Assembly: GCA_021822605.1 (NCBI GenBank)
Contig: JAKAQL010000006.1
Span: forward strand, 1 to 64,000
Length of the DNA stretch: 64,000 bases
Source of the DNA: Actinomycetes bacterium
GTDB lineage: Bacteria; Actinomycetota; Acidimicrobiia; Acidimicrobiales; Acidimicrobiaceae
Reading direction: 5' to 3'
Below are positions 1 to 64,000 of the stretch, in pieces (the first letter of the stretch is position 1; the number at the start of each line of letters is the position of its first letter). A model generated the notes under the pieces. The model was not told the DNA's origin and did not search any database. It worked only from the letters and a program-made list of their open reading frames with translations. A program made the position numbers and the translations under genes.

Positions 1-48
1 AGGATGGTTCAGATTGACAATCGCCCCGACAACTGGATGACCGTTCAT
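1..48 (-). CDS. Unidentified partial gene (5' end only)
   Basis: Sixteen codons from an ATG at 48 run leftward off the window without a stop. An AAAGGA ribosome-binding site lies about 7 bases upstream of the ATG. The peptide begins MNGHPVVGAIVNLNHP, which is too short for a family call. It sits on the same strand as the acyl-CoA dehydrogenase at 320-1507 but 271 bases downstream, so it may have its own promoter. The evidence is only the ribosome-binding site and the open frame. Confidence 0.35.
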   Translation of the reverse strand, partial: MNGHPVVGAIVNLNHP

Positions 49-319
49 CGCGGTATCCTTTCTAACGCATGCGCGTAAATAAGACTCCCAACAACAGAGC
101 TATCCTCGCGACTCTCGGAGAAATGCTCCAGAAACCATCCTATGGAGTCACGATTAACCCTGTTAGGGACTTTGGTCACACAAGATCAGAGTGTTCAGGC
201 TCATCACAGAATCCGGGAGGCTAGGTCTCACTCCATCGCAGAGCATCACCAGGCCAGCACACCTTGACCCACTTCAAAGAGTGTGGAGGAGCAAACTCTC
301 CGGGCTCCCACCGTGACAA

Positions 320-1507
320 TCACTTCGGAATCTGGGACCAGGGTAGCTCCTTGTCAGATCGCGGCTCACCCGGTAGGCCAAGCACACGCTCGCCCAAGAT
401 GTTTCTCATCACTTCAGAGGTTCCGCCTTCAATCGTGTTGGCGCGAGACCGCAAGAACGCCTGCATTGCCGTTCGCGAGGAGGTCTCTCCATGAACACCC
501 GCAAACTCAGGACGACGCATGCGATAGTCCGGATAGAACAGCGATGCACCTTGCTGAACATCGACGCAATACTCGTATATTCTCTGGTTCAACTCAGCGT
601 TCGCTAGCTTCACGACCGAGCCTTCAGGACCTGGATTTCCCTGCTGTCGCTGAGCCGCCGCCCGAAGCGAGGTCAACCGTAGGGCCTCCGCACTGCACCA
701 GAGTTGCATCAGCTCATCGAGTGAGCCACTCGGCCTCCCCATCGCCTGGAAAGCTCCGATAGCCTCTGCGATCGCACCACTGCTCCTCGGTAGGACAACG
801 CCACCAATCGAGGCCCGCTCGTTCATCAAGGTGGTGATCGCGACGGACCACCCTTTGCCAACATCGCCGAGCCGCATGGTATCGGGGATACGCACATCCG
901 TAAGATAGACCTCATTGAACTCTGCTTCACCGGTGATCTGGCGCAATGGCCGAACCTCGACGCCCATCGATCGCATGTCCAACACGAAATAGGTCAGTCC
1001 GCGATGCTTGGGTGCCTCAGGGTCGCTTCGAGCTACGAGCATTCCCCACCGGGCAACATGAGCAAGTGTAGTCCAAACTTTTTGTCCATTCAGGATCCAT
1101 TCATCCCCATCACGGATCGCCCTCGTCGCCAAAGAGGCGACATCTGAACCAGCTCCAGGCTCGGAGAATAGCTGACACCAGATCTCTTCACCGGTAAAAA
1201 GAGGGCGTAGAAGTCGTCGTTGCAGGTCGGCCGACCCATAGGTCATCACCGTCGGGGCACCCATCCCAACGCCGATTGGATTGCTCGCAAAGGCAGGAGG
1301 AATGTTTGCATTCGCTAGCAGTTCATCGACTACGCCTTGTAAAGCCGGGCTAGCTCCGAGGCCACCAAGTCCAACCGGATGATGAACAAACGCAAGGCCA
1401 CGATCGTACTGTTCTCCGCGAAAGCCGACTCCCCCGACCGTCTCGAAATCGACCTCCTCCAGCAGCCGGAGCGTCGCTCGACGCACCTCGGGTTCATTCG
1501 CCATCAT
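320..1507 (-). CDS. Acyl-CoA dehydrogenase
   Basis: FAD-dependent acyl-CoA dehydrogenase of 395 residues, the usual family length; these enzymes introduce the alpha,beta double bond in acyl-CoA oxidation and pass electrons to ETF. The substrate-binding segment LFSEPGAGSDVA, the beta-domain stretch NGQKVWTT and the C-terminal segment EGGTSEVMRNILGERVLG are visible. Two ATG codons in tandem (1507 and 1504) follow a GGGAGGATGA ribosome-binding site, so the start is uncertain by one residue. It lies 78 bases downstream of the c-di-GMP gene on the same strand. Acyl chain specificity cannot be read from sequence. Confidence 0.9.
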   Translation of the reverse strand: MMANEPEVRRATLRLLEEVDFETVGGVGFRGEQYDRGLAFVHHPVGLGGLGASPALQGVVDELLANANIPPAFASNPIGVGMGAPTVMTYGSADLQRRLLRPLFTGEEIWCQLFSEPGAGSDVASLATRAIRDGDEWILNGQKVWTTLAHVARWGMLVARSDPEAPKHRGLTYFVLDMRSMGVEVRPLRQITGEAEFNEVYLTDVRIPDTMRLGDVGKGWSVAITTLMNERASIGGVVLPRSSGAIAEAIGAFQAMGRPSGSLDELMQLWCSAEALRLTSLRAAAQRQQGNPGPEGSVVKLANAELNQRIYEYCVDVQQGASLFYPDYRMRRPEFAGVHGETSSRTAMQAFLRSRANTIEGGTSEVMRNILGERVLGLPGEPRSDKELPWSQIPK

Positions 1508-1585
1508 CTATCATCCTCCCGTCTGCTAGCCTAGCAAAACCAAGGCGACCCCACCGGACAGCCGGCTCGGATGAGGCTCGTCTCC

Positions 1586-4500
1586 TCAGCGTAGACGAGC
1601 CGCGATATCCTCACGGAGTGCCTTCACATGACCCACCCAGTGTGAGGCCAATGCGTGGTAGCTCTCGTCAGGCCGTCGACCGCGGTGAAGCTGTTCGTGC
1701 ATTGATGCCGCGATAGAAAAACTCGTGAGTTCGCCCCACCGACTACGTCTGGATGCGAACCAATCAAAAAAAGCACAGACCTGTGACGACTCCTCACGCC
1801 GATGATCGAGGTGGCCAATGACCAAGGCATCGTTCAGCAGCAGGAAGTCCTCAACAGCGAAGACTCGACGCGGGAAATGGAGTAAGTCGCCGCGATCCAG
1901 AACGCTCAGCAGTGCTTCGAAGTCAACGGGACGCGAATAGAGATAACCCTGTACGAACTGACCTCCTAAGTGGATCCAACGCGACAGTTCATCAATCGTC
2001 TCGACACCTTCTGCTACGACACGGATCCCCGCTATCCTGGCGAGGAAGCTCAGGGAGCTCACGACCGCGAAAGAGTTGATGTCCATACCAAACCGCGAAA
2101 TAAAGGAACGATCGATCTTGAGCTCATCGACATCGAGGAGGGCGACGTTACTCAGCGAGGCATAACCGGTGCCGAAATCGTCGACGGAGACTGCAACACC
2201 AACCGAGTGCAACATGCCAATCATGGAACGGGCAGCGGTGAGATCGTCAAGTGCGACATCCTCGGTGATCTCAATGGTGAAATGCCACGGTTCCTCAGCT
2301 GCAAAGGGTGCCACATCCTGGGCAAAGTGCCTTGAGAGGAAATGCGATGGGGTTACATTCAGTGAGACGTTGAGGTCGGGATAGCCAGAGGCTGCAAGCT
2401 GGTGGTGTGTCGTGAGCGCGGCTTGGATCGCCCGGTTACCGAGCATACGGGCTAGTGCCGGGTCGCTCTTGACCTCCTTCAACACCGATTCAAGCGGCAC
2501 TCCGTCCCATCGCATCAACAGCTCCACACCGTTGATGGTGCCTGTCGTGCCATTGACTTTGGGTTGCAGCGCGAAGTAAAGTTCACCACTCTCGATGGCC
2601 GCGGGAAGTCGGTCGCGAACCTGACGACGTAGCTCGATAGACCGAGCAACCATTCCTCCAAAGAGGTACGAGCGCGCCTTGCCAGCATCCTTCGCGGCAT
2701 AAAGGGCCTCATCTGCGTAAGCGAGGAGGTTTGGGTAGTCGCGTCCATCGGTCACCGACATAGCCCAACCCAACGATCCAGTGATTCGGAACTTCTCACC
2801 AGTGGCATTCACGAGTTCCATGACTCGGCCTGCGAGTTCATCAACTGCGCAGAACTCGACATCGGCGATACAGAAGCCAAACTCGTCACCGCCGAGGCGA
2901 GAGACGAAATCATCACCAGTGATGAGCGCACGTAGGCCAGCCCCGAGTGCTTCTAGAAACTTATCACCTGCCCAGTGGCCAGCCGTATCATTCAATTCCT
3001 TAAAACCATCTAGGTCGAGGATACCGATGGCGACCTCACGTCCTGATAGCAGCAGGTGACGGACTTTCTCTTCAAATGCGAGCCGGTTATCCAGACCGGT
3101 GAGCATGTCCGTTCGAGCGGCTATGCGTTGGACATTACGCTCTCGCTCAAGCGCCTGCTTCAGGTTCAAATCGGCGATCCCCTGCTCGATCATCTTCACC
3201 ACCGTTTCGAGCAGTGAGAGGACCGCGGGTGTCACCGTGTTTGTCACCTGCGACATGACCGTAACAGCGCCAAAAACTTTGCCATCTTTGTGCACAGGGA
3301 GCGACACGCCACAGTTCCAACCAAAAGTTCGGAGGAAGTCGATCCACGGACTCACGGTAATGTCGCCAAGCTCATCTTGGTTCCAGACGACCGTATCGGT
3401 CCGGATGGCACGCAATGCCAGGGGTCCTCCGTCGCCGACAAGGTCAAGAGGGACCATGAGGGCGCCGACCTCCTCGGCCCCACGTCCAGCGCTAGCCATT
3501 GGAACCAGCCGGTTTAAGTCTGGGCTTGGGACCGCAACCCAAGAGGAGGTGAAGACACTCTCGGTCACGAGTACGTCACAGAAGGACTGCAGCAGCTCAA
3601 CCTCTGAACGAGCCGACACCATAATCGAAGCACTCTGGAGGACAGTTAAAGTGAGATTGTTTAACCAGCGGTTCTCCCACTCCGAACGGTTGTGTTCAAC
3701 ACGAGCGATTGTCTGTCGCATCAGCTCAGACATCGAGTGTACGACATCTTCACCAATGCCCTGGTCGGCCTGATCGTCAATTGCGAAGATCACCACGCCT
3801 TGGCTCCTGCCATTCACGACGATCGGCAATCGCAACACCGCGCTTCCATGAGCCAACAGCGCAGCCGTGTCATGCAACCCATGACGCTCTGCACTTCCGA
3901 TCAGACCATTGGTAACGATCTCGCGCTGGTGACGAAAACAGGTCGCAGAGGGTCCAAGTGGTTGAGGCGCCTCTGCCACCGATATCTCGAGAGCGCGAAG
4001 CTCCTCGTTGGCGGAGTCGCTGAGATCCCCCCACGCACCCGCCCAACGCAGTACATCGGATTGCGCGTCCAAACACAAAAAAACAGCCTGGCTGATCAAG
4101 GTGTCACCTATCAGCGTCTCTGCAACATCTCGTATGGCCGTTACCCAATCAGTCACCATCGATGATTGGAGTGCAACCTTTGTCTCCACGATCCGGTCAA
4201 GCAGTCGCCGATGGGCGAAGGTGGTTCGCGCCTCAAAAAGCCGACCCAACTCCGAACCCAGTGCACCCATCATATCCTCGATATCGACCGGCATCGGATC
4301 TGACTCTCTCCGATAAAGTGCTAGCGCAGCGCTTCTGTTCAACGAGAGCGGAAATGGTACGACGATAGCAGAACCGAGCTCATGGTGTTTAAGCTTCTCG
4401 ATCCAGGGCTCAAAACGGTCCTCAACATCACGTGAACTCAGAGAGACAGCACCGGTGCGCAGGGCGGTACCAACAGGACCCTGACCACGCAGGTCGTTCG

Positions 4501-5188
4501 GATCGGTCCTCAGATCGAGTCCTGCCGCATATTCCCTTGCATCACCAACCGCCGCCACAATAGAGATCTGGTCATCGAGCCCAGTCGTTGGCGTGCCAAG
4601 TGCGGTGGCAAGATAGACCAGCGGCGACTGGGTAGCTCGCTGGACCATCTCCACCAACTGCTCGATCAGCAACGACTCCGGCATCTGCACATACCGATCA
4701 AACAGATTCGCGACCTCGACGATGGTCTGTTGAAGTGCCTCGCGCGCACTCCATAGACGCATGCTCGCCTCGCTCGTGCTCGCGAGCAGCTCCTTTTCGT
4801 GCAATAGGAGGAGCATCTGCTCCTGCTCGTCGAGGATGTCGGTTAACTCGATACGATAGAGCGAATAGATCAAGTCGACCCATGCTGGCCGGATAGCCAT
4901 CCGAAGATGGACATCCCCAATACGAGCGATCACGTCGTAATCGATTCGGTGCTCCGAGAAGAGTCGGATGAACTCTTCGGTGATAAGTTGAGCGATACGA
5001 TCAACCTCGGAGGCGTCACCCTCGCGAAGGGTTTCGAGATCCGAGTTGATGAGTTCGCGAACCTTAGGCATCAACTGTCGTAACGCCTTAATCGCTCTTC
5101 CTGGAACTCGACGAGCCTCCAACCTTGACCTCTCGGGTATCTGGCGCCCTGCCAAAAGATCTGAGCCGACCTCTGAATGAACCTCCAT
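1586..5188 (-). CDS. Globin-like sensor, GAF, GGDEF and EAL domain c-di-GMP enzyme
   Basis: A 1200-residue protein, probably cytosolic. Residues about 35-165 resemble a globin-coupled sensor: the segment IGDVHLRMAIRPAW around His94 matches the proximal-histidine helix, at the position expected from EcDosC and AfGcHK. Residues about 170-670 look like two or three GAF-type domains. GGDEF is intact (RLGGDEF, 763-769), but the upstream inhibitory RxxD is TGDD, so product inhibition may be lost. The EAL domain has ELL at 888-890, DDFGTGY at 1002-1008, LKIDRSF and VAEGVET (1057-1063), so metal ligands and the catalytic base seem present. The last about 110 residues are unassigned. The start has a GAGGAG ribosome-binding site. 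Heme binding is inference. Confidence 0.85.
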   Translation of the reverse strand: MEVHSEVGSDLLAGRQIPERSRLEARRVPGRAIKALRQLMPKVRELINSDLETLREGDASEVDRIAQLITEEFIRLFSEHRIDYDVIARIGDVHLRMAIRPAWVDLIYSLYRIELTDILDEQEQMLLLLHEKELLASTSEASMRLWSAREALQQTIVEVANLFDRYVQMPESLLIEQLVEMVQRATQSPLVYLATALGTPTTGLDDQISIVAAVGDAREYAAGLDLRTDPNDLRGQGPVGTALRTGAVSLSSRDVEDRFEPWIEKLKHHELGSAIVVPFPLSLNRSAALALYRRESDPMPVDIEDMMGALGSELGRLFEARTTFAHRRLLDRIVETKVALQSSMVTDWVTAIRDVAETLIGDTLISQAVFLCLDAQSDVLRWAGAWGDLSDSANEELRALEISVAEAPQPLGPSATCFRHQREIVTNGLIGSAERHGLHDTAALLAHGSAVLRLPIVVNGRSQGVVIFAIDDQADQGIGEDVVHSMSELMRQTIARVEHNRSEWENRWLNNLTLTVLQSASIMVSARSEVELLQSFCDVLVTESVFTSSWVAVPSPDLNRLVPMASAGRGAEEVGALMVPLDLVGDGGPLALRAIRTDTVVWNQDELGDITVSPWIDFLRTFGWNCGVSLPVHKDGKVFGAVTVMSQVTNTVTPAVLSLLETVVKMIEQGIADLNLKQALERERNVQRIAARTDMLTGLDNRLAFEEKVRHLLLSGREVAIGILDLDGFKELNDTAGHWAGDKFLEALGAGLRALITGDDFVSRLGGDEFGFCIADVEFCAVDELAGRVMELVNATGEKFRITGSLGWAMSVTDGRDYPNLLAYADEALYAAKDAGKARSYLFGGMVARSIELRRQVRDRLPAAIESGELYFALQPKVNGTTGTINGVELLMRWDGVPLESVLKEVKSDPALARMLGNRAIQAALTTHHQLAASGYPDLNVSLNVTPSHFLSRHFAQDVAPFAAEEPWHFTIEITEDVALDDLTAARSMIGMLHSVGVAVSVDDFGTGYASLSNVALLDVDELKIDRSFISRFGMDINSFAVVSSLSFLARIAGIRVVAEGVETIDELSRWIHLGGQFVQGYLYSRPVDFEALLSVLDRGDLLHFPRRVFAVEDFLLLNDALVIGHLDHRREESSQVCAFFDWFASRRSRWGELTSFSIAASMHEQLHRGRRPDESYHALASHWVGHVKALREDIAARLR

Positions 5189-5299
5189 ACCTCAGCTCCT
5201 CGGTAGCGCACACTACCCAAAACACCTTAGAACATGCGAAACCAACTTCTTACCCCTTCTATCGGCATCTACCCCTCGAACCTGAGGTATCCCCCAAAA

Positions 5300-5329
5300 C
5301 TGGCAGAAGTTGTCAGCTAGGTGCACAAT
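5300..5329 (+). promoter_or_regulatory. Possible promoter placing a leaderless start on the acyl-CoA dehydrogenase
   Basis: CACAAT at 5324-5329 resembles a -10 box and CTGGCA at 5300-5305 is a 4/6 match to a -35 with an 18-base spacer. Transcription would start at about 5336, which is the ATG of the gene itself. GAGGA abuts that ATG with no spacing, so a normal Shine-Dalgarno arrangement is absent. Weak matches only. Confidence 0.3.
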
Positions 5330-5335
5330 AGAGGA

Positions 5336-6484
5336 ATGACTAACTTTGCACTCGATGAGGAGCACAAGCAATTTCGTTCAGTACTCCGGTCCTTCGCTGA
5401 GAGCCGCATCGCGCCTCATGCACAAGAGGTGGACGAGACGGCGAGCTTCCCTTGGAAAAGCTTTGAGGCTTGCAAGGAGATGGAACTGCCTGCCCTCGCC
5501 ATTCCTGAAGCCTACGGGGGGGCGGGTGCGGACAGCATCACCAATGCGATTATGGTTGAGGAGCTTGCCCGCGTCTGTGCATCAACTTCACTCACGATGC
5601 TGATCTCAAAACTGGGCATGACACCGGTGATCTATTGGGGGTCGGAGGACCTGAAGCGCAAATATCTGCCACGAGTTGCCGCTGGAGACGCACAGGCCTC
5701 CTACTGCCTCTCCGAACCGGACGCCGGAAGCGATGTCGCAGCGATGACGACCAAAGCTGTGCGTGATGGTGACCACTACGTACTCACCGGAACCAAGTAC
5801 TGGATCACTAATGCTGGCATCTCGGATACCTACACCGTCTTTGCGAAGACGGATCCACAAGCCGGCCATCGAGGCATCACTGCCTTCCTTGTTGAGGCTG
5901 ACTGGGGGGTCAAAGTTGCCAAACTTGAGAAGAAGCTCGGCGTCCGAGGGTCCCCTACTGGAGAAGTGACCTTCGATGAGGTGCACGTACCCGTGGCGAA
6001 CCGTATCGGAGAAGAGGGACAGGGCTTCTATATCGCGATGGGAACATTAGATCGATCTCGGCCGACGATCGGTGCTCAGGCCGTCGGAATCGCGACCGGC
6101 GCCATCGATTACGCGGCAAACTACATTAAGAACCGACATCAGTTCGGACGCCCGGTCGCAGACAACCAGGGGATCCAATTCATGCTCGCCGATATGGCTA
6201 CCCGGGTAGAGGCGGCACGAGGGCTTGTCTATCAGGCATGTCAACTCATCGATGAGGACCCCGACGGCCAGCTAACCAAGTTTGGCGCAATGGCCAAGAT
6301 GTTCGCCTCAGATGTAGCCATGTCCACCACTGTGGACGCCCTTCAGCTCCTTGGCGGCTACGGCTACACCAAAGACTTTCCACTCGAGAGGATGATGCGC
6401 GACGCCAAGATCACCCAGATCTACGAGGGAACCAACCAAGTCCAGCGCATCGTGGTCGCTCGTCAAGTCCTAGGAGGCAAGTGA
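5336..6484 (+). CDS. Acyl-CoA dehydrogenase (short-chain type)
   Basis: FAD enzyme of about 382 residues for the first oxidation step of acyl-CoA breakdown. It starts MTNFALDEEHKQF and shows CLSEPDAGSDVAAM, the KYWITNAG flavin-contact segment, QFGRPVADNQGIQF and the C-terminal catalytic segment QIYEGTNQVQRIV, where Glu in YEGTNQ is the usual base in short-chain and butyryl-type enzymes. A GTG at 5321 would add five residues, but the ATG at 5336 matches family N-termini better. The stop overlaps the start of the 3-hydroxyacyl-CoA dehydrogenase (TGATG), so the two are translationally coupled and probably act in sequence on short acyl-CoAs. Confidence 0.92.
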   Translation: MTNFALDEEHKQFRSVLRSFAESRIAPHAQEVDETASFPWKSFEACKEMELPALAIPEAYGGAGADSITNAIMVEELARVCASTSLTMLISKLGMTPVIYWGSEDLKRKYLPRVAAGDAQASYCLSEPDAGSDVAAMTTKAVRDGDHYVLTGTKYWITNAGISDTYTVFAKTDPQAGHRGITAFLVEADWGVKVAKLEKKLGVRGSPTGEVTFDEVHVPVANRIGEEGQGFYIAMGTLDRSRPTIGAQAVGIATGAIDYAANYIKNRHQFGRPVADNQGIQFMLADMATRVEAARGLVYQACQLIDEDPDGQLTKFGAMAKMFASDVAMSTTVDALQLLGGYGYTKDFPLERMMRDAKITQIYEGTNQVQRIVVARQVLGGK

Positions 6485-7338
6485 TGATCCAACGACTCGG
6501 CGTGGTGGGAGCTGGTCTGATGGGCTCGGGTATTGCAGAGGTCGCATCTCGGCGTGGCATCGATGTAATCGTCGTTGAAGCCGACGACAGCGCAGCACAG
6601 GCGGGCCTGACTCGCATCACGAAATCCCTCGATCGTGGCGTCCGCTCTGGGAAACTGACCGAACAAGCCAGAGAGGAGGCTCTTAGCCACATTAGGGTCA
6701 CCACCGCCATGGAGCAGCTAGACGACAGGGAACTCGTCATCGAAGCGGTCATCGAGGACGAGGCGACCAAACTGGATATCTTTCGACGACTCGACGCCAT
6801 TGTGGAGGATCATGCCGCTGTCTTAGCCTCCAACACCTCGTCAATCCCTATCATGAAACTAGCAATGGCGACCAAACGTCCAGAACAAGTGGTTGGTATT
6901 CACTTTTTCAATCCCGTACCCGTCATGCCGCTGGTGGAGGTTGTCACCTCGTTGATGACCAATTCCAAGGTGGAGCAGCAGGCGAATGAATTCGCGGGTG
7001 GGCAGCTTGGTAAGCACGTGATCAAGTCGAAGGATCGAGCTGGATTCATCGTTAATGCCCTCTTGATCCCCTACTTGCTTTCAGCGGTACGGATGTTTGA
7101 ATCTGGTTTTGCAACCGCCGAGGATATCGACACCGGCATGGTTGACGGTTGTGCTCATCCAATGGGACCTCTTGCGCTCGCCGACCTCATCGGTCTGGAT
7201 ACCACGATGGCGGTTGCGCAATCTCTCTACGAAGAGTTCAAAGAACCCCTCTACGCCCCACCGCCACTCCTATCGCGGATGTGCGAAGCTGGACTACTCG
7301 GACGCAAGGTGGGGCGCGGGTTCTACCAGTACAACTGA
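6484..7338 (+). CDS. 3-hydroxybutyryl-CoA dehydrogenase family
   Basis: NAD(P)-dependent 3-hydroxyacyl-CoA dehydrogenase of 284 residues, the normal monofunctional length. The N-terminal Rossmann motif is GVVGAGLMGSGIAEVA. The active-site regions SNTSSIPI and HFFNPVPVMPLVEVV (containing the catalytic His) are present, as is the C-terminal domain with KSKDRAGFIVNALLIPY. Start codons GTG 6481 and ATG 6484 are adjacent; the ATG overlaps the upstream stop. Together with the upstream dehydrogenase this is a two-gene short-chain acyl-CoA module; no thiolase or crotonase is next to it. Confidence 0.92.
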   Translation: MIQRLGVVGAGLMGSGIAEVASRRGIDVIVVEADDSAAQAGLTRITKSLDRGVRSGKLTEQAREEALSHIRVTTAMEQLDDRELVIEAVIEDEATKLDIFRRLDAIVEDHAAVLASNTSSIPIMKLAMATKRPEQVVGIHFFNPVPVMPLVEVVTSLMTNSKVEQQANEFAGGQLGKHVIKSKDRAGFIVNALLIPYLLSAVRMFESGFATAEDIDTGMVDGCAHPMGPLALADLIGLDTTMAVAQSLYEEFKEPLYAPPPLLSRMCEAGLLGRKVGRGFYQYN

Positions 7339-7411
7339 CGTGCGACGCGCACGCCCCACAGCACGGCGAAGCTAGGATGGTCCCCTGACCCAGAGTCCAA
7401 AGGAGGAGCCG

Positions 7412-8806
7412 TTGCATCCGTCGCGTCCAGAGAAGGTTCGGTTCGCTCCGTCGCCGACCGGCTTCTTCCATGTCGGAAGCGCTCGAACGATTCTGTACAA
7501 CTGGCTCGTCGCGCGAAAGTCAGGGGGATCGTTGCTGCTTAGGATCGATGACACCGATGCCGAACGAAACCGCGAAGAGTGGGTTGACGGCATCTACCGT
7601 GCCATCCAGTGGCTCGGCCTTGATTGGGATGAGGGTCCAATTCGTCAATCGAGCAGGATCGAGCAGTACCAGTCGGTCGCCTTCGACCTCCTCCACAAGG
7701 GTGCCGCGTACTGGTGTGACTGCACGCGTGAGGCGATTGAGGAGCGGAAAGCTCCGGGAACGCCGCCCGGTTATGACGGTTTTTGTCGTGACCGCGGACT
7801 CGGACAGGGGCCAGGTCGAGCACTCCGCTTTCGGGTCCCAGACGGTCCGGTGATCGTCTCCGATCTCATTCGCGGTGAAGTCACTTTCCCAAGCGGATCG
7901 ATAGAGGACTTCGTTCTTCTCAAGTCATCGCTAGCCCCGCTGTACGTCCTAGCGAACGTCGTCGACGATATCGACTTTGCTATCACCACGGTGCTGCGTG
8001 CCGAAGAACACCTACCCACCACCCCCAAAGCGGTCCTCATCCATCAGGCACTAGCGAGTCCCATTCCCCGATTTGGCCATCTTCCAGTTCTCGTGAACGA
8101 GCAACGACGTAAACTCTCCAAGCGGCGCGATCGTGTCGCTGTGGAGGACTATCGCCAGCTCGGTTATCTCCCAGAACCAATGATCAACTACCTCGCACTA
8201 CTCGGGTGGAATCCGGGGGATGACCGTGAATTCTTTGCCCTCGATGAGCTCGTCCATGCCTTCACCCTCGAACGCGTCGGCCATTCTCCTGCCTTCTTCG
8301 ATGAACAACGCCTGCTGCACTTTAACAAGTCCTATCTCGCGTCCCTCTCCCCTGCAGCCTTCGCAACCGTTGCCCATCCTTTTGTTGCATCGCTCATCGC
8401 TTTGCACGCAGAGGGAGAGGAGCGCTTTGTGCAAATCGCGCCTGAGGTTCAGACGCGAATCGGTACGCTCTCCGAGCTGCCCGCGATGATTGGGTTTCTG
8501 TTTCACTTCGACCCTAACTACCAAGAAATCGTGAAGAGACTACGCGCCGATGACATCGGCTACCTCGCACGGGTGAGCGCAGCGCTACAGGATCTGGAGC
8601 ACTTCACCGAGGAGGAGATCGAGACCTGTCTACGCGATGTTGCAGCCAGCCTTGCCACCAGCCTCCGCAAGCTTCAGGCACCCATTCGTCTCGCCATCAC
8701 CGGTGCTCCCGTTGGACCACCTCTCTTCAGCTCTATGGCCATTCTGGGACAGGATGAGTGCGTCACCAGGCTCGACAGTCTCTACAGAGTTGCGTCCAAC
8801 GAATGA
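7412..8806 (+). CDS. gltX: Glutamyl-tRNA synthetase
   Basis: Class I aminoacyl-tRNA synthetase of 464 residues that charges glutamate. The HIGH-type motif reads FAPSPTGFFHVGSA and the KMSKS-type motif reads KLSKRRD. A Cys-rich segment (YWCDCTREA, then GFCRD) sits in the usual zinc-binding insertion. The start is TTG, chosen because AGGAGG lies 5-6 bases upstream and the HVGS motif must be close to the N-terminus. tRNA-Gln follows 95 bases downstream and gatCAB lies at 30722-33914. The presence of GatCAB suggests the enzyme, or a paralogue elsewhere, also mischarges tRNA-Gln with glutamate. Confidence 0.95.
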   Translation: MHPSRPEKVRFAPSPTGFFHVGSARTILYNWLVARKSGGSLLLRIDDTDAERNREEWVDGIYRAIQWLGLDWDEGPIRQSSRIEQYQSVAFDLLHKGAAYWCDCTREAIEERKAPGTPPGYDGFCRDRGLGQGPGRALRFRVPDGPVIVSDLIRGEVTFPSGSIEDFVLLKSSLAPLYVLANVVDDIDFAITTVLRAEEHLPTTPKAVLIHQALASPIPRFGHLPVLVNEQRRKLSKRRDRVAVEDYRQLGYLPEPMINYLALLGWNPGDDREFFALDELVHAFTLERVGHSPAFFDEQRLLHFNKSYLASLSPAAFATVAHPFVASLIALHAEGEERFVQIAPEVQTRIGTLSELPAMIGFLFHFDPNYQEIVKRLRADDIGYLARVSAALQDLEHFTEEEIETCLRDVAASLATSLRKLQAPIRLAITGAPVGPPLFSSMAILGQDECVTRLDSLYRVASNE

Positions 8807-8901
8807 CCTTCCACTGGCAAAGAAGGTAGCCCTTTCTCTAGGGTGAACCGATCCAGAATGGACGGTGACCTGGGTAGCAACTGCTAGGATCAAAGGGACC
8901 T

Positions 8902-8973
8902 TCGGGGGTGGTGTAATTGGCAACACTGCAGATTCTGGCTCTGCCATTGGGGGTTCGAGTCCTCCCCCCCGAG
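8902..8973 (+). tRNA. tRNA-Gln (anticodon CUG)
   Basis: A 72-base cloverleaf: acceptor arm TCGGGGG pairs with CCCCCGA, the anticodon stem GCAGA pairs with TCTGC around the loop TTCTGGC (CTG at 8935-8937), and the T arm contains GTTCGAGTC. The discriminator is G at 8973 and CCA is not encoded. The first pair is U1-A72, the known identity element that lets bacterial GatCAB recognise tRNA-Gln. A TAGGAT box at 8885-8890 could be its -10 element. A TTTT run follows at 8975-8978. Confidence 0.95.
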
Positions 8974-9331
8974 CTTTTAAGGATGACCACCATCAAGTAT
9001 TAGACCGTTGTGGGCGCATATTTGCAATCGTCTCGACGTTCAACGACGGTGGAGTCGCGGACGGACAACAGCAGATGACTCCACGCTCTGACGTCTACGC
9101 TCTTAAGAGGGCCTCTCCCGGGGACTCAATCGTGGTCGACGTGAGGTACCATCGACGCCAGAGAGCACGCCACACACTGTGGCACCGGATAGTTACCGTC
9201 GCAAAAACCGTGCTCACTGCACAACTGAGCCTGTGCATCCGCGATGTCCACCCTGTTGCTGTCGGAATGCAGCCACACGACCTCTTCTCATGCTCGTTGG
9301 CAGGAGCCGACAGCGTCCCGCTCGGCTTCTC
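8974..9331. other. Intergenic stretch with no supported gene
   Basis: This stretch of 358 bases lies between tRNA-Gln and the end of leuA. Open frames cross it, but none has a ribosome-binding site or recognisable protein, and the longest runs through the tRNA. A perfect 6-bp hairpin (GCCACA, loop CAC, TGTGGC) sits at 9169-9183 without a U-tract. It may hold the 3' region of the leuA transcript; I see nothing else that I can name. Confidence 0.4.
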
Positions 9332-10867
9332 TCATGGGGTCTCGCTATTCGAGGCCTTCTCTCGCGCCCGCAATAACCGATTGAGACCATTGAGATAGGC
9401 TCTCGCCGATGCCTCAACAATGTCAGTCGAGATACCCCTGCCTGTCACCTCAGCGTCGGGAGTTCGCAGGGTGACAACCACATCTCCAAGGGCGTCCACC
9501 CCACCCGTGACCGATGTAACGGTAAAGCCGGTCAACTGGGCGCTCAACCCAGTCGCCTCCGAGAGCGCCTGACCGATAGCATCGACCATCCCGTTACCAA
9601 CAGCATCCGCCATCACCGCATCGTTATCGATTTTGACAGCCACGCTCGCCTTTGCTGACTCACCTGAAACCGCTGCGACCGACAGGCTGATGAGTTCGAA
9701 ACGATCCGCAACGACCACCCCAAGTTCATCAGTGACGATCGCCTCGAGATCGGCCTCGGTGATCTCACTCTTGCGATCCGCCATATCCTTGAAGCGCTCA
9801 AACGCAGCATTGAGCGCATCTCCGGCGAGATCAAAACCCATATCATGCAGGGTTGAGGTAAACGCATGCCGACCAGAGTGCTTCCCGAGAATGATCTGGG
9901 ATCCCTGTTGCCCCACCGCACTCGCATCGATCACCTCATACGTGCTGCGATCCGCGAGCACACCATGTTGATGGATGCCCGATTCGTGAGCGAACGCGTT
10001 ACGACCGACGACCGACTTGTTGTACTGCACTGGGTAGCCGGTCAAACGCGATACGAGACGCGATGCCTTAGCCAACTCCTCTGTTCGGATCTGCGTTCCA
10101 AGGCCGCTGAAGAGATCCGACCGGACACGCAAGGCCATCACCACCTCTTCAAGGGCAGCGTTGCCGGCTCGTTCGCCGATTCCGTTGATGCAGCACTCCA
10201 CTTGACGCGCACCCCCTGCCACAGCAGCAAGCGAGTTTGCGGTCGCCAATCCAAGATCGTTATGACAGTGGCTGGAGATCACATACGTTCCCTGGACGTT
10301 ACGACGCACATCCTCCACCATTCGACCGAACTCCGCCGGGATTCCGTAGCCTACGGTATCGGGGATATTGATGGTCCCAGCCCCACTATCGACTGCAACC
10401 TGAATAACCTCATAGAGGAAGTCCAACGGCGTGCGGGTTGCGTCCTGCGGGGAAAACTCAACATCGTCGGTGAAGGAGCGTGCGTGTGCCACGGACGCCT
10501 TGACCTCCTCAAGCACCATATCGTTCGTCATCTTGAGCATGTGGGTGAGATGAGAGGGAGAGGTTGAGATGAAGATATGGATGCGCGCTCGCTCGGCATC
10601 ACGCAGGGCCTGCCAGCATCGATCAACATCACGTAGATGTGTGCGTGACAGTGCTGCAATAGCCGGACCTCCAACCCGACGAGCAATCGCCTGCACCGCC
10701 TCGAAATCACCCTGCGATGCGACCGGAAAGCCTGCCTCTATATAGTCAACGTTCAGGCGTGCGAGTTGTTCTGCAATCTCCAACTTCTCGAGCACGTCGA
10801 GTGATATCCCAGGAGACTGCTCACCATCTCGAAGCGTTGTATCGAAAATAATAACCTGTTCGTTCAC
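9332..10867 (-). CDS. leuA: 2-isopropylmalate synthase
   Basis: First committed enzyme of leucine synthesis: condenses acetyl-CoA with 2-oxoisovalerate. It has 511 residues with catalytic barrel motifs FDTTLRDGEQSPG near the N-terminus, SSHCHNDLGLATANSLA and NAFAHESGIHQHG. The C-terminal about 130 residues form the leucine-sensing regulatory domain (TGFTVTSVTGGVDALGDVVV). The ATG at 10867 has GGAGGAA upstream. The gene follows serA on the same strand; a leader peptide with three Leu codons and an intrinsic terminator lie between them, so expression is probably attenuated by leucyl-tRNA supply. Confidence 0.96.
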   Translation of the reverse strand: MNEQVIIFDTTLRDGEQSPGISLDVLEKLEIAEQLARLNVDYIEAGFPVASQGDFEAVQAIARRVGGPAIAALSRTHLRDVDRCWQALRDAERARIHIFISTSPSHLTHMLKMTNDMVLEEVKASVAHARSFTDDVEFSPQDATRTPLDFLYEVIQVAVDSGAGTINIPDTVGYGIPAEFGRMVEDVRRNVQGTYVISSHCHNDLGLATANSLAAVAGGARQVECCINGIGERAGNAALEEVVMALRVRSDLFSGLGTQIRTEELAKASRLVSRLTGYPVQYNKSVVGRNAFAHESGIHQHGVLADRSTYEVIDASAVGQQGSQIILGKHSGRHAFTSTLHDMGFDLAGDALNAAFERFKDMADRKSEITEADLEAIVTDELGVVVADRFELISLSVAAVSGESAKASVAVKIDNDAVMADAVGNGMVDAIGQALSEATGLSAQLTGFTVTSVTGGVDALGDVVVTLRTPDAEVTGRGISTDIVEASARAYLNGLNRLLRAREKASNSETP

Positions 10868-10985
10868 TGTTCCTCCTCATGTTCAAGAAAACTTCTGGAA
10901 TGCACATCCTTGTGAATCTCCCGCGCTCCACCTACCGATCGAATCGCTTCGGCAACCCCCGCAACCAGCAATTTCCCTCCGGAAA

Positions 10986-11020
10986 CAAAAAGACCCTCCG
11001 ATCAATGATCAAGAGGGTCT
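10986..11020 (-). terminator. Intrinsic terminator of the leuA attenuator
   Basis: On the minus strand AGACCCTC (11020-11013) pairs perfectly with GAGGGTCT (10998-10991) around a 14-base loop, followed at once by TTTTG and then TTT. It lies between serA and leuA, downstream of the Leu-rich leader peptide, where it would end transcription when leucyl-tRNA is plentiful. Confidence 0.88.
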
Positions 11021-11097
11021 AGGGCGATCACCAACGTGATCGCCCTATGTAAGAAGAAGTCGCTTGCTTGCCAAAGTAACCATACGCGCTAGACCCT
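11014..11097 (-). promoter_or_regulatory. Attenuator pairing elements for leuA
   Basis: Immediately after the leader stop an 11-bp perfect stem forms: AGGGCGATCAC (11046-11036) with GTGATCGCCCT (11031-11021), loop GTTG. In addition AGGGTCTAG at 11097-11089, just before the leader ATG, is perfectly complementary to CTAGACCCT at 11022-11014. That second pairing would sequester the 5' arm of the terminator and act as an antiterminator. Competition between these structures, set by ribosome stalling at the Leu codons, is inferred. Confidence 0.7.
11045..11083 (-). CDS. leuA leader peptide (attenuation)
   Basis: A 12-residue peptide, MVTLASKRLLLT, translated from ATG 11083 to TAG at 11045. Four of 12 codons are Leu, three of them consecutive (CTT CTT CTT) just before the stop. 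AGGG 10 bases upstream is a weak ribosome-binding site, and the same bases take part in the proposed antiterminator. The stop codon overlaps the first base of the pause hairpin. This is the classic layout of a leucine attenuator; the peptide itself needs no other function. Confidence 0.85.
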   Translation of the reverse strand: MVTLASKRLLLT

Positions 11098-12703
11098 AAT
11101 CGACCTCTACGACAGATCCGACCGACTTCGCGTAGATGATTCCAGCATTGGCCTCCAATACCTGAACTATCTCTGGGGCAACCGGACGCGACACGCTGAG
11201 CAACATCAGTGCGGTCCCATCATCCACCCTCGGCGAAACCGCCATAGAGTCAATGGAGTATCCACCGTCTCCGAGAACTTTGCCGACAACTCCAATCATG
11301 CCTGGCTGGTCGAAGTTGCGGACAGCCAGCATGGACACCGACGGAGGCACCTCGACCCAATGACCATCGACAAGCACGATCCTCGGCTCCGCGCCACTAG
11401 CCCCAGCGAGCGTCCCACCGACCACATGCTCCGGCGTACGAAGGATAACGAGGTTACGGAAGTTCAGGCTGTTTGCAACCGTCGTTTCCCGGATCTCCAG
11501 TCCTCGCTCTGAGGCGAGTTGGGGTGCATTCACATAGGATACGGGTTCATTCAGGCCGACGGAGAAAATCCCCTTGAGGATCGAAAGTGTGAGGAGTCGG
11601 GTATCTTCGTGGGCGAGCTCTCCTTGATACTCGATCTCAAGAGAACCAGGTAGTCCCCCCGTCAAGGAGGAGATGAACTGGCCGAGGAACTCCACCAAGC
11701 CGAGATACGGTCGCACCTGCGCAGAGGCCTCTGCTGCATTCACATTCACAGCGAATGGAACAAACTCGTTGGCAAGCGCCAACTGAACCTGTTCGGCGAT
11801 GGTAATACCCGCCTTGTTTTGGGCCTCCTCAGTACTTGCACCGAGATGTGGAGTCACCACCACCATGTCAAGTCCGAGCAATGGTGACCCTGTCGGCGGC
11901 TCCGTCGTGAAGACGTCCAACGCAGCTCCCGCAACCGTTCCATCGAGGAGAGCGCCGTACAGTGCCTCTTCGTCGATGATACCACCCCTTGCCGCGTTGA
12001 TGAATCGGATACCTGGCTTCACCTGTGCAAGGAGCTCCTTGCCGATGAGTCCCTTAGTCTCCTTAGATTTGGGCAGATGAATCGTCACAAAATCAGCCCG
12101 CTGCACAAGATCCACCAGCGAGGTCAGCTCTACACCCATCTTTTTAGCCCGTTCCTGGGAGATATAGGGATCGTAGGCGATGAGCGTCATACCAAAAGCC
12201 AGTGCCCGCTGGGCTACCAATGCCCCAATTCGCCCGAGTCCAACAATACCGAGCGTCTTGCCGTACAACTCGACACCTTCGAACTTCGACCGTGCCCAGG
12301 TGCCGGCGGTCAGACTGGCGTGCGCCTGCGGGATCTGTCTCGAAAGCGAGAGCAGCAAGGCCATGGTGTGTTCGGCCGCGGAGATAATGTTGGACTGAGG
12401 CGCATTGACTACCATGACGCCGGCCTGTGTTGCGGCCTCCACGTCCACGTTGTCCAAGCCGATTCCAGCCCGGCCAACAACGATCAGATGCGGCGCGTGC
12501 GCGATGACGTCAGCCGTCACCTTGGTGGCCGAGCGAATGATGATCGCATGCACATCCTGCACGGCCTCGAGGAGTTCCTCGGGAGAGAGGTCGAGGGCAA
12601 CGCGGACCTCATGTCCCGCTCCTCGAAGGATATCAAGCCCTCGATCCGCAATAACCTCGCTCACCAAAATGGTAGCCACATCTACTCCCAACTGTGTTGT
12701 CAC
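11096..12703 (-). CDS. serA: D-3-phosphoglycerate dehydrogenase
   Basis: NAD-dependent first enzyme of serine synthesis, 535 residues, the long actinobacterial type. It has a Rossmann core (GIVGLGRIGALVAQRA), the segment INAARGGIIDEEAL, then TPHLGASTEEAQ with the catalytic His. An intervening domain is followed by a C-terminal ACT domain (VRNFDQPGMIGVVGKVL) that binds serine in related enzymes. Two residues precede the catalytic fold in excess of shorter homologues. It lies downstream of the aminotransferase gene on the same strand and upstream of the leuA attenuator, so serA transcripts may read into leuA. Confidence 0.95.
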   Translation of the reverse strand: MTTQLGVDVATILVSEVIADRGLDILRGAGHEVRVALDLSPEELLEAVQDVHAIIIRSATKVTADVIAHAPHLIVVGRAGIGLDNVDVEAATQAGVMVVNAPQSNIISAAEHTMALLLSLSRQIPQAHASLTAGTWARSKFEGVELYGKTLGIVGLGRIGALVAQRALAFGMTLIAYDPYISQERAKKMGVELTSLVDLVQRADFVTIHLPKSKETKGLIGKELLAQVKPGIRFINAARGGIIDEEALYGALLDGTVAGAALDVFTTEPPTGSPLLGLDMVVVTPHLGASTEEAQNKAGITIAEQVQLALANEFVPFAVNVNAAEASAQVRPYLGLVEFLGQFISSLTGGLPGSLEIEYQGELAHEDTRLLTLSILKGIFSVGLNEPVSYVNAPQLASERGLEIRETTVANSLNFRNLVILRTPEHVVGGTLAGASGAEPRIVLVDGHWVEVPPSVSMLAVRNFDQPGMIGVVGKVLGDGGYSIDSMAVSPRVDDGTALMLLSVSRPVAPEIVQVLEANAGIIYAKSVGSVVEVD

Positions 12704-12865
12704 CGACTGTGTTCCGACGAAATACCGTGATACCGGTTTACTCTGGCTCCATTGCCTTCGCTAATTGCCCAGGCTGGATGTCGCCACCAACAAGCCGCCT
12801 TCCCCTGACAAACTGGACCACCTCAGACCGGCCGGTTCCAAGCCAAAGTTGCAATATAAGCCTGC

Positions 12866-14071
12866 CTAAAGTCTAGTGACGAAGTCTCCAATCCGACCAA
12901 TTCCGTCAACAATACCCTCGTCCGATAACGCGTACGATAGCCGCAGATAGCCAGGTGCATCGAAGGCCTCGCCAGGGATCACCGCGACCTTGGCGTGTTG
13001 GAGCAAAAGCTCCGCTAGACGATAACTCGACCCGATCGGTTCTCCCTCAAAGGGCCGTGCAAGGAGGCCCTGCACCGACGGGAAAACATAGAAGGCACCC
13101 TGCGGCCACATCACGTCGATCCCTTCGATGCCGGCGAGAAGTGTGACGATACTCTCCCTTCGGCGAGCAAAAGCCTCGCGCATGTAGCGAGTCGCCTCGA
13201 GGTCAGCCGAGAGTGCCGCTATTGCCGCGCGCTGAGGAATATTTGACACGTTTGAACACAGCTGCGATTGGAGCTTGACTACGCCCTTAGCGATATCGTT
13301 GGGCGCAACGACCCATCCAACGCGCCAACCAGTCATTGCAAAGGTCTTTGCAACACCATTGACAAGGATCAAACGCTGTGCCAGCTCTTGGCTCGCAAAG
13401 GTTCCGATCGCCGGAGCACTCCCCATGCCATAGGTCAACTGCTGATAGATCTCGTCGCTTACGACGTAGAGGCCGCGACGATCTGCGAAATCAGCCAGAG
13501 CAGCGCTCTCCTCGTCGGAATAGACAGCACCCGTAGGATTGGACGGGGAGACATGTATCAACATCTTGGTGCGAGGCGTGCAGTAGCGCTCGAGCAACTC
13601 TGGCGTCACCTTGAAGGCGGTGGATAGATCGGTCGGTACCGGGATGGGCACCCCACCAGCGAGACGCACCACTTCCGGATAGGTCACCCAGTAGGGGGCT
13701 GGAATCAGCACCTCATCGCCTTCATCCAATAGCGTCATCATCGCGGAGTAGACCGCATGTTTGCCTCCATTGGTGACAACCACCTGGTTCGGTTCCACCG
13801 AGAGCCCGCTCAGCTGCTGAGTTCGCTTGGCGATGATCTCGCGAAGCTCTGCAAGCCCGGCGGCAGGCGTGTAATGATGGTTACGAGGATCACGCGCGGC
13901 TTCGACAGCGGCTTCAACGATGAAAGATGGCGTTTCAAAGTCAGGTTCTCCCGCCGCAAAGCTCACCAAGTCGACTCCACGGGCTAGCATCGACTTTGCT
14001 GTCGCATCGATCGCGAGCGTCGCAGATTCGTTGAGCTGTTCGATTCGTGCTGAGATGCGGCGAGAGGACAT
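12866..14071 (-). CDS. Aspartate-type aminotransferase (class I)
   Basis: PLP-dependent aminotransferase of 401 residues. It shows NHHYTPAAGLAELRE, HVSPSNPTGAVYS, SDEIYQQLTYG and the PLP-lysine segment VAKTFAMTGWRVGW, matching the bacterial AspC I-gamma group. These usually exchange amino groups between aspartate and 2-oxoglutarate, though some act on aromatic substrates. An AAAGGTG ribosome-binding site precedes ATG 14071. It is divergent from serC with only 29 bases between start codons, and 162 bases upstream of serA, so it may be cotranscribed with serA. Substrate is inferred from family. Confidence 0.9.
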   Translation of the reverse strand: MSSRRISARIEQLNESATLAIDATAKSMLARGVDLVSFAAGEPDFETPSFIVEAAVEAARDPRNHHYTPAAGLAELREIIAKRTQQLSGLSVEPNQVVVTNGGKHAVYSAMMTLLDEGDEVLIPAPYWVTYPEVVRLAGGVPIPVPTDLSTAFKVTPELLERYCTPRTKMLIHVSPSNPTGAVYSDEESAALADFADRRGLYVVSDEIYQQLTYGMGSAPAIGTFASQELAQRLILVNGVAKTFAMTGWRVGWVVAPNDIAKGVVKLQSQLCSNVSNIPQRAAIAALSADLEATRYMREAFARRRESIVTLLAGIEGIDVMWPQGAFYVFPSVQGLLARPFEGEPIGSSYRLAELLLQHAKVAVIPGEAFDAPGYLRLSYALSDEGIVDGIGRIGDFVTRL

Positions 14072-14100
14072 GCGGTTTCACCTTTCGAATTGGAGCGACT

Positions 14101-15222
14101 ATGAGTGCGAATTCACCCATCACCTTACCGCCAGAGATGCTGCCCTCCGACGGCAGATTTGGTTCTGGCCCTTCGAAGATCCCAACCTTCTTCCTCGACG
14201 GTCTTGCGGAGACCCAAGATACGCTTCTTGGAACCTCCCATCGCAGGCCAGCCGTGAAAGAATTAGTTCGAGTCATCCGCGAGAGGATGGCCGAACTATT
14301 CAAGCTCCCCGATGGCTATGAGGTCGTCCTCGGGAACGGTGGAGCTACCCTCTTCTGGGATATGGCGGTTCACTCCCTCATCACGTCATCCAGTGAACAT
14401 CTCGTTTTTGGGGAGTTCTCATCAAAGTTTGCTGCTGCGGCACGGCAGGCGCCCTTCATTGATTCCGTCAAAGAGGTGAAAGCCGAGTATGGGTCATGTC
14501 CCGCCCTCGAAGAGGTCGAAGGTGTCGACACCTACGCACTCACCCACAACGAGACGTCAACAGGCGTCCTCGCTCCCCTCAAGAGGCCACAGTCAAGCGA
14601 CGCCTTGGTCCTCGTCGATGCCACTTCAGCGGCTGGGGCAGTACCGGTTGAGCCCTCCGTCTTTGATGCCTACTACTTCTCTCCTCAAAAAGCATTCGCC
14701 TCTGAGGGTGGACTGTGGATCGCGCTGCTCTCACCTCGGGCGATTTCACGTGCAGTCGAGACTGTTGCCCTCGGGCGCTACATCCCTACCATGCTCGACC
14801 TCTCCGTCGCGATCGATAACTCTCGAGAGAACCAGACCTACAACACGCCTGCGATCGCTACCCTCTACCTCATCAACGCACAGCTCGAGTGGTTGCTCTC
14901 GCACGGGGGGCTTTCCTATGCCGCTAAACGCTCGACAGACTCGGCCGCCATTCTCTACCAATGGGCTGAAAACGCGTCGTACGCTCAACCCTTTGTGAGC
15001 GATCCGACCCTCAGATCACCGGTCATCGCCACCATCGACTTCGATGACAACGTCGATGCTAAGGAGATTGCAGCCACGCTCCGAGCCAACGGCATCGTCG
15101 ACACCGAGCCCTATCGCAAGCTTGGTCGCAATCAACTCCGCATCGCACTCTTCCCTTCGATCAATCCCAGCGATGTCGAGGCGCTCACCCAGTGCATCGA
15201 CTTCATCGTGGGACAGCGCTGA
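14101..15222 (+). CDS. serC: Phosphoserine aminotransferase
   Basis: PLP enzyme of 373 residues that converts 3-phosphohydroxypyruvate to phosphoserine, following SerA. It has the actinobacterial N-terminus DGRFGSGPSKIP, a THNETSTGV segment, and the PLP-lysine region YYFSPQKAFASEGGLW. The ATG at 14101 is chosen over an upstream in-frame start at 14047 because the latter would run into the divergent aminotransferase and because GGAG sits 5-6 bases before 14101. It ends in a region with a 7-bp hairpin. Phosphoserine phosphatase is not in the window. Confidence 0.94.
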   Translation: MSANSPITLPPEMLPSDGRFGSGPSKIPTFFLDGLAETQDTLLGTSHRRPAVKELVRVIRERMAELFKLPDGYEVVLGNGGATLFWDMAVHSLITSSSEHLVFGEFSSKFAAAARQAPFIDSVKEVKAEYGSCPALEEVEGVDTYALTHNETSTGVLAPLKRPQSSDALVLVDATSAAGAVPVEPSVFDAYYFSPQKAFASEGGLWIALLSPRAISRAVETVALGRYIPTMLDLSVAIDNSRENQTYNTPAIATLYLINAQLEWLLSHGGLSYAAKRSTDSAAILYQWAENASYAQPFVSDPTLRSPVIATIDFDDNVDAKEIAATLRANGIVDTEPYRKLGRNQLRIALFPSINPSDVEALTQCIDFIVGQR

Positions 15223-15248
15223 TACGACGCACAAACGACGAGTTACGC

Positions 15249-15266
15249 GATCCCCTCAAGGGGATC
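15249..15266. terminator. Hairpin between convergent serC and leuD
   Basis: GATCCCC pairs perfectly with GGGGATC around loop TCAA. It lies 27 bases after the serC stop and 75 bases past the leuD end on the other strand, so it may serve both convergent units. No clear U-tract follows on either strand, so termination activity is uncertain. Confidence 0.4.
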
Positions 15267-15340
15267 AAGGCTCAGCTATAGTGTCAGCTCTTGCTTGCCG
15301 AACCCTTAGCCAGGGACCGTGCAGAAGAGAGCCGCTCCAC

Positions 15341-15940
15341 TCAGTCAACCAAGAGACTCGGAGTCCATGGTGGACGGTGCTGTTCGTAGTCGCGAATCTT
15401 TGCCTCCTTAGTCAAGCTGATCCCGATCTCATCGAGACCGGCCAAAAGTCGTGCCTTGGCGGTGGGATCGATCAAAAATCTGAACTCCAGAGAGGCTCCT
15501 GGTACGCTAACACGTTGGCTCTCTAGGTCCACTAGGATCTCAGTGGCTGGCTCTCTAGTGACAATGTCGAGCAGCTGTTGCACCTCCTGCCCACTCAACT
15601 CCACGGGCAGAAGACCAACCTTCAGTGAGTTATTACGGAAAATGTCGCCAAAACGCGGTGAGATCACCACCCGAAAACCGTAATCCATCAATGCCCAAAC
15701 GGCATGCTCTCGGGAGGAACCAACCCCGAAGTTCTCACGTGCGATCAAAATCGTTGATCCTGCGAACTGTTCGTTATTGAGAACAAACTCAGGGTCCTGG
15801 CGCCACTCAGAGAACAATCCTTCGCCAAAACCAGTGCGCTCCACACGTTTGAGCCACTCGCTTGGAATGATCTGGTCGGTGTCAACATCCGATATCGCCA
15901 ACGGAACAGCGTGCCCACGCAGTTCGGTAATCGGTTCCAT
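15341..15940 (-). CDS. leuD: 3-isopropylmalate dehydratase small subunit
   Basis: Swivelling-domain subunit (199 residues) that with LeuC isomerises 2- to 3-isopropylmalate and probably also citramalate to 3-methylmalate. Motifs include SDVDTDQIIPSEWLKR and ARENFGVGSSREHAVWAL, which carries the substrate-binding Ser-Ser-Arg loop. It begins 33 bases after the leuC stop, so both form an operon. Length and motifs are normal. Confidence 0.95.
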   Translation of the reverse strand: MEPITELRGHAVPLAISDVDTDQIIPSEWLKRVERTGFGEGLFSEWRQDPEFVLNNEQFAGSTILIARENFGVGSSREHAVWALMDYGFRVVISPRFGDIFRNNSLKVGLLPVELSGQEVQQLLDIVTREPATEILVDLESQRVSVPGASLEFRFLIDPTAKARLLAGLDEIGISLTKEAKIRDYEQHRPPWTPSLLVD

Positions 15941-15973
15941 GCCCTCTCCTCTCTCAATAGTTCTTGGTGATGG

Positions 15974-17383
15974 TCACTGAAGATCGGTTGGTGAACTAAA
16001 GGTGCCACGCAGAGCAGTCGCTGCAGCGATCGCTGGCGAGACAAGGTGTGTACGCCCACCTCGACCCTGTCTTCCTTCGAAGTTACGATTCGACGTCGAG
16101 GCTGCACGCTGACCAGGTCTGAGTTGGTCAGGATTCATGCCCAAGCACATCGAGCAGCCCGGCTCCCTCCACTCGGCCCCAGCTGCGCGAAAGACCCGGT
16201 CAAGCCCTTCCGCCTCCGCCTGCTGCATCACGCGACGAGAGCCCGGCACCACCAGCGTACGCACTGCGGGATTGATTTGTCGGCCCTCAAGGACCTTGGC
16301 TGCGATTCGAAGATCCTCGATCCGTGAATTAGTGCAGGAACCGATGAATACCACATCGACCGCTATGTCACGGATGGTAGTACCTGGACGAAGATCCATA
16401 TAACGTAAGGCGCGATGGGCGGCCTCACGTTGCGGTGCAAGCGCGAATTGATCTGGGTCAGGGATCACGCCATCGATGTCCACCACTTGCGAGGGATTGG
16501 TTCCCCAGCTGACCTGAGGTCGTAGCGTGGTGGCCTGGATGTGGACCTCTGTATCGAAGACTGCACTGGGATCGCTGGCCAACGCGGTCCAGGCCTTGGT
16601 CGCCTGGTCGAACAGCTCCCCCTTTGGAGCAAACTCACGGCCGAGAAGATACGCAAAGGTGGTAGCGTCAGGTGCGATCATCCCCGCGCGCGCACCAGCC
16701 TCAATGCTCATGTTGCAGATCGTCATTCGAGCCTCCATCGACAGATTGGAGATGGCCTCGCCTCGATACTCAATGACGTGCCCGATACCCCCACCAGTCC
16801 CGATCTGCCCGATGATCGCAAGGATGAGATCCTTAGCGGAGGTTCCCTGGGGGAGAGCGCCGTCAACCGTCACCGCCATTGTCTTTGGTCGTACCTGAGC
16901 GAGTGTCTGCGTGGCGAGGACATGCTCGACCTCGGAGGTACCAATACCGAACGCTAAGGCACCAAACGCCCCGTGAGTGGCGGTATGCGAGTCACCACAG
17001 ACGATCGTGAGACCCGGCTGGGTAAGCCCCTGTTCTGGACCAATCACATGCACGATACCCTGACCTTGCGAACCCATCGGGTAGTACTTGATGCCAAACT
17101 CATCGCAGTTTCGCGCCAAGACCTCTAATTGCTTCGCACTGATAGGGTCGGCGATAGGACGGTCAATGTGCTCGGTTGGGACGTTGTGATCTGCCGTCGC
17201 AACGGTGAGGTCTGGCCGACGCACTCGCCGGTTGGCTAAGCGCAAACCATCGAAGGCCTGCGGAGAGGTCACCTCGTGAACCAGGTGCAGATCGATATAG
17301 ATAAGATCGGATTCTCCAGGTCCTCCTCGGTCTACCAGATGCGATTCCCAAACCTTCTCGGCGAGCGTTTGTCCATTAACCAC
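15974..17383 (-). CDS. leuC: 3-isopropylmalate dehydratase large subunit
   Basis: Aconitase-family large subunit of 469 residues carrying the [4Fe-4S] cluster. The cluster cysteines are seen in [15 protein letters not shown] and [33 protein letters not shown] and DHNVPT are also typical. The start is GTG at 17383 with AAAGGGGGAG about 8 bases upstream. In the leucine route it follows LeuA; with a citramalate synthase at 20174-21754 it would also serve isoleucine synthesis. The leader to the gene shows no Leu-rich peptide, unlike leuA. Confidence 0.95.
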
Positions 17384-17520
17384 TGGTCACTCCCCCTTTC
17401 TCTGCTGCATTCGAACCATCTTCTTCATCCAGAGCCCTTCAGCTGCCTGATCGCACGACATGGGCTGGCCAGCTTAAGGCCCTATGAAGCCTTGACATTG
17501 GGCGCGACTAAAGCCGGTCC

Positions 17521-17994
17521 TTAGACCCTACGGATCGCCACCACCTCCACCTTAAGCAGTCCTCCTGGCGCCTCGTACTCGACCCAATCACCAGTGGCTG
17601 CACCTGTGAGTGCCTGACCAAGAGGCGATGTCGGCGATACGACCTCTACCCCTGCCCTCCGCTCCTCAATCGAACCGAGGAAGTACTCGCTGATCTCATC
17701 GTCATCCTCATAGCGGAGTGCTACCACCAACCCGGGGCGGACACTATCAACGTCTGCCCCCTCATCGGAGACGACAACAGCACTCGCGAGCAACGACTGG
17801 AGCTGACGCACTCTCGCCTCCATCTTCCCCTGGGCATCTTTTGCCGCATGGTAGTCACCGTTTTCGCTGAGATCGCCGAGCGCGCGGGCGGACTCGATAG
17901 CCTTTGCGATCTCAATTCTGCCTGTCGTAGTGAGCTCGTGCAGCTCAGCAACGAGTGCATCATACGTGGCCTGGGAGATCGTAGTTTCCGTCAT
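17521..17994 (-). CDS. greA: Transcription elongation factor GreA
   Basis: Cleavage-stimulating factor of about 157 residues that rescues backtracked RNA polymerase. It has the N-terminal coiled coil with the acidic tip region LGDLSENGDYHAAKDAQGK and a C-terminal FKBP-like domain ending SPLGQALTGAATGDWVEYEA. The ATG at 17994 (METTIS-type N-terminus MTETTISQ) is chosen over the longer frame from 18057, which adds a non-homologous leader. It is divergent from leuB. Normal length. Confidence 0.94.
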   Translation of the reverse strand: MTETTISQATYDALVAELHELTTTGRIEIAKAIESARALGDLSENGDYHAAKDAQGKMEARVRQLQSLLASAVVVSDEGADVDSVRPGLVVALRYEDDDEISEYFLGSIEERRAGVEVVSPTSPLGQALTGAATGDWVEYEAPGGLLKVEVVAIRRV

Positions 17995-18150
17995 GACAGA
18001 CACTCTAGCGTCTTGTCCACAGCATCGCTTGCGAACCAAAGGGGTCATGGTACCCAAGGCGCATGGCGAGTTGCACTCCCTCTCTCAGGGGTCAACGCAC
18101 TCCCAACAACCGCCCGACAACACGCAAAGGGGGTTCAGTCGCTCATAAAT

Positions 18151-18179
18151 TTCGAATTTTCGCTGAGAGGGCCTACAAT
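18151..18179 (+). promoter_or_regulatory. Candidate promoter for leuB-ilvE-cimA
   Basis: TACAAT at 18174-18179 is a good -10 box (5/6) and TTCGAA at 18151-18156 is a partial -35 with a 17-base spacer. Transcription would start near 18186, about 38 bases before the leuB GTG. No Leu/Ile/Val-rich leader peptide or terminator is seen in that short leader. Confidence 0.5.
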
Positions 18180-18223
18180 GGTCGGGTACGCGAAGTTGAG
18201 GGTGTGGAGATGAGGCAGGACAG

Positions 18224-19243
18224 GTGACCTATCGTATTGCCGTGGTAGGTGGGGACGGCATCGGGCCAGAGGTAACCCGAGAGGCGTTGAAGGTCGCCCG
18301 GGCAGCCGGTGCTATCTTGGAGACACGCGAATTCGAACTCGGTGCCGCTCACTACGAGCGCTCTGGGGAGGTATTGCGTGACGAGACGCTCGCCGAGCTC
18401 ATGGATTTCGACGCCATCTTACTCGGGGCCATTGGTCCTGCGATCGGTTCAACCACGGTTCCGTCAGGGATATTGGAGCGTGGTCTCCTGCTGCGTTTGC
18501 GCTTTGCCCTCGACCTCTATATCAATCAGCGACCCTTCCTGACCTTGGACCCAAGCACCACCACCACTCACAAGCCCGTCGATATGGTGGTTGTCCGCGA
18601 GAACACAGAAGGAGCCTATGTGGGCGAAGGCGGGCTTCTCCGCAAGGGAACCGCCTACGAAGTGGCCACCCAGGGCTCTGTGAACACCCGCAATGGAGTC
18701 GAACGAGCAGTTCGCTTTGCCTTCGAACTCGCGCAATCACGAGACCGGAAACTGCTTACCCTTGTGCATAAAACAAATGTACTCACCTACTCTGGTGACC
18801 TATGGTATCGAACCTTTCTTGAGGTCGCGACCGAATACCCGGCCGTCACAACCAACTACAATCATGTCGATGCTGCTTGTATCTACCTCGTTGAGGCTCC
18901 GGAGCGTTACGACGTTGTCGTCACCGACAACCTCTTTGGCGACATACTGACCGACCTAGCGGCAGCCGTCTCCCAGGGCATTGGGTATGCGGCCTCTGCG
19001 AACATCAACCCCGGACGCACTGGACCTTCTCTCTTTGAACCGGTGCATGGAGCCGCACATGATCGCGTCGGGACCGGTCAGGCAAACCCATATGCTGCCA
19101 TTCGATCCGCGGCGATGATGCTGAACTTCCTTGGCGAGACCGCGATCGCCGCGAAAATCGAACGCGCACTGACGGTGTTGCCGCCCAAAGGGGCAACGAC
19201 CACTGAAATAGGTGATTTCTACCGAGAAAGGGTGACCCACTAA
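18224..19243 (+). CDS. leuB: 3-isopropylmalate dehydrogenase
   Basis: NAD-dependent oxidative decarboxylase, 339 residues, of leucine synthesis; related enzymes also act on 3-methylmalate in the citramalate route. It shows AVVGGDGIGPEVTREA, VRENTEGAYVGEGG, the metal-binding VVTDNLFGDILTDLAA and FEPVHGAAHDRVGTGQANP. Start GTG 18224 follows GGCAGGA. Its stop TAA overlaps the ilvE ATG by one base (TAATG), showing translational coupling. First gene of a leuB-ilvE-cimA operon. Confidence 0.95.
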   Translation: MTYRIAVVGGDGIGPEVTREALKVARAAGAILETREFELGAAHYERSGEVLRDETLAELMDFDAILLGAIGPAIGSTTVPSGILERGLLLRLRFALDLYINQRPFLTLDPSTTTTHKPVDMVVVRENTEGAYVGEGGLLRKGTAYEVATQGSVNTRNGVERAVRFAFELAQSRDRKLLTLVHKTNVLTYSGDLWYRTFLEVATEYPAVTTNYNHVDAACIYLVEAPERYDVVVTDNLFGDILTDLAAAVSQGIGYAASANINPGRTGPSLFEPVHGAAHDRVGTGQANPYAAIRSAAMMLNFLGETAIAAKIERALTVLPPKGATTTEIGDFYRERVTH

Positions 19244-20169
19244 TGCCAATACAAGCAATGAAGTATGTTTGGATGAATGGTGAGCTGGTTCCGTTTGAGG
19301 ATGCCAACGTCCACGTTCTCACCCATGCACTCCACTACGGTTATGGAGTCTTCGAGGGAATCCGAGCCTATGAGACTCCGCAAGGTTCCGCGATTTTCCG
19401 GCTCACCGACCATATCAACCGTTTCTACGAATCCGCCAAGATTTTGATGATGGAGATCCCCTACACAGCCACTGAACTCATCGAAGCCACCAAACGGCTG
19501 GTCGACGAAAACGGTCACGCGTCATGCTATATCCGTCCCATCGCCTACCTCGGTTATGGTGAGATGGGGCTGAATCCGTTGACCGGCAAGACGGATGTCG
19601 CGATCGCTACCTGGCCATGGGGCGCCTACCTCGGAGAAGAGGGCCTTGCCAGGGGGATTCGCGCAAAAATCTCCTCTTTCAAACGCCACGACCCCAATAT
19701 CATCCCACCAGCCGCCAAGACCACCGGTGGCTACATCAACTCAGCACTTGCCAAAGCAGAGGTCATCAAGGCAGGTTACGATGAGGCCATCATGCTCTCC
19801 GGCCAGGGAAACGTCAGCGAGTGCACGGGTGAGAACATCTTCATCGTCAAAAATGGCATGCTTCTCACCCCATCCGACGCATCTGGTGCACTCTCTGGCA
19901 TCACCCGCAAGACCATCACACAGGTCGCCAAAGACATGGGTATCGAGACACACGAGGCCCAGCTCCTCCGAACCGACCTCTATCTGGCCGATGAGATGTT
20001 CATCACCGGCACCGCCGCTGAGGTAGTACCTGTCAGTTCAGTCGATGATCGCGTAATCGGCACGGGCGAGCCCGGCAAGATATCCAAGGAGCTCCAGCGA
20101 CGCTATTTTCAGATCGTCACTGGCAGCGATCCTGCTTACGATCACTGGCTAGAGTACGTGAAGGGTTAA
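19243..20169 (+). CDS. ilvE: Branched-chain amino acid aminotransferase
   Basis: Fold-type IV PLP aminotransferase of 308 residues that makes Leu, Ile and Val from their keto acids. Typical features are VHVLTHALHYGYGVFEGIRAY at the N-terminal end of the PLP site, the catalytic lysine region AAKTTGGYINSALAK, and NVSECTGENIFIVK near the phosphate-binding loop. The C-terminal DEMFITGTAAEVVPV also fits. GAAAGGG lies before the ATG. Coupled to leuB upstream and 4 bases from the proposed CTG start of cimA downstream. Confidence 0.95.
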   Translation: MPIQAMKYVWMNGELVPFEDANVHVLTHALHYGYGVFEGIRAYETPQGSAIFRLTDHINRFYESAKILMMEIPYTATELIEATKRLVDENGHASCYIRPIAYLGYGEMGLNPLTGKTDVAIATWPWGAYLGEEGLARGIRAKISSFKRHDPNIIPPAAKTTGGYINSALAKAEVIKAGYDEAIMLSGQGNVSECTGENIFIVKNGMLLTPSDASGALSGITRKTITQVAKDMGIETHEAQLLRTDLYLADEMFITGTAAEVVPVSSVDDRVIGTGEPGKISKELQRRYFQIVTGSDPAYDHWLEYVKG

Positions 20170-20173
20170 CATC

Positions 20174-21754
20174 CTGCGTCACGTCGATATCTACGATACG
20201 ACCCTGAGAGATGGGTCACAGCAGGAGGGTATCTCACTCACCGTGGAGGATAAAATCCGCGTTGCCCGTCAGCTTGACACTCTTGGAGTCCAGTTCATTG
20301 AGGGGGGCTGGCCAGGGGCCAACCCCAAGGATGCAGCGTTCTTTGCCAGAGCGACCGATGAGCTCAGTCTGCAGACCGCCCAGCTTGTCGCTTTTGGTTC
20401 GACCCGTCGCGCAAATGGGGATGTTGCGAGCGACCCTAACCTTAGGGCGCTGGTCGCCAGCGGTGTTACCCATGTATGTATCGTTGCTAAGGCCTGGGAT
20501 TACCATGTGGTCCATGCACTTCGTACCTCTCTCGATGAAGCGATTGCAATGGTGCGGGATTCGGTGGCCTTCCTGACCGAGCACGGCTGTCGCGTCTTCC
20601 TCGATGCTGAGCACTTCTTCGATGGCTTCAAGGACAATCCGTCCTTCGCTTTGTCGGTGCTCGATGCCGCCGAGGAGGCAGGGGCGACGACGTTAGTACT
20701 TTGTGACACAAACGGCGGTACGCTGCCGTCAGAGATTCCCACGATTATCAACAGCGTCAAGGAGCACGTGTCACTGCCAATCGGTGTCCATTTTCACAAT
20801 GACTCCGGTTGTGCCGTTGCCAACTCCCTCATTGCGGTCGATCTTGGAGCAAGTCAGGTACAGGGATGCCTCAACGGCTACGGCGAAAGGACCGGTAATG
20901 CCAACCTCATCCCCATCATCGCGGCGCTCTCGCTCAAGGAAAAGATCACAACTATTCCTCCTCATAATCTGGAGCTCCTCACCCCCACCGCCCGTCACAT
21001 CGCTGAGATCACCAACCTCCCCCTCTCCCCGCAGACCCCCTATGTGGGTGCATCCGCCTTCACCCATAAGGCAGGCCTCCACGTCAGTGCGATCGCCAGG
21101 CGCAGCGATGCCTACGAACACATCAGCCCTGAGCTCGTTGGCAACCACAGCCGTTTCGTCGTATCGGAGATGGCGGGTCGCCAGACACTTCTGATCAAAG
21201 CGGCTGAACTCGGACTCGAACTCACCGACGACGCGACCACATCGCTCCTTCAGCGCCTCAAGGATCTCGAACATCGAGGATACCACTTTGAGGTGGCGGA
21301 TGGCTCACTTGAGCTACTGATGCGCCAGGCTCTCGGCTGGACACAGCCTTACTTCCAGGTCGAGTCCTATCGGGTTACGACCGACGGTTATCGTGGACCA
21401 GAGCTACTCACCGAAGCGACTGTCAAGGTGCAAGTGCAGGGCGAACGCATCATCGCAACGGCTGAGGGAAATGGCCCTGTTCACGCACTCGACCAGGCAC
21501 TCCGACAGGCCCTCCAGCGAACCTACCCCTCCCTCACCACCATGGGACTCGACGACTACAAGGTACGAGTGCTTGACACCTCGAGTGGCACCGATGCAAT
21601 CGTCCGGGTTCTTATCGACTTCTCCGATTCCGAGACGCAATGGACGACGACTGGCGTCTCCACCAACATCATCGAGGCATCGTTCTCAGCGCTGACTGAG
21701 GGCTTTGTACTCGCCCTCCTCAAGACCACATCAAATGAAGGGAGCGCACCGTGA
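20174..21754 (+). CDS. cimA: (R)-citramalate synthase, non-canonical start
   Basis: Condenses pyruvate with acetyl-CoA to citramalate, giving a threonine-independent route to 2-oxobutyrate and isoleucine. The catalytic N-terminal motif YDTTLRDGSQQEG (residues about 7-19) lies upstream of the first canonical start (GTG 20243), so the true start must be earlier. In frame there is no ATG, GTG or TTG after the TGA stop at 20159. CTG at 20174, giving MRHVDIYDTT, with GAAGGG 8 bases upstream, is the best candidate. Other motifs are GVHFHNDSGCAVANSL and FTHKAGLHVSA; a LeuA-type regulatory domain is at the C-terminus. Length would be 526, normal for CimA. Confidence 0.88.
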   Translation: MRHVDIYDTTLRDGSQQEGISLTVEDKIRVARQLDTLGVQFIEGGWPGANPKDAAFFARATDELSLQTAQLVAFGSTRRANGDVASDPNLRALVASGVTHVCIVAKAWDYHVVHALRTSLDEAIAMVRDSVAFLTEHGCRVFLDAEHFFDGFKDNPSFALSVLDAAEEAGATTLVLCDTNGGTLPSEIPTIINSVKEHVSLPIGVHFHNDSGCAVANSLIAVDLGASQVQGCLNGYGERTGNANLIPIIAALSLKEKITTIPPHNLELLTPTARHIAEITNLPLSPQTPYVGASAFTHKAGLHVSAIARRSDAYEHISPELVGNHSRFVVSEMAGRQTLLIKAAELGLELTDDATTSLLQRLKDLEHRGYHFEVADGSLELLMRQALGWTQPYFQVESYRVTTDGYRGPELLTEATVKVQVQGERIIATAEGNGPVHALDQALRQALQRTYPSLTTMGLDDYKVRVLDTSSGTDAIVRVLIDFSDSETQWTTTGVSTNIIEASFSALTEGFVLALLKTTSNEGSAP

Positions 21755-22212
21755 GTCAACCAGACATGGTCGAGATCAGTACAAGCGAACGGGCACCGCT
21801 ATTCTGGGCTGAACCCGTCAACCCGGTAGAACTAGCACTGGACCGGCCGGCCGAACTCACCGGTCGCAGGCTCGCTCAGGGACAGTTGAACGGACGCCCG
21901 GGCCCCGATCAGGGTTACGCACTCGCCCTTTACGAACATCTCGCTGGTCAAGTTCAAGCGCTCCCTACAGAACAGCGCGCCGATATCCAGGCTGGCGTGG
22001 TTGCCTGCGCCATGGCCATTGCAGGACGCTTAGGAAGAGCTCCAATTCTGGCAGATCTTAAAGTGGTGCTCGAACACTTCGGCTACCTCGGGGGTGCCAC
22101 CTCAGAGCAGATCCGCATTCGCCAGGACCGCTTCAAGGGGATCGCCCATAACTACCAAGCACTCCGGCGGATGGTGGCCTTTACTGAGATGGAGCTCAAC
22201 CTCCAAGAATGA
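21751..22212 (+). CDS. Conserved-looking protein of unknown function
   Basis: A 153-residue soluble protein beginning MSQPDMVEISTSERAPLFW. Its GTG overlaps the cimA stop by four bases (GTGA), which supports genuine, coupled translation as the last gene of the leuB-ilvE-cimA operon. Residues about 70-110 (CAMAIAGRLGRAPILADLKVVL) form a likely helical core. I do not recognise a family. It ends inside the 3' end of the convergent ndh gene with a 17-base overlap. Confidence 0.75.
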   Translation: MSQPDMVEISTSERAPLFWAEPVNPVELALDRPAELTGRRLAQGQLNGRPGPDQGYALALYEHLAGQVQALPTEQRADIQAGVVACAMAIAGRLGRAPILADLKVVLEHFGYLGGATSEQIRIRQDRFKGIAHNYQALRRMVAFTEMELNLQE

Positions 22213-23491
22213 CTCGCGGACCCTTACCCCACGATAGATAGTGCCACGTCCAGTTGATCATCACCGACGCTTTGTTCCGTGAGCCCAACAGAGTAACCAC
22301 GTGTAGACCGAGCCAGGCCAACCAGGCAGCGGTCCCGCTGAGACGTATCCCACGGCCCACCTCCGCAACGGCTGCACGTCGGCCAATGGTAGCCATCGTT
22401 CCCTTGTCACGATAACGGAAAGGGTAGGTCGCCTCCTCCTTGGCGAGCGAGCCGATTTGGCGAGCTGCATGGCGTCCGCCTTGGATGGCCGGCTGTGCAA
22501 GTTGTGGCAACGGTGTACCAGCGGGATCGGAGGCAAGGGCGACGTCGCCAATAGCAAAGATCGACTCCGAACCCAACACCCGCAGGTCTCCCCCCACCAT
22601 CAGACGACCGCCGCGACCGGTGGGAAGGCCGAGACGCCCGATAACCGGTGGCACCGCCACCCCTGCGGCCCAAAGGACAAGGCCATTCTGAATCTCACGA
22701 CCACTGTGGAGCAGAATGACGCCCGGCTCCACCGCCTGGACCGCCTCCTGCAAGAGAACGGTGACACCGCGGGTACGCAGCTCACGCCGGGCGTACTCGG
22801 AGAGCTCCTCATTGAAAGCCTCCAGAAGCCGGGTCTGTTGTTCTATGAGGATCACCTTCACATCATCAGGGTTCAGACTGGTATAGTCGGTATAGAGGGC
22901 CTTGTGTGCCAGCTCAGCAATGGCACCAGCGAGTTCAACACCCGTCGCACCGCCACCTACCACAACGAAGGTGAGGGCACCATCACGGACTCCGTGCGCA
23001 ACAGCTTGCTCGAACTGGTGAAAGAGGTGGTTTCTCACATCGAGCGCATCGTCGAGGGTGTAGATGGCGTGTGAATACTCCCGAGCACCCTCGATGCCGA
23101 AGTAGTTGGCGGTGGCGCCAACTGCGAGAATGAGGTAGTCGTAATCGATGGTGCGCCCATCCTCGAGGACGATGAATTTGCGCTCTGCGTCGACGGATGC
23201 CAACTCGCCTTGTTCAAACTTGGTTCGAGCCATGCTCCGGATGACCGTCCTGATGGGGAAGGCGACATCACCTGGATTCAACCCAGCAGTGGCTACCTGA
23301 TACAGCAACGGCTGAAAGGTCGCAAAGTTATGACGATCCACCAGGGTGACATCGGCGGAGAGCTTCGAGAGCTCCTCCACTGCTGCAAGCCCGCCAAAGC
23401 CAGCACCCACGACGACCACCTTTGGACGACCCGGAGTGCCCGCAGCTGCAGGTGCTCCAATTTTACGCTGACGAAGTCGCGTCGTTATCAT
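22196..23491 (-). CDS. ndh: Type II NADH dehydrogenase
   Basis: Single-subunit, non-proton-pumping NADH:quinone oxidoreductase on the inner membrane face, about 431 residues. The FAD-binding motif is VVVGAGFGGLAAVEEL and the NADH-binding motif is FVVVGGGATGVELAGAI; FAIGDVALASD and QPAIQGGRHAARQI are also typical. The C-terminal amphipathic segment WHYLSWGKGPR fits membrane attachment. ATG 23491 has AGGAGG about 7 bases upstream and is chosen over an earlier in-frame start at 23530. Normal family length. Confidence 0.93.
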   Translation of the reverse strand: MITTRLRQRKIGAPAAAGTPGRPKVVVVGAGFGGLAAVEELSKLSADVTLVDRHNFATFQPLLYQVATAGLNPGDVAFPIRTVIRSMARTKFEQGELASVDAERKFIVLEDGRTIDYDYLILAVGATANYFGIEGAREYSHAIYTLDDALDVRNHLFHQFEQAVAHGVRDGALTFVVVGGGATGVELAGAIAELAHKALYTDYTSLNPDDVKVILIEQQTRLLEAFNEELSEYARRELRTRGVTVLLQEAVQAVEPGVILLHSGREIQNGLVLWAAGVAVPPVIGRLGLPTGRGGRLMVGGDLRVLGSESIFAIGDVALASDPAGTPLPQLAQPAIQGGRHAARQIGSLAKEEATYPFRYRDKGTMATIGRRAAVAEVGRGIRLSGTAAWLAWLGLHVVTLLGSRNKASVMINWTWHYLSWGKGPRVILGG

Positions 23492-23561
23492 CCTTACCTC
23501 CTCGCGCTTTCGATCGAGCATAATAGACACCAGGCTTTCGACGGTTGTCCGTAACCATCCC

Positions 23562-24173
23562 TTAATCTTGTGCGGTCTTGGTCTCCAAGCGACGCGTCTG
23601 GTGACTCAAGGCTCGCAGTGCTTCGGCATCTGAGTAGATGACGACTCCAACGCCTTGCATCTGAGCTTGTTGAAGCCGCTCCACCACACCTACGGTAGGC
23701 TCGAACGTCGACGGCGCTAGCACCACCCACACCGGCAACAATCGAACGAGCATGATCGCAAGTGAAAGCCGAAACCTACCTGCCTTATCGAGCCGACCAG
23801 CGGGTTCATTGGCCACAGAAAGTAGGTCAACATCACCGAGGACCGCTCGAAACGGTGGCACCTTCCCGAGTCGAGGCGGTCCTACGCGTACCGCAAGTGC
23901 AAGGTGTTCAAGCACCTTGAGTGAGGGCATCGGAGAAAACTCTTCGAAGGCGATGCCAAGAACGGAGCGCGCCTCCCGACTGCCAACTCGAGCGCCGAGG
24001 ACACTGATCTCGGCGTTGGGCTCCAACCCGAGAAAGGCCCGAGCAACCAGATCAGGCGATCCGCCCGTCAGTAGCATCGTCTCACCTTGGCCGAGCTTCC
24101 AGGTACCCAACCGTAGAACCTCACCCCTGTGGCTGACCGAACCCTGCACCTCGAGCACTGGCTTAGGTGTCAC
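23562..24173 (-). CDS. ABC-type ATPase-like protein lacking catalytic motifs
   Basis: A 203-residue protein with the length and order of an ABC ATP-binding domain, but degenerate. The region expected to hold Walker A reads LLTGGSPDLVARAFLGL with no GKS/GKT. The signature-like segment reads LDKAGRFRLSLAIMLVRLLP, and the following hydrophobic strand WVVLAPSTFEPT lacks the Walker B Asp-Glu. ATP hydrolysis is therefore unlikely. It overlaps the end of the multi-span membrane gene by 11 bases, so the two are probably one complex. The assignment rests on pattern only. Confidence 0.55.
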   Translation of the reverse strand: MTPKPVLEVQGSVSHRGEVLRLGTWKLGQGETMLLTGGSPDLVARAFLGLEPNAEISVLGARVGSREARSVLGIAFEEFSPMPSLKVLEHLALAVRVGPPRLGKVPPFRAVLGDVDLLSVANEPAGRLDKAGRFRLSLAIMLVRLLPVWVVLAPSTFEPTVGVVERLQQAQMQGVGVVIYSDAEALRALSHQTRRLETKTAQD

Positions 24174-25374
24174 GCACCTCTCCTCGCCACCAACTCACCA
24201 GCGATATCCCTACGATCCCCATAATGACCGAAAAGCTCGATCCAGTGATGACATACTCGAAGAAGAGACCGTGTGCTCCAAAGGCGTTGTTGAGCTGCAC
24301 AAGCGGAGCCAACGCGCAGCCAGCGAGCGCAACCGCGAGCACGCCGGTCACCCAGCGTCCCTGTGCGAGGGAGGGGTCTACCGCCATAACCCGTAGAGCG
24401 ACTCCGGCCCCGAAAAACCCCACTCCACAACCGAGCGCTAGGACCAAGACGGTCCCAAAACCGACCAGGTAGCTCACCCGCCATGCGACTCCGATCGCCG
24501 CCACCAAGAGTACACTCGCCAACAGCGCGGGCAAGACCGACCCACGTCGGCCATAGGATCCACGCGTCCGTGGTAGAACCCCGAGAAGACCCTCTGGGCG
24601 CACCAACGTGGATGCGATCGGGCTCAACTCCCAACCCAGCCAACAGCCGAGTGCCGCCACAAGAGGTCCTAACACCAACAACCCCTCCGCAAGACCAATA
24701 CCGAGAGGAACCAACGCGAGTGCTCCGAGCAGTAACCTCAACCACGTCCTAGGGCCCACCCGGATCACACTGATCGCCCCTAGGGTCAACCCGGGATACC
24801 GCAACAACGACGAAAGACTCCATGATTGGTCCACCAGCCGATCATCGGATGGCAACCCTCGAGGGGATTCGGGAGCCCATCGAGACCCAACGAGGACCAC
24901 TAACCCGATGAAAAGCGCAATCACCGATAACTCCACCGAACTACGGCCGATGAGCAGTTGTGCAGCACCACGTTGGATGACCAGCGATCCACCACTCACC
25001 AGTCCGATCATCCAAAGAATCGCTCCAAGCCCCAGCCCTAGGTCGATCCAGCGAACCAGCATCGTCCACCGATTTAAACCCATCAACCAGACTCCGAGCG
25101 CACCCCCGAGTAGCAGCCAGGGCACGAACCCTTGGCGGACCAAGCCTTGGTGCCGCAGGGCATACCATGCCACCCATGAGTAGACAATCGTCACGGCCAG
25201 GATCAACACCGCCAGTGGACGGCTCCAACGGCGTCCAAGGCTGATGACACTGGCAGAGACAAAGACTGCGAGCAAACCACCACCGAGCGCCGCATTGGGT
25301 AACGTATGCACAACCCTATCCAGGTCGCGATCAAGGACCGCTACCAAAACGATGAGGCTAACAACCCCCCACAC
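24163..25374 (-). CDS. Multi-span membrane protein, partner of the ABC-like protein
   Basis: A 403-residue protein with about ten hydrophobic segments; examples are VVSLIVLVAVL at the N-terminus, LAVLILAVTIVYSWVAWYAL and ALALVPLGIGLAEGLLVLG. Several are rich in Gly and Leu like ABC permeases. No signal cleavage site or catalytic motif is seen. The GTG start at 25374 lacks a clear ribosome-binding site. The frame stays open upstream with a basic pre-membrane stretch (RAWRKSVV), so the true start may be a non-canonical codon nearer the ilvC stop. It follows ilvC by 40 bases on the same strand. Transport substrate unknown. Confidence 0.7.
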   Translation of the reverse strand: MWGVVSLIVLVAVLDRDLDRVVHTLPNAALGGGLLAVFVSASVISLGRRWSRPLAVLILAVTIVYSWVAWYALRHQGLVRQGFVPWLLLGGALGVWLMGLNRWTMLVRWIDLGLGLGAILWMIGLVSGGSLVIQRGAAQLLIGRSSVELSVIALFIGLVVLVGSRWAPESPRGLPSDDRLVDQSWSLSSLLRYPGLTLGAISVIRVGPRTWLRLLLGALALVPLGIGLAEGLLVLGPLVAALGCWLGWELSPIASTLVRPEGLLGVLPRTRGSYGRRGSVLPALLASVLLVAAIGVAWRVSYLVGFGTVLVLALGCGVGFFGAGVALRVMAVDPSLAQGRWVTGVLAVALAGCALAPLVQLNNAFGAHGLFFEYVITGSSFSVIMGIVGISLVSWWRGEVRDT

Positions 25375-25414
25375 GACTGACTTACGCCAGGCACGCAGGG
25401 CGAGCGAGTTGATA

Positions 25415-26437
25415 CTAACCGCCAGACACCTCGGTGATTTTGGACTTCGTTGACAGGAAGGGCATCATGGCACGCAACGTCGCACCAACTTGCTCAACCG
25501 GTTGATCCTTGGCCTGTTGGCGCAGCTTGTTAAAGTTTGGACGGCCAGCCGCCATCTCATCGATGAGTTCGCGTGCGAATGTTCCATCCTGGATCTCGCC
25601 AAGAATCCGCCGCATCTCCGCTCGTGTCGCCTCATTAATCACCCGCGGTCCACGCGTGAGTCCCCCATACTCTGCGGTCTCTGAGACCGAGAACCACATG
25701 CCCGCCAATCCATTCTCATAGAGAAGATCAACGATGAGTTTCATCTCATGGAGGCACTCGAAATAGGCTGACTCCGGTTGATAACCAGCCTCAACCAGGG
25801 TGGTGAAACCAGCGACAATGAGTTCACTCAGACCACCACAAAGCACCACCTGCTCACCAAAGAGATCTGTTTCAGTCTCTTCGGCAAAGGTCGTATCGAG
25901 GACGCCCGCCTTCGTTGAGCCGATTCCCCATGCGTAGGAGAGAGCGAGCGCGTGACCTGTTCCCAGAGGATCGTTTGCGACGGCGATCAGCGAGGGAACA
26001 CCGCCGCCCTCCTCATAGGTACGACGGACAAGGTGTCCGGGTCCCTTCGGGGCTATCATGATCACCGCCACATCCTCGGGCGGGACGATCTCCCCGAATC
26101 GGATGTTAAAACCGTGAGCAAAACCAAGAGTTTGGCCTGGACGGAGGTGTGGTGCCACCTCATTGTCGTAGATCTCTTTTTGCACTGTATCCGGGGCGAG
26201 GAACATGATCAGGTCCGCCCAGGCGACCGCCTCAGGTACCGACAAGACCTCGAGTCCACTCGCCCATGCCTTGTCTCCTGAGGCGGATCCTGGACGGAGC
26301 GCAACCCGCACTTTGACACCTGAGTCCGATAGGTTCAACGCATGGGCATGGCCTTGCGAACCATAACCAATGATGGCAACACGGGTGCCGCTAATGATGG
26401 ATGGATCGGCGTCCTTGTCGTAGTACATATGAGCCAT
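25415..26437 (-). CDS. ilvC: Ketol-acid reductoisomerase
   Basis: NADPH- and Mg-dependent class I enzyme of 340 residues, second step of valine and isoleucine synthesis. It shows [19 protein letters not shown] for NADPH binding, [14 protein letters not shown], and the metal-site segment [17 protein letters not shown], with [13 protein letters not shown] in the C-terminal knotted domain. Its ATG directly follows the ilvN stop codon with no gap, and the gene is the third of ilvBNC. Confidence 0.96.
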
Positions 26438-27013
26438 TTACGATACTCTTCCCTTTCTCGGTCGACGCGTAGGTTTTGGTAGCTTGCTAAGAGCAATCCT
26501 ACCTGTTCGTTGGAGTTCAATCAGACCAAACTCAGCCAGGAAGGCCTCGACATCATCGAGTTTCTCTGGAGAGAGGGCGAAGACCACCGTCAATCGATCC
26601 ATCGAAACATCGATGATCTCACCATGAAAGATCTCTACCAGCTCCATCACCTTCGCCCGGGCGCCCGCCTCTGCGTTGATAGTAGCCAACATACACTCAT
26701 ACTCGAGTGCATCGGCTGGGTCGATCTCAGTAATTTTGATAACGTTGATCAACTTATGAAGTTGCTTCGTGATCTGCTCGAGTGGCACCGTCTCGACATC
26801 GACCACGATGGTCAGCCGTGAAAAGCGCTCGTCATCGGTGGGTGCAACCGCCAACGAGTAGATATTAAATCCGCGTCGGGAGAACAATAACGCGACCCTA
26901 GCGAGCACACCTGCTCTATTCTCCACCAAAACACTCAAAATGTGATGTCGACCCTCAACGGGAGTACGGATTGACCCAATCGGGACGAGATTCGATGATC
27001 GCTCCACCATCAT
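26438..27013 (-). CDS. ilvN: Acetolactate synthase small regulatory subunit
   Basis: A 191-residue regulatory subunit that binds valine and activates IlvB. An N-terminal ACT domain (HHILSVLVENRAGVLARVA, SRRGFNIYSLAVAPT) is followed by a second ACT-like domain (RTGRIALSKL at the end). It overlaps ilvB by 4 bases and abuts ilvC. Two Met codons start the frame. The length is slightly above E. coli IlvH and normal for actinobacteria. Confidence 0.94.
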   Translation of the reverse strand: MMVERSSNLVPIGSIRTPVEGRHHILSVLVENRAGVLARVALLFSRRGFNIYSLAVAPTDDERFSRLTIVVDVETVPLEQITKQLHKLINVIKITEIDPADALEYECMLATINAEAGARAKVMELVEIFHGEIIDVSMDRLTVVFALSPEKLDDVEAFLAEFGLIELQRTGRIALSKLPKPTRRPRKGRVS

Positions 27014-28716
27014 CGGCCCCGCTGCTGGTGTGGGGGCAACACAATATCGTCGTTTGCAGCGCCAGCGGGCACCATCGGAAAGACTTTTTCGAAGGTGTCG
27101 ACGCGGAAGTCGATTACCACCGGTCGGTCATTGATCTGGTTCGCCTTCTCGATGACCGGGTCAACGTCACTCACCTGATCAACCCGAAACCCTACCGCAC
27201 CCATCGCCTCAGCCCATTTGACATAGTCGGGCAGATCCGGCGAGAGGAACACCTCCGAGTAGCGCTCCTCGTAGAACATCTCCTGCCACTGGCGCACCAT
27301 GCCGAGATAGCCGTTGTTCAAGATAGCAATCTTGATCGGAATGCGTTCGGCTGTCGCCGTCACCAGCTCCTGTGCAGTCATCTGAAAACATCCATCTCCG
27401 TCAATAGCCCAGACCGTGCTCTGGGGACGGCCAGCCTTCGCACCGATAGCGGCTGGCACCGCAAAACCCATCGTCCCAAGCCCCCCAGAGTTGATCCAGG
27501 AGTTCGGCAACTCGAATTGGAAATACTGCGATGCCCACATCTGATGTTGGCCGACGCCTGAGGCTACCACGGTATCGGCTGGAGCCAGTGCCGAGATCCG
27601 CTCAACGACGTACTGAGGCTTGATGGCGGCACCGGGTAGCGAAGGTTCATACGCGTAGGGATACTGCTGCTGCCAGGCCTGCAGCTGGGCGATCCAAGCC
27701 GACAGATCAGCTCCTTTGGCGGGTAGATGTCGGGTAATCTCTGGAATCACCCACTTCACATCGCCGACGATTGGAACATCGGGGCGGCGCACCTTACCCA
27801 GCTCGGCCGGATCGATATCGACATGGATGATCCGAGCCTTGGCCGCAAAGGCATCAACCTTGCCGGTCACACGATCATCAAAACGAGCACCAAGCGCAAT
27901 CACTAAATCGGCCTGCTGCAGCGCCGTCACCGCGGTGAAGTTACCGTGCATGCCAGGCATCCCAAGACAGAGTGGGTCCGAATCGGGGAACACTCCTCTG
28001 GCCATCAACGTGGTGACGACAGGGATGCCAGATCGAGCCACCAGCGCCCGCAACTCTTCCGAAGCTTGACCGCGAATCAACCCACCTCCCGCATAGATCA
28101 CGGGCCTAGCCGCTCCTGCAATCATCGCAGCGGCCTGCTCGATCATCTTGGCGTGTCCCTTGACCGTGGGCTGGTAGCCGGGTAGATCAAGTCGGCGTGG
28201 CCAATACCACTCCATCGTGTCGTTCGCAACGTCTTTGGGAAGATCAACCACCACCGGGCCCGGTCGACCAGTGGTCGCAACATGGAAGGCCTCAGCGATC
28301 ACCCGCGGGATATCGCTCGCTTTTGTCACCAACCAGTTGTGCTTGGTGACCGACATGGTGATCCCTGTCGTATCGGTCTCCTGAAAGGCATCGGTTCCGA
28401 TGGAGGTCGTCGCCACTTGGCCGGTAATCACCACGATCGGTATCGAGTCAACGTAAGCGTCTGCCACTGCAGTCACGATATTGGTAGCGGCAGGACCACT
28501 TGTCACGATAGCAACTCCTGGACGCCCGGTCGCCTGTGCAAACCCTTCCGCAGCGTGACCGGCCCCCTGTTCATGACGAACCAGAATATGGCGGATCGGC
28601 GACTCCAAAAGGGGGTCATAGACGGGAAGAATCGCTCCTCCGGGAAGGCCAAACACGGTCTCTACTCCCTCCATCTCGAGAGATTTGATCAACGCCTGTG
28701 CTCCGGTTATCTTCAT
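27010..28716 (-). CDS. ilvB: Acetolactate synthase large catalytic subunit
   Basis: ThDP- and FAD-dependent enzyme of about 568 residues that makes acetolactate and acetohydroxybutyrate. Visible are FGLPGGAILPVYD, the catalytic Glu segment RHEQGAGHAAEGFAQ, and the ThDP-binding GDGCFQMTAQELVTA followed by ILNNGYLGMVRQWQ. ATG 28716 is chosen because AAGGAG lies upstream; an earlier in-frame ATG at 28731 is possible. First gene of ilvBNC, preceded by a leader peptide with Val-Val-Leu-Leu-Leu and a terminator, so likely controlled by attenuation. Confidence 0.95.
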   Translation of the reverse strand: MKITGAQALIKSLEMEGVETVFGLPGGAILPVYDPLLESPIRHILVRHEQGAGHAAEGFAQATGRPGVAIVTSGPAATNIVTAVADAYVDSIPIVVITGQVATTSIGTDAFQETDTTGITMSVTKHNWLVTKASDIPRVIAEAFHVATTGRPGPVVVDLPKDVANDTMEWYWPRRLDLPGYQPTVKGHAKMIEQAAAMIAGAARPVIYAGGGLIRGQASEELRALVARSGIPVVTTLMARGVFPDSDPLCLGMPGMHGNFTAVTALQQADLVIALGARFDDRVTGKVDAFAAKARIIHVDIDPAELGKVRRPDVPIVGDVKWVIPEITRHLPAKGADLSAWIAQLQAWQQQYPYAYEPSLPGAAIKPQYVVERISALAPADTVVASGVGQHQMWASQYFQFELPNSWINSGGLGTMGFAVPAAIGAKAGRPQSTVWAIDGDGCFQMTAQELVTATAERIPIKIAILNNGYLGMVRQWQEMFYEERYSEVFLSPDLPDYVKWAEAMGAVGFRVDQVSDVDPVIEKANQINDRPVVIDFRVDTFEKVFPMVPAGAANDDIVLPPHQQRGR

Positions 28717-28797
28717 GACCGTCTCCTTCATGCATTCCTCACAAGCAACGCATCGCTAGTACTCTCCTCAGCCGATACCCCCACGAGCGTAGATACG

Positions 28798-28823
28798 AAA
28801 AGACCTCCCGAGAAGGGAGGTCT
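28798..28823 (-). terminator. Intrinsic terminator of the ilvBNC attenuator
   Basis: On the minus strand AGACCTCCC (28823-28815) pairs perfectly with GGGAGGTCT (28809-28801) around TTCTC, followed by TTT. It lies between the ilv leader peptide and ilvB, 82 bases before the ilvB start. Confidence 0.88.
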
Positions 28824-28851
28824 GGGCACGACGCAGTGAGGGGTCGTGCCC
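28824..28851 (-). promoter_or_regulatory. Pause/anti-antiterminator stem of the ilvBNC attenuator
   Basis: GGGCACGAC (28851-28843) pairs perfectly with GTCGTGCCC (28832-28824) around a 10-base loop. The stem starts on the last base of the leader stop codon and ends directly before the terminator, the same architecture as in front of leuA. A ribosome stalled on the Val/Leu codons would cover its 5' arm. I do not see an obvious antiterminator partner upstream as in leuA. Confidence 0.7.
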
Positions 28852-28901
28852 TAAAGAAGGAGTACTACCAGCGCGCGTCGAATAGTCATAGTAGGCAGCA
28901 T
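28851..28901 (-). CDS. ilvBNC leader peptide (attenuation)
   Basis: A 16-residue peptide, MLPTMTIRRALVVLLL, from ATG 28901 to TAG at 28851. It ends in two Val codons (GTA GTA) and three Leu codons (CTC CTT CTT) directly before the stop, with a further Leu and an Ile earlier. GGAG lies 5 bases before the ATG. It begins 16 bases after the ilvD stop and is followed at once by two perfect stem-loops, the second an intrinsic terminator. This is the expected form of a multivalent branched-chain attenuator. Confidence 0.87.
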   Translation of the reverse strand: MLPTMTIRRALVVLLL

Positions 28902-28916
28902 ACCCACTCCGGACAA

Positions 28917-30602
28917 CTATCCGCCAGTTACGGCCCCAATATCTGCCCCCTTGACCAAAAGAGCGTATTTTCCAAGCGCCCCTTCGGTATAGCGTGCGGG
29001 CGCTGGAACAAAAGACTGGCGCCTTCGCTCAAGTTCGGCCTCATCCACCAGCAGTTCGATTGAGTGGGACGGGACGTCGATGACAATCCTATCCCCGTCA
29101 CGGATGAGACCGATCGGTCCACCATCGGTGGCCTCCGGCGCCACATGGCCGATGCAAAACCCGTGTGTCCCACCAGAGAAGCGTCCATCGGTGATCAGGG
29201 CAGCATCGTGACCACGCCCCGCACCCTTCATTGCACCTGTCACCGCCAACATCTCACGCATCCCGGGGCCTCCCTTTGGTCCCTCATATCGGATGACCAC
29301 AACATCCCCTGACCGAATTTGACCAGCAAGGATAGCATCAAGGGCAGCCTCTTCACGATCAAAAACCCGGGCACTGCCATCAAAATGCTCCTGATCGAGA
29401 CCGGCTACCTTTACGACCGATCCAGCCGGTGCAAGCGACCCACGCAACACGGCAATACCCCCGACCTTGTGGATCGGCATATCGTACCGGTGGACGACGT
29501 CACCATCGGGGCGCGGCGGGTCATAGGCACGCAACTCCTCAGCCAAAGTCCGTCCCGTCACTGTAAGGCAATCACCATTCAAGAGACCAGCCTCCAACAG
29601 TTCGCCAAGAACCACGGGAACGCCACCAATGCGGTCAAGATCAGTCATGTGATACTTACCGTGGGGCTTGGTGTCGGCAAGATGAGGGACTCTAGCAGCG
29701 ACTCGATTGAAGTCATCAAGGGCAAGCTCCACCTTGGCTTCATGCGCGATAGCCAAGAGGTGGAGGACGGCATTGGTCGATCCGCCAAGCGCCATGACGA
29801 CAGCAATCGCATTCTCAAAAGCCGCCTTGGTCATGATCGTTCGAGGGGTGATCCCCAACTCCAGCAGATTCATCACCGCCCGACCAGCCTCGAAGGCGAT
29901 GTCCTCTCGACGACGGTCAACCGCCGGTGCCGAGGCAGAACCAATCTGAGCCATCCCAAGTGCCTCAGCCACTGAAGCCATCGTGTTGGCGGTGTACATC
30001 CCTGCGCACGACCCCTTCGTAGGACACGCGTTGCGCTCGACCTCAAGCAGTCGTTGATCATCGATGCTGCCAGCCGCATGGGCACCGACCGCTTCGAAGA
30101 CGCTCACGAGATCGAGCGTCTCACCGCGCAGGCGACCAGGAAGAATGCTGCCTCCATAGACAAAGACCGATGGAAGATCGAGGCGCGCCGCTGCCATCAT
30201 CATCCCTGGGAGCGACTTGTCGCAACCCGCCAGGGTTACCATTGCGTCAAAGCGTTCAGCGTGCATCATCAACTCGACCGAATCGGCTATCACCTCGCGA
30301 GAGACCAGAGAGGAGTGCATCCCCTCGTGACCCATCGAGATCCCATCCGAGACCGCTATGGTACCAAACTCTAACGGCACGCCGCCAGCGGATCGGACCC
30401 CAGCCTTGGCGCGTTGGGCAAGATCAGAGAGCACCAGATTGCAGGGAGTCACTTCGTTCCACGAGGACGCAATCCCAATCTGAGGCTTTGAGAAGTCCTC
30501 GTCGTTCAGACCAACCGCCCTCAACATTGCCCGTGCTGGAGCCCTCCTCGGACCCTCCGTCACCTCTTGGCTACGAATTCGGATTGATTTTGTATCGCTC
30601 AT
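28917..30602 (-). CDS. ilvD: Dihydroxyacid dehydratase
   Basis: Iron-sulphur dehydratase of 561 residues, third step of valine and isoleucine synthesis. Cluster cysteines appear in [14 protein letters not shown] and [42 protein letters not shown] and [17 protein letters not shown] are also diagnostic. The ATG at 30602 ([12 protein letters not shown]) has GAGAGGAT upstream and is preferred over an in-frame start at 30698, which adds 32 low-complexity residues. It ends 16 bases before the ilv leader peptide. Confidence 0.95.
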
Positions 30603-30721
30603 CTTGGGTATCCTCTCCGCTCGTCGTTCAGCTGTTAAGCCACTGTAGCCTTGATCGGCCCCGGACGACGCCCCTTGGTCAGAGTCGCCGTTACCCACAA
30701 GCGAAGAAGGTGATTATCGGG

Positions 30722-32185
30722 TCACTCCGCGCCGCTGCGAGCCTCGTCTGCCAAGGCGAGTAGGGCCTGTCGCGCCCCAGCACCTGAGATCTGGCGTCCG
30801 TGTTGGCGCATCACCTGCCCAAGCAAGAACCCAGCGACCTTCTCATCACCGCCGAGATAGCGGCCCCACTCGTCAGGAAAACGAATAACGACCTCCTCCA
30901 CCATCGCCTTCATCGCGTCCTCGTCACGAGCGGTGAAACCGAGTTTGGTAACCAACTCCTTGACCGGGGTGGGATCAGAAGCGGCCTCGCGCAGGAGGAT
31001 TTTCACCTGTGAGGCACCAAGGTCCCCTCGATCCTCGATGGCGAGCACCTCAACAAAGCGTTCCGGGGCTAGGACACCGATATCGGGAAGAAGAGCGGTC
31101 AACTCATTCGCGCAGCGCGCAGCCGCACGCGCTGGCGTGATACCAGCATCGACGGCACTCCGGAAGTAGGGCCAACAAGCATCGGCAATAATCGTCTCGC
31201 GAAGATCAGCGCTTAACTCTGGCAGAATCATCGCGATGGAGCCGCGCCGCGCGCTCGGGAGCTCTGGGAGCTCTGTTCGCCGTTCCTCGATCAGTTCGAC
31301 ATCGGGGGCCACTGGGGGCAGGTCGGGCTCTGGGAAGTAGCGATAGTCGTTCGCCTCCTCCTTCAGGCGCAGTGCGCCCGTCAACGAGCGCTCCTCATCC
31401 CAAAAGCGTGTCTGCTGGATCATCGCCTCCCCATTCTCGTAGAGTTGCACCTGTCGATGACCCTCAAAGGTGAGCGCGCGAACGAGGGAGCGAAGGGAGT
31501 TCAAGTTCTTGATCTCAACCCTGGTTCGAAAGGTAGCCTCACCGATCGGCCGGACCGAAACGTTTGCGTCGACCCGAAGCGACCCCTCCTCCATGCGACC
31601 ATCGCTCGCACCAACCGCGACAAGAATGGCACGCAGTTCGGTCACGTACTCTTTGGCCTCCTCGGGGTCGCGAATATCTGGGGCCGAGACGATCTCTAGC
31701 AGTGGAACTCCCGAACGGTTATAGTCGATGAGGGAGTAAGCAGCGGACTCAATGCGTCCATGGCCTCCTCGGTGGACCAACTTGCCGGTATCCTCCTCTA
31801 GATGCGCGCGTTCGATACCAATAACGCGGCCTGAGGGAAGTTCGAGGTAGCCATTCGCGTTGATCGGCACATCGTACTGGGAGATCTGGTAATCCTTGGG
31901 CATATCAGGGTAGAAATAATTCTTGCGATGGAACTGACTACGCTGGACTGTAGCGTTCAGTGCCAAGCCCACTCGGATGGCGAAGTCAACCGCCTGCGCG
32001 TTCATAACCGGAAGACTTCCAGGTAATCCCAGGCAGACGGGGCAGATCGATGTGTTGGGTTCCTCACCAAAAGCGTTCGGGCACCCACAAAAGAGCTTGC
32101 TCCTGGTCTTGAGCTCGGTATGGACCTCAAGGCCGATCACATACTCCCAGCCTTTCGCCGGTCCGGCTGTCGCTCGTTGGGTCAA
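30722..32185 (-). CDS. gatB: Aspartyl/glutamyl-tRNA amidotransferase subunit B
   Basis: Kinase and tRNA-binding subunit (487 residues) of GatCAB, which converts Glu-tRNA-Gln (and Asp-tRNA-Asn) to the amide form. Diagnostic parts are VIGLEVHTELKTRSKLFCGC, the zinc-site segment SICPVCLGLPGSLPVMN, YFYPDMPKDYQISQYD and DYNRSGVPLLEIVS. The C-terminal YqeY-like domain closes with HGRQISGAGARQAL. It overlaps gatA by 4 bases and is last in gatCAB. Confidence 0.95.
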   Translation of the reverse strand: MTQRATAGPAKGWEYVIGLEVHTELKTRSKLFCGCPNAFGEEPNTSICPVCLGLPGSLPVMNAQAVDFAIRVGLALNATVQRSQFHRKNYFYPDMPKDYQISQYDVPINANGYLELPSGRVIGIERAHLEEDTGKLVHRGGHGRIESAAYSLIDYNRSGVPLLEIVSAPDIRDPEEAKEYVTELRAILVAVGASDGRMEEGSLRVDANVSVRPIGEATFRTRVEIKNLNSLRSLVRALTFEGHRQVQLYENGEAMIQQTRFWDEERSLTGALRLKEEANDYRYFPEPDLPPVAPDVELIEERRTELPELPSARRGSIAMILPELSADLRETIIADACWPYFRSAVDAGITPARAAARCANELTALLPDIGVLAPERFVEVLAIEDRGDLGASQVKILLREAASDPTPVKELVTKLGFTARDEDAMKAMVEEVVIRFPDEWGRYLGGDEKVAGFLLGQVMRQHGRQISGAGARQALLALADEARSGAE

Positions 32186-33618
32186 CGTAATCCCTCCTCA
32201 ACTGCGTAAGCTCCACGAAACAGCAGCTGCTCGGAACGCGGTGGTCCAAGCAGTTGCACTCCGATCGGCAGGCCATCCGGATCGGCCCCTGCGGGGACGG
32301 AGAGCGCCGGATCGCCCGAAAGATTCGACGGTATTGTACAGATGTCGGATCGGTACATCTCCACCGGATCGGCGGAACGCTCGCCAATACGAAAGGCGGT
32401 GGTCGGTGAGGTTGGAGTCAAGAGGAGATCAACGCTTTCGTAAGCGCGATCGAAAGCCGAGCGCACAAGGGAGCGCACACGCTGAGCGGTTACGTAGAAG
32501 GCATCGTAATACCCAGCCGATAACGCGTACGTTCCAAGCATGATCCTGCGCTTCACTTCAGGACCAAAACCCTTGGTTCGAGTCGCGATCATCATCTCTT
32601 CTACAGTGGCGCCCGGCTCCCGCAGACCGTAGCGGACGCCGTCGTAACGAGCCAAGTTGGACGAAGCCTCAGCAGGAGCCACCACGTAATAGGCCGCAAG
32701 TCCGAAGGCTAGTTCGTCGATGCTGATCTCGCTGATCAGGGCACCAGCCTGTGCAAGTGCATCGGCCGCACGTAGGAGTGCAGCCTGGATACTCGGACTC
32801 GCAATCTCGACGAGGTTCGTCACAATACCAACACGGATACCCCGTACACCCTCGGTCAGCGCACCAAGGAGCAGCGGCGACGCCTCTTGCAACGAGGTTG
32901 CATCCCTTGGATCATGGCCCATGATACACTCAGCAACAAGCGCGGCATCCTCGACAGACGCAGTGAGGGGTCCGATCTGATCGAGAGAAGAGGCAAAGGC
33001 CAGGAGGCCGTACCGAGAAACTCGGCCATACGTCGGCTTGAAACCGACGATACCAGTCAACGCAGCAGGTTGACGAATTGAGCCACCTGTATCTGAACCT
33101 AGTCCAACCAGCGCCATTCTGCTCGCAACGGCCGCGGCGGAGCCGCCGGACGAGCCGCCAGGTACTCGTTCAAGGTCGTAAGGGTTCTTGGTGATCTTGT
33201 AGGCAGAGTTCTCGGTCGAAGAACCCATGGCGAATTCGTCGAGATTGGTCTTCCCAAGGACGATGCCATCTTGGTCAGCGAGACGGTCAACCACCGTTGC
33301 GTTATAGGGAGGAATCCAGCCTTCAAGAATCCTTGATGCTGCGGTAGTGGGAAACGCCGTCGTGCATAGGTTATCCTTCAGCGCAACCGGTACTCCTGCC
33401 ATTCTTCCGAGCGTCTCACCCCGTGAGCGCCGAGTATCCTGTGCCGTGGCCGTACTACGCGCAGCATCGAGGTCGAGCGTTAAGAAGGCGCCGATCTCCG
33501 GCTCCTGGATCTCGATCTGCTCTTGATAGGCATCAATCACCTCGACGGTCGAGACCTCACGCGCCTCCAGTCGGCGATGGAGCTCAGCGATGCCCCAATC
33601 GAGAATCTCGTCGTTCAT
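32182..33618 (-). CDS. gatA: Aspartyl/glutamyl-tRNA amidotransferase subunit A
   Basis: Glutaminase subunit of GatCAB, 478 residues, amidase-signature family. The Ser-cisSer-Lys site is seen as Lys in VALKDNLCT, Ser in PGGSSGGSAAAVA and the nucleophile in GSDTGGSIRQPAALTG, followed by FKPTYGRVSRYGLLAFASS. The enzyme supplies ammonia from glutamine to GatB. It overlaps gatC by 4 bases and gatB by 4 bases. Confidence 0.95.
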   Translation of the reverse strand: MNDEILDWGIAELHRRLEAREVSTVEVIDAYQEQIEIQEPEIGAFLTLDLDAARSTATAQDTRRSRGETLGRMAGVPVALKDNLCTTAFPTTAASRILEGWIPPYNATVVDRLADQDGIVLGKTNLDEFAMGSSTENSAYKITKNPYDLERVPGGSSGGSAAAVASRMALVGLGSDTGGSIRQPAALTGIVGFKPTYGRVSRYGLLAFASSLDQIGPLTASVEDAALVAECIMGHDPRDATSLQEASPLLLGALTEGVRGIRVGIVTNLVEIASPSIQAALLRAADALAQAGALISEISIDELAFGLAAYYVVAPAEASSNLARYDGVRYGLREPGATVEEMMIATRTKGFGPEVKRRIMLGTYALSAGYYDAFYVTAQRVRSLVRSAFDRAYESVDLLLTPTSPTTAFRIGERSADPVEMYRSDICTIPSNLSGDPALSVPAGADPDGLPIGVQLLGPPRSEQLLFRGAYAVEEGLR

Positions 33619-33914
33619 GGTGCACCTAAAATACGAGGGACACGGAAATAATCCTCCTCAGAACTTGGCGCCATGCCAAGCACAACCTCTCGGTCGAGAC
33701 CCTGCTGGACTGCATCATCGCGAAGGAGGTTGACCGTCTCCAGAGGATGATCCATCGGAGGGTACGCGGACAAATCCCCTGAGTTCATCACCTCGATGAC
33801 CTCGAGAATCCGCGAGAGTGTGTCCTCATATTCCCGTAGTTCCTGATCACTCAGGGACAGCCGCGCCAGCTTCGCGATGTGGGCGACGTCCGCTTGATCG
33901 ATCTGTTTTGTCAT
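33615..33914 (-). CDS. gatC: Aspartyl/glutamyl-tRNA amidotransferase subunit C
   Basis: Small structural subunit (99 residues) that stabilises GatA. It begins MTKQIDQADVAHIAKLARLSL, the typical GatC start, and contains DDAVQQGLDREVVLGMAP towards the C-terminus. First gene of the operon; the next stop/start overlap is 4 bases. Length is normal. Confidence 0.93.
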   Translation of the reverse strand: MTKQIDQADVAHIAKLARLSLSDQELREYEDTLSRILEVIEVMNSGDLSAYPPMDHPLETVNLLRDDAVQQGLDREVVLGMAPSSEEDYFRVPRILGAP

Positions 33915-33980
33915 CTACCAGAGCCTAGACCTCGCCTTAGCCGAGTCAGCCTCTACTGAGGGAGCATGAAAGAAAAGCGG

Positions 33981-34424
33981 CTAACTCGTGATCGCCCTCA
34001 TCAAGGCCGACATGGGGTCATCATCTGTTCTTCCTGCAAAAACCTGAGTGAGGCCAAGGAGTTTCGTCATATCGCCCGTCACGAGGATTTTGCCAGCGAT
34101 AAATGACTCGATAGCCCGCTGGGGGTTGAACTCTACAAACAGGGCCTTTGCAGTCTCATAGTCGAGGGATACGGTGAGATCTGCGTCCTCGAGTTCCCCT
34201 AGATCAAGCGTGACCACTCCTGAAGATGTATCGAGATACGCCTTCAGGGGTTCCTCTTGGAATGGACAGCCAGAGATGATCTGGTTCATCCTGAGGGTGA
34301 CATCAACTCGCAGCGGCTCAATATTGAGTCGCTCGGTAATCCCTCGAAACTCCTCAAGCCATTGGGGGCTAAGGAACTCATACCGGCTGAGCCCTTCGAG
34401 CATCGAAACGTCGAAATCCGCCAT
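33981..34424 (-). CDS. SCP2-like (sterol carrier) domain protein
   Basis: A 147-residue soluble protein. The C-terminal half (ADLTVSLDYETAKALFVE, AIESFIAGKILVTGDMTKLLG) resembles the SCP2 lipid-binding fold, where a final segment with a GDMTKLL-type pattern is common. The N-terminal about 50 residues do not resemble anything I recognise. AAAGGTGG precedes the ATG. It stands alone between gatC and the kinase. Role unknown; lipid or acyl-CoA binding is inference from the fold. Confidence 0.65.
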   Translation of the reverse strand: MADFDVSMLEGLSRYEFLSPQWLEEFRGITERLNIEPLRVDVTLRMNQIISGCPFQEEPLKAYLDTSSGVVTLDLGELEDADLTVSLDYETAKALFVEFNPQRAIESFIAGKILVTGDMTKLLGLTQVFAGRTDDDPMSALMRAITS

Positions 34425-34502
34425 ACGTCAAACCACCTTTTCTCTTCGTATCACTCTACAAGTCCCAGATGATCACGAACATTCCGCCAGCGCTATCTGT
34501 GC

Positions 34503-36521
34503 TCACGGGATGACGAGCAGATTGACGCTCGCACCATAGAGCACCGTTTGGCCAGCTCCTGGACTCTCATACTGAACGATTGAACCGCCGAAGGGCGCAG
34601 AGACCGTGCCGATGGCAAAGCCCTGACTCTGCAACGTCGACTCGGCCGCTCCGAGAGCATCACCAACCACGTTTGGCACCTGGACATAATGCGGACCAAG
34701 CGACTCGACGATCGTCACGTTGGAACCAACTCCAAGCACTGTCCCCGCACTCACCGACTGCGAGATCACCTCCCCGTTGGCCACCGAATTCGAGTACTGC
34801 TTTTGCACACTGTAGAGAAAGCCTTGATTCGTGAGATCTCCCTCTGCTGTCGTGACCGAAGTACCAACGACATTCGGCACTGGTCGGGGCGCGGGGCCCT
34901 TCGATACCACGAATCTCACGATGGAATGATAGGGAGCACGTTCGTTGACCGGAGTCTCCCCCATGATGACTCCAGCTGGAACGTCCGGAGAATACTCGTA
35001 ACGAGGATCGACACGGAACCCTTTGGCCAGCAGCGCACGCTGTGCCACGGTGAACTGTGCCGACTGATAGGAGGCTACGTAGACCGGAGCGTGCCCCTTC
35101 GAAACAAAGAGCACGACGCTACCATCAGGATGAACGTTTGCTCCCCCTGGAGGACTTGACCCGATCACGTGCCCCGATGGCACGCTCACCGAGTAGCGGC
35201 TCGCGAGGTTGACATGGGCAATCCCCTCACCTCGAAGCCGTTGGGAGGCGATCGCAGCCGTCAGATTCGACACATTCTCAACCTTGATATCTCGGAAATG
35301 CTGGTAGAGAACCGCCACCCCAAGCGCTGCTGCAACCAGGATTGGCAACAAGAAGAACAGGAGCCACCAAGGGCGACGCCCGCCCACCTCCTCGGTCTCC
35401 GATGGGGCAGGGGTCCGACGGACTGCCTCTGGTACTCCAAGTGCCGAAGTATCGTCATCTCCCTCCACCGAATCGACGAGCACCGCAGTGGCCCCATCGC
35501 CCTGCTCTGCAGCCTCGTGCTCGGTCAGATCACCAGCCGCGGTGCCAGCATCGCCCACCCACTGCAAGCTATCGTCCATGACCGCTTCTGGGGTGACAAT
35601 TGTCGGGCCATGGCCGCCTTCGAACAACGGTTCAGGGTTCGGCAGATCTCGGGCAAACCCGTTCCAGAGTCGTTCGATCTCGGCAGCGCTGGGCCGGCGA
35701 TCCGGCTCGCGCTCCAACATCGATACGATCGATGTTGCGATGGGATCCTCTGGGTTGGGGTTGACCACTGGATCTCGAAGGCGCGCGAACGCCAACGCAA
35801 ACGGCGTGTCACCTTGAAAAGGGATAGCACCAAACAACGCCTCATACAGCACAAGACCGAGCGAATAGACGTCACTGCCAGGAACAGACCGCTTCCCTTC
35901 GACCTGCTCGGGTGCCATGTATCGAGGGGTGCCAGGGATGCCACCAGCGGTCTCTGTCGCTGAGGTCTCCGACAGAGCGCGCACGAGTCCAAAGTCTGCG
36001 ATCCTGACACGACCACCATCGTCGAAGAGCAAGTTTGCGGGTTTGATATCCCGGTGGAGAAAATTGCGGTTATGAGAATAGGCCAGCGCTGAGGCCGTCG
36101 CAGCGCCGATCTGCACCACTTGGGGGGTGGTGAGAGTAACGCCTCTCCCATACAGCTCGCGTAGCGACCCGTTGGAGAGATATTCCATGACCAGATATGG
36201 CTCGCCCTCATCAGAGCCCCAATCAAAAACTTTCATGATGTTGGGGTGGTTCAGTTGTGCGGCTGCTTGTGCCTCATCACGGAATCTTCTCAAAAAGATG
36301 AGGTCGTCGGCGAGCCCACGCTGTAATAACTTGATCGCCACGGTGCGACCGAGCCGATCATCCACCGCCCGATAGACAATACCAGCACCCCCCGAGCCTC
36401 TTCGGACCACCACCCGATACCGGTTACTCAGAACCCGGCCAATGTTCTCGTCCGTACCCGCCGCCTTCGCCAGCTCGCTACCTACCTTATGACGACCGCC
36501 CGACCTGACGGCCAGCTCCAC
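34503..36521 (-). CDS. Membrane Ser/Thr protein kinase with PASTA repeats (PknB type)
   Basis: A 672-residue kinase. The cytosolic domain covers residues about 34-290: Gly-rich loop GSGGAGIVY, Lys64 in VAIKLL, catalytic loop HRDIKPANLL (157-166), DFG at 176-178 and the APE-type segment YMAPEQVEG. A Gly/Ala/acidic linker leads to one membrane span at about 385-406 (LLFFLLPILVAAALGVAVLY). Four PASTA-like repeats of about 65 residues fill the exterior, matching the PknB/PrkC group that senses cell-wall fragments. The GTG start lacks a visible ribosome-binding site. Unlike many actinobacteria, no pbpA, rodA or FHA genes are adjacent. Confidence 0.92.
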   Translation of the reverse strand: MELAVRSGGRHKVGSELAKAAGTDENIGRVLSNRYRVVVRRGSGGAGIVYRAVDDRLGRTVAIKLLQRGLADDLIFLRRFRDEAQAAAQLNHPNIMKVFDWGSDEGEPYLVMEYLSNGSLRELYGRGVTLTTPQVVQIGAATASALAYSHNRNFLHRDIKPANLLFDDGGRVRIADFGLVRALSETSATETAGGIPGTPRYMAPEQVEGKRSVPGSDVYSLGLVLYEALFGAIPFQGDTPFALAFARLRDPVVNPNPEDPIATSIVSMLEREPDRRPSAAEIERLWNGFARDLPNPEPLFEGGHGPTIVTPEAVMDDSLQWVGDAGTAAGDLTEHEAAEQGDGATAVLVDSVEGDDDTSALGVPEAVRRTPAPSETEEVGGRRPWWLLFFLLPILVAAALGVAVLYQHFRDIKVENVSNLTAAIASQRLRGEGIAHVNLASRYSVSVPSGHVIGSSPPGGANVHPDGSVVLFVSKGHAPVYVASYQSAQFTVAQRALLAKGFRVDPRYEYSPDVPAGVIMGETPVNERAPYHSIVRFVVSKGPAPRPVPNVVGTSVTTAEGDLTNQGFLYSVQKQYSNSVANGEVISQSVSAGTVLGVGSNVTIVESLGPHYVQVPNVVGDALGAAESTLQSQGFAIGTVSAPFGGSIVQYESPGAGQTVLYGASVNLLVIP

Positions 36522-36582
36522 AAATCCAGCTATAGCCTACACTGACGCGTACTGAAGCGTTCGCACTCTCCCAGGCTGGGCT

Positions 36583-36659
36583 CGTGCCGGGTCTCAGCAA
36601 GACCGGCACGATGTTCTCGCGCGCCTCCCTGGGGTTGTGCCCGCCGCTCCGCGAGCGGC
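36583..36659. terminator. Two stem-loops downstream of ligA
   Basis: The first stem pairs CGTGCC (36583-36588) with GGCACG (36605-36610) and GGTCT (36590-36594) with AGACC (36600-36604), with one bulged G and loop CAGCA. The second is a perfect 7-bp stem, GCCGCTC with GAGCGGC (36643-36659) and loop CGC. They fill most of the space between ligA and the kinase start. No U-tract follows, so intrinsic termination is uncertain. Confidence 0.4.
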
Positions 36660-36672
36660 CATCCACTGGCGA

Positions 36673-39689
<3,017 letters not shown>

Positions 39690-39697
<8 letters not shown>

Positions 39698-40454
39698 GGT
39701 AAAACTCCAATACTTTCGCTGGGTAGTCGGTCACTACGACATCAACATCCATGGTTTGCATACGGCGAAGATCCTCCTCCTCATTGACGGTCCAGACCCA
39801 AACCTCGAGTCCTTGGTGGTGCGCCGACGCGACGAGTTCGGGAGTGAGGTATTGGCTTCCCATAAGGGTGGTCGGGAGTGAAAGTACCTGGAAAGGGGGT
39901 TGTGAACCAACTCGGCTATGAAATTCCTGGTACCACCTAACCGCTTCGGCACTCGACGCAGCGGTGGGAATCGCAGGAAAAAGTCGCCTAAAACGAGCCA
40001 GTGGAGGATCAAGGAACGAAGCAACCACTGCCCTTTCCTCCATGTCATACTCCTGCACCAGCCTCCCTACCGACTCCTCTATCCATGAAGCGGGCCCTAG
40101 ATCCTCCTTGATGTCAATAGAAACCTTTGACTCGCCACTGATGGCAAGCACCTCACCAAGCGTTGCAATCCCGACTGGGTTGGAGGCCATGCCATTACTC
40201 AGATCAAGTGTCGAGCGTAGCTCCTCGAGCGAGTAGTCATGAATCGATCCGACAAGGTTCGTAGTCAGCTCGAGTCGCTCGTCATGAAACACCACCAGTT
40301 CGCAATCTTCGGTTGGATGGACATCGAGTTCCAAGTCCACGCCAAGATCCACGGCGGCACGACGAAATGCCACGATCGACGAGGCGATCTCCTCACCCAT
40401 TCCCCCACGATGCGCCGCGATGTGGGGACGCTGAGCCTGAGGCCTAGCGGTCAT
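39690..40454 (-). CDS. Glycerophosphodiester phosphodiesterase family
   Basis: A 254-residue protein of the GDPD barrel family, which cleaves glycerophosphodiesters. The N-terminal catalytic motif AAHRGGMGE, the metal-binding Glu/Asp in DLELDVHPTEDCELVVFHDERL, and the C-terminal VWTVNEEEDLRRM and TDYPAKVL are typical. No signal peptide is seen, so it is likely cytosolic. First gene of an operon with mnmA and ligA through 8-base overlaps. It is divergent from the gene at 40484 with only 29 bases between. Confidence 0.9.
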
Positions 40455-40474
40455 GCCAACCCTCCTAGGGCGAC

Positions 40475-40480
40475 TACAAT
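40475..40480 (+). promoter_or_regulatory. Possible -10 box of the gene at 40484
   Basis: TACAAT matches a strong -10 box and lies only 3 bases before ATG 40484 and 9 bases before the in-frame ATG 40490. If used, transcription would start at about 40487-40490 and the protein would begin at the second ATG without a leader. No -35 match is seen. Confidence 0.3.
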
Positions 40481-40483
40481 AGC

Positions 40484-41083
40484 ATGCGAATGCTCGATCA
40501 TCTCTTTCTTCGCTTCATAGCTTCGCTCAAAACCTCCCTCAGCTCTTCGATGCTTGAGCGCGCAGGTTTGGAAGAGCAGCTCCATAACGACCTGATGCTT
40601 GGGGACCTGACCTTCGAGACCTCCTACAGCCTACCGGGAGAGGCCTCCCCACCCCACGTGCGTGCCGACCTCACCGTCGAGTGGCCGACCTGGAGCCAAG
40701 GGTCTTACCGCAGTTGGACACTAGGTGACGGCATTGAGGATCCAATCGAGATCGTCATCGAGGTAGCCCTTCGCTTCATCGGACTCAGTGCGCTACCGAT
40801 GACGCCCCAACAGCTCCTCACCCACCTACCGCGCCACTCACAGCAGAACATCTTGAACGCACCGATGGAACTCCAGCGGGTCACCATCGAGACCAGCTAT
40901 GACATCACGACTGAGGAGGTCGAACTCAGCGCTGAGGTCGCCTACGAGACGACCTGTGTCATCGACGAACAGGTCATCGAGGATGATGAGCGGGTACAGC
41001 TAGCGATTAGTCAACTTACAGGATGGATCTCCTCGGTCCTCGTCCAGGCGAGCGATATACCGCTCACCTATCTGCAGCTCTGA
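40484..41083 (+). CDS. Acidic protein of unknown function
   Basis: A 199-residue protein (197 if it starts at the second ATG, 40490). It is acidic with no membrane span or signal peptide and no catalytic motif that I recognise. The middle and C-terminal parts alternate like beta strands (LGDLTFETSYSLPGE, VELSAEVAYETTCVIDEQV). It precedes the Lgt-like gene on the same strand by 74 bases. Coding is supported by length and codon pattern only. Confidence 0.65.
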   Translation: MRMLDHLFLRFIASLKTSLSSSMLERAGLEEQLHNDLMLGDLTFETSYSLPGEASPPHVRADLTVEWPTWSQGSYRSWTLGDGIEDPIEIVIEVALRFIGLSALPMTPQQLLTHLPRHSQQNILNAPMELQRVTIETSYDITTEEVELSAEVAYETTCVIDEQVIEDDERVQLAISQLTGWISSVLVQASDIPLTYLQL

Positions 41084-41157
41084 GCACCGTTGACTACGAA
41101 TAGATCAGCGACTGGTTTAGAATGATTTCGACTCGAAGCTACCGGAGGTAGAGCATA

Positions 41158-41970
41158 GTGCGACCAATACCTATTGCTTTTCACATCGGACCACTCGTTC
41201 TCCACACCTATGGTTTCGGCCTTGGCATCACTTTTTGGTTCGCCTACTGGTACCTGAGCCGCAGGTTTCACCACTATGGCCTTTCAACCAGATGGCTTGA
41301 AAAGTCATTCATATGGATCATTGTTATGGCTGTTGTGGGTGCCCGAACCGTACACTGTATCGCCAACATCAGCTACTACATCGCGCACCCAATCTTGGTT
41401 TTTGCCGTCTGGCAGGGCGGCCTCTCCTCCTATGGCGGGATCGCGGGCGGTCTCATCGTCGCCCTCTATGCGCTCCACAAGTACAACCCCGAGATATCCT
41501 TCCGGACAGCCGCCGATGTCACGGCTCCCGTACTGTTGGCTGCCTGGGCCATGGGTCGATTGCTCGGCCCTCAGCTGATGTTCGCTGGTGGTGGCCATCC
41601 GACCACCGCTTGGTACGGTATGAAGTATGCGGGAGAGGTTGGTTATCGAATTCCAGTACCTATTTTTCAATCGATCGAAACTCTCATCACTTTTTCAATC
41701 GTTCTTGGCCTCTCACGCCTCTACCCACGATGGGGAATGCCAACATTATCGCTTGCCGTCACCGCCTACGGGATCTGGTCGATCGGACGTTTCTTTGATG
41801 AGTATCTTTGGCTTGCCGTCCCGCGTGTATGGGATGCCGTAGAGGTGTTTGCACTGATCAGCCTGGCGGGATCGATCATCCTCATGCTCGTGCTGGTTGC
41901 GAGGAGGGGCAAAGACGCTACCGTGCTCGCACCGCCACTAGCGCTCGAGGTTGCCGATTCACGTGGCTGA
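41158..41970 (+). CDS. Prolipoprotein diacylglyceryl transferase-like membrane protein (divergent)
   Basis: A 270-residue, seven-span protein of the Lgt family, which transfers diacylglycerol to the lipobox Cys of prolipoproteins. It keeps the N-terminal IGPLVLHTYGFGLGITFWFAYWYL, GART and the Arg/Glu of GRFFDEYL. However the usual HGG motif reads SYGGIAGG, and the region normally GRxGNFxNxE reads GRLLGPQLMFAGG, so residues important in E. coli Lgt appear changed. GTG 41158 follows GGAGG. It overlaps the next gene by up to 20 bases. Either a diverged Lgt or a paralogue with another role. Confidence 0.75.
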   Translation: MRPIPIAFHIGPLVLHTYGFGLGITFWFAYWYLSRRFHHYGLSTRWLEKSFIWIIVMAVVGARTVHCIANISYYIAHPILVFAVWQGGLSSYGGIAGGLIVALYALHKYNPEISFRTAADVTAPVLLAAWAMGRLLGPQLMFAGGGHPTTAWYGMKYAGEVGYRIPVPIFQSIETLITFSIVLGLSRLYPRWGMPTLSLAVTAYGIWSIGRFFDEYLWLAVPRVWDAVEVFALISLAGSIILMLVLVARRGKDATVLAPPLALEVADSRG

Positions 41971-43282
41971 GCATACTTCCCTCTTCACCGATAGGTATGA
42001 GCTCACCATGCTCGAAGCCTCGCTGCAGAGTGGTATTGGCACAAAGCGTGCGACGTTTGAGATTTTTGGACGTGGACTTGGGGGACGGGCATACGGTGTC
42101 ATCGCCGGGACCGCGAGAATCGCTGCACTTCTGGATGGTTTTACCTTTGGGGAAGCCGACCTCGACTACCTCGGACGTAACTCCATCTGCTCCAAAGAGA
42201 CATGTGCATACCTGGCTAACTTCCGCTTCTCGGGATCAATCTACGCTTACCCTGATGGAGAGCTCTACTTTCCCTTCTCGCCCGTCTTGCGAGTCGAGGC
42301 GAGCTTTGCCGAAGGATTGATACTCGAGACACTGCTCCTCTCCGCGCTCAACTTTGACTCAGCAATCGCTACGGCTGCGTCGCGAATGGCGCTCGCGGCT
42401 CGAGGTAGAACATTGATTGAGATGGGGACTCGACGCACCAACGAGAATGCTGGTATCGTAGCGGCACGAGCGGCCTATGTCGCAGGCTTCGCAGCAACCT
42501 CTAACCTCGCCGCCGGCCAGCAATACTCGATTCCAACTGCTGGCACTATGGGGCACGCAATCATTCTCGCTCACGACAGCGAGGCGGCTGCCTTTCGCGC
42601 CCAGCTAGCTATCGCGGGTGAAGCAACGACGGCACTCGTCGATACCTACGATACGCTCAATGGCATACGCACAGCGATCGATGTTTTCGGACCATCGCTT
42701 GCAGCGATTCGTATCGATTCGGGAGACCCATTCGCTACCTCAACCGCTGCTCGACACCTGCTCGACACGCTCGGAGCAACAAAAACTCAGATCCTCGTCT
42801 CGGGAGACCTGGACGAGGCGTCGATTGCACGACTACGGGATGCCCCTATTGATGGCTTTGGTGTCGGCACCAAGCTCGTGACCGGTTCTGGTGTTCCAAC
42901 GGTGGGTTTTGTCTACAAGCTCGTCTCCATTGAGCGTGCTGGCGAACACATCGCAGTCGCCAAGCAATCGGAGGCAAAGACTTCAGATGGTGGCGCAAAG
43001 ACCGCTTATCGCCGAACCCGTGCGCGCCACGCAGTCGATGAGTTCTCGATCGATCCAGAGGTTGCCATCTCCTCAACCTCCGCGGACGAACTGCGCCAGC
43101 TACAGATCCCAGTCATCGTCCATGGTGAGTCGGTGATCAGCGATGACCTCGAACGCTGGCGACGGGTTCATCAAGAGTCGCTTGCCGAGCTCGAGCCTCG
43201 AGAGGATCTACTCTCCATCACCACGCCGCTGTTCCAGTGTCATTACCTTGGCCCCGGCATGCTGAAGACTGAACGTTCATGA
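41951..43282 (+). CDS. pncB: Nicotinate phosphoribosyltransferase
   Basis: Makes nicotinate mononucleotide in NAD salvage; 443 residues. It begins with the family hallmark SLFTDRYELTMLEASLQ and contains TFEIFGRGLGG, the ribose-phosphate segment LVDTYDTLNGI and RIDSGD, and the GVGTKLVTGSG motif. The start may be TTG 41951 or GTG 41963; GAGG directly abuts the TTG and is 13 bases from the GTG, so neither has ideal spacing. The frame overlaps the upstream Lgt-like gene, suggesting coupling. Confidence 0.92.
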   Translation: MPIHVAEHTSLFTDRYELTMLEASLQSGIGTKRATFEIFGRGLGGRAYGVIAGTARIAALLDGFTFGEADLDYLGRNSICSKETCAYLANFRFSGSIYAYPDGELYFPFSPVLRVEASFAEGLILETLLLSALNFDSAIATAASRMALAARGRTLIEMGTRRTNENAGIVAARAAYVAGFAATSNLAAGQQYSIPTAGTMGHAIILAHDSEAAAFRAQLAIAGEATTALVDTYDTLNGIRTAIDVFGPSLAAIRIDSGDPFATSTAARHLLDTLGATKTQILVSGDLDEASIARLRDAPIDGFGVGTKLVTGSGVPTVGFVYKLVSIERAGEHIAVAKQSEAKTSDGGAKTAYRRTRARHAVDEFSIDPEVAISSTSADELRQLQIPVIVHGESVISDDLERWRRVHQESLAELEPREDLLSITTPLFQCHYLGPGMLKTERS

Positions 43283-43312
43283 TCACCACGTATCCCTGGA
43301 AAGGAACCTCAC

Positions 43313-44536
43313 ATGACCATTGAGATGACGTCTCTTGAGGAGGCTGGACTCCATAGGCCCCAGGTTGAGGCGCTGCTGCGGCATATCGAAGCCTATGTCG
43401 ATGCCGGCAAAATACCAGGCTTCGCCCTTCTTATCGCACGTGACGACGCCATTGCACTCCGACATCACTACGGCCTCGCTGACCCCATTACCCAGACTCC
43501 AATCACGGACTCGACGCTCTACCGGATCTACTCCATGACCAAGCCGATCACCTCGACGGCCCTGTTGCAGCTTGCCGAGGCTGGACGTGTCGACCTGCAG
43601 GACAACGTCGGTGACTATATCCCGTCGTTTCAAAACATTCGAGTCCTCGCCGGGGGATCGACGCTGGAGCCAGAGTATCGCCCAGCCATCGAGCCAGTTC
43701 GAGTCTGGCATTTGCTCACCCACACTGCAGGGTTGACATACGGCTTCCACAATCAAACAATCCTTGATGCACTTTATCGCCAGCATGCCTCTGAACTCAA
43801 CCTCCCCGATGATCTCACCCTTGCGGATCTGGTGGACCGCTATGCGCAGCTAGGACTCCTCTTCGATCCTGGGCATGGATGGAACTACTCCGTAGCCACC
43901 GACGTGGTCGGACGCCTTGTTGAGGTCATCAGCGGGAGACGACTCTCGGAGTACCTCAAGACTGAGATCTTCGAGCCTCTCGGAATGAGAGACACCACCT
44001 TCGAGGTCAACGCCGACCAACTTGAGCAGGTTGGTGGACTGTACTTGAAAACCGAAGGTGGTGGCATGCACCGTCTTGGTGGGCCAGTCCCCGAGCGACG
44101 AGTCTTCCCTGTGGACATGGGCGGTGGTGGTCTCTATTCATCGGTTGATGACTATCTTCGCTTCGCCTTGATGTTGATGCACAGGGGATCCTTCGATGGT
44201 GCCAGAATTCTCGGACCTCGAACTGTCGACCTCATGACGACCAACCACCTGCCTGGAGGTGCAGACGCGATCGATCTCTGTCGTTATCGTCCCCAACCAA
44301 TCGACGAACCAGGTAAAGGTTTTGGGCTCGGCGTCTCCGTAGTCACCAATTCAGCCGCAGCAAAGAATTTCGGTTTAGACGGCGAATTCGGATGGGGCGG
44401 TATGGCGAGCACCAACTTCTTCATTGCTCCACGCGACCAGCTCAGCGTCATCTTTATGACCCAGTTGATCCCAGCGAGTGCCTACGCATTCGGTCACGAA
44501 ATTCACCGAATGCTCATACCCGCATTGACGAGCTAA
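43313..44536 (+). CDS. Beta-lactamase/EstB-family serine hydrolase
   Basis: A 407-residue protein of the class C beta-lactamase fold. The Ser-x-x-Lys site is S74/K77 in YSMTKPITS and a Tyr is in GWNYSVATD. LLTHTAGLTYG and GMRDTTFEV are also typical of the EstB/LACTB esterase group. No signal peptide is seen, so a cytosolic esterase is more likely than a true beta-lactamase. AAAGGAA precedes the ATG. It converges on the regulator at 44573-45184. Confidence 0.88.
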   Translation: MTIEMTSLEEAGLHRPQVEALLRHIEAYVDAGKIPGFALLIARDDAIALRHHYGLADPITQTPITDSTLYRIYSMTKPITSTALLQLAEAGRVDLQDNVGDYIPSFQNIRVLAGGSTLEPEYRPAIEPVRVWHLLTHTAGLTYGFHNQTILDALYRQHASELNLPDDLTLADLVDRYAQLGLLFDPGHGWNYSVATDVVGRLVEVISGRRLSEYLKTEIFEPLGMRDTTFEVNADQLEQVGGLYLKTEGGGMHRLGGPVPERRVFPVDMGGGGLYSSVDDYLRFALMLMHRGSFDGARILGPRTVDLMTTNHLPGGADAIDLCRYRPQPIDEPGKGFGLGVSVVTNSAAAKNFGLDGEFGWGGMASTNFFIAPRDQLSVIFMTQLIPASAYAFGHEIHRMLIPALTS

Positions 44537-44572
44537 CTCCAACCACTGCGCTCATCGATCGTCAGGGTCGAT

Positions 44573-45184
44573 CTAAGCGCCCTCACGGATATCTAGCGGA
44601 GAGACGAGTTTCGCGATATCCACCATTCGCGCACCCTCGGGTATGACCTCGTATCCATGGGTTCGTGCAGCCGCCAGCGTAGCGAACTGACCGAAGAGGC
44701 TGTCAAGTTCGCGCAGCTCATCGACGGTAAGCCAGCCAGTGCCTTCATGAATACCACTGACCTCTCGCCAATCCGGGCTCAGCTCGGCCACGAATCTTCG
44801 GTAGGTCCTGAACCGTTCCACGACCGTCGCAATCATCTGTTCAGCGAGCGCATTGAAACCGTTAGTGAGCTCGCCGGCATCGTCAGCGACAGTGATACCG
44901 AGATACTTCAAACGCCATGGGTGCTCACGTCGGCTCGGGACCTTGACTGCCTCTACAAAGTCATATTTTGCTAGCTGTCGGAGATGAAACGAACAGTTGG
45001 CCGCCGTTGCCCCCAGTGCCCGGGCAGCATCTGCTGCCGTAAGGCTCTCATGCTGACCCAACAGGTCAATCAGCGCAAGCCGCAGCGGATGTGCAAGCGC
45101 TTTAATTGAGCCGATGTCCCCTAGAACTCGCGTCGGGATCGACTCCTGTCCCATCGTCTGCGGTGTACTGTTTTCGTCTCGCAT
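44573..45184 (-). CDS. ArsR-like winged-helix transcriptional regulator
   Basis: A 203-residue protein. Residues about 25-90 form a helix-turn-helix with IKALAHPLRLALIDLLGQH and AARALGATAANCSFHLRQLAKYDFV, the ArsR/HTH_20 pattern. The rest is a helical domain without metal-binding motifs. The start at 45184 follows GGAGGA; a longer frame to 45604 is rejected because the extension is not homologous and runs into the glutamate decarboxylase region. Its target is unknown; glutamate decarboxylase lies 133 bases upstream on the same strand. Confidence 0.85.
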   Translation of the reverse strand: MRDENSTPQTMGQESIPTRVLGDIGSIKALAHPLRLALIDLLGQHESLTAADAARALGATAANCSFHLRQLAKYDFVEAVKVPSRREHPWRLKYLGITVADDAGELTNGFNALAEQMIATVVERFRTYRRFVAELSPDWREVSGIHEGTGWLTVDELRELDSLFGQFATLAAARTHGYEVIPEGARMVDIAKLVSPLDIREGA

Positions 45185-45317
45185 ACATCCTCCATGGGGA
45201 GCGGTGTTGCTGCGTGATCCCCATGCACGACCACGACTGCCTGCCTCTCCAGTATGACACAGCATCCTATGGGCACTAGCCGGACTGCCCATCCTCACAA
45301 CATAGCAGCGGCCAGGG

Positions 45318-46718
45318 CTAGTGGTGGAAACCGTTGGTGTGAGACGACGTTGGCATGGGTGAATCGAGCTCCTCGAGTTCCTCAAGGGCCCTCTTGACAT
45401 CATCAACGAACAACGTTGCCATGTCGCCTCGGAAGCCGTTGCGCAGCACCGCTCGCATGATGAGTTCTTCGGATAGGTTGTCCGGCATGGGATAGACCGG
45501 CACCTGCCAGCCACGTTCCCGTAACTTCGATGAGAGGTGGTGCAGGTTCCAATTAGGGTTTGCATCAGCTGCTTTGGTCCATGCGACAACCGGCAATGCT
45601 TCACCTCTGGCGATTACCGATAGCGACCCGAAACCATCGAGTCCCGCCGCGATGATAGCGGCAGTATGTTGTGTCTCGCGCTGCACGCGTGTATAGCCTT
45701 CAAAACCCAGCCGAATGAGGTTATAGTACTGGAGCAGTACCTGCGCACCAGGGCGGGAAAAATTCAAACCAAACGTGGGCATTTCACCGCCTAGGTAGGA
45801 GACCTTGAAGATCAACTCATCAGGTAGAAGATCCTTACTACGCCACAACACCCAACCGAGACCTGGGTAGACCAGGCCATATTTGTGACCCGAGGTATTG
45901 ATCGAGTGGACCCGTTCAAGGGAGAAGTCCCACACCAGTTCCGGCTGGAGGAAGGGCGCGACAAACCCACCCGACGCGGCATCGACATGGACTGGTATGT
46001 CGAGATCTGTTCTTGAAGCGAGATCATCGAGCGCCCGAGTTATCTCAGCGATAGGCTCGTAGATACCAGTGTAGGTCACACCGAGAATTGGGACTACACC
46101 GATCGTTCGCTCATCGACCACCTCAAGGACACCACGTGCCGTCAGATACGGCTCTTCGCGGGTGATCGGAACATAGCGAGGCTCCACCTCGAAGTAGTTA
46201 GCGAACTTCTCCCACACGACCTGCACCGAAGAGCTGAAGACGATGTTGGGTCGCTCGACATCCTTGCCCGCTGCCCGTCGTCTGGCCATCCATCTCCGCT
46301 TCAACGCAAGCCCTGCGAGCATGCATGCCTCAGAGGAACCAGTTGTTGAGGTTCCAATCACATTCTCTGGATCGGGTGCATGCCATAGATCGCCAATGAT
46401 TGCAATGCAACGATCCTCGATCGCCGCAGTTTGGGGGTACTCGTCCTTATCAACGATGTTCTTGTCCACCGCCTCGAGATAGAGTTTATCAGCCTCTGGC
46501 TCCATCCAGGTCGTCACAAACGTGGCAAGGTTGAGACGTGCGGATCCGTCCAGATCGATCTCATCACTGATCAACTGATAGGCCGCTCGAGCACTCATCC
46601 CGGTGGGAGGGATTTGGTATTTCGGTATTTCATGGTCAGGGCCATCAGCATACAAAGGATTAACCCGTATACCATCCGATACTTCGTTGGAATCATGGCC
46701 ACCACTAAGTCGAGTCAT
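45318..46718 (-). CDS. gadB: Glutamate decarboxylase
   Basis: PLP-dependent decarboxylase of 466 residues, E. coli GadB size. It has STTGSSEACMLAGLALKRRW, HVDAASGGFVAPFL and the PLP-lysine motif INTSGHKYGLVYPG. The C-terminus is rich in His (SHTNGFHH); in E. coli a C-terminal His closes the active site at neutral pH, so similar pH gating is possible. Converting glutamate to GABA consumes a proton and fits acid resistance, though no glutamate/GABA antiporter is beside it. A serine hydrolase gene lies 56 bases upstream on the same strand. Confidence 0.94.
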   Translation of the reverse strand: MTRLSGGHDSNEVSDGIRVNPLYADGPDHEIPKYQIPPTGMSARAAYQLISDEIDLDGSARLNLATFVTTWMEPEADKLYLEAVDKNIVDKDEYPQTAAIEDRCIAIIGDLWHAPDPENVIGTSTTGSSEACMLAGLALKRRWMARRRAAGKDVERPNIVFSSSVQVVWEKFANYFEVEPRYVPITREEPYLTARGVLEVVDERTIGVVPILGVTYTGIYEPIAEITRALDDLASRTDLDIPVHVDAASGGFVAPFLQPELVWDFSLERVHSINTSGHKYGLVYPGLGWVLWRSKDLLPDELIFKVSYLGGEMPTFGLNFSRPGAQVLLQYYNLIRLGFEGYTRVQRETQHTAAIIAAGLDGFGSLSVIARGEALPVVAWTKAADANPNWNLHHLSSKLRERGWQVPVYPMPDNLSEELIMRAVLRNGFRGDMATLFVDDVKRALEELEELDSPMPTSSHTNGFHH

Positions 46719-46774
46719 CGTATCATCCTCCTCCGAACAAGGATAGCGGACCCTCCTTTGCGATCAATGAGTGG

Positions 46775-47662
46775 CTACGAAGAGGCTAGCTCCTCGATGA
46801 TTGCATTGTTCAAGACTGGCCACCGATCCCTTGCCCACGCGCCAAATGGTCTTGGCCCTAGAAAGACTGCGAAAGCTCGTTGGATAGGGTCGATCCACAA
46901 AAACGAACCGCTTTGTCCAAAGTGACCATAGCTCTCTTCCGACACGGCAGATCCCATCCAATGGGGAGACTTCGTACCTCGAAGTTCAGCTCCAAGGCCC
47001 CACGGATTTGGATCTTGCCGACCAAAACCAGGTAAGATACCGGCCAAATCAGGGACAAAGGGAGTGCGAATGTCACTGAGTGTCTCCGGAGCGACGATCA
47101 AAGGAAAAAAGAGTACCTCCACCAGAGCGATGAGATCGTTGATCGTGCCTTCGAGTCCAAAAGCTGCACCTGTCACATGTTGTTCGGTGAGCACCGTGGG
47201 AAGGTAGCTCGCACTCTTCATGCCAGCTGGTTCCAAGACAGCCTCTCCTACATACTGATGAAGTGGCATCCCAGACTGGTTCACAAGACCATAACCCAGC
47301 AGCTCATAACCGATATTAGAGTAAATCCGTCGCTCGTGAGGAGTACAAACTGGGCGAGCCTGCCACGGCTCGATCATGCTCAGTTCGCCGACCTCGCCAG
47401 TGGGCAGACCCGACGAGTGCGACAGAAGATCCTCAACAAGGAGCTGATGTTCACCGAGTGGAGATGTCCGCGCCAGGGCCCCCTCCTCTATGGCCACCAG
47501 TATCGCAAGGGCAGTAACTAACTTGGTGACAGACGCCCAAGGACGCGACACGGCCCCGTTACTCTGGTAACGCGTCGTGAGACCTCCCGAACCAATCTGT
47601 CCGTAAGCGACCTCATCACCTGGATCTAACAAACCCAGCACGCCAGCGCCCGCCGGCCCCAT
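46775..47662 (-). CDS. Beta-lactamase-fold serine hydrolase (short)
   Basis: A 295-residue member of the same broad fold as the gene at 43313 but shorter. S44/K47 of ASVTKLVTA form the active Ser-x-x-Lys; a Tyr lies in RIYSNIGYELLGYG, and LLSHSSGLPTGE is typical. No secretion signal is seen. It starts 15 bases after the thioredoxin stop and ends 56 bases before gadB, so trx-hydrolase-gadB may be one transcript. Substrate unknown. Confidence 0.82.
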   Translation of the reverse strand: MGPAGAGVLGLLDPGDEVAYGQIGSGGLTTRYQSNGAVSRPWASVTKLVTALAILVAIEEGALARTSPLGEHQLLVEDLLSHSSGLPTGEVGELSMIEPWQARPVCTPHERRIYSNIGYELLGYGLVNQSGMPLHQYVGEAVLEPAGMKSASYLPTVLTEQHVTGAAFGLEGTINDLIALVEVLFFPLIVAPETLSDIRTPFVPDLAGILPGFGRQDPNPWGLGAELRGTKSPHWMGSAVSEESYGHFGQSGSFLWIDPIQRAFAVFLGPRPFGAWARDRWPVLNNAIIEELASS

Positions 47663-47677
47663 TCTTAACAGCCAGCC

Positions 47678-48049
47678 TTACTCGGCTTTCGCATCTTGTT
47701 CAGCGATCTGACGCCGAACCTCATCCATGTCAAGCGCCTCAACTTGGCTGATGATCTCGGCAAGCGCCTGCCGTGGCAGGGCGCCGGGCTGAGCATAGAG
47801 CAACACCTGGTCACGGAAGGCCATCAGCGTTGGGATTGACATGATCTGAAATGCCTGAGCGAGCTCGCGCTCAGCCTCAGTATCTACCTTACCAAAGACG
47901 ATGTCTGGGTGTTCCTGAGACAGCTCATCGTAGACTGGAGCAAACGCTCGACACGGCCCACACCAGGCTGCCCAAAAGTCTACCAGAACGATTCCGTTAT
48001 TCTCGATCGTCTCATTGAAGTCCGCTGCTGTCAAATTACGAGTTGCCAT
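47678..48049 (-). CDS. Thioredoxin
   Basis: A 123-residue thioredoxin-fold protein. The redox motif is WAAWCGPCR, preceded by VLVDF, with cis-Pro in MSIPTLMAF. The C-terminal extension of about 15 residues (MDEVRRQIAEQDAKAE) is longer than E. coli TrxA and highly charged. The start ATG 48049 with GGAAGAG upstream is chosen; the longer frame to 48145 reads through tRNA-Leu and is rejected. It lies directly downstream of tRNA-Leu on the same strand. Confidence 0.93.
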   Translation of the reverse strand: MATRNLTAADFNETIENNGIVLVDFWAAWCGPCRAFAPVYDELSQEHPDIVFGKVDTEAERELAQAFQIMSIPTLMAFRDQVLLYAQPGALPRQALAEIISQVEALDMDEVRRQIAEQDAKAE

Positions 48050-48111
48050 CTCTTCCCTTCCTCGATAGTGACACCAACAAATATACCCCTCATAGTATTC
48101 CCTTGGTGCGG

Positions 48112-48194
48112 TACCCGGAGCGGGAGTCGAACCCGCATGACCCAAAGGTCCGGGGGGTTTAAGCCCCCTGCGTCTACCATTCCGCCATCCGGGC
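48112..48194 (-). tRNA. tRNA-Leu (anticodon UAA)
   Basis: An 83-base class II cloverleaf. Acceptor GCCCGGA pairs with TCCGGGT (G1 with U72 is a wobble), the anticodon stem GGGGG pairs with CCCCC around CTTAAAC (TAA at 48161-48159), and a long variable arm is followed by GGGTTCGACTCCC. The discriminator is A, as expected for Leu, and the next bases are CCG, so CCA is not encoded. It lies between DUF501 and thioredoxin, all on the minus strand. Confidence 0.94.
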
Positions 48195-48219
48195 GCTCGT
48201 TATCGATTCGACCCAACTC

Positions 48220-48708
48220 CTACTCGAGGAGACCCTCAAGTAGCCTGCGATCGGATTGATAGAGCCTCCACATCGCCCATACTCCGACCGGGGTGAACCC
48301 TCCAACCAGGTAAAAAGCGACATGTGCATGGAGACACTTTACACCAGCTCGGGCACCACCAACACCTCGACCCTGCATATGAGCCAGCCCAGAGCGGCCA
48401 CTTCGGTAACTCGCGTTAGCCAGGTCCAGAGCGCGAGGCTTCACTGATGCCGTAGCCAGACGTACACCACCATGCGACTCGAGTCGAGAGACTGCAGCGA
48501 CCAGTGAGCGATCGACCAACCAAAACCAGTTAGACTGCGGGACTCCCTCGCGATCATAAGAAGCAAGCTCGATAACGATCGGACGGCCAGCCTTGGACCT
48601 CACTGCTGCGCGAAACGGAATCCCTGCAACCCGACCCAGTTGTTGCTCTACCCAGGCGCGATCATCTGCAGTCGTAGCCCACTCGGTTTCAGACGCGCTG
48701 TCGTCCAC
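48220..48708 (-). CDS. DUF501 family protein
   Basis: About 162 residues, matching the actinobacterial DUF501 pattern: WVEQQLGRVAGIPFRAAVR, GVPQSNWFWLVDRSLVAAV (the usual TxxWL...LVAAVSRLE region), then SHGGVRL and GVKCLHAHVAFYLVGG with Cys, His and His that may bind metal. Function is unknown. The start is uncertain: GTG 48708 overlaps coxG by 20 bases; a TTG at 48759 would overlap by 71. Neither has a clear ribosome-binding site. In other actinobacteria it is often near eno, which is not here. Confidence 0.8.
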   Translation of the reverse strand: MDDSASETEWATTADDRAWVEQQLGRVAGIPFRAAVRSKAGRPIVIELASYDREGVPQSNWFWLVDRSLVAAVSRLESHGGVRLATASVKPRALDLANASYRSGRSGLAHMQGRGVGGARAGVKCLHAHVAFYLVGGFTPVGVWAMWRLYQSDRRLLEGLLE

Positions 48709-49324
48709 GTCGACGAACCAAAACTGCGACGACGATGAGTACCGCAGCGATCGGCGCAAGCCGCTTCATGATCGGCTTCGCCAAGACCCGTACAGCATTG
48801 AGCTCTTGGGGCTCCTCCGCTACATGAAGCTCCTCTTGCCTCCCAGAAGCCTCTACCTCTTCGACCACCCCAGACTCGCTCTGACCGATCAGCGCAGCCA
48901 ACCGCTCAGCAAATTCACCCATCAGTTTTTCTGAAACCTCATTGAGAACGCCTCGTCCGAACTGAGCAACCCGGCCAGCGATGGTCAGATCGACATCGAC
49001 CGTAACTCGAGTCGATTCGTCTCCCTCCGGAATTAAGCGAGCAGTAACGACCGCGCTAGCATTACCCTGCCCTTTGGTCTCCCGCCCCTCCGCGCGCAGT
49101 ACAGCGATTCGGTGTTCTAGGTCCTTAGACTCAAAGCGTGCGACACCCGAGTAGTTCGCTGTGATGGGACCCACCTTGATCTTCACCGAACCTCTATGCT
49201 CATCACCCTCGACTGACGAAAGTGTGGCCCCTGGAAGACACGGCGCGATTCGCTCAAGATCCGTCAGAATCTCCCACGCTCGATCGACTCCAACCGGGAC
49301 TATGAATTCGTTGACAATCTCCAT
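48689..49324 (-). CDS. coxG: CoxG-like SRPBCC-domain protein with C-terminal membrane anchor
   Basis: A 211-residue protein. Residues 1-145 are the CoxG SRPBCC fold (VDRAWEILTDLERIAPCLPG, GSVKIKVGPITANYSG, IAGRVAQFGRGVLNEVSEKL). An acidic linker leads to a C-terminal span, IAAVLIVVAVLVRRRGRQR, so the protein is likely tethered to the membrane. CoxG recruits CO dehydrogenase to the membrane in other bacteria. GGAGAGGA precedes the ATG. It overlaps the upstream nucleotidyltransferase by 71 bases. Last gene of the cox cluster. Confidence 0.9.
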   Translation of the reverse strand: MEIVNEFIVPVGVDRAWEILTDLERIAPCLPGATLSSVEGDEHRGSVKIKVGPITANYSGVARFESKDLEHRIAVLRAEGRETKGQGNASAVVTARLIPEGDESTRVTVDVDLTIAGRVAQFGRGVLNEVSEKLMGEFAERLAALIGQSESGVVEEVEASGRQEELHVAEEPQELNAVRVLAKPIMKRLAPIAAVLIVVAVLVRRRGRQRV

Positions 49325-49919
49325 TTTGATTCCTCTCCACGGCCCGCGCCTGCTCTAAGTCATCGCGAGTATCGACATCGAAGGGATCTCCCGGACACGG
49401 GACCTCGACGGCTTCAACGCGATCAAAAATCGACCTCGCACCGACATCTCCACGGCGCTCAAGCAGCCCAAAGACCGCCGACCTTAGCTTAACAGGGTTC
49501 GCCCTCACACCAGCATAGGTCGCAATGGCGACACCGCTGGTTCGAGTGGCCGCAACCCTTTGCCATGCTTCTTTTGGGATGAACGGTTGATCGCCCAGTC
49601 CAACGGTAACGGCATCTAGGCCAACGGCGGTAGCTTTGTCAAGAGCTATCGCAAGGGAACTCGCAAGACCATCCTGAGGTCGCGGATTTCGAAGCTCGAT
49701 GAAGTTTCGGGGTAACAACTCTTGAATAGCTGCATCCTGAGTGACCACAAAGTGAGCAGCAGCAGGGACTTCGGCGACAGCATTGAGAACCCAAGTCACC
49801 ATTGGGCGACCGTGAATCTCAGCGAGCAGCTTGCGAACGGAGGGATCGAAGCGACTCCCGAAGCCAGCGGTGAGGACCACAAGCCCAGTAGACCTCAGCT
49901 CCTCATCCGCCAAGCTCAC
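49254..49919 (-). CDS. MobA/MocA-like nucleotidyltransferase
   Basis: A 221-residue NTP transferase that probably makes the cytosine dinucleotide form of molybdopterin for CoxL. It has LVVLTAGFGSRFDPSVRKLL for nucleotide binding, GLGDQPFIP for the metal site and PGDPFDVDTRDDLEQAR near the usual C-terminus. The last about 25 residues extend past that point into the coxG frame, so the stop is later than in most homologues. Its start overlaps the XdhC gene by 4 bases. Cytidylyl versus guanylyl specificity is inferred from the operon. Confidence 0.88.
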   Translation of the reverse strand: MSLADEELRSTGLVVLTAGFGSRFDPSVRKLLAEIHGRPMVTWVLNAVAEVPAAAHFVVTQDAAIQELLPRNFIELRNPRPQDGLASSLAIALDKATAVGLDAVTVGLGDQPFIPKEAWQRVAATRTSGVAIATYAGVRANPVKLRSAVFGLLERRGDVGARSIFDRVEAVEVPCPGDPFDVDTRDDLEQARAVERNQNGDCQRIHSPGWSRSSVGDSDGS

Positions 49920-51127
49920 CAGGTCATCGCTCCTTCGCTGTGAATTGGGCCCACACTTTCAGAGAGCGAACCAGCACGGCGACGCTCACGTCGCGCCACA
50001 ATCTCAGCAAGTATTGAGACAGCAGTCTCTTGAGGCGTCCTTGCACCGATATCAAGACCGATGGGACCACAGACACGTTGGCGAATCTCCTCCACAGTGA
50101 TTCCCTGGGCGACGAGTCGGTTCACTCTATCGGCTTGTGTGCGCCGCGAACCCATCACGCCGACATAGCCTGCTTGCGTCGCAAGCGCTGCCTCGACCGC
50201 TGGTACATCAAACTTGGGATCGTGAGTCAGAATGCAGATAGCATCACGCTCGGCAAGGGACGCACCCCACTTGGCGAGGTAATCGTTCGGCCAGGCAACC
50301 ACGACCTCATCAGCCCTTGGAAAGCGTTCCTTGGTCGCAAAAATTGCCCGCGCATCGACCACCACAACATGGTAGCCCAACAACTTTGCAGCCTGCGCGA
50401 GCGCATCACTAAAGTCGACGGCACCAAAAATCAACATCTTTGGCGGTCGCGCAGAGACCGCCATCACCACGGCAACTTCCCGCGAACGCGCTTGGCCCCT
50501 TCGACCGTACTCGCGCCTCGTCCCCTGCGCCTGCTGCAGCACCCCAGCGGCATCTCTCGCGACAACCCGATCCAGATCGGCGTTGCCCAAACTTCCTAGC
50601 ACCTCGCCGTCACCAAGTATCAGTATCGAAGAACCAACTGTGGGTAGGGCAACATCACGGTTTTCATCAATAAAATAGGAGTCAAGATCCGCGCTCACCG
50701 AGTAGACCGTTGCGATTACAAAAGGGGCATCCTCCCTGAGCGCCATAGCCAGCCGATCAAGATAGCTCGGAGGCTCCGGTTGCACCAGAATGTGAAACGT
50801 ACCACCACAGGTCAGGCCGACGGCCACCGCCTCATCATCGGAGAATCCGAAGGCCAATGTGGTCGCCTGTCTAGGTGTCTCGGTCCCGAGAATCCCGAAG
50901 CTTCGGAGTACGGGTTCTGGGGCATCCATCCGCAACAGCGCCTCGGAGACGACAGCGCCCTCAACACATCCTCCCGACACCGAGCCAACGACTTCGCCGT
51001 CCTCATTCACCGCCATCATCGCGCCTGGCTCTCTTGGTCCTGATCCCTCGACCGCGACGACGGTGGCGAGCGCGTAGCGCTTCCCCTCGGCTCTCCACCG
51101 TAACACTCGATCAACTACCTCGATCAT
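49916..51127 (-). CDS. XdhC/CoxI family molybdenum-enzyme maturation factor
   Basis: A 403-residue protein. The N-terminal XdhC domain contains AVEGSGPREPGAMMAV and SGGCVEGAVVSEAL. The C-terminal Rossmann domain contains LIFGAVDFSDALAQAAKLLG and HDPKFDVPAVEAAL with VGVMGSRRTQADR. XdhC-type proteins bind sulfurated Moco and insert it into the large subunit. Starts and stops overlap coxE and the MocA-like gene by 4 bases each, so it belongs to the cox operon. Names differ between systems (CoxF, CoxI). Confidence 0.9.
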   Translation of the reverse strand: MIEVVDRVLRWRAEGKRYALATVVAVEGSGPREPGAMMAVNEDGEVVGSVSGGCVEGAVVSEALLRMDAPEPVLRSFGILGTETPRQATTLAFGFSDDEAVAVGLTCGGTFHILVQPEPPSYLDRLAMALREDAPFVIATVYSVSADLDSYFIDENRDVALPTVGSSILILGDGEVLGSLGNADLDRVVARDAAGVLQQAQGTRREYGRRGQARSREVAVVMAVSARPPKMLIFGAVDFSDALAQAAKLLGYHVVVVDARAIFATKERFPRADEVVVAWPNDYLAKWGASLAERDAICILTHDPKFDVPAVEAALATQAGYVGVMGSRRTQADRVNRLVAQGITVEEIRQRVCGPIGLDIGARTPQETAVSILAEIVARRERRRAGSLSESVGPIHSEGAMTW

Positions 51128-52221
51128 TGGAGCACTCCTTCACTACAGATTACCTTCACGAGATGCTCGTAAGAACGCACACTCTCACCCGGCAACAAGG
51201 CGTCGATGTAGGGCAAAGCGGTCGCCATTCCACGGGCCAACGGTGCGTAGTCAGCAGCTGCAGCCAATGGATTCACCCAGAGTATCGTCTTAGCAAGGCG
51301 CGAGAGCCGCGCCATCGCCTCCTCCATGACCTGTGGGTCACCTCGATCCCAACCATCCGAGAAGACCACTACGATGGCCCCACGCGCGAGCGAACGACCG
51401 CCCTGCGCAACATTGAACATCGCCAGCGACTCACCCAATCTGGTACCGCCCGCGAAGTCCTCTACCATGACAGAGACCTGTGCCATCGCTCGATCGGGGT
51501 CATTGGCTTGTAGCGCTCGGGTGATATTACTTAAGCGAGTGCCAAGAGTAAACACTGCCACGTCGCCTAAGGCCCGCTGGGATGCCCATGCAAAGTGCAA
51601 GAGCCCCTCAGCGTAGGTGTGCATGGAACCGGAGACGTCAACGAGAAAGAGGAGCCGACGGCAACGCCATCCCTTGCTCCGAAACCGGCGCCGGACGGGT
51701 TCGCCACCGGTCCCGATGGCGAGACGGAGTGTTTGGGAGAGGTCGAGCCGTTGGGGCTTACGACTCTTGGTCAAGCGATAGCTCCGCCGTAGAGGCGGTG
51801 CAAACTTGAAACGATCGATGAGGCAGAATGCATCGCGACGTTCCCCAGGCTCAAGCGAGCGTAGATCGGCGACATGAAGGCGTTCGACGGCGGAGTAACG
51901 CACGACTCGTTGGACCTCATCGTCCTGGCCCTCTTCACCCTCCGGTGTCTCCTGGGAATCAAACCCTACTGTGACCTGTCGCGGAGCTGCCTCTTCCACG
52001 CCGATACCAAAAAAATACTCTCCAAAGGCTCGGTTGAATAGCTCATCATCTTGGTGTGACTTGACCAACGTCGCGCGCGCCGCCTCACGAACGTGCGTTG
52101 CATCATCCATTCCGACGAGAGCCAGCGCCCTCAACAGATCCTGGGTGCTCGATAGAGGGACCCTAAGCCCGCGGGCCCTCAGCAACTCAACGAACCCTGC
52201 GATCAACTCCTCTGGCTTCAT
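51124..52221 (-). CDS. coxE: CoxE, von Willebrand A domain protein
   Basis: A 365-residue protein with a C-terminal VWA domain: MIDAS LLFLVDVSGSMHTYAEG, a Thr in GGTRLGESL, and VVFSDGWDRGDP. The N-terminal half is the CoxE-type helical region. It works with the MoxR ATPase CoxD to complete the CuSMo or Mo site of CODH-type enzymes. It overlaps coxD and the XdhC-like gene by 4 bases each. Confidence 0.92.
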   Translation of the reverse strand: MKPEELIAGFVELLRARGLRVPLSSTQDLLRALALVGMDDATHVREAARATLVKSHQDDELFNRAFGEYFFGIGVEEAAPRQVTVGFDSQETPEGEEGQDDEVQRVVRYSAVERLHVADLRSLEPGERRDAFCLIDRFKFAPPLRRSYRLTKSRKPQRLDLSQTLRLAIGTGGEPVRRRFRSKGWRCRRLLFLVDVSGSMHTYAEGLLHFAWASQRALGDVAVFTLGTRLSNITRALQANDPDRAMAQVSVMVEDFAGGTRLGESLAMFNVAQGGRSLARGAIVVVFSDGWDRGDPQVMEEAMARLSRLAKTILWVNPLAAAADYAPLARGMATALPYIDALLPGESVRSYEHLVKVICSEGVLQ

Positions 52222-53150
52222 TCACCGAGCCGAGAGAACGCTCGCTCTATGAGCGTTCCCAAACCGAGAGCATCGATTCTCTGCTCATCTTCACGATACT
52301 TAATCACGGTGCCAAGCGTCATCTCCAGCCATTGTGGAGTGACCTCAACGGCCATCAATAGAGTCAAGGCGCTCGCCCAATCGATCGCCTCCGCGATCCC
52401 AGGAGGCTTCACCAGACCTTGTTGTCGAAACTCCTGGACGATCGCGCCAATCTGTGCAGACAGTGTCACACTCGCTTCCGGAACACGTAGCCGAATGATA
52501 TCAACCTCACGTTCAAAGCTAGGATGATCTACCCATAGGTACAGGCATCGGCGTTTAAGGGCATCATGAAGATCACGGGTTCGATTGGAGGTCAGAATTA
52601 CGACAGGCTTGACGAGTGCCCTTCGCGTCCCAAGCTCTGGAATCGTGATCTCAAAGGTTGAAAGCAGTTCTAGTAAGAACGCCTCAAACTCATCGTCAGC
52701 TCGATCCAACTCGTCGATCAAGAGGATCGGTGGGCGAGCCGGATCGGTATAGCCCAGGGATCGGAGTAGTGGGCGTTCTATAAGATAGCGGTCCTCGTAG
52801 AGTTCGGCCTCAAGTGACGTACGATCCGCCTGTACGCCTACCGCCTCTGTGGCGCGTAGATGCAGCAACTGTTTGGCATAGTCCCAGTCATAGACGGCCT
52901 GGGTGGCATCAATCCCCTCGTAGCACTGTAACCGGATCAAGTCGCTCCCAAAGAGCCTTGACAACGCCAAGGCAAGTTCGGTCTTGCCCACTCCCGCATC
53001 GCCCTCAAGCAATAGCGGTTTCTCAAGCGACAGTGCTAGAAACGCCGCCGTGGCGATCTTCGAATCGGCGAGATAGTCGACGCCCGACAACCCTAAAGCT
53101 AACTTGTCGGGCGTTGTAATCCCGAGCTGATCCGTCCGAGACTCAACCAA
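52218..53150 (-). CDS. coxD: CoxD, MoxR-type AAA+ ATPase
   Basis: About 310 residues. Walker A is LEGDAGVGKTELA, Walker B PPILLIDELDRAD, sensor 1 and the following arginine region VILTSNRTRDLHDALKRRC. MoxR ATPases act as chaperones with VWA partners, here CoxE. The start is uncertain: TTG 53150 overlaps coxM by 8 bases and places the protein to match family length; a frame open to 53276 would overlap coxM by 134 bases. The 3' end overlaps coxE by 4 bases. Confidence 0.9.
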   Translation of the reverse strand: MVESRTDQLGITTPDKLALGLSGVDYLADSKIATAAFLALSLEKPLLLEGDAGVGKTELALALSRLFGSDLIRLQCYEGIDATQAVYDWDYAKQLLHLRATEAVGVQADRTSLEAELYEDRYLIERPLLRSLGYTDPARPPILLIDELDRADDEFEAFLLELLSTFEITIPELGTRRALVKPVVILTSNRTRDLHDALKRRCLYLWVDHPSFEREVDIIRLRVPEASVTLSAQIGAIVQEFRQQGLVKPPGIAEAIDWASALTLLMAVEVTPQWLEMTLGTVIKYREDEQRIDALGLGTLIERAFSRLGE

Positions 53151-53955
53151 GTTCGACCAAAGCCCGCCGTACGAGCACCCGTGCGAGATGACGTCGGTAA
53201 TCGACACTGGCATTGATGTCTGCAGAAGGCGACGTCCCCTCATCAGCGACGGCAGCCGCTTCTTCAGGATTCGCACCTGCAGCTACACGTTCCTCAGCAG
53301 CAGTTGCTCGCAGTGGAGTCGCCCCCATGTTGATAAACCCAATGTTGGTGCGCTCATTACGCACGGCAACGACCCCAACAATCGCCCAGTCCTGGGCGCG
53401 ACGGTTGAACTTCTGAAAGGCAAACTTCGTGAACCCAGTCGGCACACGGATCTCAGTCAGAATTTCATCCGGCGCAAGTGCCGTCTCGAGGAAGCCTTTG
53501 AAGAAATCCGCAGCTGCAATGGTCCGCCGCCCAGAAGGGCCCTCAGCGACCATGGTTGCACCCAACGCCAGCAGAGCAGCCGGAAGGTCTGCGGCACCGT
53601 CTCCATGCGCGGTCGAGCCCCCAATAGTTCCAACGTGTCGGACAGAGGGATCTCCGATCTGCCCAGCCACCCTAGCCAAAACCGGGACTTCTCGTACAAG
53701 CAACTCCGAGGTCTCCACGTCACGATGGCGAGTCAGCGCTCCAATAGCGATCTGATCTCCGTCTTTGCGGACATAGGAGAGTTCGGCAATCCGTCCGATG
53801 TCAACCAGCTTCGATGGGGTCGCCAATCTCAGCTTCATGAGCGGCAACAACGAGTGACCCCCCGCAAGCACCTTGGAATCCTCGTCGTCTGCCAGCATCG
53901 TGATCGCCTCTGCGACTGTGGTCGCTCTCGCGTAATCGAAAACTGATGGATACAT
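53143..53955 (-). CDS. coxM: CO dehydrogenase-type medium (FAD) subunit
   Basis: A 270-residue FAD-binding subunit that passes electrons from the iron-sulphur subunit. It has AGGHSLLPLMKLRLATPSKL and TIGGSTAHGDGAADLPAALL, the two FAD pyrophosphate motifs. The start follows AAGGGAAG with ATG 53955. It comes 26 bases after coxL. Position after S and L (S-L-M order) is typical of form II clusters. Confidence 0.94.
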   Translation of the reverse strand: MYPSVFDYARATTVAEAITMLADDEDSKVLAGGHSLLPLMKLRLATPSKLVDIGRIAELSYVRKDGDQIAIGALTRHRDVETSELLVREVPVLARVAGQIGDPSVRHVGTIGGSTAHGDGAADLPAALLALGATMVAEGPSGRRTIAAADFFKGFLETALAPDEILTEIRVPTGFTKFAFQKFNRRAQDWAIVGVVAVRNERTNIGFINMGATPLRATAAEERVAAGANPEEAAAVADEGTSPSADINASVDYRRHLARVLVRRALVELG

Positions 53956-53981
53956 GTTCTTCCCTTCTCTTGGTATCGGTG

Positions 53982-56360
53982 TTACTCTGACTTTGCCTGT
54001 TGGATGAGCTGATAGACCCGTTCCGGGGTCGCCGGCATCGGGCAGTTAGTGATGCCAAGGTCAGAAAGTGCGTCCACCACTGCATTGATCACGGCTGGGG
54101 CAGAACCGATCGTGCCCGCCTCCCCAACACCCTTGACTCCAAGTGGGTTGGTTGGAGATGGTGTCACCGTAGAGGCGAGTTCAAAACTTGGCACCTCGCA
54201 GGCGGAGGGCACAAGGTAATCAGCTAGCGACGCATTCAAGAGCTGGCCCGATCCATCGTAGAGCGCCTCCTCGTAGAGCGCCTGCGCCACACCCTGGGTG
54301 ATGCCGCCATGGATCTGACCCTCCACAATCAGAGGGTTAATTTGATTGCCACAGTCGTCGACCGCTATGTAGCGCACGAGTTCCACTCGGCCCGTCTCCT
54401 CATCGACCTCGACCACCGCAATGTGCGTCCCATTTGGGAAAGTGAAGTTCGGAGGATCCCAGCTGATGGAGGCTTCGAGGTTTGGCTCGACTCCATCTGG
54501 CAGGTTGTGGGCTGTAAACGCCTCGAAGGCGATCGCGGCGAGAGGCAACTGTTGTTCTGGTGATCCTTTGACACGGAACGCTGCTCCAACGTATTCAAGA
54601 TCCTCCTCGGCTACCTCCATCTGATGCGCTGCGATCTTCATGGCCTTTTCGATGACTCGCTCGGTCGCCAAGTACACCGCTGTACCACCCACGGAGAGCG
54701 AACGACTACCGTAAGTATCCATCCCATACGGTGCGATGGAGGTATCGGAATGCAGTACCTCCACATCGTCTGGCGAGATACCGAGCTTGTCCGCCACGAT
54801 CATCGACCAGCTCGTCTCGTGCCCCTGGCCGTGAGGAGCAGTGCCAGTGACCACCTGTACCTTCGAGGTCGGCAAAATACGCACCGTCGCTGCCTCCCAC
54901 CCACCGGCTCCGTAATTGAGGCTCGCGAGTACACGAGATGGAGCGAGTCCGCACATCTCGACATAACAAGAGACGCCGATGCCAAGTCGACGTGGACTCC
55001 CCGCCGCACGGCGTTGTTGTTGTTCTGCTCGCAGCTGTCCGTAGTCAGCCGCGTCGAGTGCCTTGGTAAGATTCTCCTGGTACGAACCTGAATCGAACAC
55101 CAGTCCTGCAACAGACTCATAGGGAAACTTCTCGGCGGCAATAAAGTTCCGACGTCGCAACTCTGCCGGATCCATCTCCAACTTGCGGGCTAACGAATCC
55201 ATCGCTCGCTCGATAGCGTAGGTGGCTTCGGGGCGCCCCGCTCCACGATAGGCGTCCGTCGGCGTCTTGTTAGTGAACAAACCTGTGCAGGTGAACGAGT
55301 AGGCACCGACGTCGTAGACGCCATGGTAGAGGAAGGCGCCAAGAAGCGGAACGCCAGGGGTGACCAGTTGGAGATAGGCGCCCATATCGGCGAGAAGCTT
55401 GACTCGGATGCCCCTCACTTTTCCGTCTGCGTCCGCAGCCAACTCCATGTACTGGACCTGCCCACGGCCATGAATCGTGGCCATCGTGCCCTCCCCTCGC
55501 TCCTCCGTGAAGCGAACCGGCTGGCGAAGACGACGTGCAAGAGCGAGACACAAAAGCTCCTCGGCATAAACATCGAGTTTTGAACCAAACCCACCCCCAA
55601 CCGAAGGTGCCACCACGCGGAGCTTCGTTTCAGGGATCCCAGCGGTGAGCGCTAACATGACACGAAGGACATGGGGAATCTGCGTCGATGAATAGACCGT
55701 AAAATCACCACCCATTGGAGAGGGAACGACCACCATGGCCCTAGGCTCCATCGCAGCAGGAATAAGGCGTTGCTGTACGTAGCGTTCGCTGATCGTTACT
55801 GCAGCATCACGAAAAGCCGCATCGACCGCCTCAGAGTTTGGTTCGAGTGTCCACACAAAACTTGCGTTGCTTTCGAGTTCCTCGTGAGCCAACGCCGCAT
55901 CCCTGACCGCGTCCTCGAGATCGAGCACCGGTGCCAACTCCTCGTACTCCACGATCACCGCACCCGCAGCGTCGACCGCCTCGACCTGAGATCGTGCGAC
56001 CACTGCGGCCACACCTTCGCCCGCGTAGTGCACAAACTCCCCCGCAAGCGGATAGTGGGTTGGACTCTTCATGTCTGGAGTGACAGGCCAAGCACATGGC
56101 ATCGGGCCAGCCCATTCCGCTTGCAGATCCTGTGCGGTATAGACCCCCACCACTCCAGGCATGGATTGAGCTGCGCCGACATCGATCCTGCGAATACGGG
56201 CATGAGCATGCGGTGAGCGAACAAGGACGAGATGGAGCGCTCCTGGGACTACAAGATCATCAGCAAAGCGATTCTCACCTGAAAGGAGCTTAGGATCTTC
56301 CCGCCGAACCCGTCGCTTACCGATAATATGCTCCTGCTGGGTGGGATCAGTCATCGTCAT
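53982..56360 (-). CDS. coxL: Form II CO dehydrogenase-type large (molybdenum) subunit
   Basis: A 792-residue molybdenum hydroxylase subunit. The key loop reads AYRGAGR (residues 370-376), the form II signature; form I CO dehydrogenase has AYRCSFR with the Cu-binding Cys. So CO oxidation is uncertain and another substrate, for example an aldehyde or N-heterocycle, is possible. [13 protein letters not shown] and the catalytic GVGEAGTIG (Glu about 747) are intact. ATG 56360 overlaps the coxS stop (ATGA); an in-frame start at 56432 is rejected. The second ATG (MTMTDPTQQ) is a minor alternative. Confidence 0.94.
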
Positions 56361-56830
56361 AGTTGGGCCCCCATCTCTTCCTTGGCGGCGAGTACCGCCT
56401 TCACTATGTTGTGATAGCCGGTGCAACGGCAAAGGTTGCCCTCGAGGCCTTCTCGCACAGTCGCCTCATCGAGAGTGTCGTTCTCAGCCAAAATAGACAT
56501 CGAGACCATGACCATACCTGGCGTGCAATAACCGCACTGAAGGGCATGGTTTTCCTGGAACGCTCGTTGGAGTGGATGGAGCGCGCCATCAGCCGAGGCT
56601 AACCCCTCGATCGTGGTTACCTCTCGTCCATCAGCCTGGGCTGCCAAGACGGTGCATGACTTTACCGATTCCCCGTCGAGCAATACTGTGCACGCCCCGC
56701 AGGATGAGGTATCACAGCCGACGTTGGTACCTGTGAGTCCAAACTCCTCTCGCAGAAGATGAACCAGGAGCGTCCTTGGTTCAACGTCAGCCGTCCTCTG
56801 TTGTCCGTTCACCGTTACTTCTACGCGCAC
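56357..56830 (-). CDS. coxS: CO dehydrogenase-type small iron-sulphur subunit
   Basis: A 157-residue protein with two [2Fe-2S] clusters: plant-type [16 protein letters not shown] with the fourth Cys in SVKSC, and the helical cluster [10 protein letters not shown] and [13 protein letters not shown]. It transfers electrons from the Mo site to FAD. GTG 56830 is the start, with AAGGAGG at 56835-56841. First gene of the cox operon; the leader contains competing inverted repeats. Confidence 0.95.
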
Positions 56831-56860
56831 TCATCCTCCTTCACAGGGACCTCTTCGTAC

Positions 56861-56899
56861 AGGCAGGCAAGCCACAAACTGGGCCTGCCAACCCTGCCT
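56861..56899 (-). repeat. Competing inverted repeats in the coxS leader
   Basis: In the minus-strand RNA, AGGCAGG (56899-56893) and GGCAGGC (56889-56883) can each pair with GCCTGCCT (56868-56861). The pairings exclude each other, and the shared arm lies about 20 bases before the AAGGAGG of coxS. A control role is inference from the pairing alone. Confidence 0.45.
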
Positions 56900-57167
56900 A
56901 CCAAATCGAAGCTAGCACAAACTTGTAGCCCTTACCCTGCGACTGGCAAAAACTCGTCAATAGTCGCCGCTATCGCGTCCGTTCCCCCGCTCTTCACATC
57001 CGTTCTGTCGATGGCGGTTGTTCTGGCACGCAACGTGCGAAAGGGGCTCCGATCCCTCCCCCCACGATGGACAACTCATCGATGTGCCGGGATAGCATTC
57101 GATTCGCCACCAACCCCCGACCGTCGGTCAAGAGCTGCGTCGTGGTCGAGGTACGCACCTCCTTGAC

Positions 57168-57204
57168 TCAACATAGACATTGACATGTGGTAGAATGATG
57201 TCAA
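57168..57204 (+). promoter_or_regulatory. Promoter with overlapping operator-like palindrome for the NfeD/slipin genes
   Basis: TCAACA (57168-57173) and TAGAAT (57191-57196) are separated by 17 bases. Over the -10 box lies TTGACAT (57180-57186) with its exact inverted repeat ATGTCAA (57198-57204), 11-base spacer. The centre-to-centre distance is 18 bases, not the two full helical turns of a typical dimeric operator. A ribosome-binding site AGAGG is 5 bases before ATG 57220. Confidence 0.5.
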
Positions 57205-57219
57205 GTAAATAGAGGTTCT

Positions 57220-57705
57220 ATGGTTGCCACTGTCATCGTAGTAGTCATCGCAGTTGGGGTGCTTGTCCTGGTTGGCATGCACGTTGGACCGCATGGGTCA
57301 ATCGTCACCGCGTCGATCGGTATGGCTGCGGGTGTTCTCCTAACCCTCATGTTGAGCCACTCACACTCCTCGCTGGCGGCCATTTTGTGGAGTTTGGTGG
57401 TACTCCTGTTTGTCGCGGTCATCGCTGTCCTGTTGGCTGGCGTTCGAGGGCTGCGATCGACCCAATACCATTCCAAAGAGGTGGTTCCAGGATATGCAAA
57501 ACTTCTCGACTCCGCAGGAGTCGCTACCTCACGGCTAGACCCAGTCGGAACCATCCAAATCGCTGGCAAGGGTTGGTCTGCTGAGAATGATTCTGACGAA
57601 CCCATCGAGATTGGCACTACCGTCTTTGTGACGCGCATCGACGGCTTAAAGTTGCACGTCATCCCAGAGGCTCCGCAAGGGGTCAACCGAAAGGAAACAT
57701 CATGA
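57220..57705 (+). CDS. NfeD-like membrane protein
   Basis: A 161-residue protein. Two or three N-terminal hydrophobic segments (VATVIVVVIAVGVLVLVG, IWSLVVLLFVAVIAVLLAG) precede a C-terminal OB-fold domain with GVATSRLDPVGTIQIAG and GTTVFVTRIDGLKLHV, the NfeD pattern. These proteins pair with slipins, and indeed the stop overlaps the next ATG by 4 bases. It lacks the N-terminal ClpP-like protease of long NfeD proteins. Membrane scaffold role inferred. Confidence 0.88.
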   Translation: MVATVIVVVIAVGVLVLVGMHVGPHGSIVTASIGMAAGVLLTLMLSHSHSSLAAILWSLVVLLFVAVIAVLLAGVRGLRSTQYHSKEVVPGYAKLLDSAGVATSRLDPVGTIQIAGKGWSAENDSDEPIEIGTTVFVTRIDGLKLHVIPEAPQGVNRKETS

Positions 57706-58700
57706 TTACCGCAGGCATAATCATCCTCATCGTCCTTGTCATTCTTCTCCTTGTCCTCACTAGGACGATCAAGATTTTGAAGGAGTACCAGCGGGTGGTG
57801 GTCTTTCGACTCGGTCGCTCGATTGGCTCCAAGGGCCCGGGGCTGCTCCTGATCAACCCAGTGATCGATCGCTTGAATTTAGTAGATCTTCGTGAGCAGT
57901 ATTTTGAGATTCCGCACCAGACTGCGATCACCAAGGATAACGCCCCAATCTCAATCGACTTCATTATGTTCTACCAGGTGGTTGACCCGGTGCAATCGGT
58001 CGTCGCTGTTCAGAACTTCTCTGGCGCTGCCTTAAACGTCGCCGCAACGACTCTCCGGAGTGTCGTCGGTGACATGTCGCTCGATGATGTTCTCTCCCGC
58101 CGCGAGGATATGAACTCGCTGTTGCGTCTGCGGCTAGATGAAGTTACCGAACGCTGGGGCGTCAAGGTCTCCAATGTTGAGGTACGTGAGATCAATCCAC
58201 CCCCGGCTGTTCAGGATGCAATGACTCGCCAGATGTCAGCAGAGCGAACTCGACGAGCAGTCGTCACTGAATCTGAAGGGCAGAAACAAGCTGCCATCAC
58301 CGTTGCCGAAGGTCAAAAGCAGGCTGCGGTACTGGCAGCCGAAGGACAGAAACAAGCGACAATTCTTGCCGCAGAGGCCGAACGAGAGTCTGCCAAGTTA
58401 AGGGCTCAGGGCCTCTCCGATGCTCTCGATGCAGTCAATACCAACGCATCGCGTTCGGACGCCAACGTGTTGACCCTCCAATACCTCGAGACCCTACGCC
58501 AGATTGCCCAATCCCCCTCCACCAAGTTCGTCATCCCTGCCGAACTCACAGGCTTGCTGACAACAATGGGGCAGGCTACCCGCAACGCAATGGAGATAGC
58601 GGAGCCACCCGTAACAAGCAAGAGCCCGACAAAGATAGCGGCAAACGGGCGCGGCACGAACGGTAAAATCGAACCAGCATCCACAACTGTGATCGACTAG
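57702..58700 (+). CDS. SPFH/stomatin-like protein (slipin)
   Basis: A 332-residue protein with one N-terminal span (IIILIVLVILLLVLTRTIKIL), then the band-7 domain (EYQRVVVFRLGRSIGSKGPG, DNAPISIDFIMFYQVVDP, VEVREINPPPAVQDAM). A helical region has near-repeats of AEGQKQAA, the oligomerising coiled coil of slipins. C-terminal residues from 290 are low complexity. The start overlaps the NfeD gene by 4 bases. Forms a membrane-microdomain scaffold in related systems. Confidence 0.93.
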   Translation: MITAGIIILIVLVILLLVLTRTIKILKEYQRVVVFRLGRSIGSKGPGLLLINPVIDRLNLVDLREQYFEIPHQTAITKDNAPISIDFIMFYQVVDPVQSVVAVQNFSGAALNVAATTLRSVVGDMSLDDVLSRREDMNSLLRLRLDEVTERWGVKVSNVEVREINPPPAVQDAMTRQMSAERTRRAVVTESEGQKQAAITVAEGQKQAAVLAAEGQKQATILAAEAERESAKLRAQGLSDALDAVNTNASRSDANVLTLQYLETLRQIAQSPSTKFVIPAELTGLLTTMGQATRNAMEIAEPPVTSKSPTKIAANGRGTNGKIEPASTTVID

Positions 58701-58872
58701 CTACTGGCTTCTTGTCATCAAGAACGGCCTCGATCGAGAGGTTGGCTGGCCGTTGGCGCAAGCCGGTCCTCTTGGTTGGTGGGTGCTCGCGATGCCAGTG
58801 CTGGCCGTCCTAGCACGCTACAACGCATGGAGGGGGCGCGCAAATTCAGAAGCCTACACTCGGGTGGGCAAG

Positions 58873-61218
58873 ATGAACTCTACACTGGCATACGTGAACG
58901 ACGTGGCTAGCACCGTGAAACGACCGGGAACGGTAGCCCTGGTCGCTGAAGATGATGACCGTGCGGCGAGCACACACACGCTCATCAATCGGTCCTCCGC
59001 CACCCTATCTAGGTCGCGACAACTCGACCAATGGCTCAAAACGCGCACTGACATCCGTGCCACTCGCCGAGAACAGGTCAAGGCTACGCTCATAGAGCTT
59101 GATCGGTTCGATATTGCCGCTTCAACCCTGGCAGAGGCCGGCTATCACGGCAGAAATATGGCTAGCCTCCTGTCTGACTATCGAGATCACTACCCCGACA
59201 ACACACAGACCCCTGACGAGCAACGTTGGACGCACGCAAGACTCGGCTTTGGCCTCCTATCATCCGCCGAGATCGACGGGTTGGCGTTGGGCGCGACCGA
59301 TCATGCACTCGTCACGATAGCCGACTGGCGCTCACCCGAGCTAGATCCCACGAGTGCCAGAATGATCGAAGGGCTTACTCGACACGGCTTTCGCCTGCAA
59401 GGTCACCCTGACGACCATCTCAAGCCCGCCGTGGCTACGCAGGTCTACCGCTTCACAGATCCCGACCAAGAAGTCGCATGGACGTTCGCCGAGATTCTCG
59501 CTCGCCTCCATACTGGTGAGATCGGGATGAACGATGCCATCATCTATGTTCCCAACAGCCGCCACTACTACCGCGCGCTGGGCCACTACAGCCTCGCCTA
59601 TCGGCTGCCTATCGTTGTCCACAGGCAACGGCAGGCAGCCCGTACCATCCTCGGTCACCACATCCTCGAACTTCTCGACCTCCTCCAGCTCGGTTACGTG
59701 GCTGGATCAGTCCGTCAAAGTCGGTTGTTAGCCAGCCTCATCGCCGACCAAACTCTACCCGATACCTGGGATGGTGTCCTTGAGTGGTTATCGATGCTAG
59801 TCGATCAAATGACTGTTGATCCAGCGATGAGCGCCCAGGCCAGCCCCATCGACCAAGCAGTCGTAGCGGAGCTGTTCGTGCAGGTGCAGCAATTGACACC
59901 ATCAGATATTGCGATGGCCGGCATACCTCAGCTTCTCGACGTGATTCGCGATCGCCTTGGCTCTATCCGTCTCGCAGAGGGATCGAGATCAGGAGGGATC
60001 ACGATAGCCAACACCGGCCAACCAATCGATCGCCACCGACTCGTTTTCGTCTTGGGCGCTGTCGATCGTCATCTCCCACCTGAGCTCCCAAACAACCCAC
60101 TACTCCCGTTAGCCGTACGCGACAGAGTCCAGGGGCTACCCCCAACTGCTGAGCTCGTCCAGTGGCAACGCGCACAAGCGATAGCGATGTTGCGTACCGC
60201 AACCGAAGAGCTCATCATCACCGCGCCGCAACGCATCGCGAACGAACGCACGCTGGCGAGCCTGCTCCTGGAAGAACTTGAACTCCACCCGAACAGTGCA
60301 CCGCCAGCCTATGGAGTGCTCCCGGTGGAACGGACGTATTTTGACTCTCAACATTCCAAGATCAGCGACCGATTGAACCGCGCGCTGTCGATCGAGCAAG
60401 CGCGCCTTCGCAACCTCGAACCATCAACCTTCTCTGGCATGACTGGCCCCATCAACCTCCGACCACTCTCAGCTACCCAGCTCGAGGATCTCGGTCAGTG
60501 TCCATTCCGGTGGTTCGTGAAGCACCGACTGCACATCCCGTCCCCCGATAACGCGACAAACGAACCCGACTCCCGGATGCTTGGACAGCTAGTGCATACA
60601 CTCCTGGAACAGCTACCCCAAGAGACCAATCCAGTGTCGCTCGTTGGTCTTGAGGAGATGCTGGAGGATTGTGCCCCGACGGTGTTGACGCGGTCCACAC
60701 CGAACTGGTTGCCTATTCGCGCCGAGATCGCCAAACAACTGGTGGCGCTGGTCTCAAATCCAGAGTTTGCGCCGGCCCCATTGGGAACCCAGGTCGAGCT
60801 CGAACTCCACGGTAATTGGTATGACATCCCGGTGCAAGGACGTATCGACCGCCTCGACCAAGTTGGACCTGACGACTACACGATCATCGACTATAAGTTT
60901 TCAAAGTCAGTACCGTTGGGCATCCAAGATACCGAAGGTCGTCTCAAAGTCGACGTGCAGCTCTCCGTCTATACCCAGCTTGTCGAAAGCAACTACGGAC
61001 ATGTCGTAGGCGCGAAGTACTGTCTCGTGAAGCGCAGCAAATTCGTCAAGGCACCAGGGATCACTAAGGGTGAGGAACCCGCCAAGCAGGCCGCGTTCCG
61101 GCTGCTCACGCGTCTCAAGGCTGGCGATTTCTCAGTCGCCCCGGACACCGACCGCAAGGCCTGCACCTACTGCGACTTTGCACAAACCTGTCGAATTGCG
61201 AGCCGAAATGCCGGATAG
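58873..61218 (+). CDS. AddB-like nuclease subunit (helicase-like, PD-(D/E)XK)
   Basis: About 781 residues. The N-terminal part resembles AddB: a helicase fold with no Walker A; the SRSGGITIANTGQPID and DRHRLVFVLGAVDRHLP segment matches the AddB/RecC-like core. The C-terminal domain has LEDLGQCPFRWFVKHRL, RMLGQLVHTLLEQ, GRIDRLDQVGPDDYTIIDYKF (catalytic Asp and Lys) and CTYCDFAQTC, a RecB-type nuclease with a [4Fe-4S] cluster. A TTG at 58753 would add 40 residues with an implausible hydrophobic stretch. Lies 84 bases before the AddA-like gene; the pair probably processes double-strand breaks. Confidence 0.85.
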   Translation: MNSTLAYVNDVASTVKRPGTVALVAEDDDRAASTHTLINRSSATLSRSRQLDQWLKTRTDIRATRREQVKATLIELDRFDIAASTLAEAGYHGRNMASLLSDYRDHYPDNTQTPDEQRWTHARLGFGLLSSAEIDGLALGATDHALVTIADWRSPELDPTSARMIEGLTRHGFRLQGHPDDHLKPAVATQVYRFTDPDQEVAWTFAEILARLHTGEIGMNDAIIYVPNSRHYYRALGHYSLAYRLPIVVHRQRQAARTILGHHILELLDLLQLGYVAGSVRQSRLLASLIADQTLPDTWDGVLEWLSMLVDQMTVDPAMSAQASPIDQAVVAELFVQVQQLTPSDIAMAGIPQLLDVIRDRLGSIRLAEGSRSGGITIANTGQPIDRHRLVFVLGAVDRHLPPELPNNPLLPLAVRDRVQGLPPTAELVQWQRAQAIAMLRTATEELIITAPQRIANERTLASLLLEELELHPNSAPPAYGVLPVERTYFDSQHSKISDRLNRALSIEQARLRNLEPSTFSGMTGPINLRPLSATQLEDLGQCPFRWFVKHRLHIPSPDNATNEPDSRMLGQLVHTLLEQLPQETNPVSLVGLEEMLEDCAPTVLTRSTPNWLPIRAEIAKQLVALVSNPEFAPAPLGTQVELELHGNWYDIPVQGRIDRLDQVGPDDYTIIDYKFSKSVPLGIQDTEGRLKVDVQLSVYTQLVESNYGHVVGAKYCLVKRSKFVKAPGITKGEEPAKQAAFRLLTRLKAGDFSVAPDTDRKACTYCDFAQTCRIASRNAG

Positions 61219-61302
61219 AGTCCAGCTCCTGTGGCCCGCCGCACCACGACTTTCCCCACTCCTTGGTGTTATCACCATCTCCCGGTGTAGACAGAGCCAA
61301 TC

Positions 61303-64000
61303 GTGGAACTGAGTGACCGTCAACGCCAAGCCGTTACTAGCAGCGGGGACGTCGCGATCTCAGCAGGTGCTGGGACCGGAAAGACCCAGACCATGGCCGC
61401 TCGCTACCTTGCGCATGTTGAGGCTGGGTTGCACCCCCTCTCCATCGTCGCGGTCACCTTCACCGTGCGAGCTGCGGCTGAGCTTCGCCACCGCATTCTC
61501 ATACAGATGCGTGAACGCTATCGCGCCAATGACCCTCGGGTTCTCGAGGTCGAAGTTGCTCCAATCGGCACCATTGACTCCCTCTGCCAACATATCTGCA
61601 CTGAATTCCCGATCGAGTCCGAACTCGACTTCGATTTTGAAGTGGTGGATGAGACCAGTTACCGCCAGTTGCTCTCACTTGAAATGCCTCGCCTTCTCGA
61701 ACAGGTCCCCCCCGCAAGCTACGAGCTCCTAGACTACGCCACGCTCAAGTCCTTCGTCACCGACTGCCTCAAGGATCTCGAACGCTTCCGAAGTGCCGCC
61801 GCGGTAGATGTCGCCGCCATCAAAGCCGCCATTCAAGCTGCCCGACTCGACGCCATCCAAACCGGCCCTTGGTTGGAGCTCGAGACGGCGTTGCAACGAC
61901 ATCAGGCTCTGCGCTCGACTGACCTGATCGAACAGAACAGGCTCGCAGCACTTCGCGGGCTGAGGTTGCTGCGCCAGGGAGACAACGAGGGTTGGGAGGT
62001 GCTCTCGACGCTCAATCGTAGAGGCGGTTCGGCAAGAAACTGGCTGACTGGGGAGTACGACCTCGTGAAAGAAGACCTCCGGATACTGCAGGAGCAGATC
62101 AAGGAACTCCCCGACTATGTGCGGATTGGTTGGAGTGATACTGATGAACAACACCAGGCGGCACTCAGCGCTGTTCGTGATGCAGTTGAGATTGTGGCCA
62201 CTCAACTCCAAGATCTCAAGAGGGCACAGGGGATCGTCGACTTTGCCGACCTTGAGACACATGCACTCACGGCGCTCAAGAACGAGATGGTGAGCGCAGA
62301 ACTCGCAGATCGATGGCGGGCAATCCTGGTTGATGAGGTGCAAGACATCAGCCCTCTCCAGTATCAGTTGCTCGCTCGGCTCGGCCGCAACGCCACCCTG
62401 TCCGCAGTGGGTGACCCAAAACAGTCGCTCTATCGCTTCCGTGGCGCTGATCCAGAACTCTTCGCTCAACAGATTGCCCGGAGCCAAGAACACGTCACCC
62501 TCGATGAGAACTACCGCACCGTCCCTGAACTCGTGGAGCTGGTGAACAATACCTTTACGAAACTCATCCCCGACTACCAGGCCCTCCGTCCGATACGAAC
62601 TACGAGATACCCACGCCCACCGATCGAAATTATGGTAGTTGACGAGACGAGCGATGCCACCATGGCGGCACGTCGACGACTCCTCTCCGAACGGATCGGC
62701 AATCGGATTCTCGACCTTCTTGAAGAACCCTTTGAGATCGTCGACCCGTTGAACAGTACTCTACGCCAGGTCAAGCCCCAAGATATCGCGATCATCTCGG
62801 CCAGTTGGGACATGTTAGACCGGGTCGCTGAAGAGCTCCAACGGTTACAACTCCCTGCCAATATCGTCGGCGGGGGTCGGCTCCTCGCTAGTCAGGAGTC
62901 ATTGGACGCTCTGACCATCCTCTCGTTCTGCGCGAATCCTCATGAGGATCTCTCCTGTATCGCGCTTATGCGTTCCCCAATGGTTGGCTTAAGCGATGTC
63001 GAACTCGCACAACTCGGCGAGGTAAAGGATCAATCGAGTTCGTGGTTCGACTTTCTACGTCGCCAGCTCGGCGAGGACCCGCGTCTCGAACCCCTTACCC
63101 GGCTGCCCTTTTCTCCCACCAGCCTCTCACCAAGTGGCCAGCTCGCGATGGCTGGTGACATTCTCCTCTACCCCGAAATTCTGGGTGGACTGAACCATCC
63201 TGAGCGACGCCGCGCGGATTGGATTGCCCTCCTTGATCTGGTCGACGAACGCGCGAGTAGGGGCTTTGACACCAATGATATCATCAGCTATTTGCGCTTT
63301 GCTATCAGCGATGGAGCGCGTATCGCGCGCCCACCAGTAGAGGCAGAGGATTCAATCTCGTTGGTAACCGTACACGCCTCCAAAGGTCTCGAGTGGCCGA
63401 TCACGATCGTGATCGACCTTGATCGAAGCCCTCGACCGACGCCGCCATTCGTGATCGACCCACGCCGCGGCATCGCTTTCAAGCTCCAAGACGAGCGCTC
63501 TGGTCATCTCTCATGGATCACTGAACTTCAACGAGAGGAGGAGTTGCTCGAGGAACGCCGACGCTGGTACGTCGCCACCACCCGAGCCCGCGACCACCTG
63601 ATCGTTGCTCTCGCATCCCGAGATCGAGTAGGCGCGCTACTCGATCAGCTGAGCGAATACCACGGGATTACACAGTTGTCCACAACTCTGGCTCCTCCAG
63701 TTCCTCGAGTTGTAGCAGGCACGGAGAAGCCACGCTATCGATCCCCACAGGTCGATCTGTCTGCTCCCTCAAGAAACATTCGCCATGCCATAGTGAGCCG
63801 CCACCTGACCGACTTTCGCCACTGCCCACTACTGCTTGCGACAGCGGAGGCACCGATGGGAAGCGTCGGTAGACTACGCAGACTGCTGCTCGAACGAGCA
63901 GCGCAGGGACTACCGCTTCTCGTAAGCGATCTTGACTGGTTACCAGCCTTACGAGCTGAACGGCTGATGCAAAGCATCGGGCAATACCAGGAACTACTTA
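61303..64000 (+). CDS. AddA-like UvrD-type helicase-nuclease (partial, 3' end beyond the window)
   Basis: An open frame of about 899 codons runs from GTG 61303 to the window end with no stop. Walker A is ISAGAGTGKTQTMAARYL (residues about 19-36), motif II ILVDEVQDISPLQY, motif III LSAVGDPKQSLYRFRGADPE, motif V VTVHASKGLEWP and motif VI YVATTRARDHLIV. It is a superfamily 1A helicase of the AddA/PcrA kind. The frame continues after motif VI, so a C-terminal nuclease domain may follow. The start is the only canonical codon after a TAG at 61288; the ribosome-binding site is weak. It follows the AddB-like gene. Confidence 0.93.
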   Translation, partial: MELSDRQRQAVTSSGDVAISAGAGTGKTQTMAARYLAHVEAGLHPLSIVAVTFTVRAAAELRHRILIQMRERYRANDPRVLEVEVAPIGTIDSLCQHICTEFPIESELDFDFEVVDETSYRQLLSLEMPRLLEQVPPASYELLDYATLKSFVTDCLKDLERFRSAAAVDVAAIKAAIQAARLDAIQTGPWLELETALQRHQALRSTDLIEQNRLAALRGLRLLRQGDNEGWEVLSTLNRRGGSARNWLTGEYDLVKEDLRILQEQIKELPDYVRIGWSDTDEQHQAALSAVRDAVEIVATQLQDLKRAQGIVDFADLETHALTALKNEMVSAELADRWRAILVDEVQDISPLQYQLLARLGRNATLSAVGDPKQSLYRFRGADPELFAQQIARSQEHVTLDENYRTVPELVELVNNTFTKLIPDYQALRPIRTTRYPRPPIEIMVVDETSDATMAARRRLLSERIGNRILDLLEEPFEIVDPLNSTLRQVKPQDIAIISASWDMLDRVAEELQRLQLPANIVGGGRLLASQESLDALTILSFCANPHEDLSCIALMRSPMVGLSDVELAQLGEVKDQSSSWFDFLRRQLGEDPRLEPLTRLPFSPTSLSPSGQLAMAGDILLYPEILGGLNHPERRRADWIALLDLVDERASRGFDTNDIISYLRFAISDGARIARPPVEAEDSISLVTVHASKGLEWPITIVIDLDRSPRPTPPFVIDPRRGIAFKLQDERSGHLSWITELQREEELLEERRRWYVATTRARDHLIVALASRDRVGALLDQLSEYHGITQLSTTLAPPVPRVVAGTEKPRYRSPQVDLSAPSRNIRHAIVSRHLTDFRHCPLLLATAEAPMGSVGRLRRLLLERAAQGLPLLVSDLDWLPALRAERLMQSIGQYQELL

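Follow-up and report, generated by a model that had tools for sequence, protein, structure and literature searches.

A probable ribosome-mediated leucine attenuator with two abutting hairpins upstream of leuA in Acidimicrobiia

From our analysis of a 64,000-nucleotide stretch of an Acidimicrobiaceae genome (referred to as a whole as the window), the region between serA and leuA very probably holds an attenuator of transcription that works through the translating ribosome, by which charged leucyl-tRNA would be sensed and leuA controlled. The element combines a leader ORF carrying a leucine codon run, a first hairpin (hairpin 1) and an abutting terminator. Elements of this kind precede genes for two types of 2-isopropylmalate synthase, as well as ilvB and leuS, and among them the 5' arm of the terminator has no conserved alternative partner.

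The leuA leader and its counterpart before ilvB

All parts of the leuA leader lie on the minus strand. The leader ORF (11045..11083, from ATG at 11083 to TAG at 11045) encodes MVTLASKRLLLT in 12 codons, and its control codons CTT CTT CTT are codons 9-11 (11051..11059). The leader stop codon forms the first bases of hairpin 1 (11020..11047; arms TAGGGCGATCAC and GTGATCGCCCTA), which is supported by folding and covariation. The terminator hairpin (10991..11020; arms AGACCCTC and GAGGGTCT), found by rule as well as by folding and covariation, has GATC/GATC in its interior and one unpaired base in its 5' arm; position 11020 is the one base common to both hairpins, and the U-tract TTTTGTTT follows at 10983..10990. 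A leucine leader peptide, a stem and a terminator with a U-tract between serA and leuA are present as the preliminary description had them, and the stem has 12 pairs instead of the 11 bp given there. The minus-strand region folds at -51 kcal/mol (z -5.06), which none of 200 shuffles equalled. A simple promoter/terminator scan listed neither this terminator, whose loop exceeds the limit of the scan, nor the promoter. The Rfam families include Leu_leader and T-box; at the gathering score there was no Rfam match in the leuA-leader region, and a maximum E of 5 gave two matches only (E 4.8 and 4), far under their gathering scores.

The downstream gene (9332..10867, minus strand) is leuA, a 2-isopropylmalate synthase of the TIGR00973 type by NCBIfam (PRK00915.1-3 and TIGR00973 above cut-off), which starts with GTG at 10867 behind GAGGAGG at 10878-10872. 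The upstream gene is serA (11096..12703, minus strand), a phosphoglycerate dehydrogenase with TIGR01327 above cut-off. Its stop codon TAG (11098-11096) makes up the first three bases of TAGGGT (11093..11098, minus strand), the likely -10 box of a leader promoter, as suggested by its sequence and by the enrichment of TANNNT across leaders described below. AGGG is found 10 nt in front of the MVTLASKRLLLT leader start, and AGGA, GGAG, GAGG and AAGG do not occur within 20 nt 5' of it. The window also carries tRNA-Leu (taa) at 48110-48194 (minus strand) and tRNA-Gln (ctg) at 8902-8974 (plus strand), and the CTT codons of the leuA leader would need a leucine tRNA other than this tRNA-Leu (taa). A citramalate synthase gene at 20180-21709 (plus strand; TIGR00977 above cut-off) suggests a threonine-independent route to isoleucine.

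We built a covariance model, R1, from 38 leaders of the family. On the genome from which the window comes, R1 at E<=10 matched exactly two sites, the leuA leader and a second leader of the same kind before ilvB (R1 match 28798-28889). This second leader (28851..28889, minus strand) encodes MTIRRALVVLLL in 12 codons with a VVLLL run; a -10-like TATGCT (28897..28902, minus strand) lies 7 nt ahead of its ATG, and its hairpin 1 (28824-28851) and abutting terminator (28801-28823) together occupy 28801..28851 on the same strand. The gene behind it (27010..28731, minus strand) is ilvB, encoding the large subunit of acetolactate synthase (PRK07789.1 and TIGR00118 above cut-off). Around the ilvB leader, ilvC lies downstream (25415-26437) and ilvD upstream (28917-30698), both confirmed by NCBIfam; for the 191-aa ORF that separates ilvB from ilvC, no match was obtained at 1e-60.

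Conservation, regulated genes and covariation

We compared 42 genomes of the family, in 38 of which LeuA was found at E<=1e-100, giving 38 upstream regions. Each of the 38 carries a leader of 11-13 codons whose last six include two or more leucine codons in a row. The strict rule (hairpin and T-run) finds a terminator in 36 of the 38 and none in G001 and G002, which have poor U-tracts. Hairpin 1 is found by rule in all 36 terminator-positive leaders except G008, G011 and G012, in whose folds it is visible. The combined rule of ORF, hairpin and terminator is satisfied by 36/38 family leaders versus 0/380 regions with shuffled 2-base blocks. The comparison with relatives in Acidimicrobiia that had been proposed earlier thus bears out leucine codons and stems before leuA. 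Among the 129 leucine codons of the family leaders, CTT accounts for 0.52 and CTA for 0.33, whereas the leuA genes use these two codons at 0.20 and 0.09. Of the relatives that carry a name, Ferrimicrobium (leuA 91%) and Ferrithrix thermotolerans (69%) are the closest.

Across the class, R1 matched 127 of 296 genomes (131 hits in 87 of 148 genera), with no match in the other 169. The hits inspected number 129, the other two (G001, G003) belonging to the family set. They precede LeuA-type genes in 116 cases, ilvB in eight and leuS in four, and one lies at a contig end. The LeuA-type genes behind the 116 hits fall into 60 with >30% and 56 with <=30% identity to the LeuA of the window; five of the low-identity genes were typed, and all five are of the TIGR00970 type. 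Three genomes, G123 (L061/L109), G171 (L139/L152) and G181 (L144/L088), have two LeuA-type genes, each with its own element; in each genome one LeuA has 63-66% identity and the other 25-28%, and among these low-identity genes the one from G123 was typed (TIGR00970). Seen from the side of the gene, an R1 hit lies 33-305 nt upstream at 59 of the best 75 class leuA places, out of 171 genomes with a leuA match in all; the 16 of these 75 places without an upstream hit include those in G078, G207, G266 and G300.

A leader ORF of 10-18 codons with an L/V/I run was picked in 119/129 class hits and none in the other 10; since the picking demanded such a run and R1 was trained on leucine leaders, leucine counts outside the family are independent only in part. 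Valine or isoleucine codons stand among the last six in 8/8 ilvB leaders versus 22/141 leuA leaders, and the content of the leader peptide follows the regulated pathway. An element is also found before leuS, the gene for leucyl-tRNA synthetase, at L091, L141, L161 and L172; the leaders picked are MLQSTNTRLLLT, MLQPIISRLLRL and MIQSTNSRLLRM, and the rule picked none at L172. Among 296 genomes of the phylum, 12 outside the class gave 14 weaker R1 hits, of which three precede leuS, three leuA and four ilvB, one lies at a contig end and three had no NCBIfam match at 1e-10. The four class leuS ORFs and several of the out-of-class leuS and ilvB ORFs are truncated at the edge of the retrieved sequence, and their scores do not reach the full-length cut-off.

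The position of serA varies. The element follows serA in the genus of the window, and the end of serA lies <100 nt from the leader in 14/38 family genomes and at 128-995 nt in 10; in the fetched flank of the remaining 14 no serA was found, four of these flanks being <1.5 kb. With serA near the leader in only a part of the family, the element is independent of serA, and the earlier suggestion that the leader would also act on serA read-through transcripts is not supported. The nearness of serA in the genus and in those 14 genomes might be taken to mean that the structure is only the terminator of serA accompanied by a chance ORF. This explanation is refuted by conservation, and we give it practically no weight: the architecture is absent from the shuffled regions, 14 of the 38 flanks yielded no serA, and the element is linked to leuA, ilvB and leuS.

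For the analyses of structure, we used a set of 153 leaders, namely the 38 of the family and 116 other picked leaders less L166, in which no terminator was found; a looser hairpin and T-run rule thus finds a terminator in 153/154 leaders. Both hairpins behave as RNA structures. In alignment A2, which holds 100 of the 129 inspected hits (98 distinct) fitted to the model, 19/19 pairs of hairpin 1 and the terminator vary on both sides. The covariation score of 0.381 compares with 0.039-0.132 for slid partners and was reached by 0/500 shuffles; A2 leans to the structure, which flatters covariation, and the slid control answers this in part. Hairpin 1 is weak at its two outermost pairs (51% paired in A2). 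RNAalifold on the MAFFT alignment A1 gave 4 pairs only, which we ascribe to MAFFT having offset the stems of different groups by one column. Hairpin 1 and the terminator are separated by a median of 0 nt, with values from -4 to +6 in 152/153 leaders, the search having permitted overlaps of at most 4. The terminator averages -19.2 kcal/mol over the 153 leaders, and in 102 of them a single unpaired base follows 8-11 pairs of its 5' arm.

Conserved hairpins of this kind could also serve as the binding site of a protein or a small molecule, the leucine codons being incidental. A protein was proposed by Seliverstov et al. for the actinobacterial LEU element, in the part of their paper available (PMC1262725), and hairpin 1 is by eye often GCGAGC-like across families. 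Against such a binder stand the peptide content, which tracks the regulated pathway, the start, stop, run and spacing, which are preserved as a reading frame, and the hairpin sequences, which covary and so vary; we consider it very unlikely.

Leader start, alternative pairings and position of the ribosome

Among the 153 leaders, 81 have a TANNNT motif that ends 5-10 nt ahead of the leader start, whereas shuffling gives 9.5 on average and 18 at most (300 shuffles) and other slots give 0-6; the seven leaders of the group f1:g8 have CATCAT or AATCAT in its place. Shine-Dalgarno-like words are rarer than chance (6/153 leaders versus 16 shuffled). From the position of the -10 box we infer a transcription start at or near the leader ATG, and the leader would be translated from an mRNA that is leaderless or almost so.

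This start bears on the antiterminator of the preliminary description, a 9-base segment (11089-11097, AGGGTCTAG) ahead of the leader that would pair with the 5' arm of the terminator on serA read-through RNA. The complementarity is real and even longer than described, growing to 12 of 13 bases (11097-11085 with 11026-11014; arm 11085..11097, minus strand), and in the genome of the window the pairing reaches -20.7 kcal/mol (z -2.46). The segment, however, holds five of the six TAGGGT bases and lies 5' of the leader start, so it should fall outside the leader's own transcript. The pairing is strong only in the genome of the window, the mean of 8 genus means over the 38 leaders being z +0.22, and it is not conserved even within the genus (z +0.05 to +0.44 in G015, G016, G017 and G020, -1.39 in G018 and -0.36 in G019). 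In the minimum-energy fold the nine bases are not paired with the terminator arm, the last three of them joining a small local hairpin, and in the centroid fold they are unpaired. We regard this route to antitermination as highly improbable; the match may be a coincidence, a recent addition or a minor player in serA read-through RNA.

A classical trp-type switch, in which a ribosome stalled at the leucine codons covers the 5' arm of hairpin 1 and leaves its 3' arm to pair with the 5' arm of the terminator as antiterminator, would be the textbook expectation. Weak pairings of this type do occur in single leaders (down to -8.6 or -9.7 kcal/mol). On the whole, the 3' arm of hairpin 1 pairs with the 5' arm of the terminator no better than composition predicts, whether in the 38 family leaders (z +0.12, mean of genus means) or in the 153 leaders in 48 groups (-0.13 +- 0.10). 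Nor is there enrichment between the upstream 60 nt and the 5' arm and loop of the terminator (+0.04 +- 0.13), for which six E. coli attenuators average about -2.4 (leuL -0.62, trpL -0.67, hisL -2.11, thrL -5.83, pheL -3.33, ilvL -1.78), the power per sequence being limited, as four of these six controls score above zero when 35 nt are used, which shows that the measure needs a long enough stretch of sequence.

In a scan of 16 segment pairs, the hairpins themselves gave z -4.67 and -3.92. Besides them, the leucine run with the 3' arm of the terminator was the sole pair more than 2 standard errors below zero (-0.43 +- 0.12, median -9.2 kcal/mol); the leader with the 3' arm of hairpin 1 gave -0.21 +- 0.15, the loop of hairpin 1 with the 3' arm of the terminator was not enriched (z +0.19 +- 0.12), and several pairs lay at +0.5 to +0.8, which looks like avoidance of cross-pairing. 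The one enriched pair allows a reading in which a ribosome-free leucine run captures the 3' arm of the terminator and gives read-through in untranslated RNA. The effect is small beside the mean stability of the terminator, and the need for ribosome-free leucine codons would give starvation the wrong sign; we judge this reading improbable. Folding alone yields no switch in any of the 38 family leaders, the terminator probability remaining at 0.81-1.0 under every ribosome mask, which counts against the attenuator reading that we favour.

We assumed that the 3' edge of the ribosome lies 15 nt past the first P-site base. With the first leucine codon in the A site, this edge is a median of 2 nt short of hairpin 1 (from 7 before to 6 inside) and does not overlap hairpin 1 in 120/153 leaders, so a ribosome stalled there does not mask the 5' arm as the classical switch demands. 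A ribosome stalled at the last leucine codon would reach 5 nt into hairpin 1, which is in favour of the classical switch, and one at the stop codon would reach 11 nt into it, the 5' arm being 10 nt long (medians over 153 leaders). One codon separates the leucine run from the stop in 127/150 leaders with an LL run. These numbers favour the ribosome at the stop codon, and not the stalled one, as the opener of hairpin 1. On balance, the classical switch is possible but rather unlikely.

For the attenuator that we favour, we propose the following course. Transcription would begin on the leader ATG or only a few bases from it, and a ribosome would load at the 5' end of the RNA and read the 12 codons. 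When leucine is present the ribosome would get to the stop codon and RNA polymerase would halt at the terminator; when leucine is scarce the ribosome would stall on the CUU run and the polymerase would continue into leuA. Because the 5' arm of the terminator has no conserved alternative partner, we propose hairpin 1 itself as the antiterminator, and since the two hairpins have few bases in common, if any, one could exclude the other only by steric hindrance or just at the base of the terminator. At a leucine stall, the edge of the ribosome would rest just short of hairpin 1, which would stay folded and, abutting the terminator, hinder closure of the terminator base; at the stop codon, the ribosome would open the 5' arm of hairpin 1 and thereby free the terminator. 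We hold this step tentatively, at somewhat below an even chance, and what weight is left beyond it and the classical pairing goes to other links between the stall and the terminator or to there being no attenuator. The broadest form of the proposal, namely leaderless leucine attenuators across the class that work without alternative base pairing, with a steric hairpin 1, the stop-codon ribosome as the off switch and an element that tracks leucine function and not a particular gene, is conceivable but on the doubtful side.

Relation to known attenuators and implications

Leucine leader peptides are known from other Actinobacteria. In Streptomyces lividans, LeuL2 (leuS) and LeuL1 (leuA) are transcribed leaderless, and in LeuL2 a 12-codon ORF (MRAVRLLLSEPR) precedes a hairpin and a uridine stretch, according to the available part of that report (PMC8079986). 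The likeness to the present element lies in the position before leuA and leuS and, if the putative leaderless start of the present element is right, in leaderless transcription; unlike the present element, LeuL1 is without a typical terminator, and a second abutting hairpin, which the present element has, is not described in that part of the report (PMC8079986). For ilvB1 of Mycobacterium tuberculosis, the accessible portion of a published proposal has the ribosome at the stop codon mask the antiterminator, while a stalled ribosome lets it form (PMC13236596). The short uORF rich in branched-chain amino acid codons and the direction of control are those proposed here, but ilvB1 relies on mutually exclusive terminator and antiterminator folds, whereas the hairpins of the present element share few or no bases (PMC13236596, same portion).

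The actinobacterial LEU element shares the leader peptide with a leucine run before leuA. As set out in the part of the source available (PMC1262725), it is a pseudoknot whose base stem pairs the leucine codon run with the Shine-Dalgarno site of leuA, and other attenuator parts, the terminator included, are missing, whereas here the terminator is conserved. The same part of the source states that mutations of the Streptomyces coelicolor leuA leader had some effect, though not of the kind expected for classical attenuation (PMC1262725), and this too weighs against the attenuator reading. The ilvB-II element of Corynebacterium, found by covariance models, shares a uORF, a stem P1 and a terminator P2 with a U run. 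In the section of that paper available, its uORF spans most of P1 and its antiterminator joins the P1 loop to the 3' arm of P2 (PMC10272879), whereas in the present element the uORF stops at the base of hairpin 1 and the equivalent loop-to-3'-arm pairing was not enriched in our scan.

The trp, leu, his, thr, phe and ilv attenuators of E. coli likewise have a leader peptide, control codons and a terminator, and differ in that their antiterminator complementarity is detectable on average, which in the present element it is not. In the trp leader of E. coli, the Trp codons mark the beginning of the hairpin. The distance from the most stable upstream hairpin to the terminator is 7, 22, 1, 10, 11 and 16 nt in leuL, trpL, hisL, thrL, pheL and ilvL, respectively; the gap of 1 nt in hisL shows that abutting hairpins are not unique to the present element. 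In the open literature, the field of our search, with subscription journals mostly outside it, we found no paper on such an element in Acidimicrobiia.

The element would be a compact and recurrent leucine regulator for a class whose regulation is little known, and its 12-codon leader ORFs are targets for annotation. Comparison suggests that the textbook antiterminator pairing may be dispensable. If the steric model is true, two independent hairpins and the position of the ribosome would suffice to control termination, a simpler switch that would be overlooked by searches for alternative folds.
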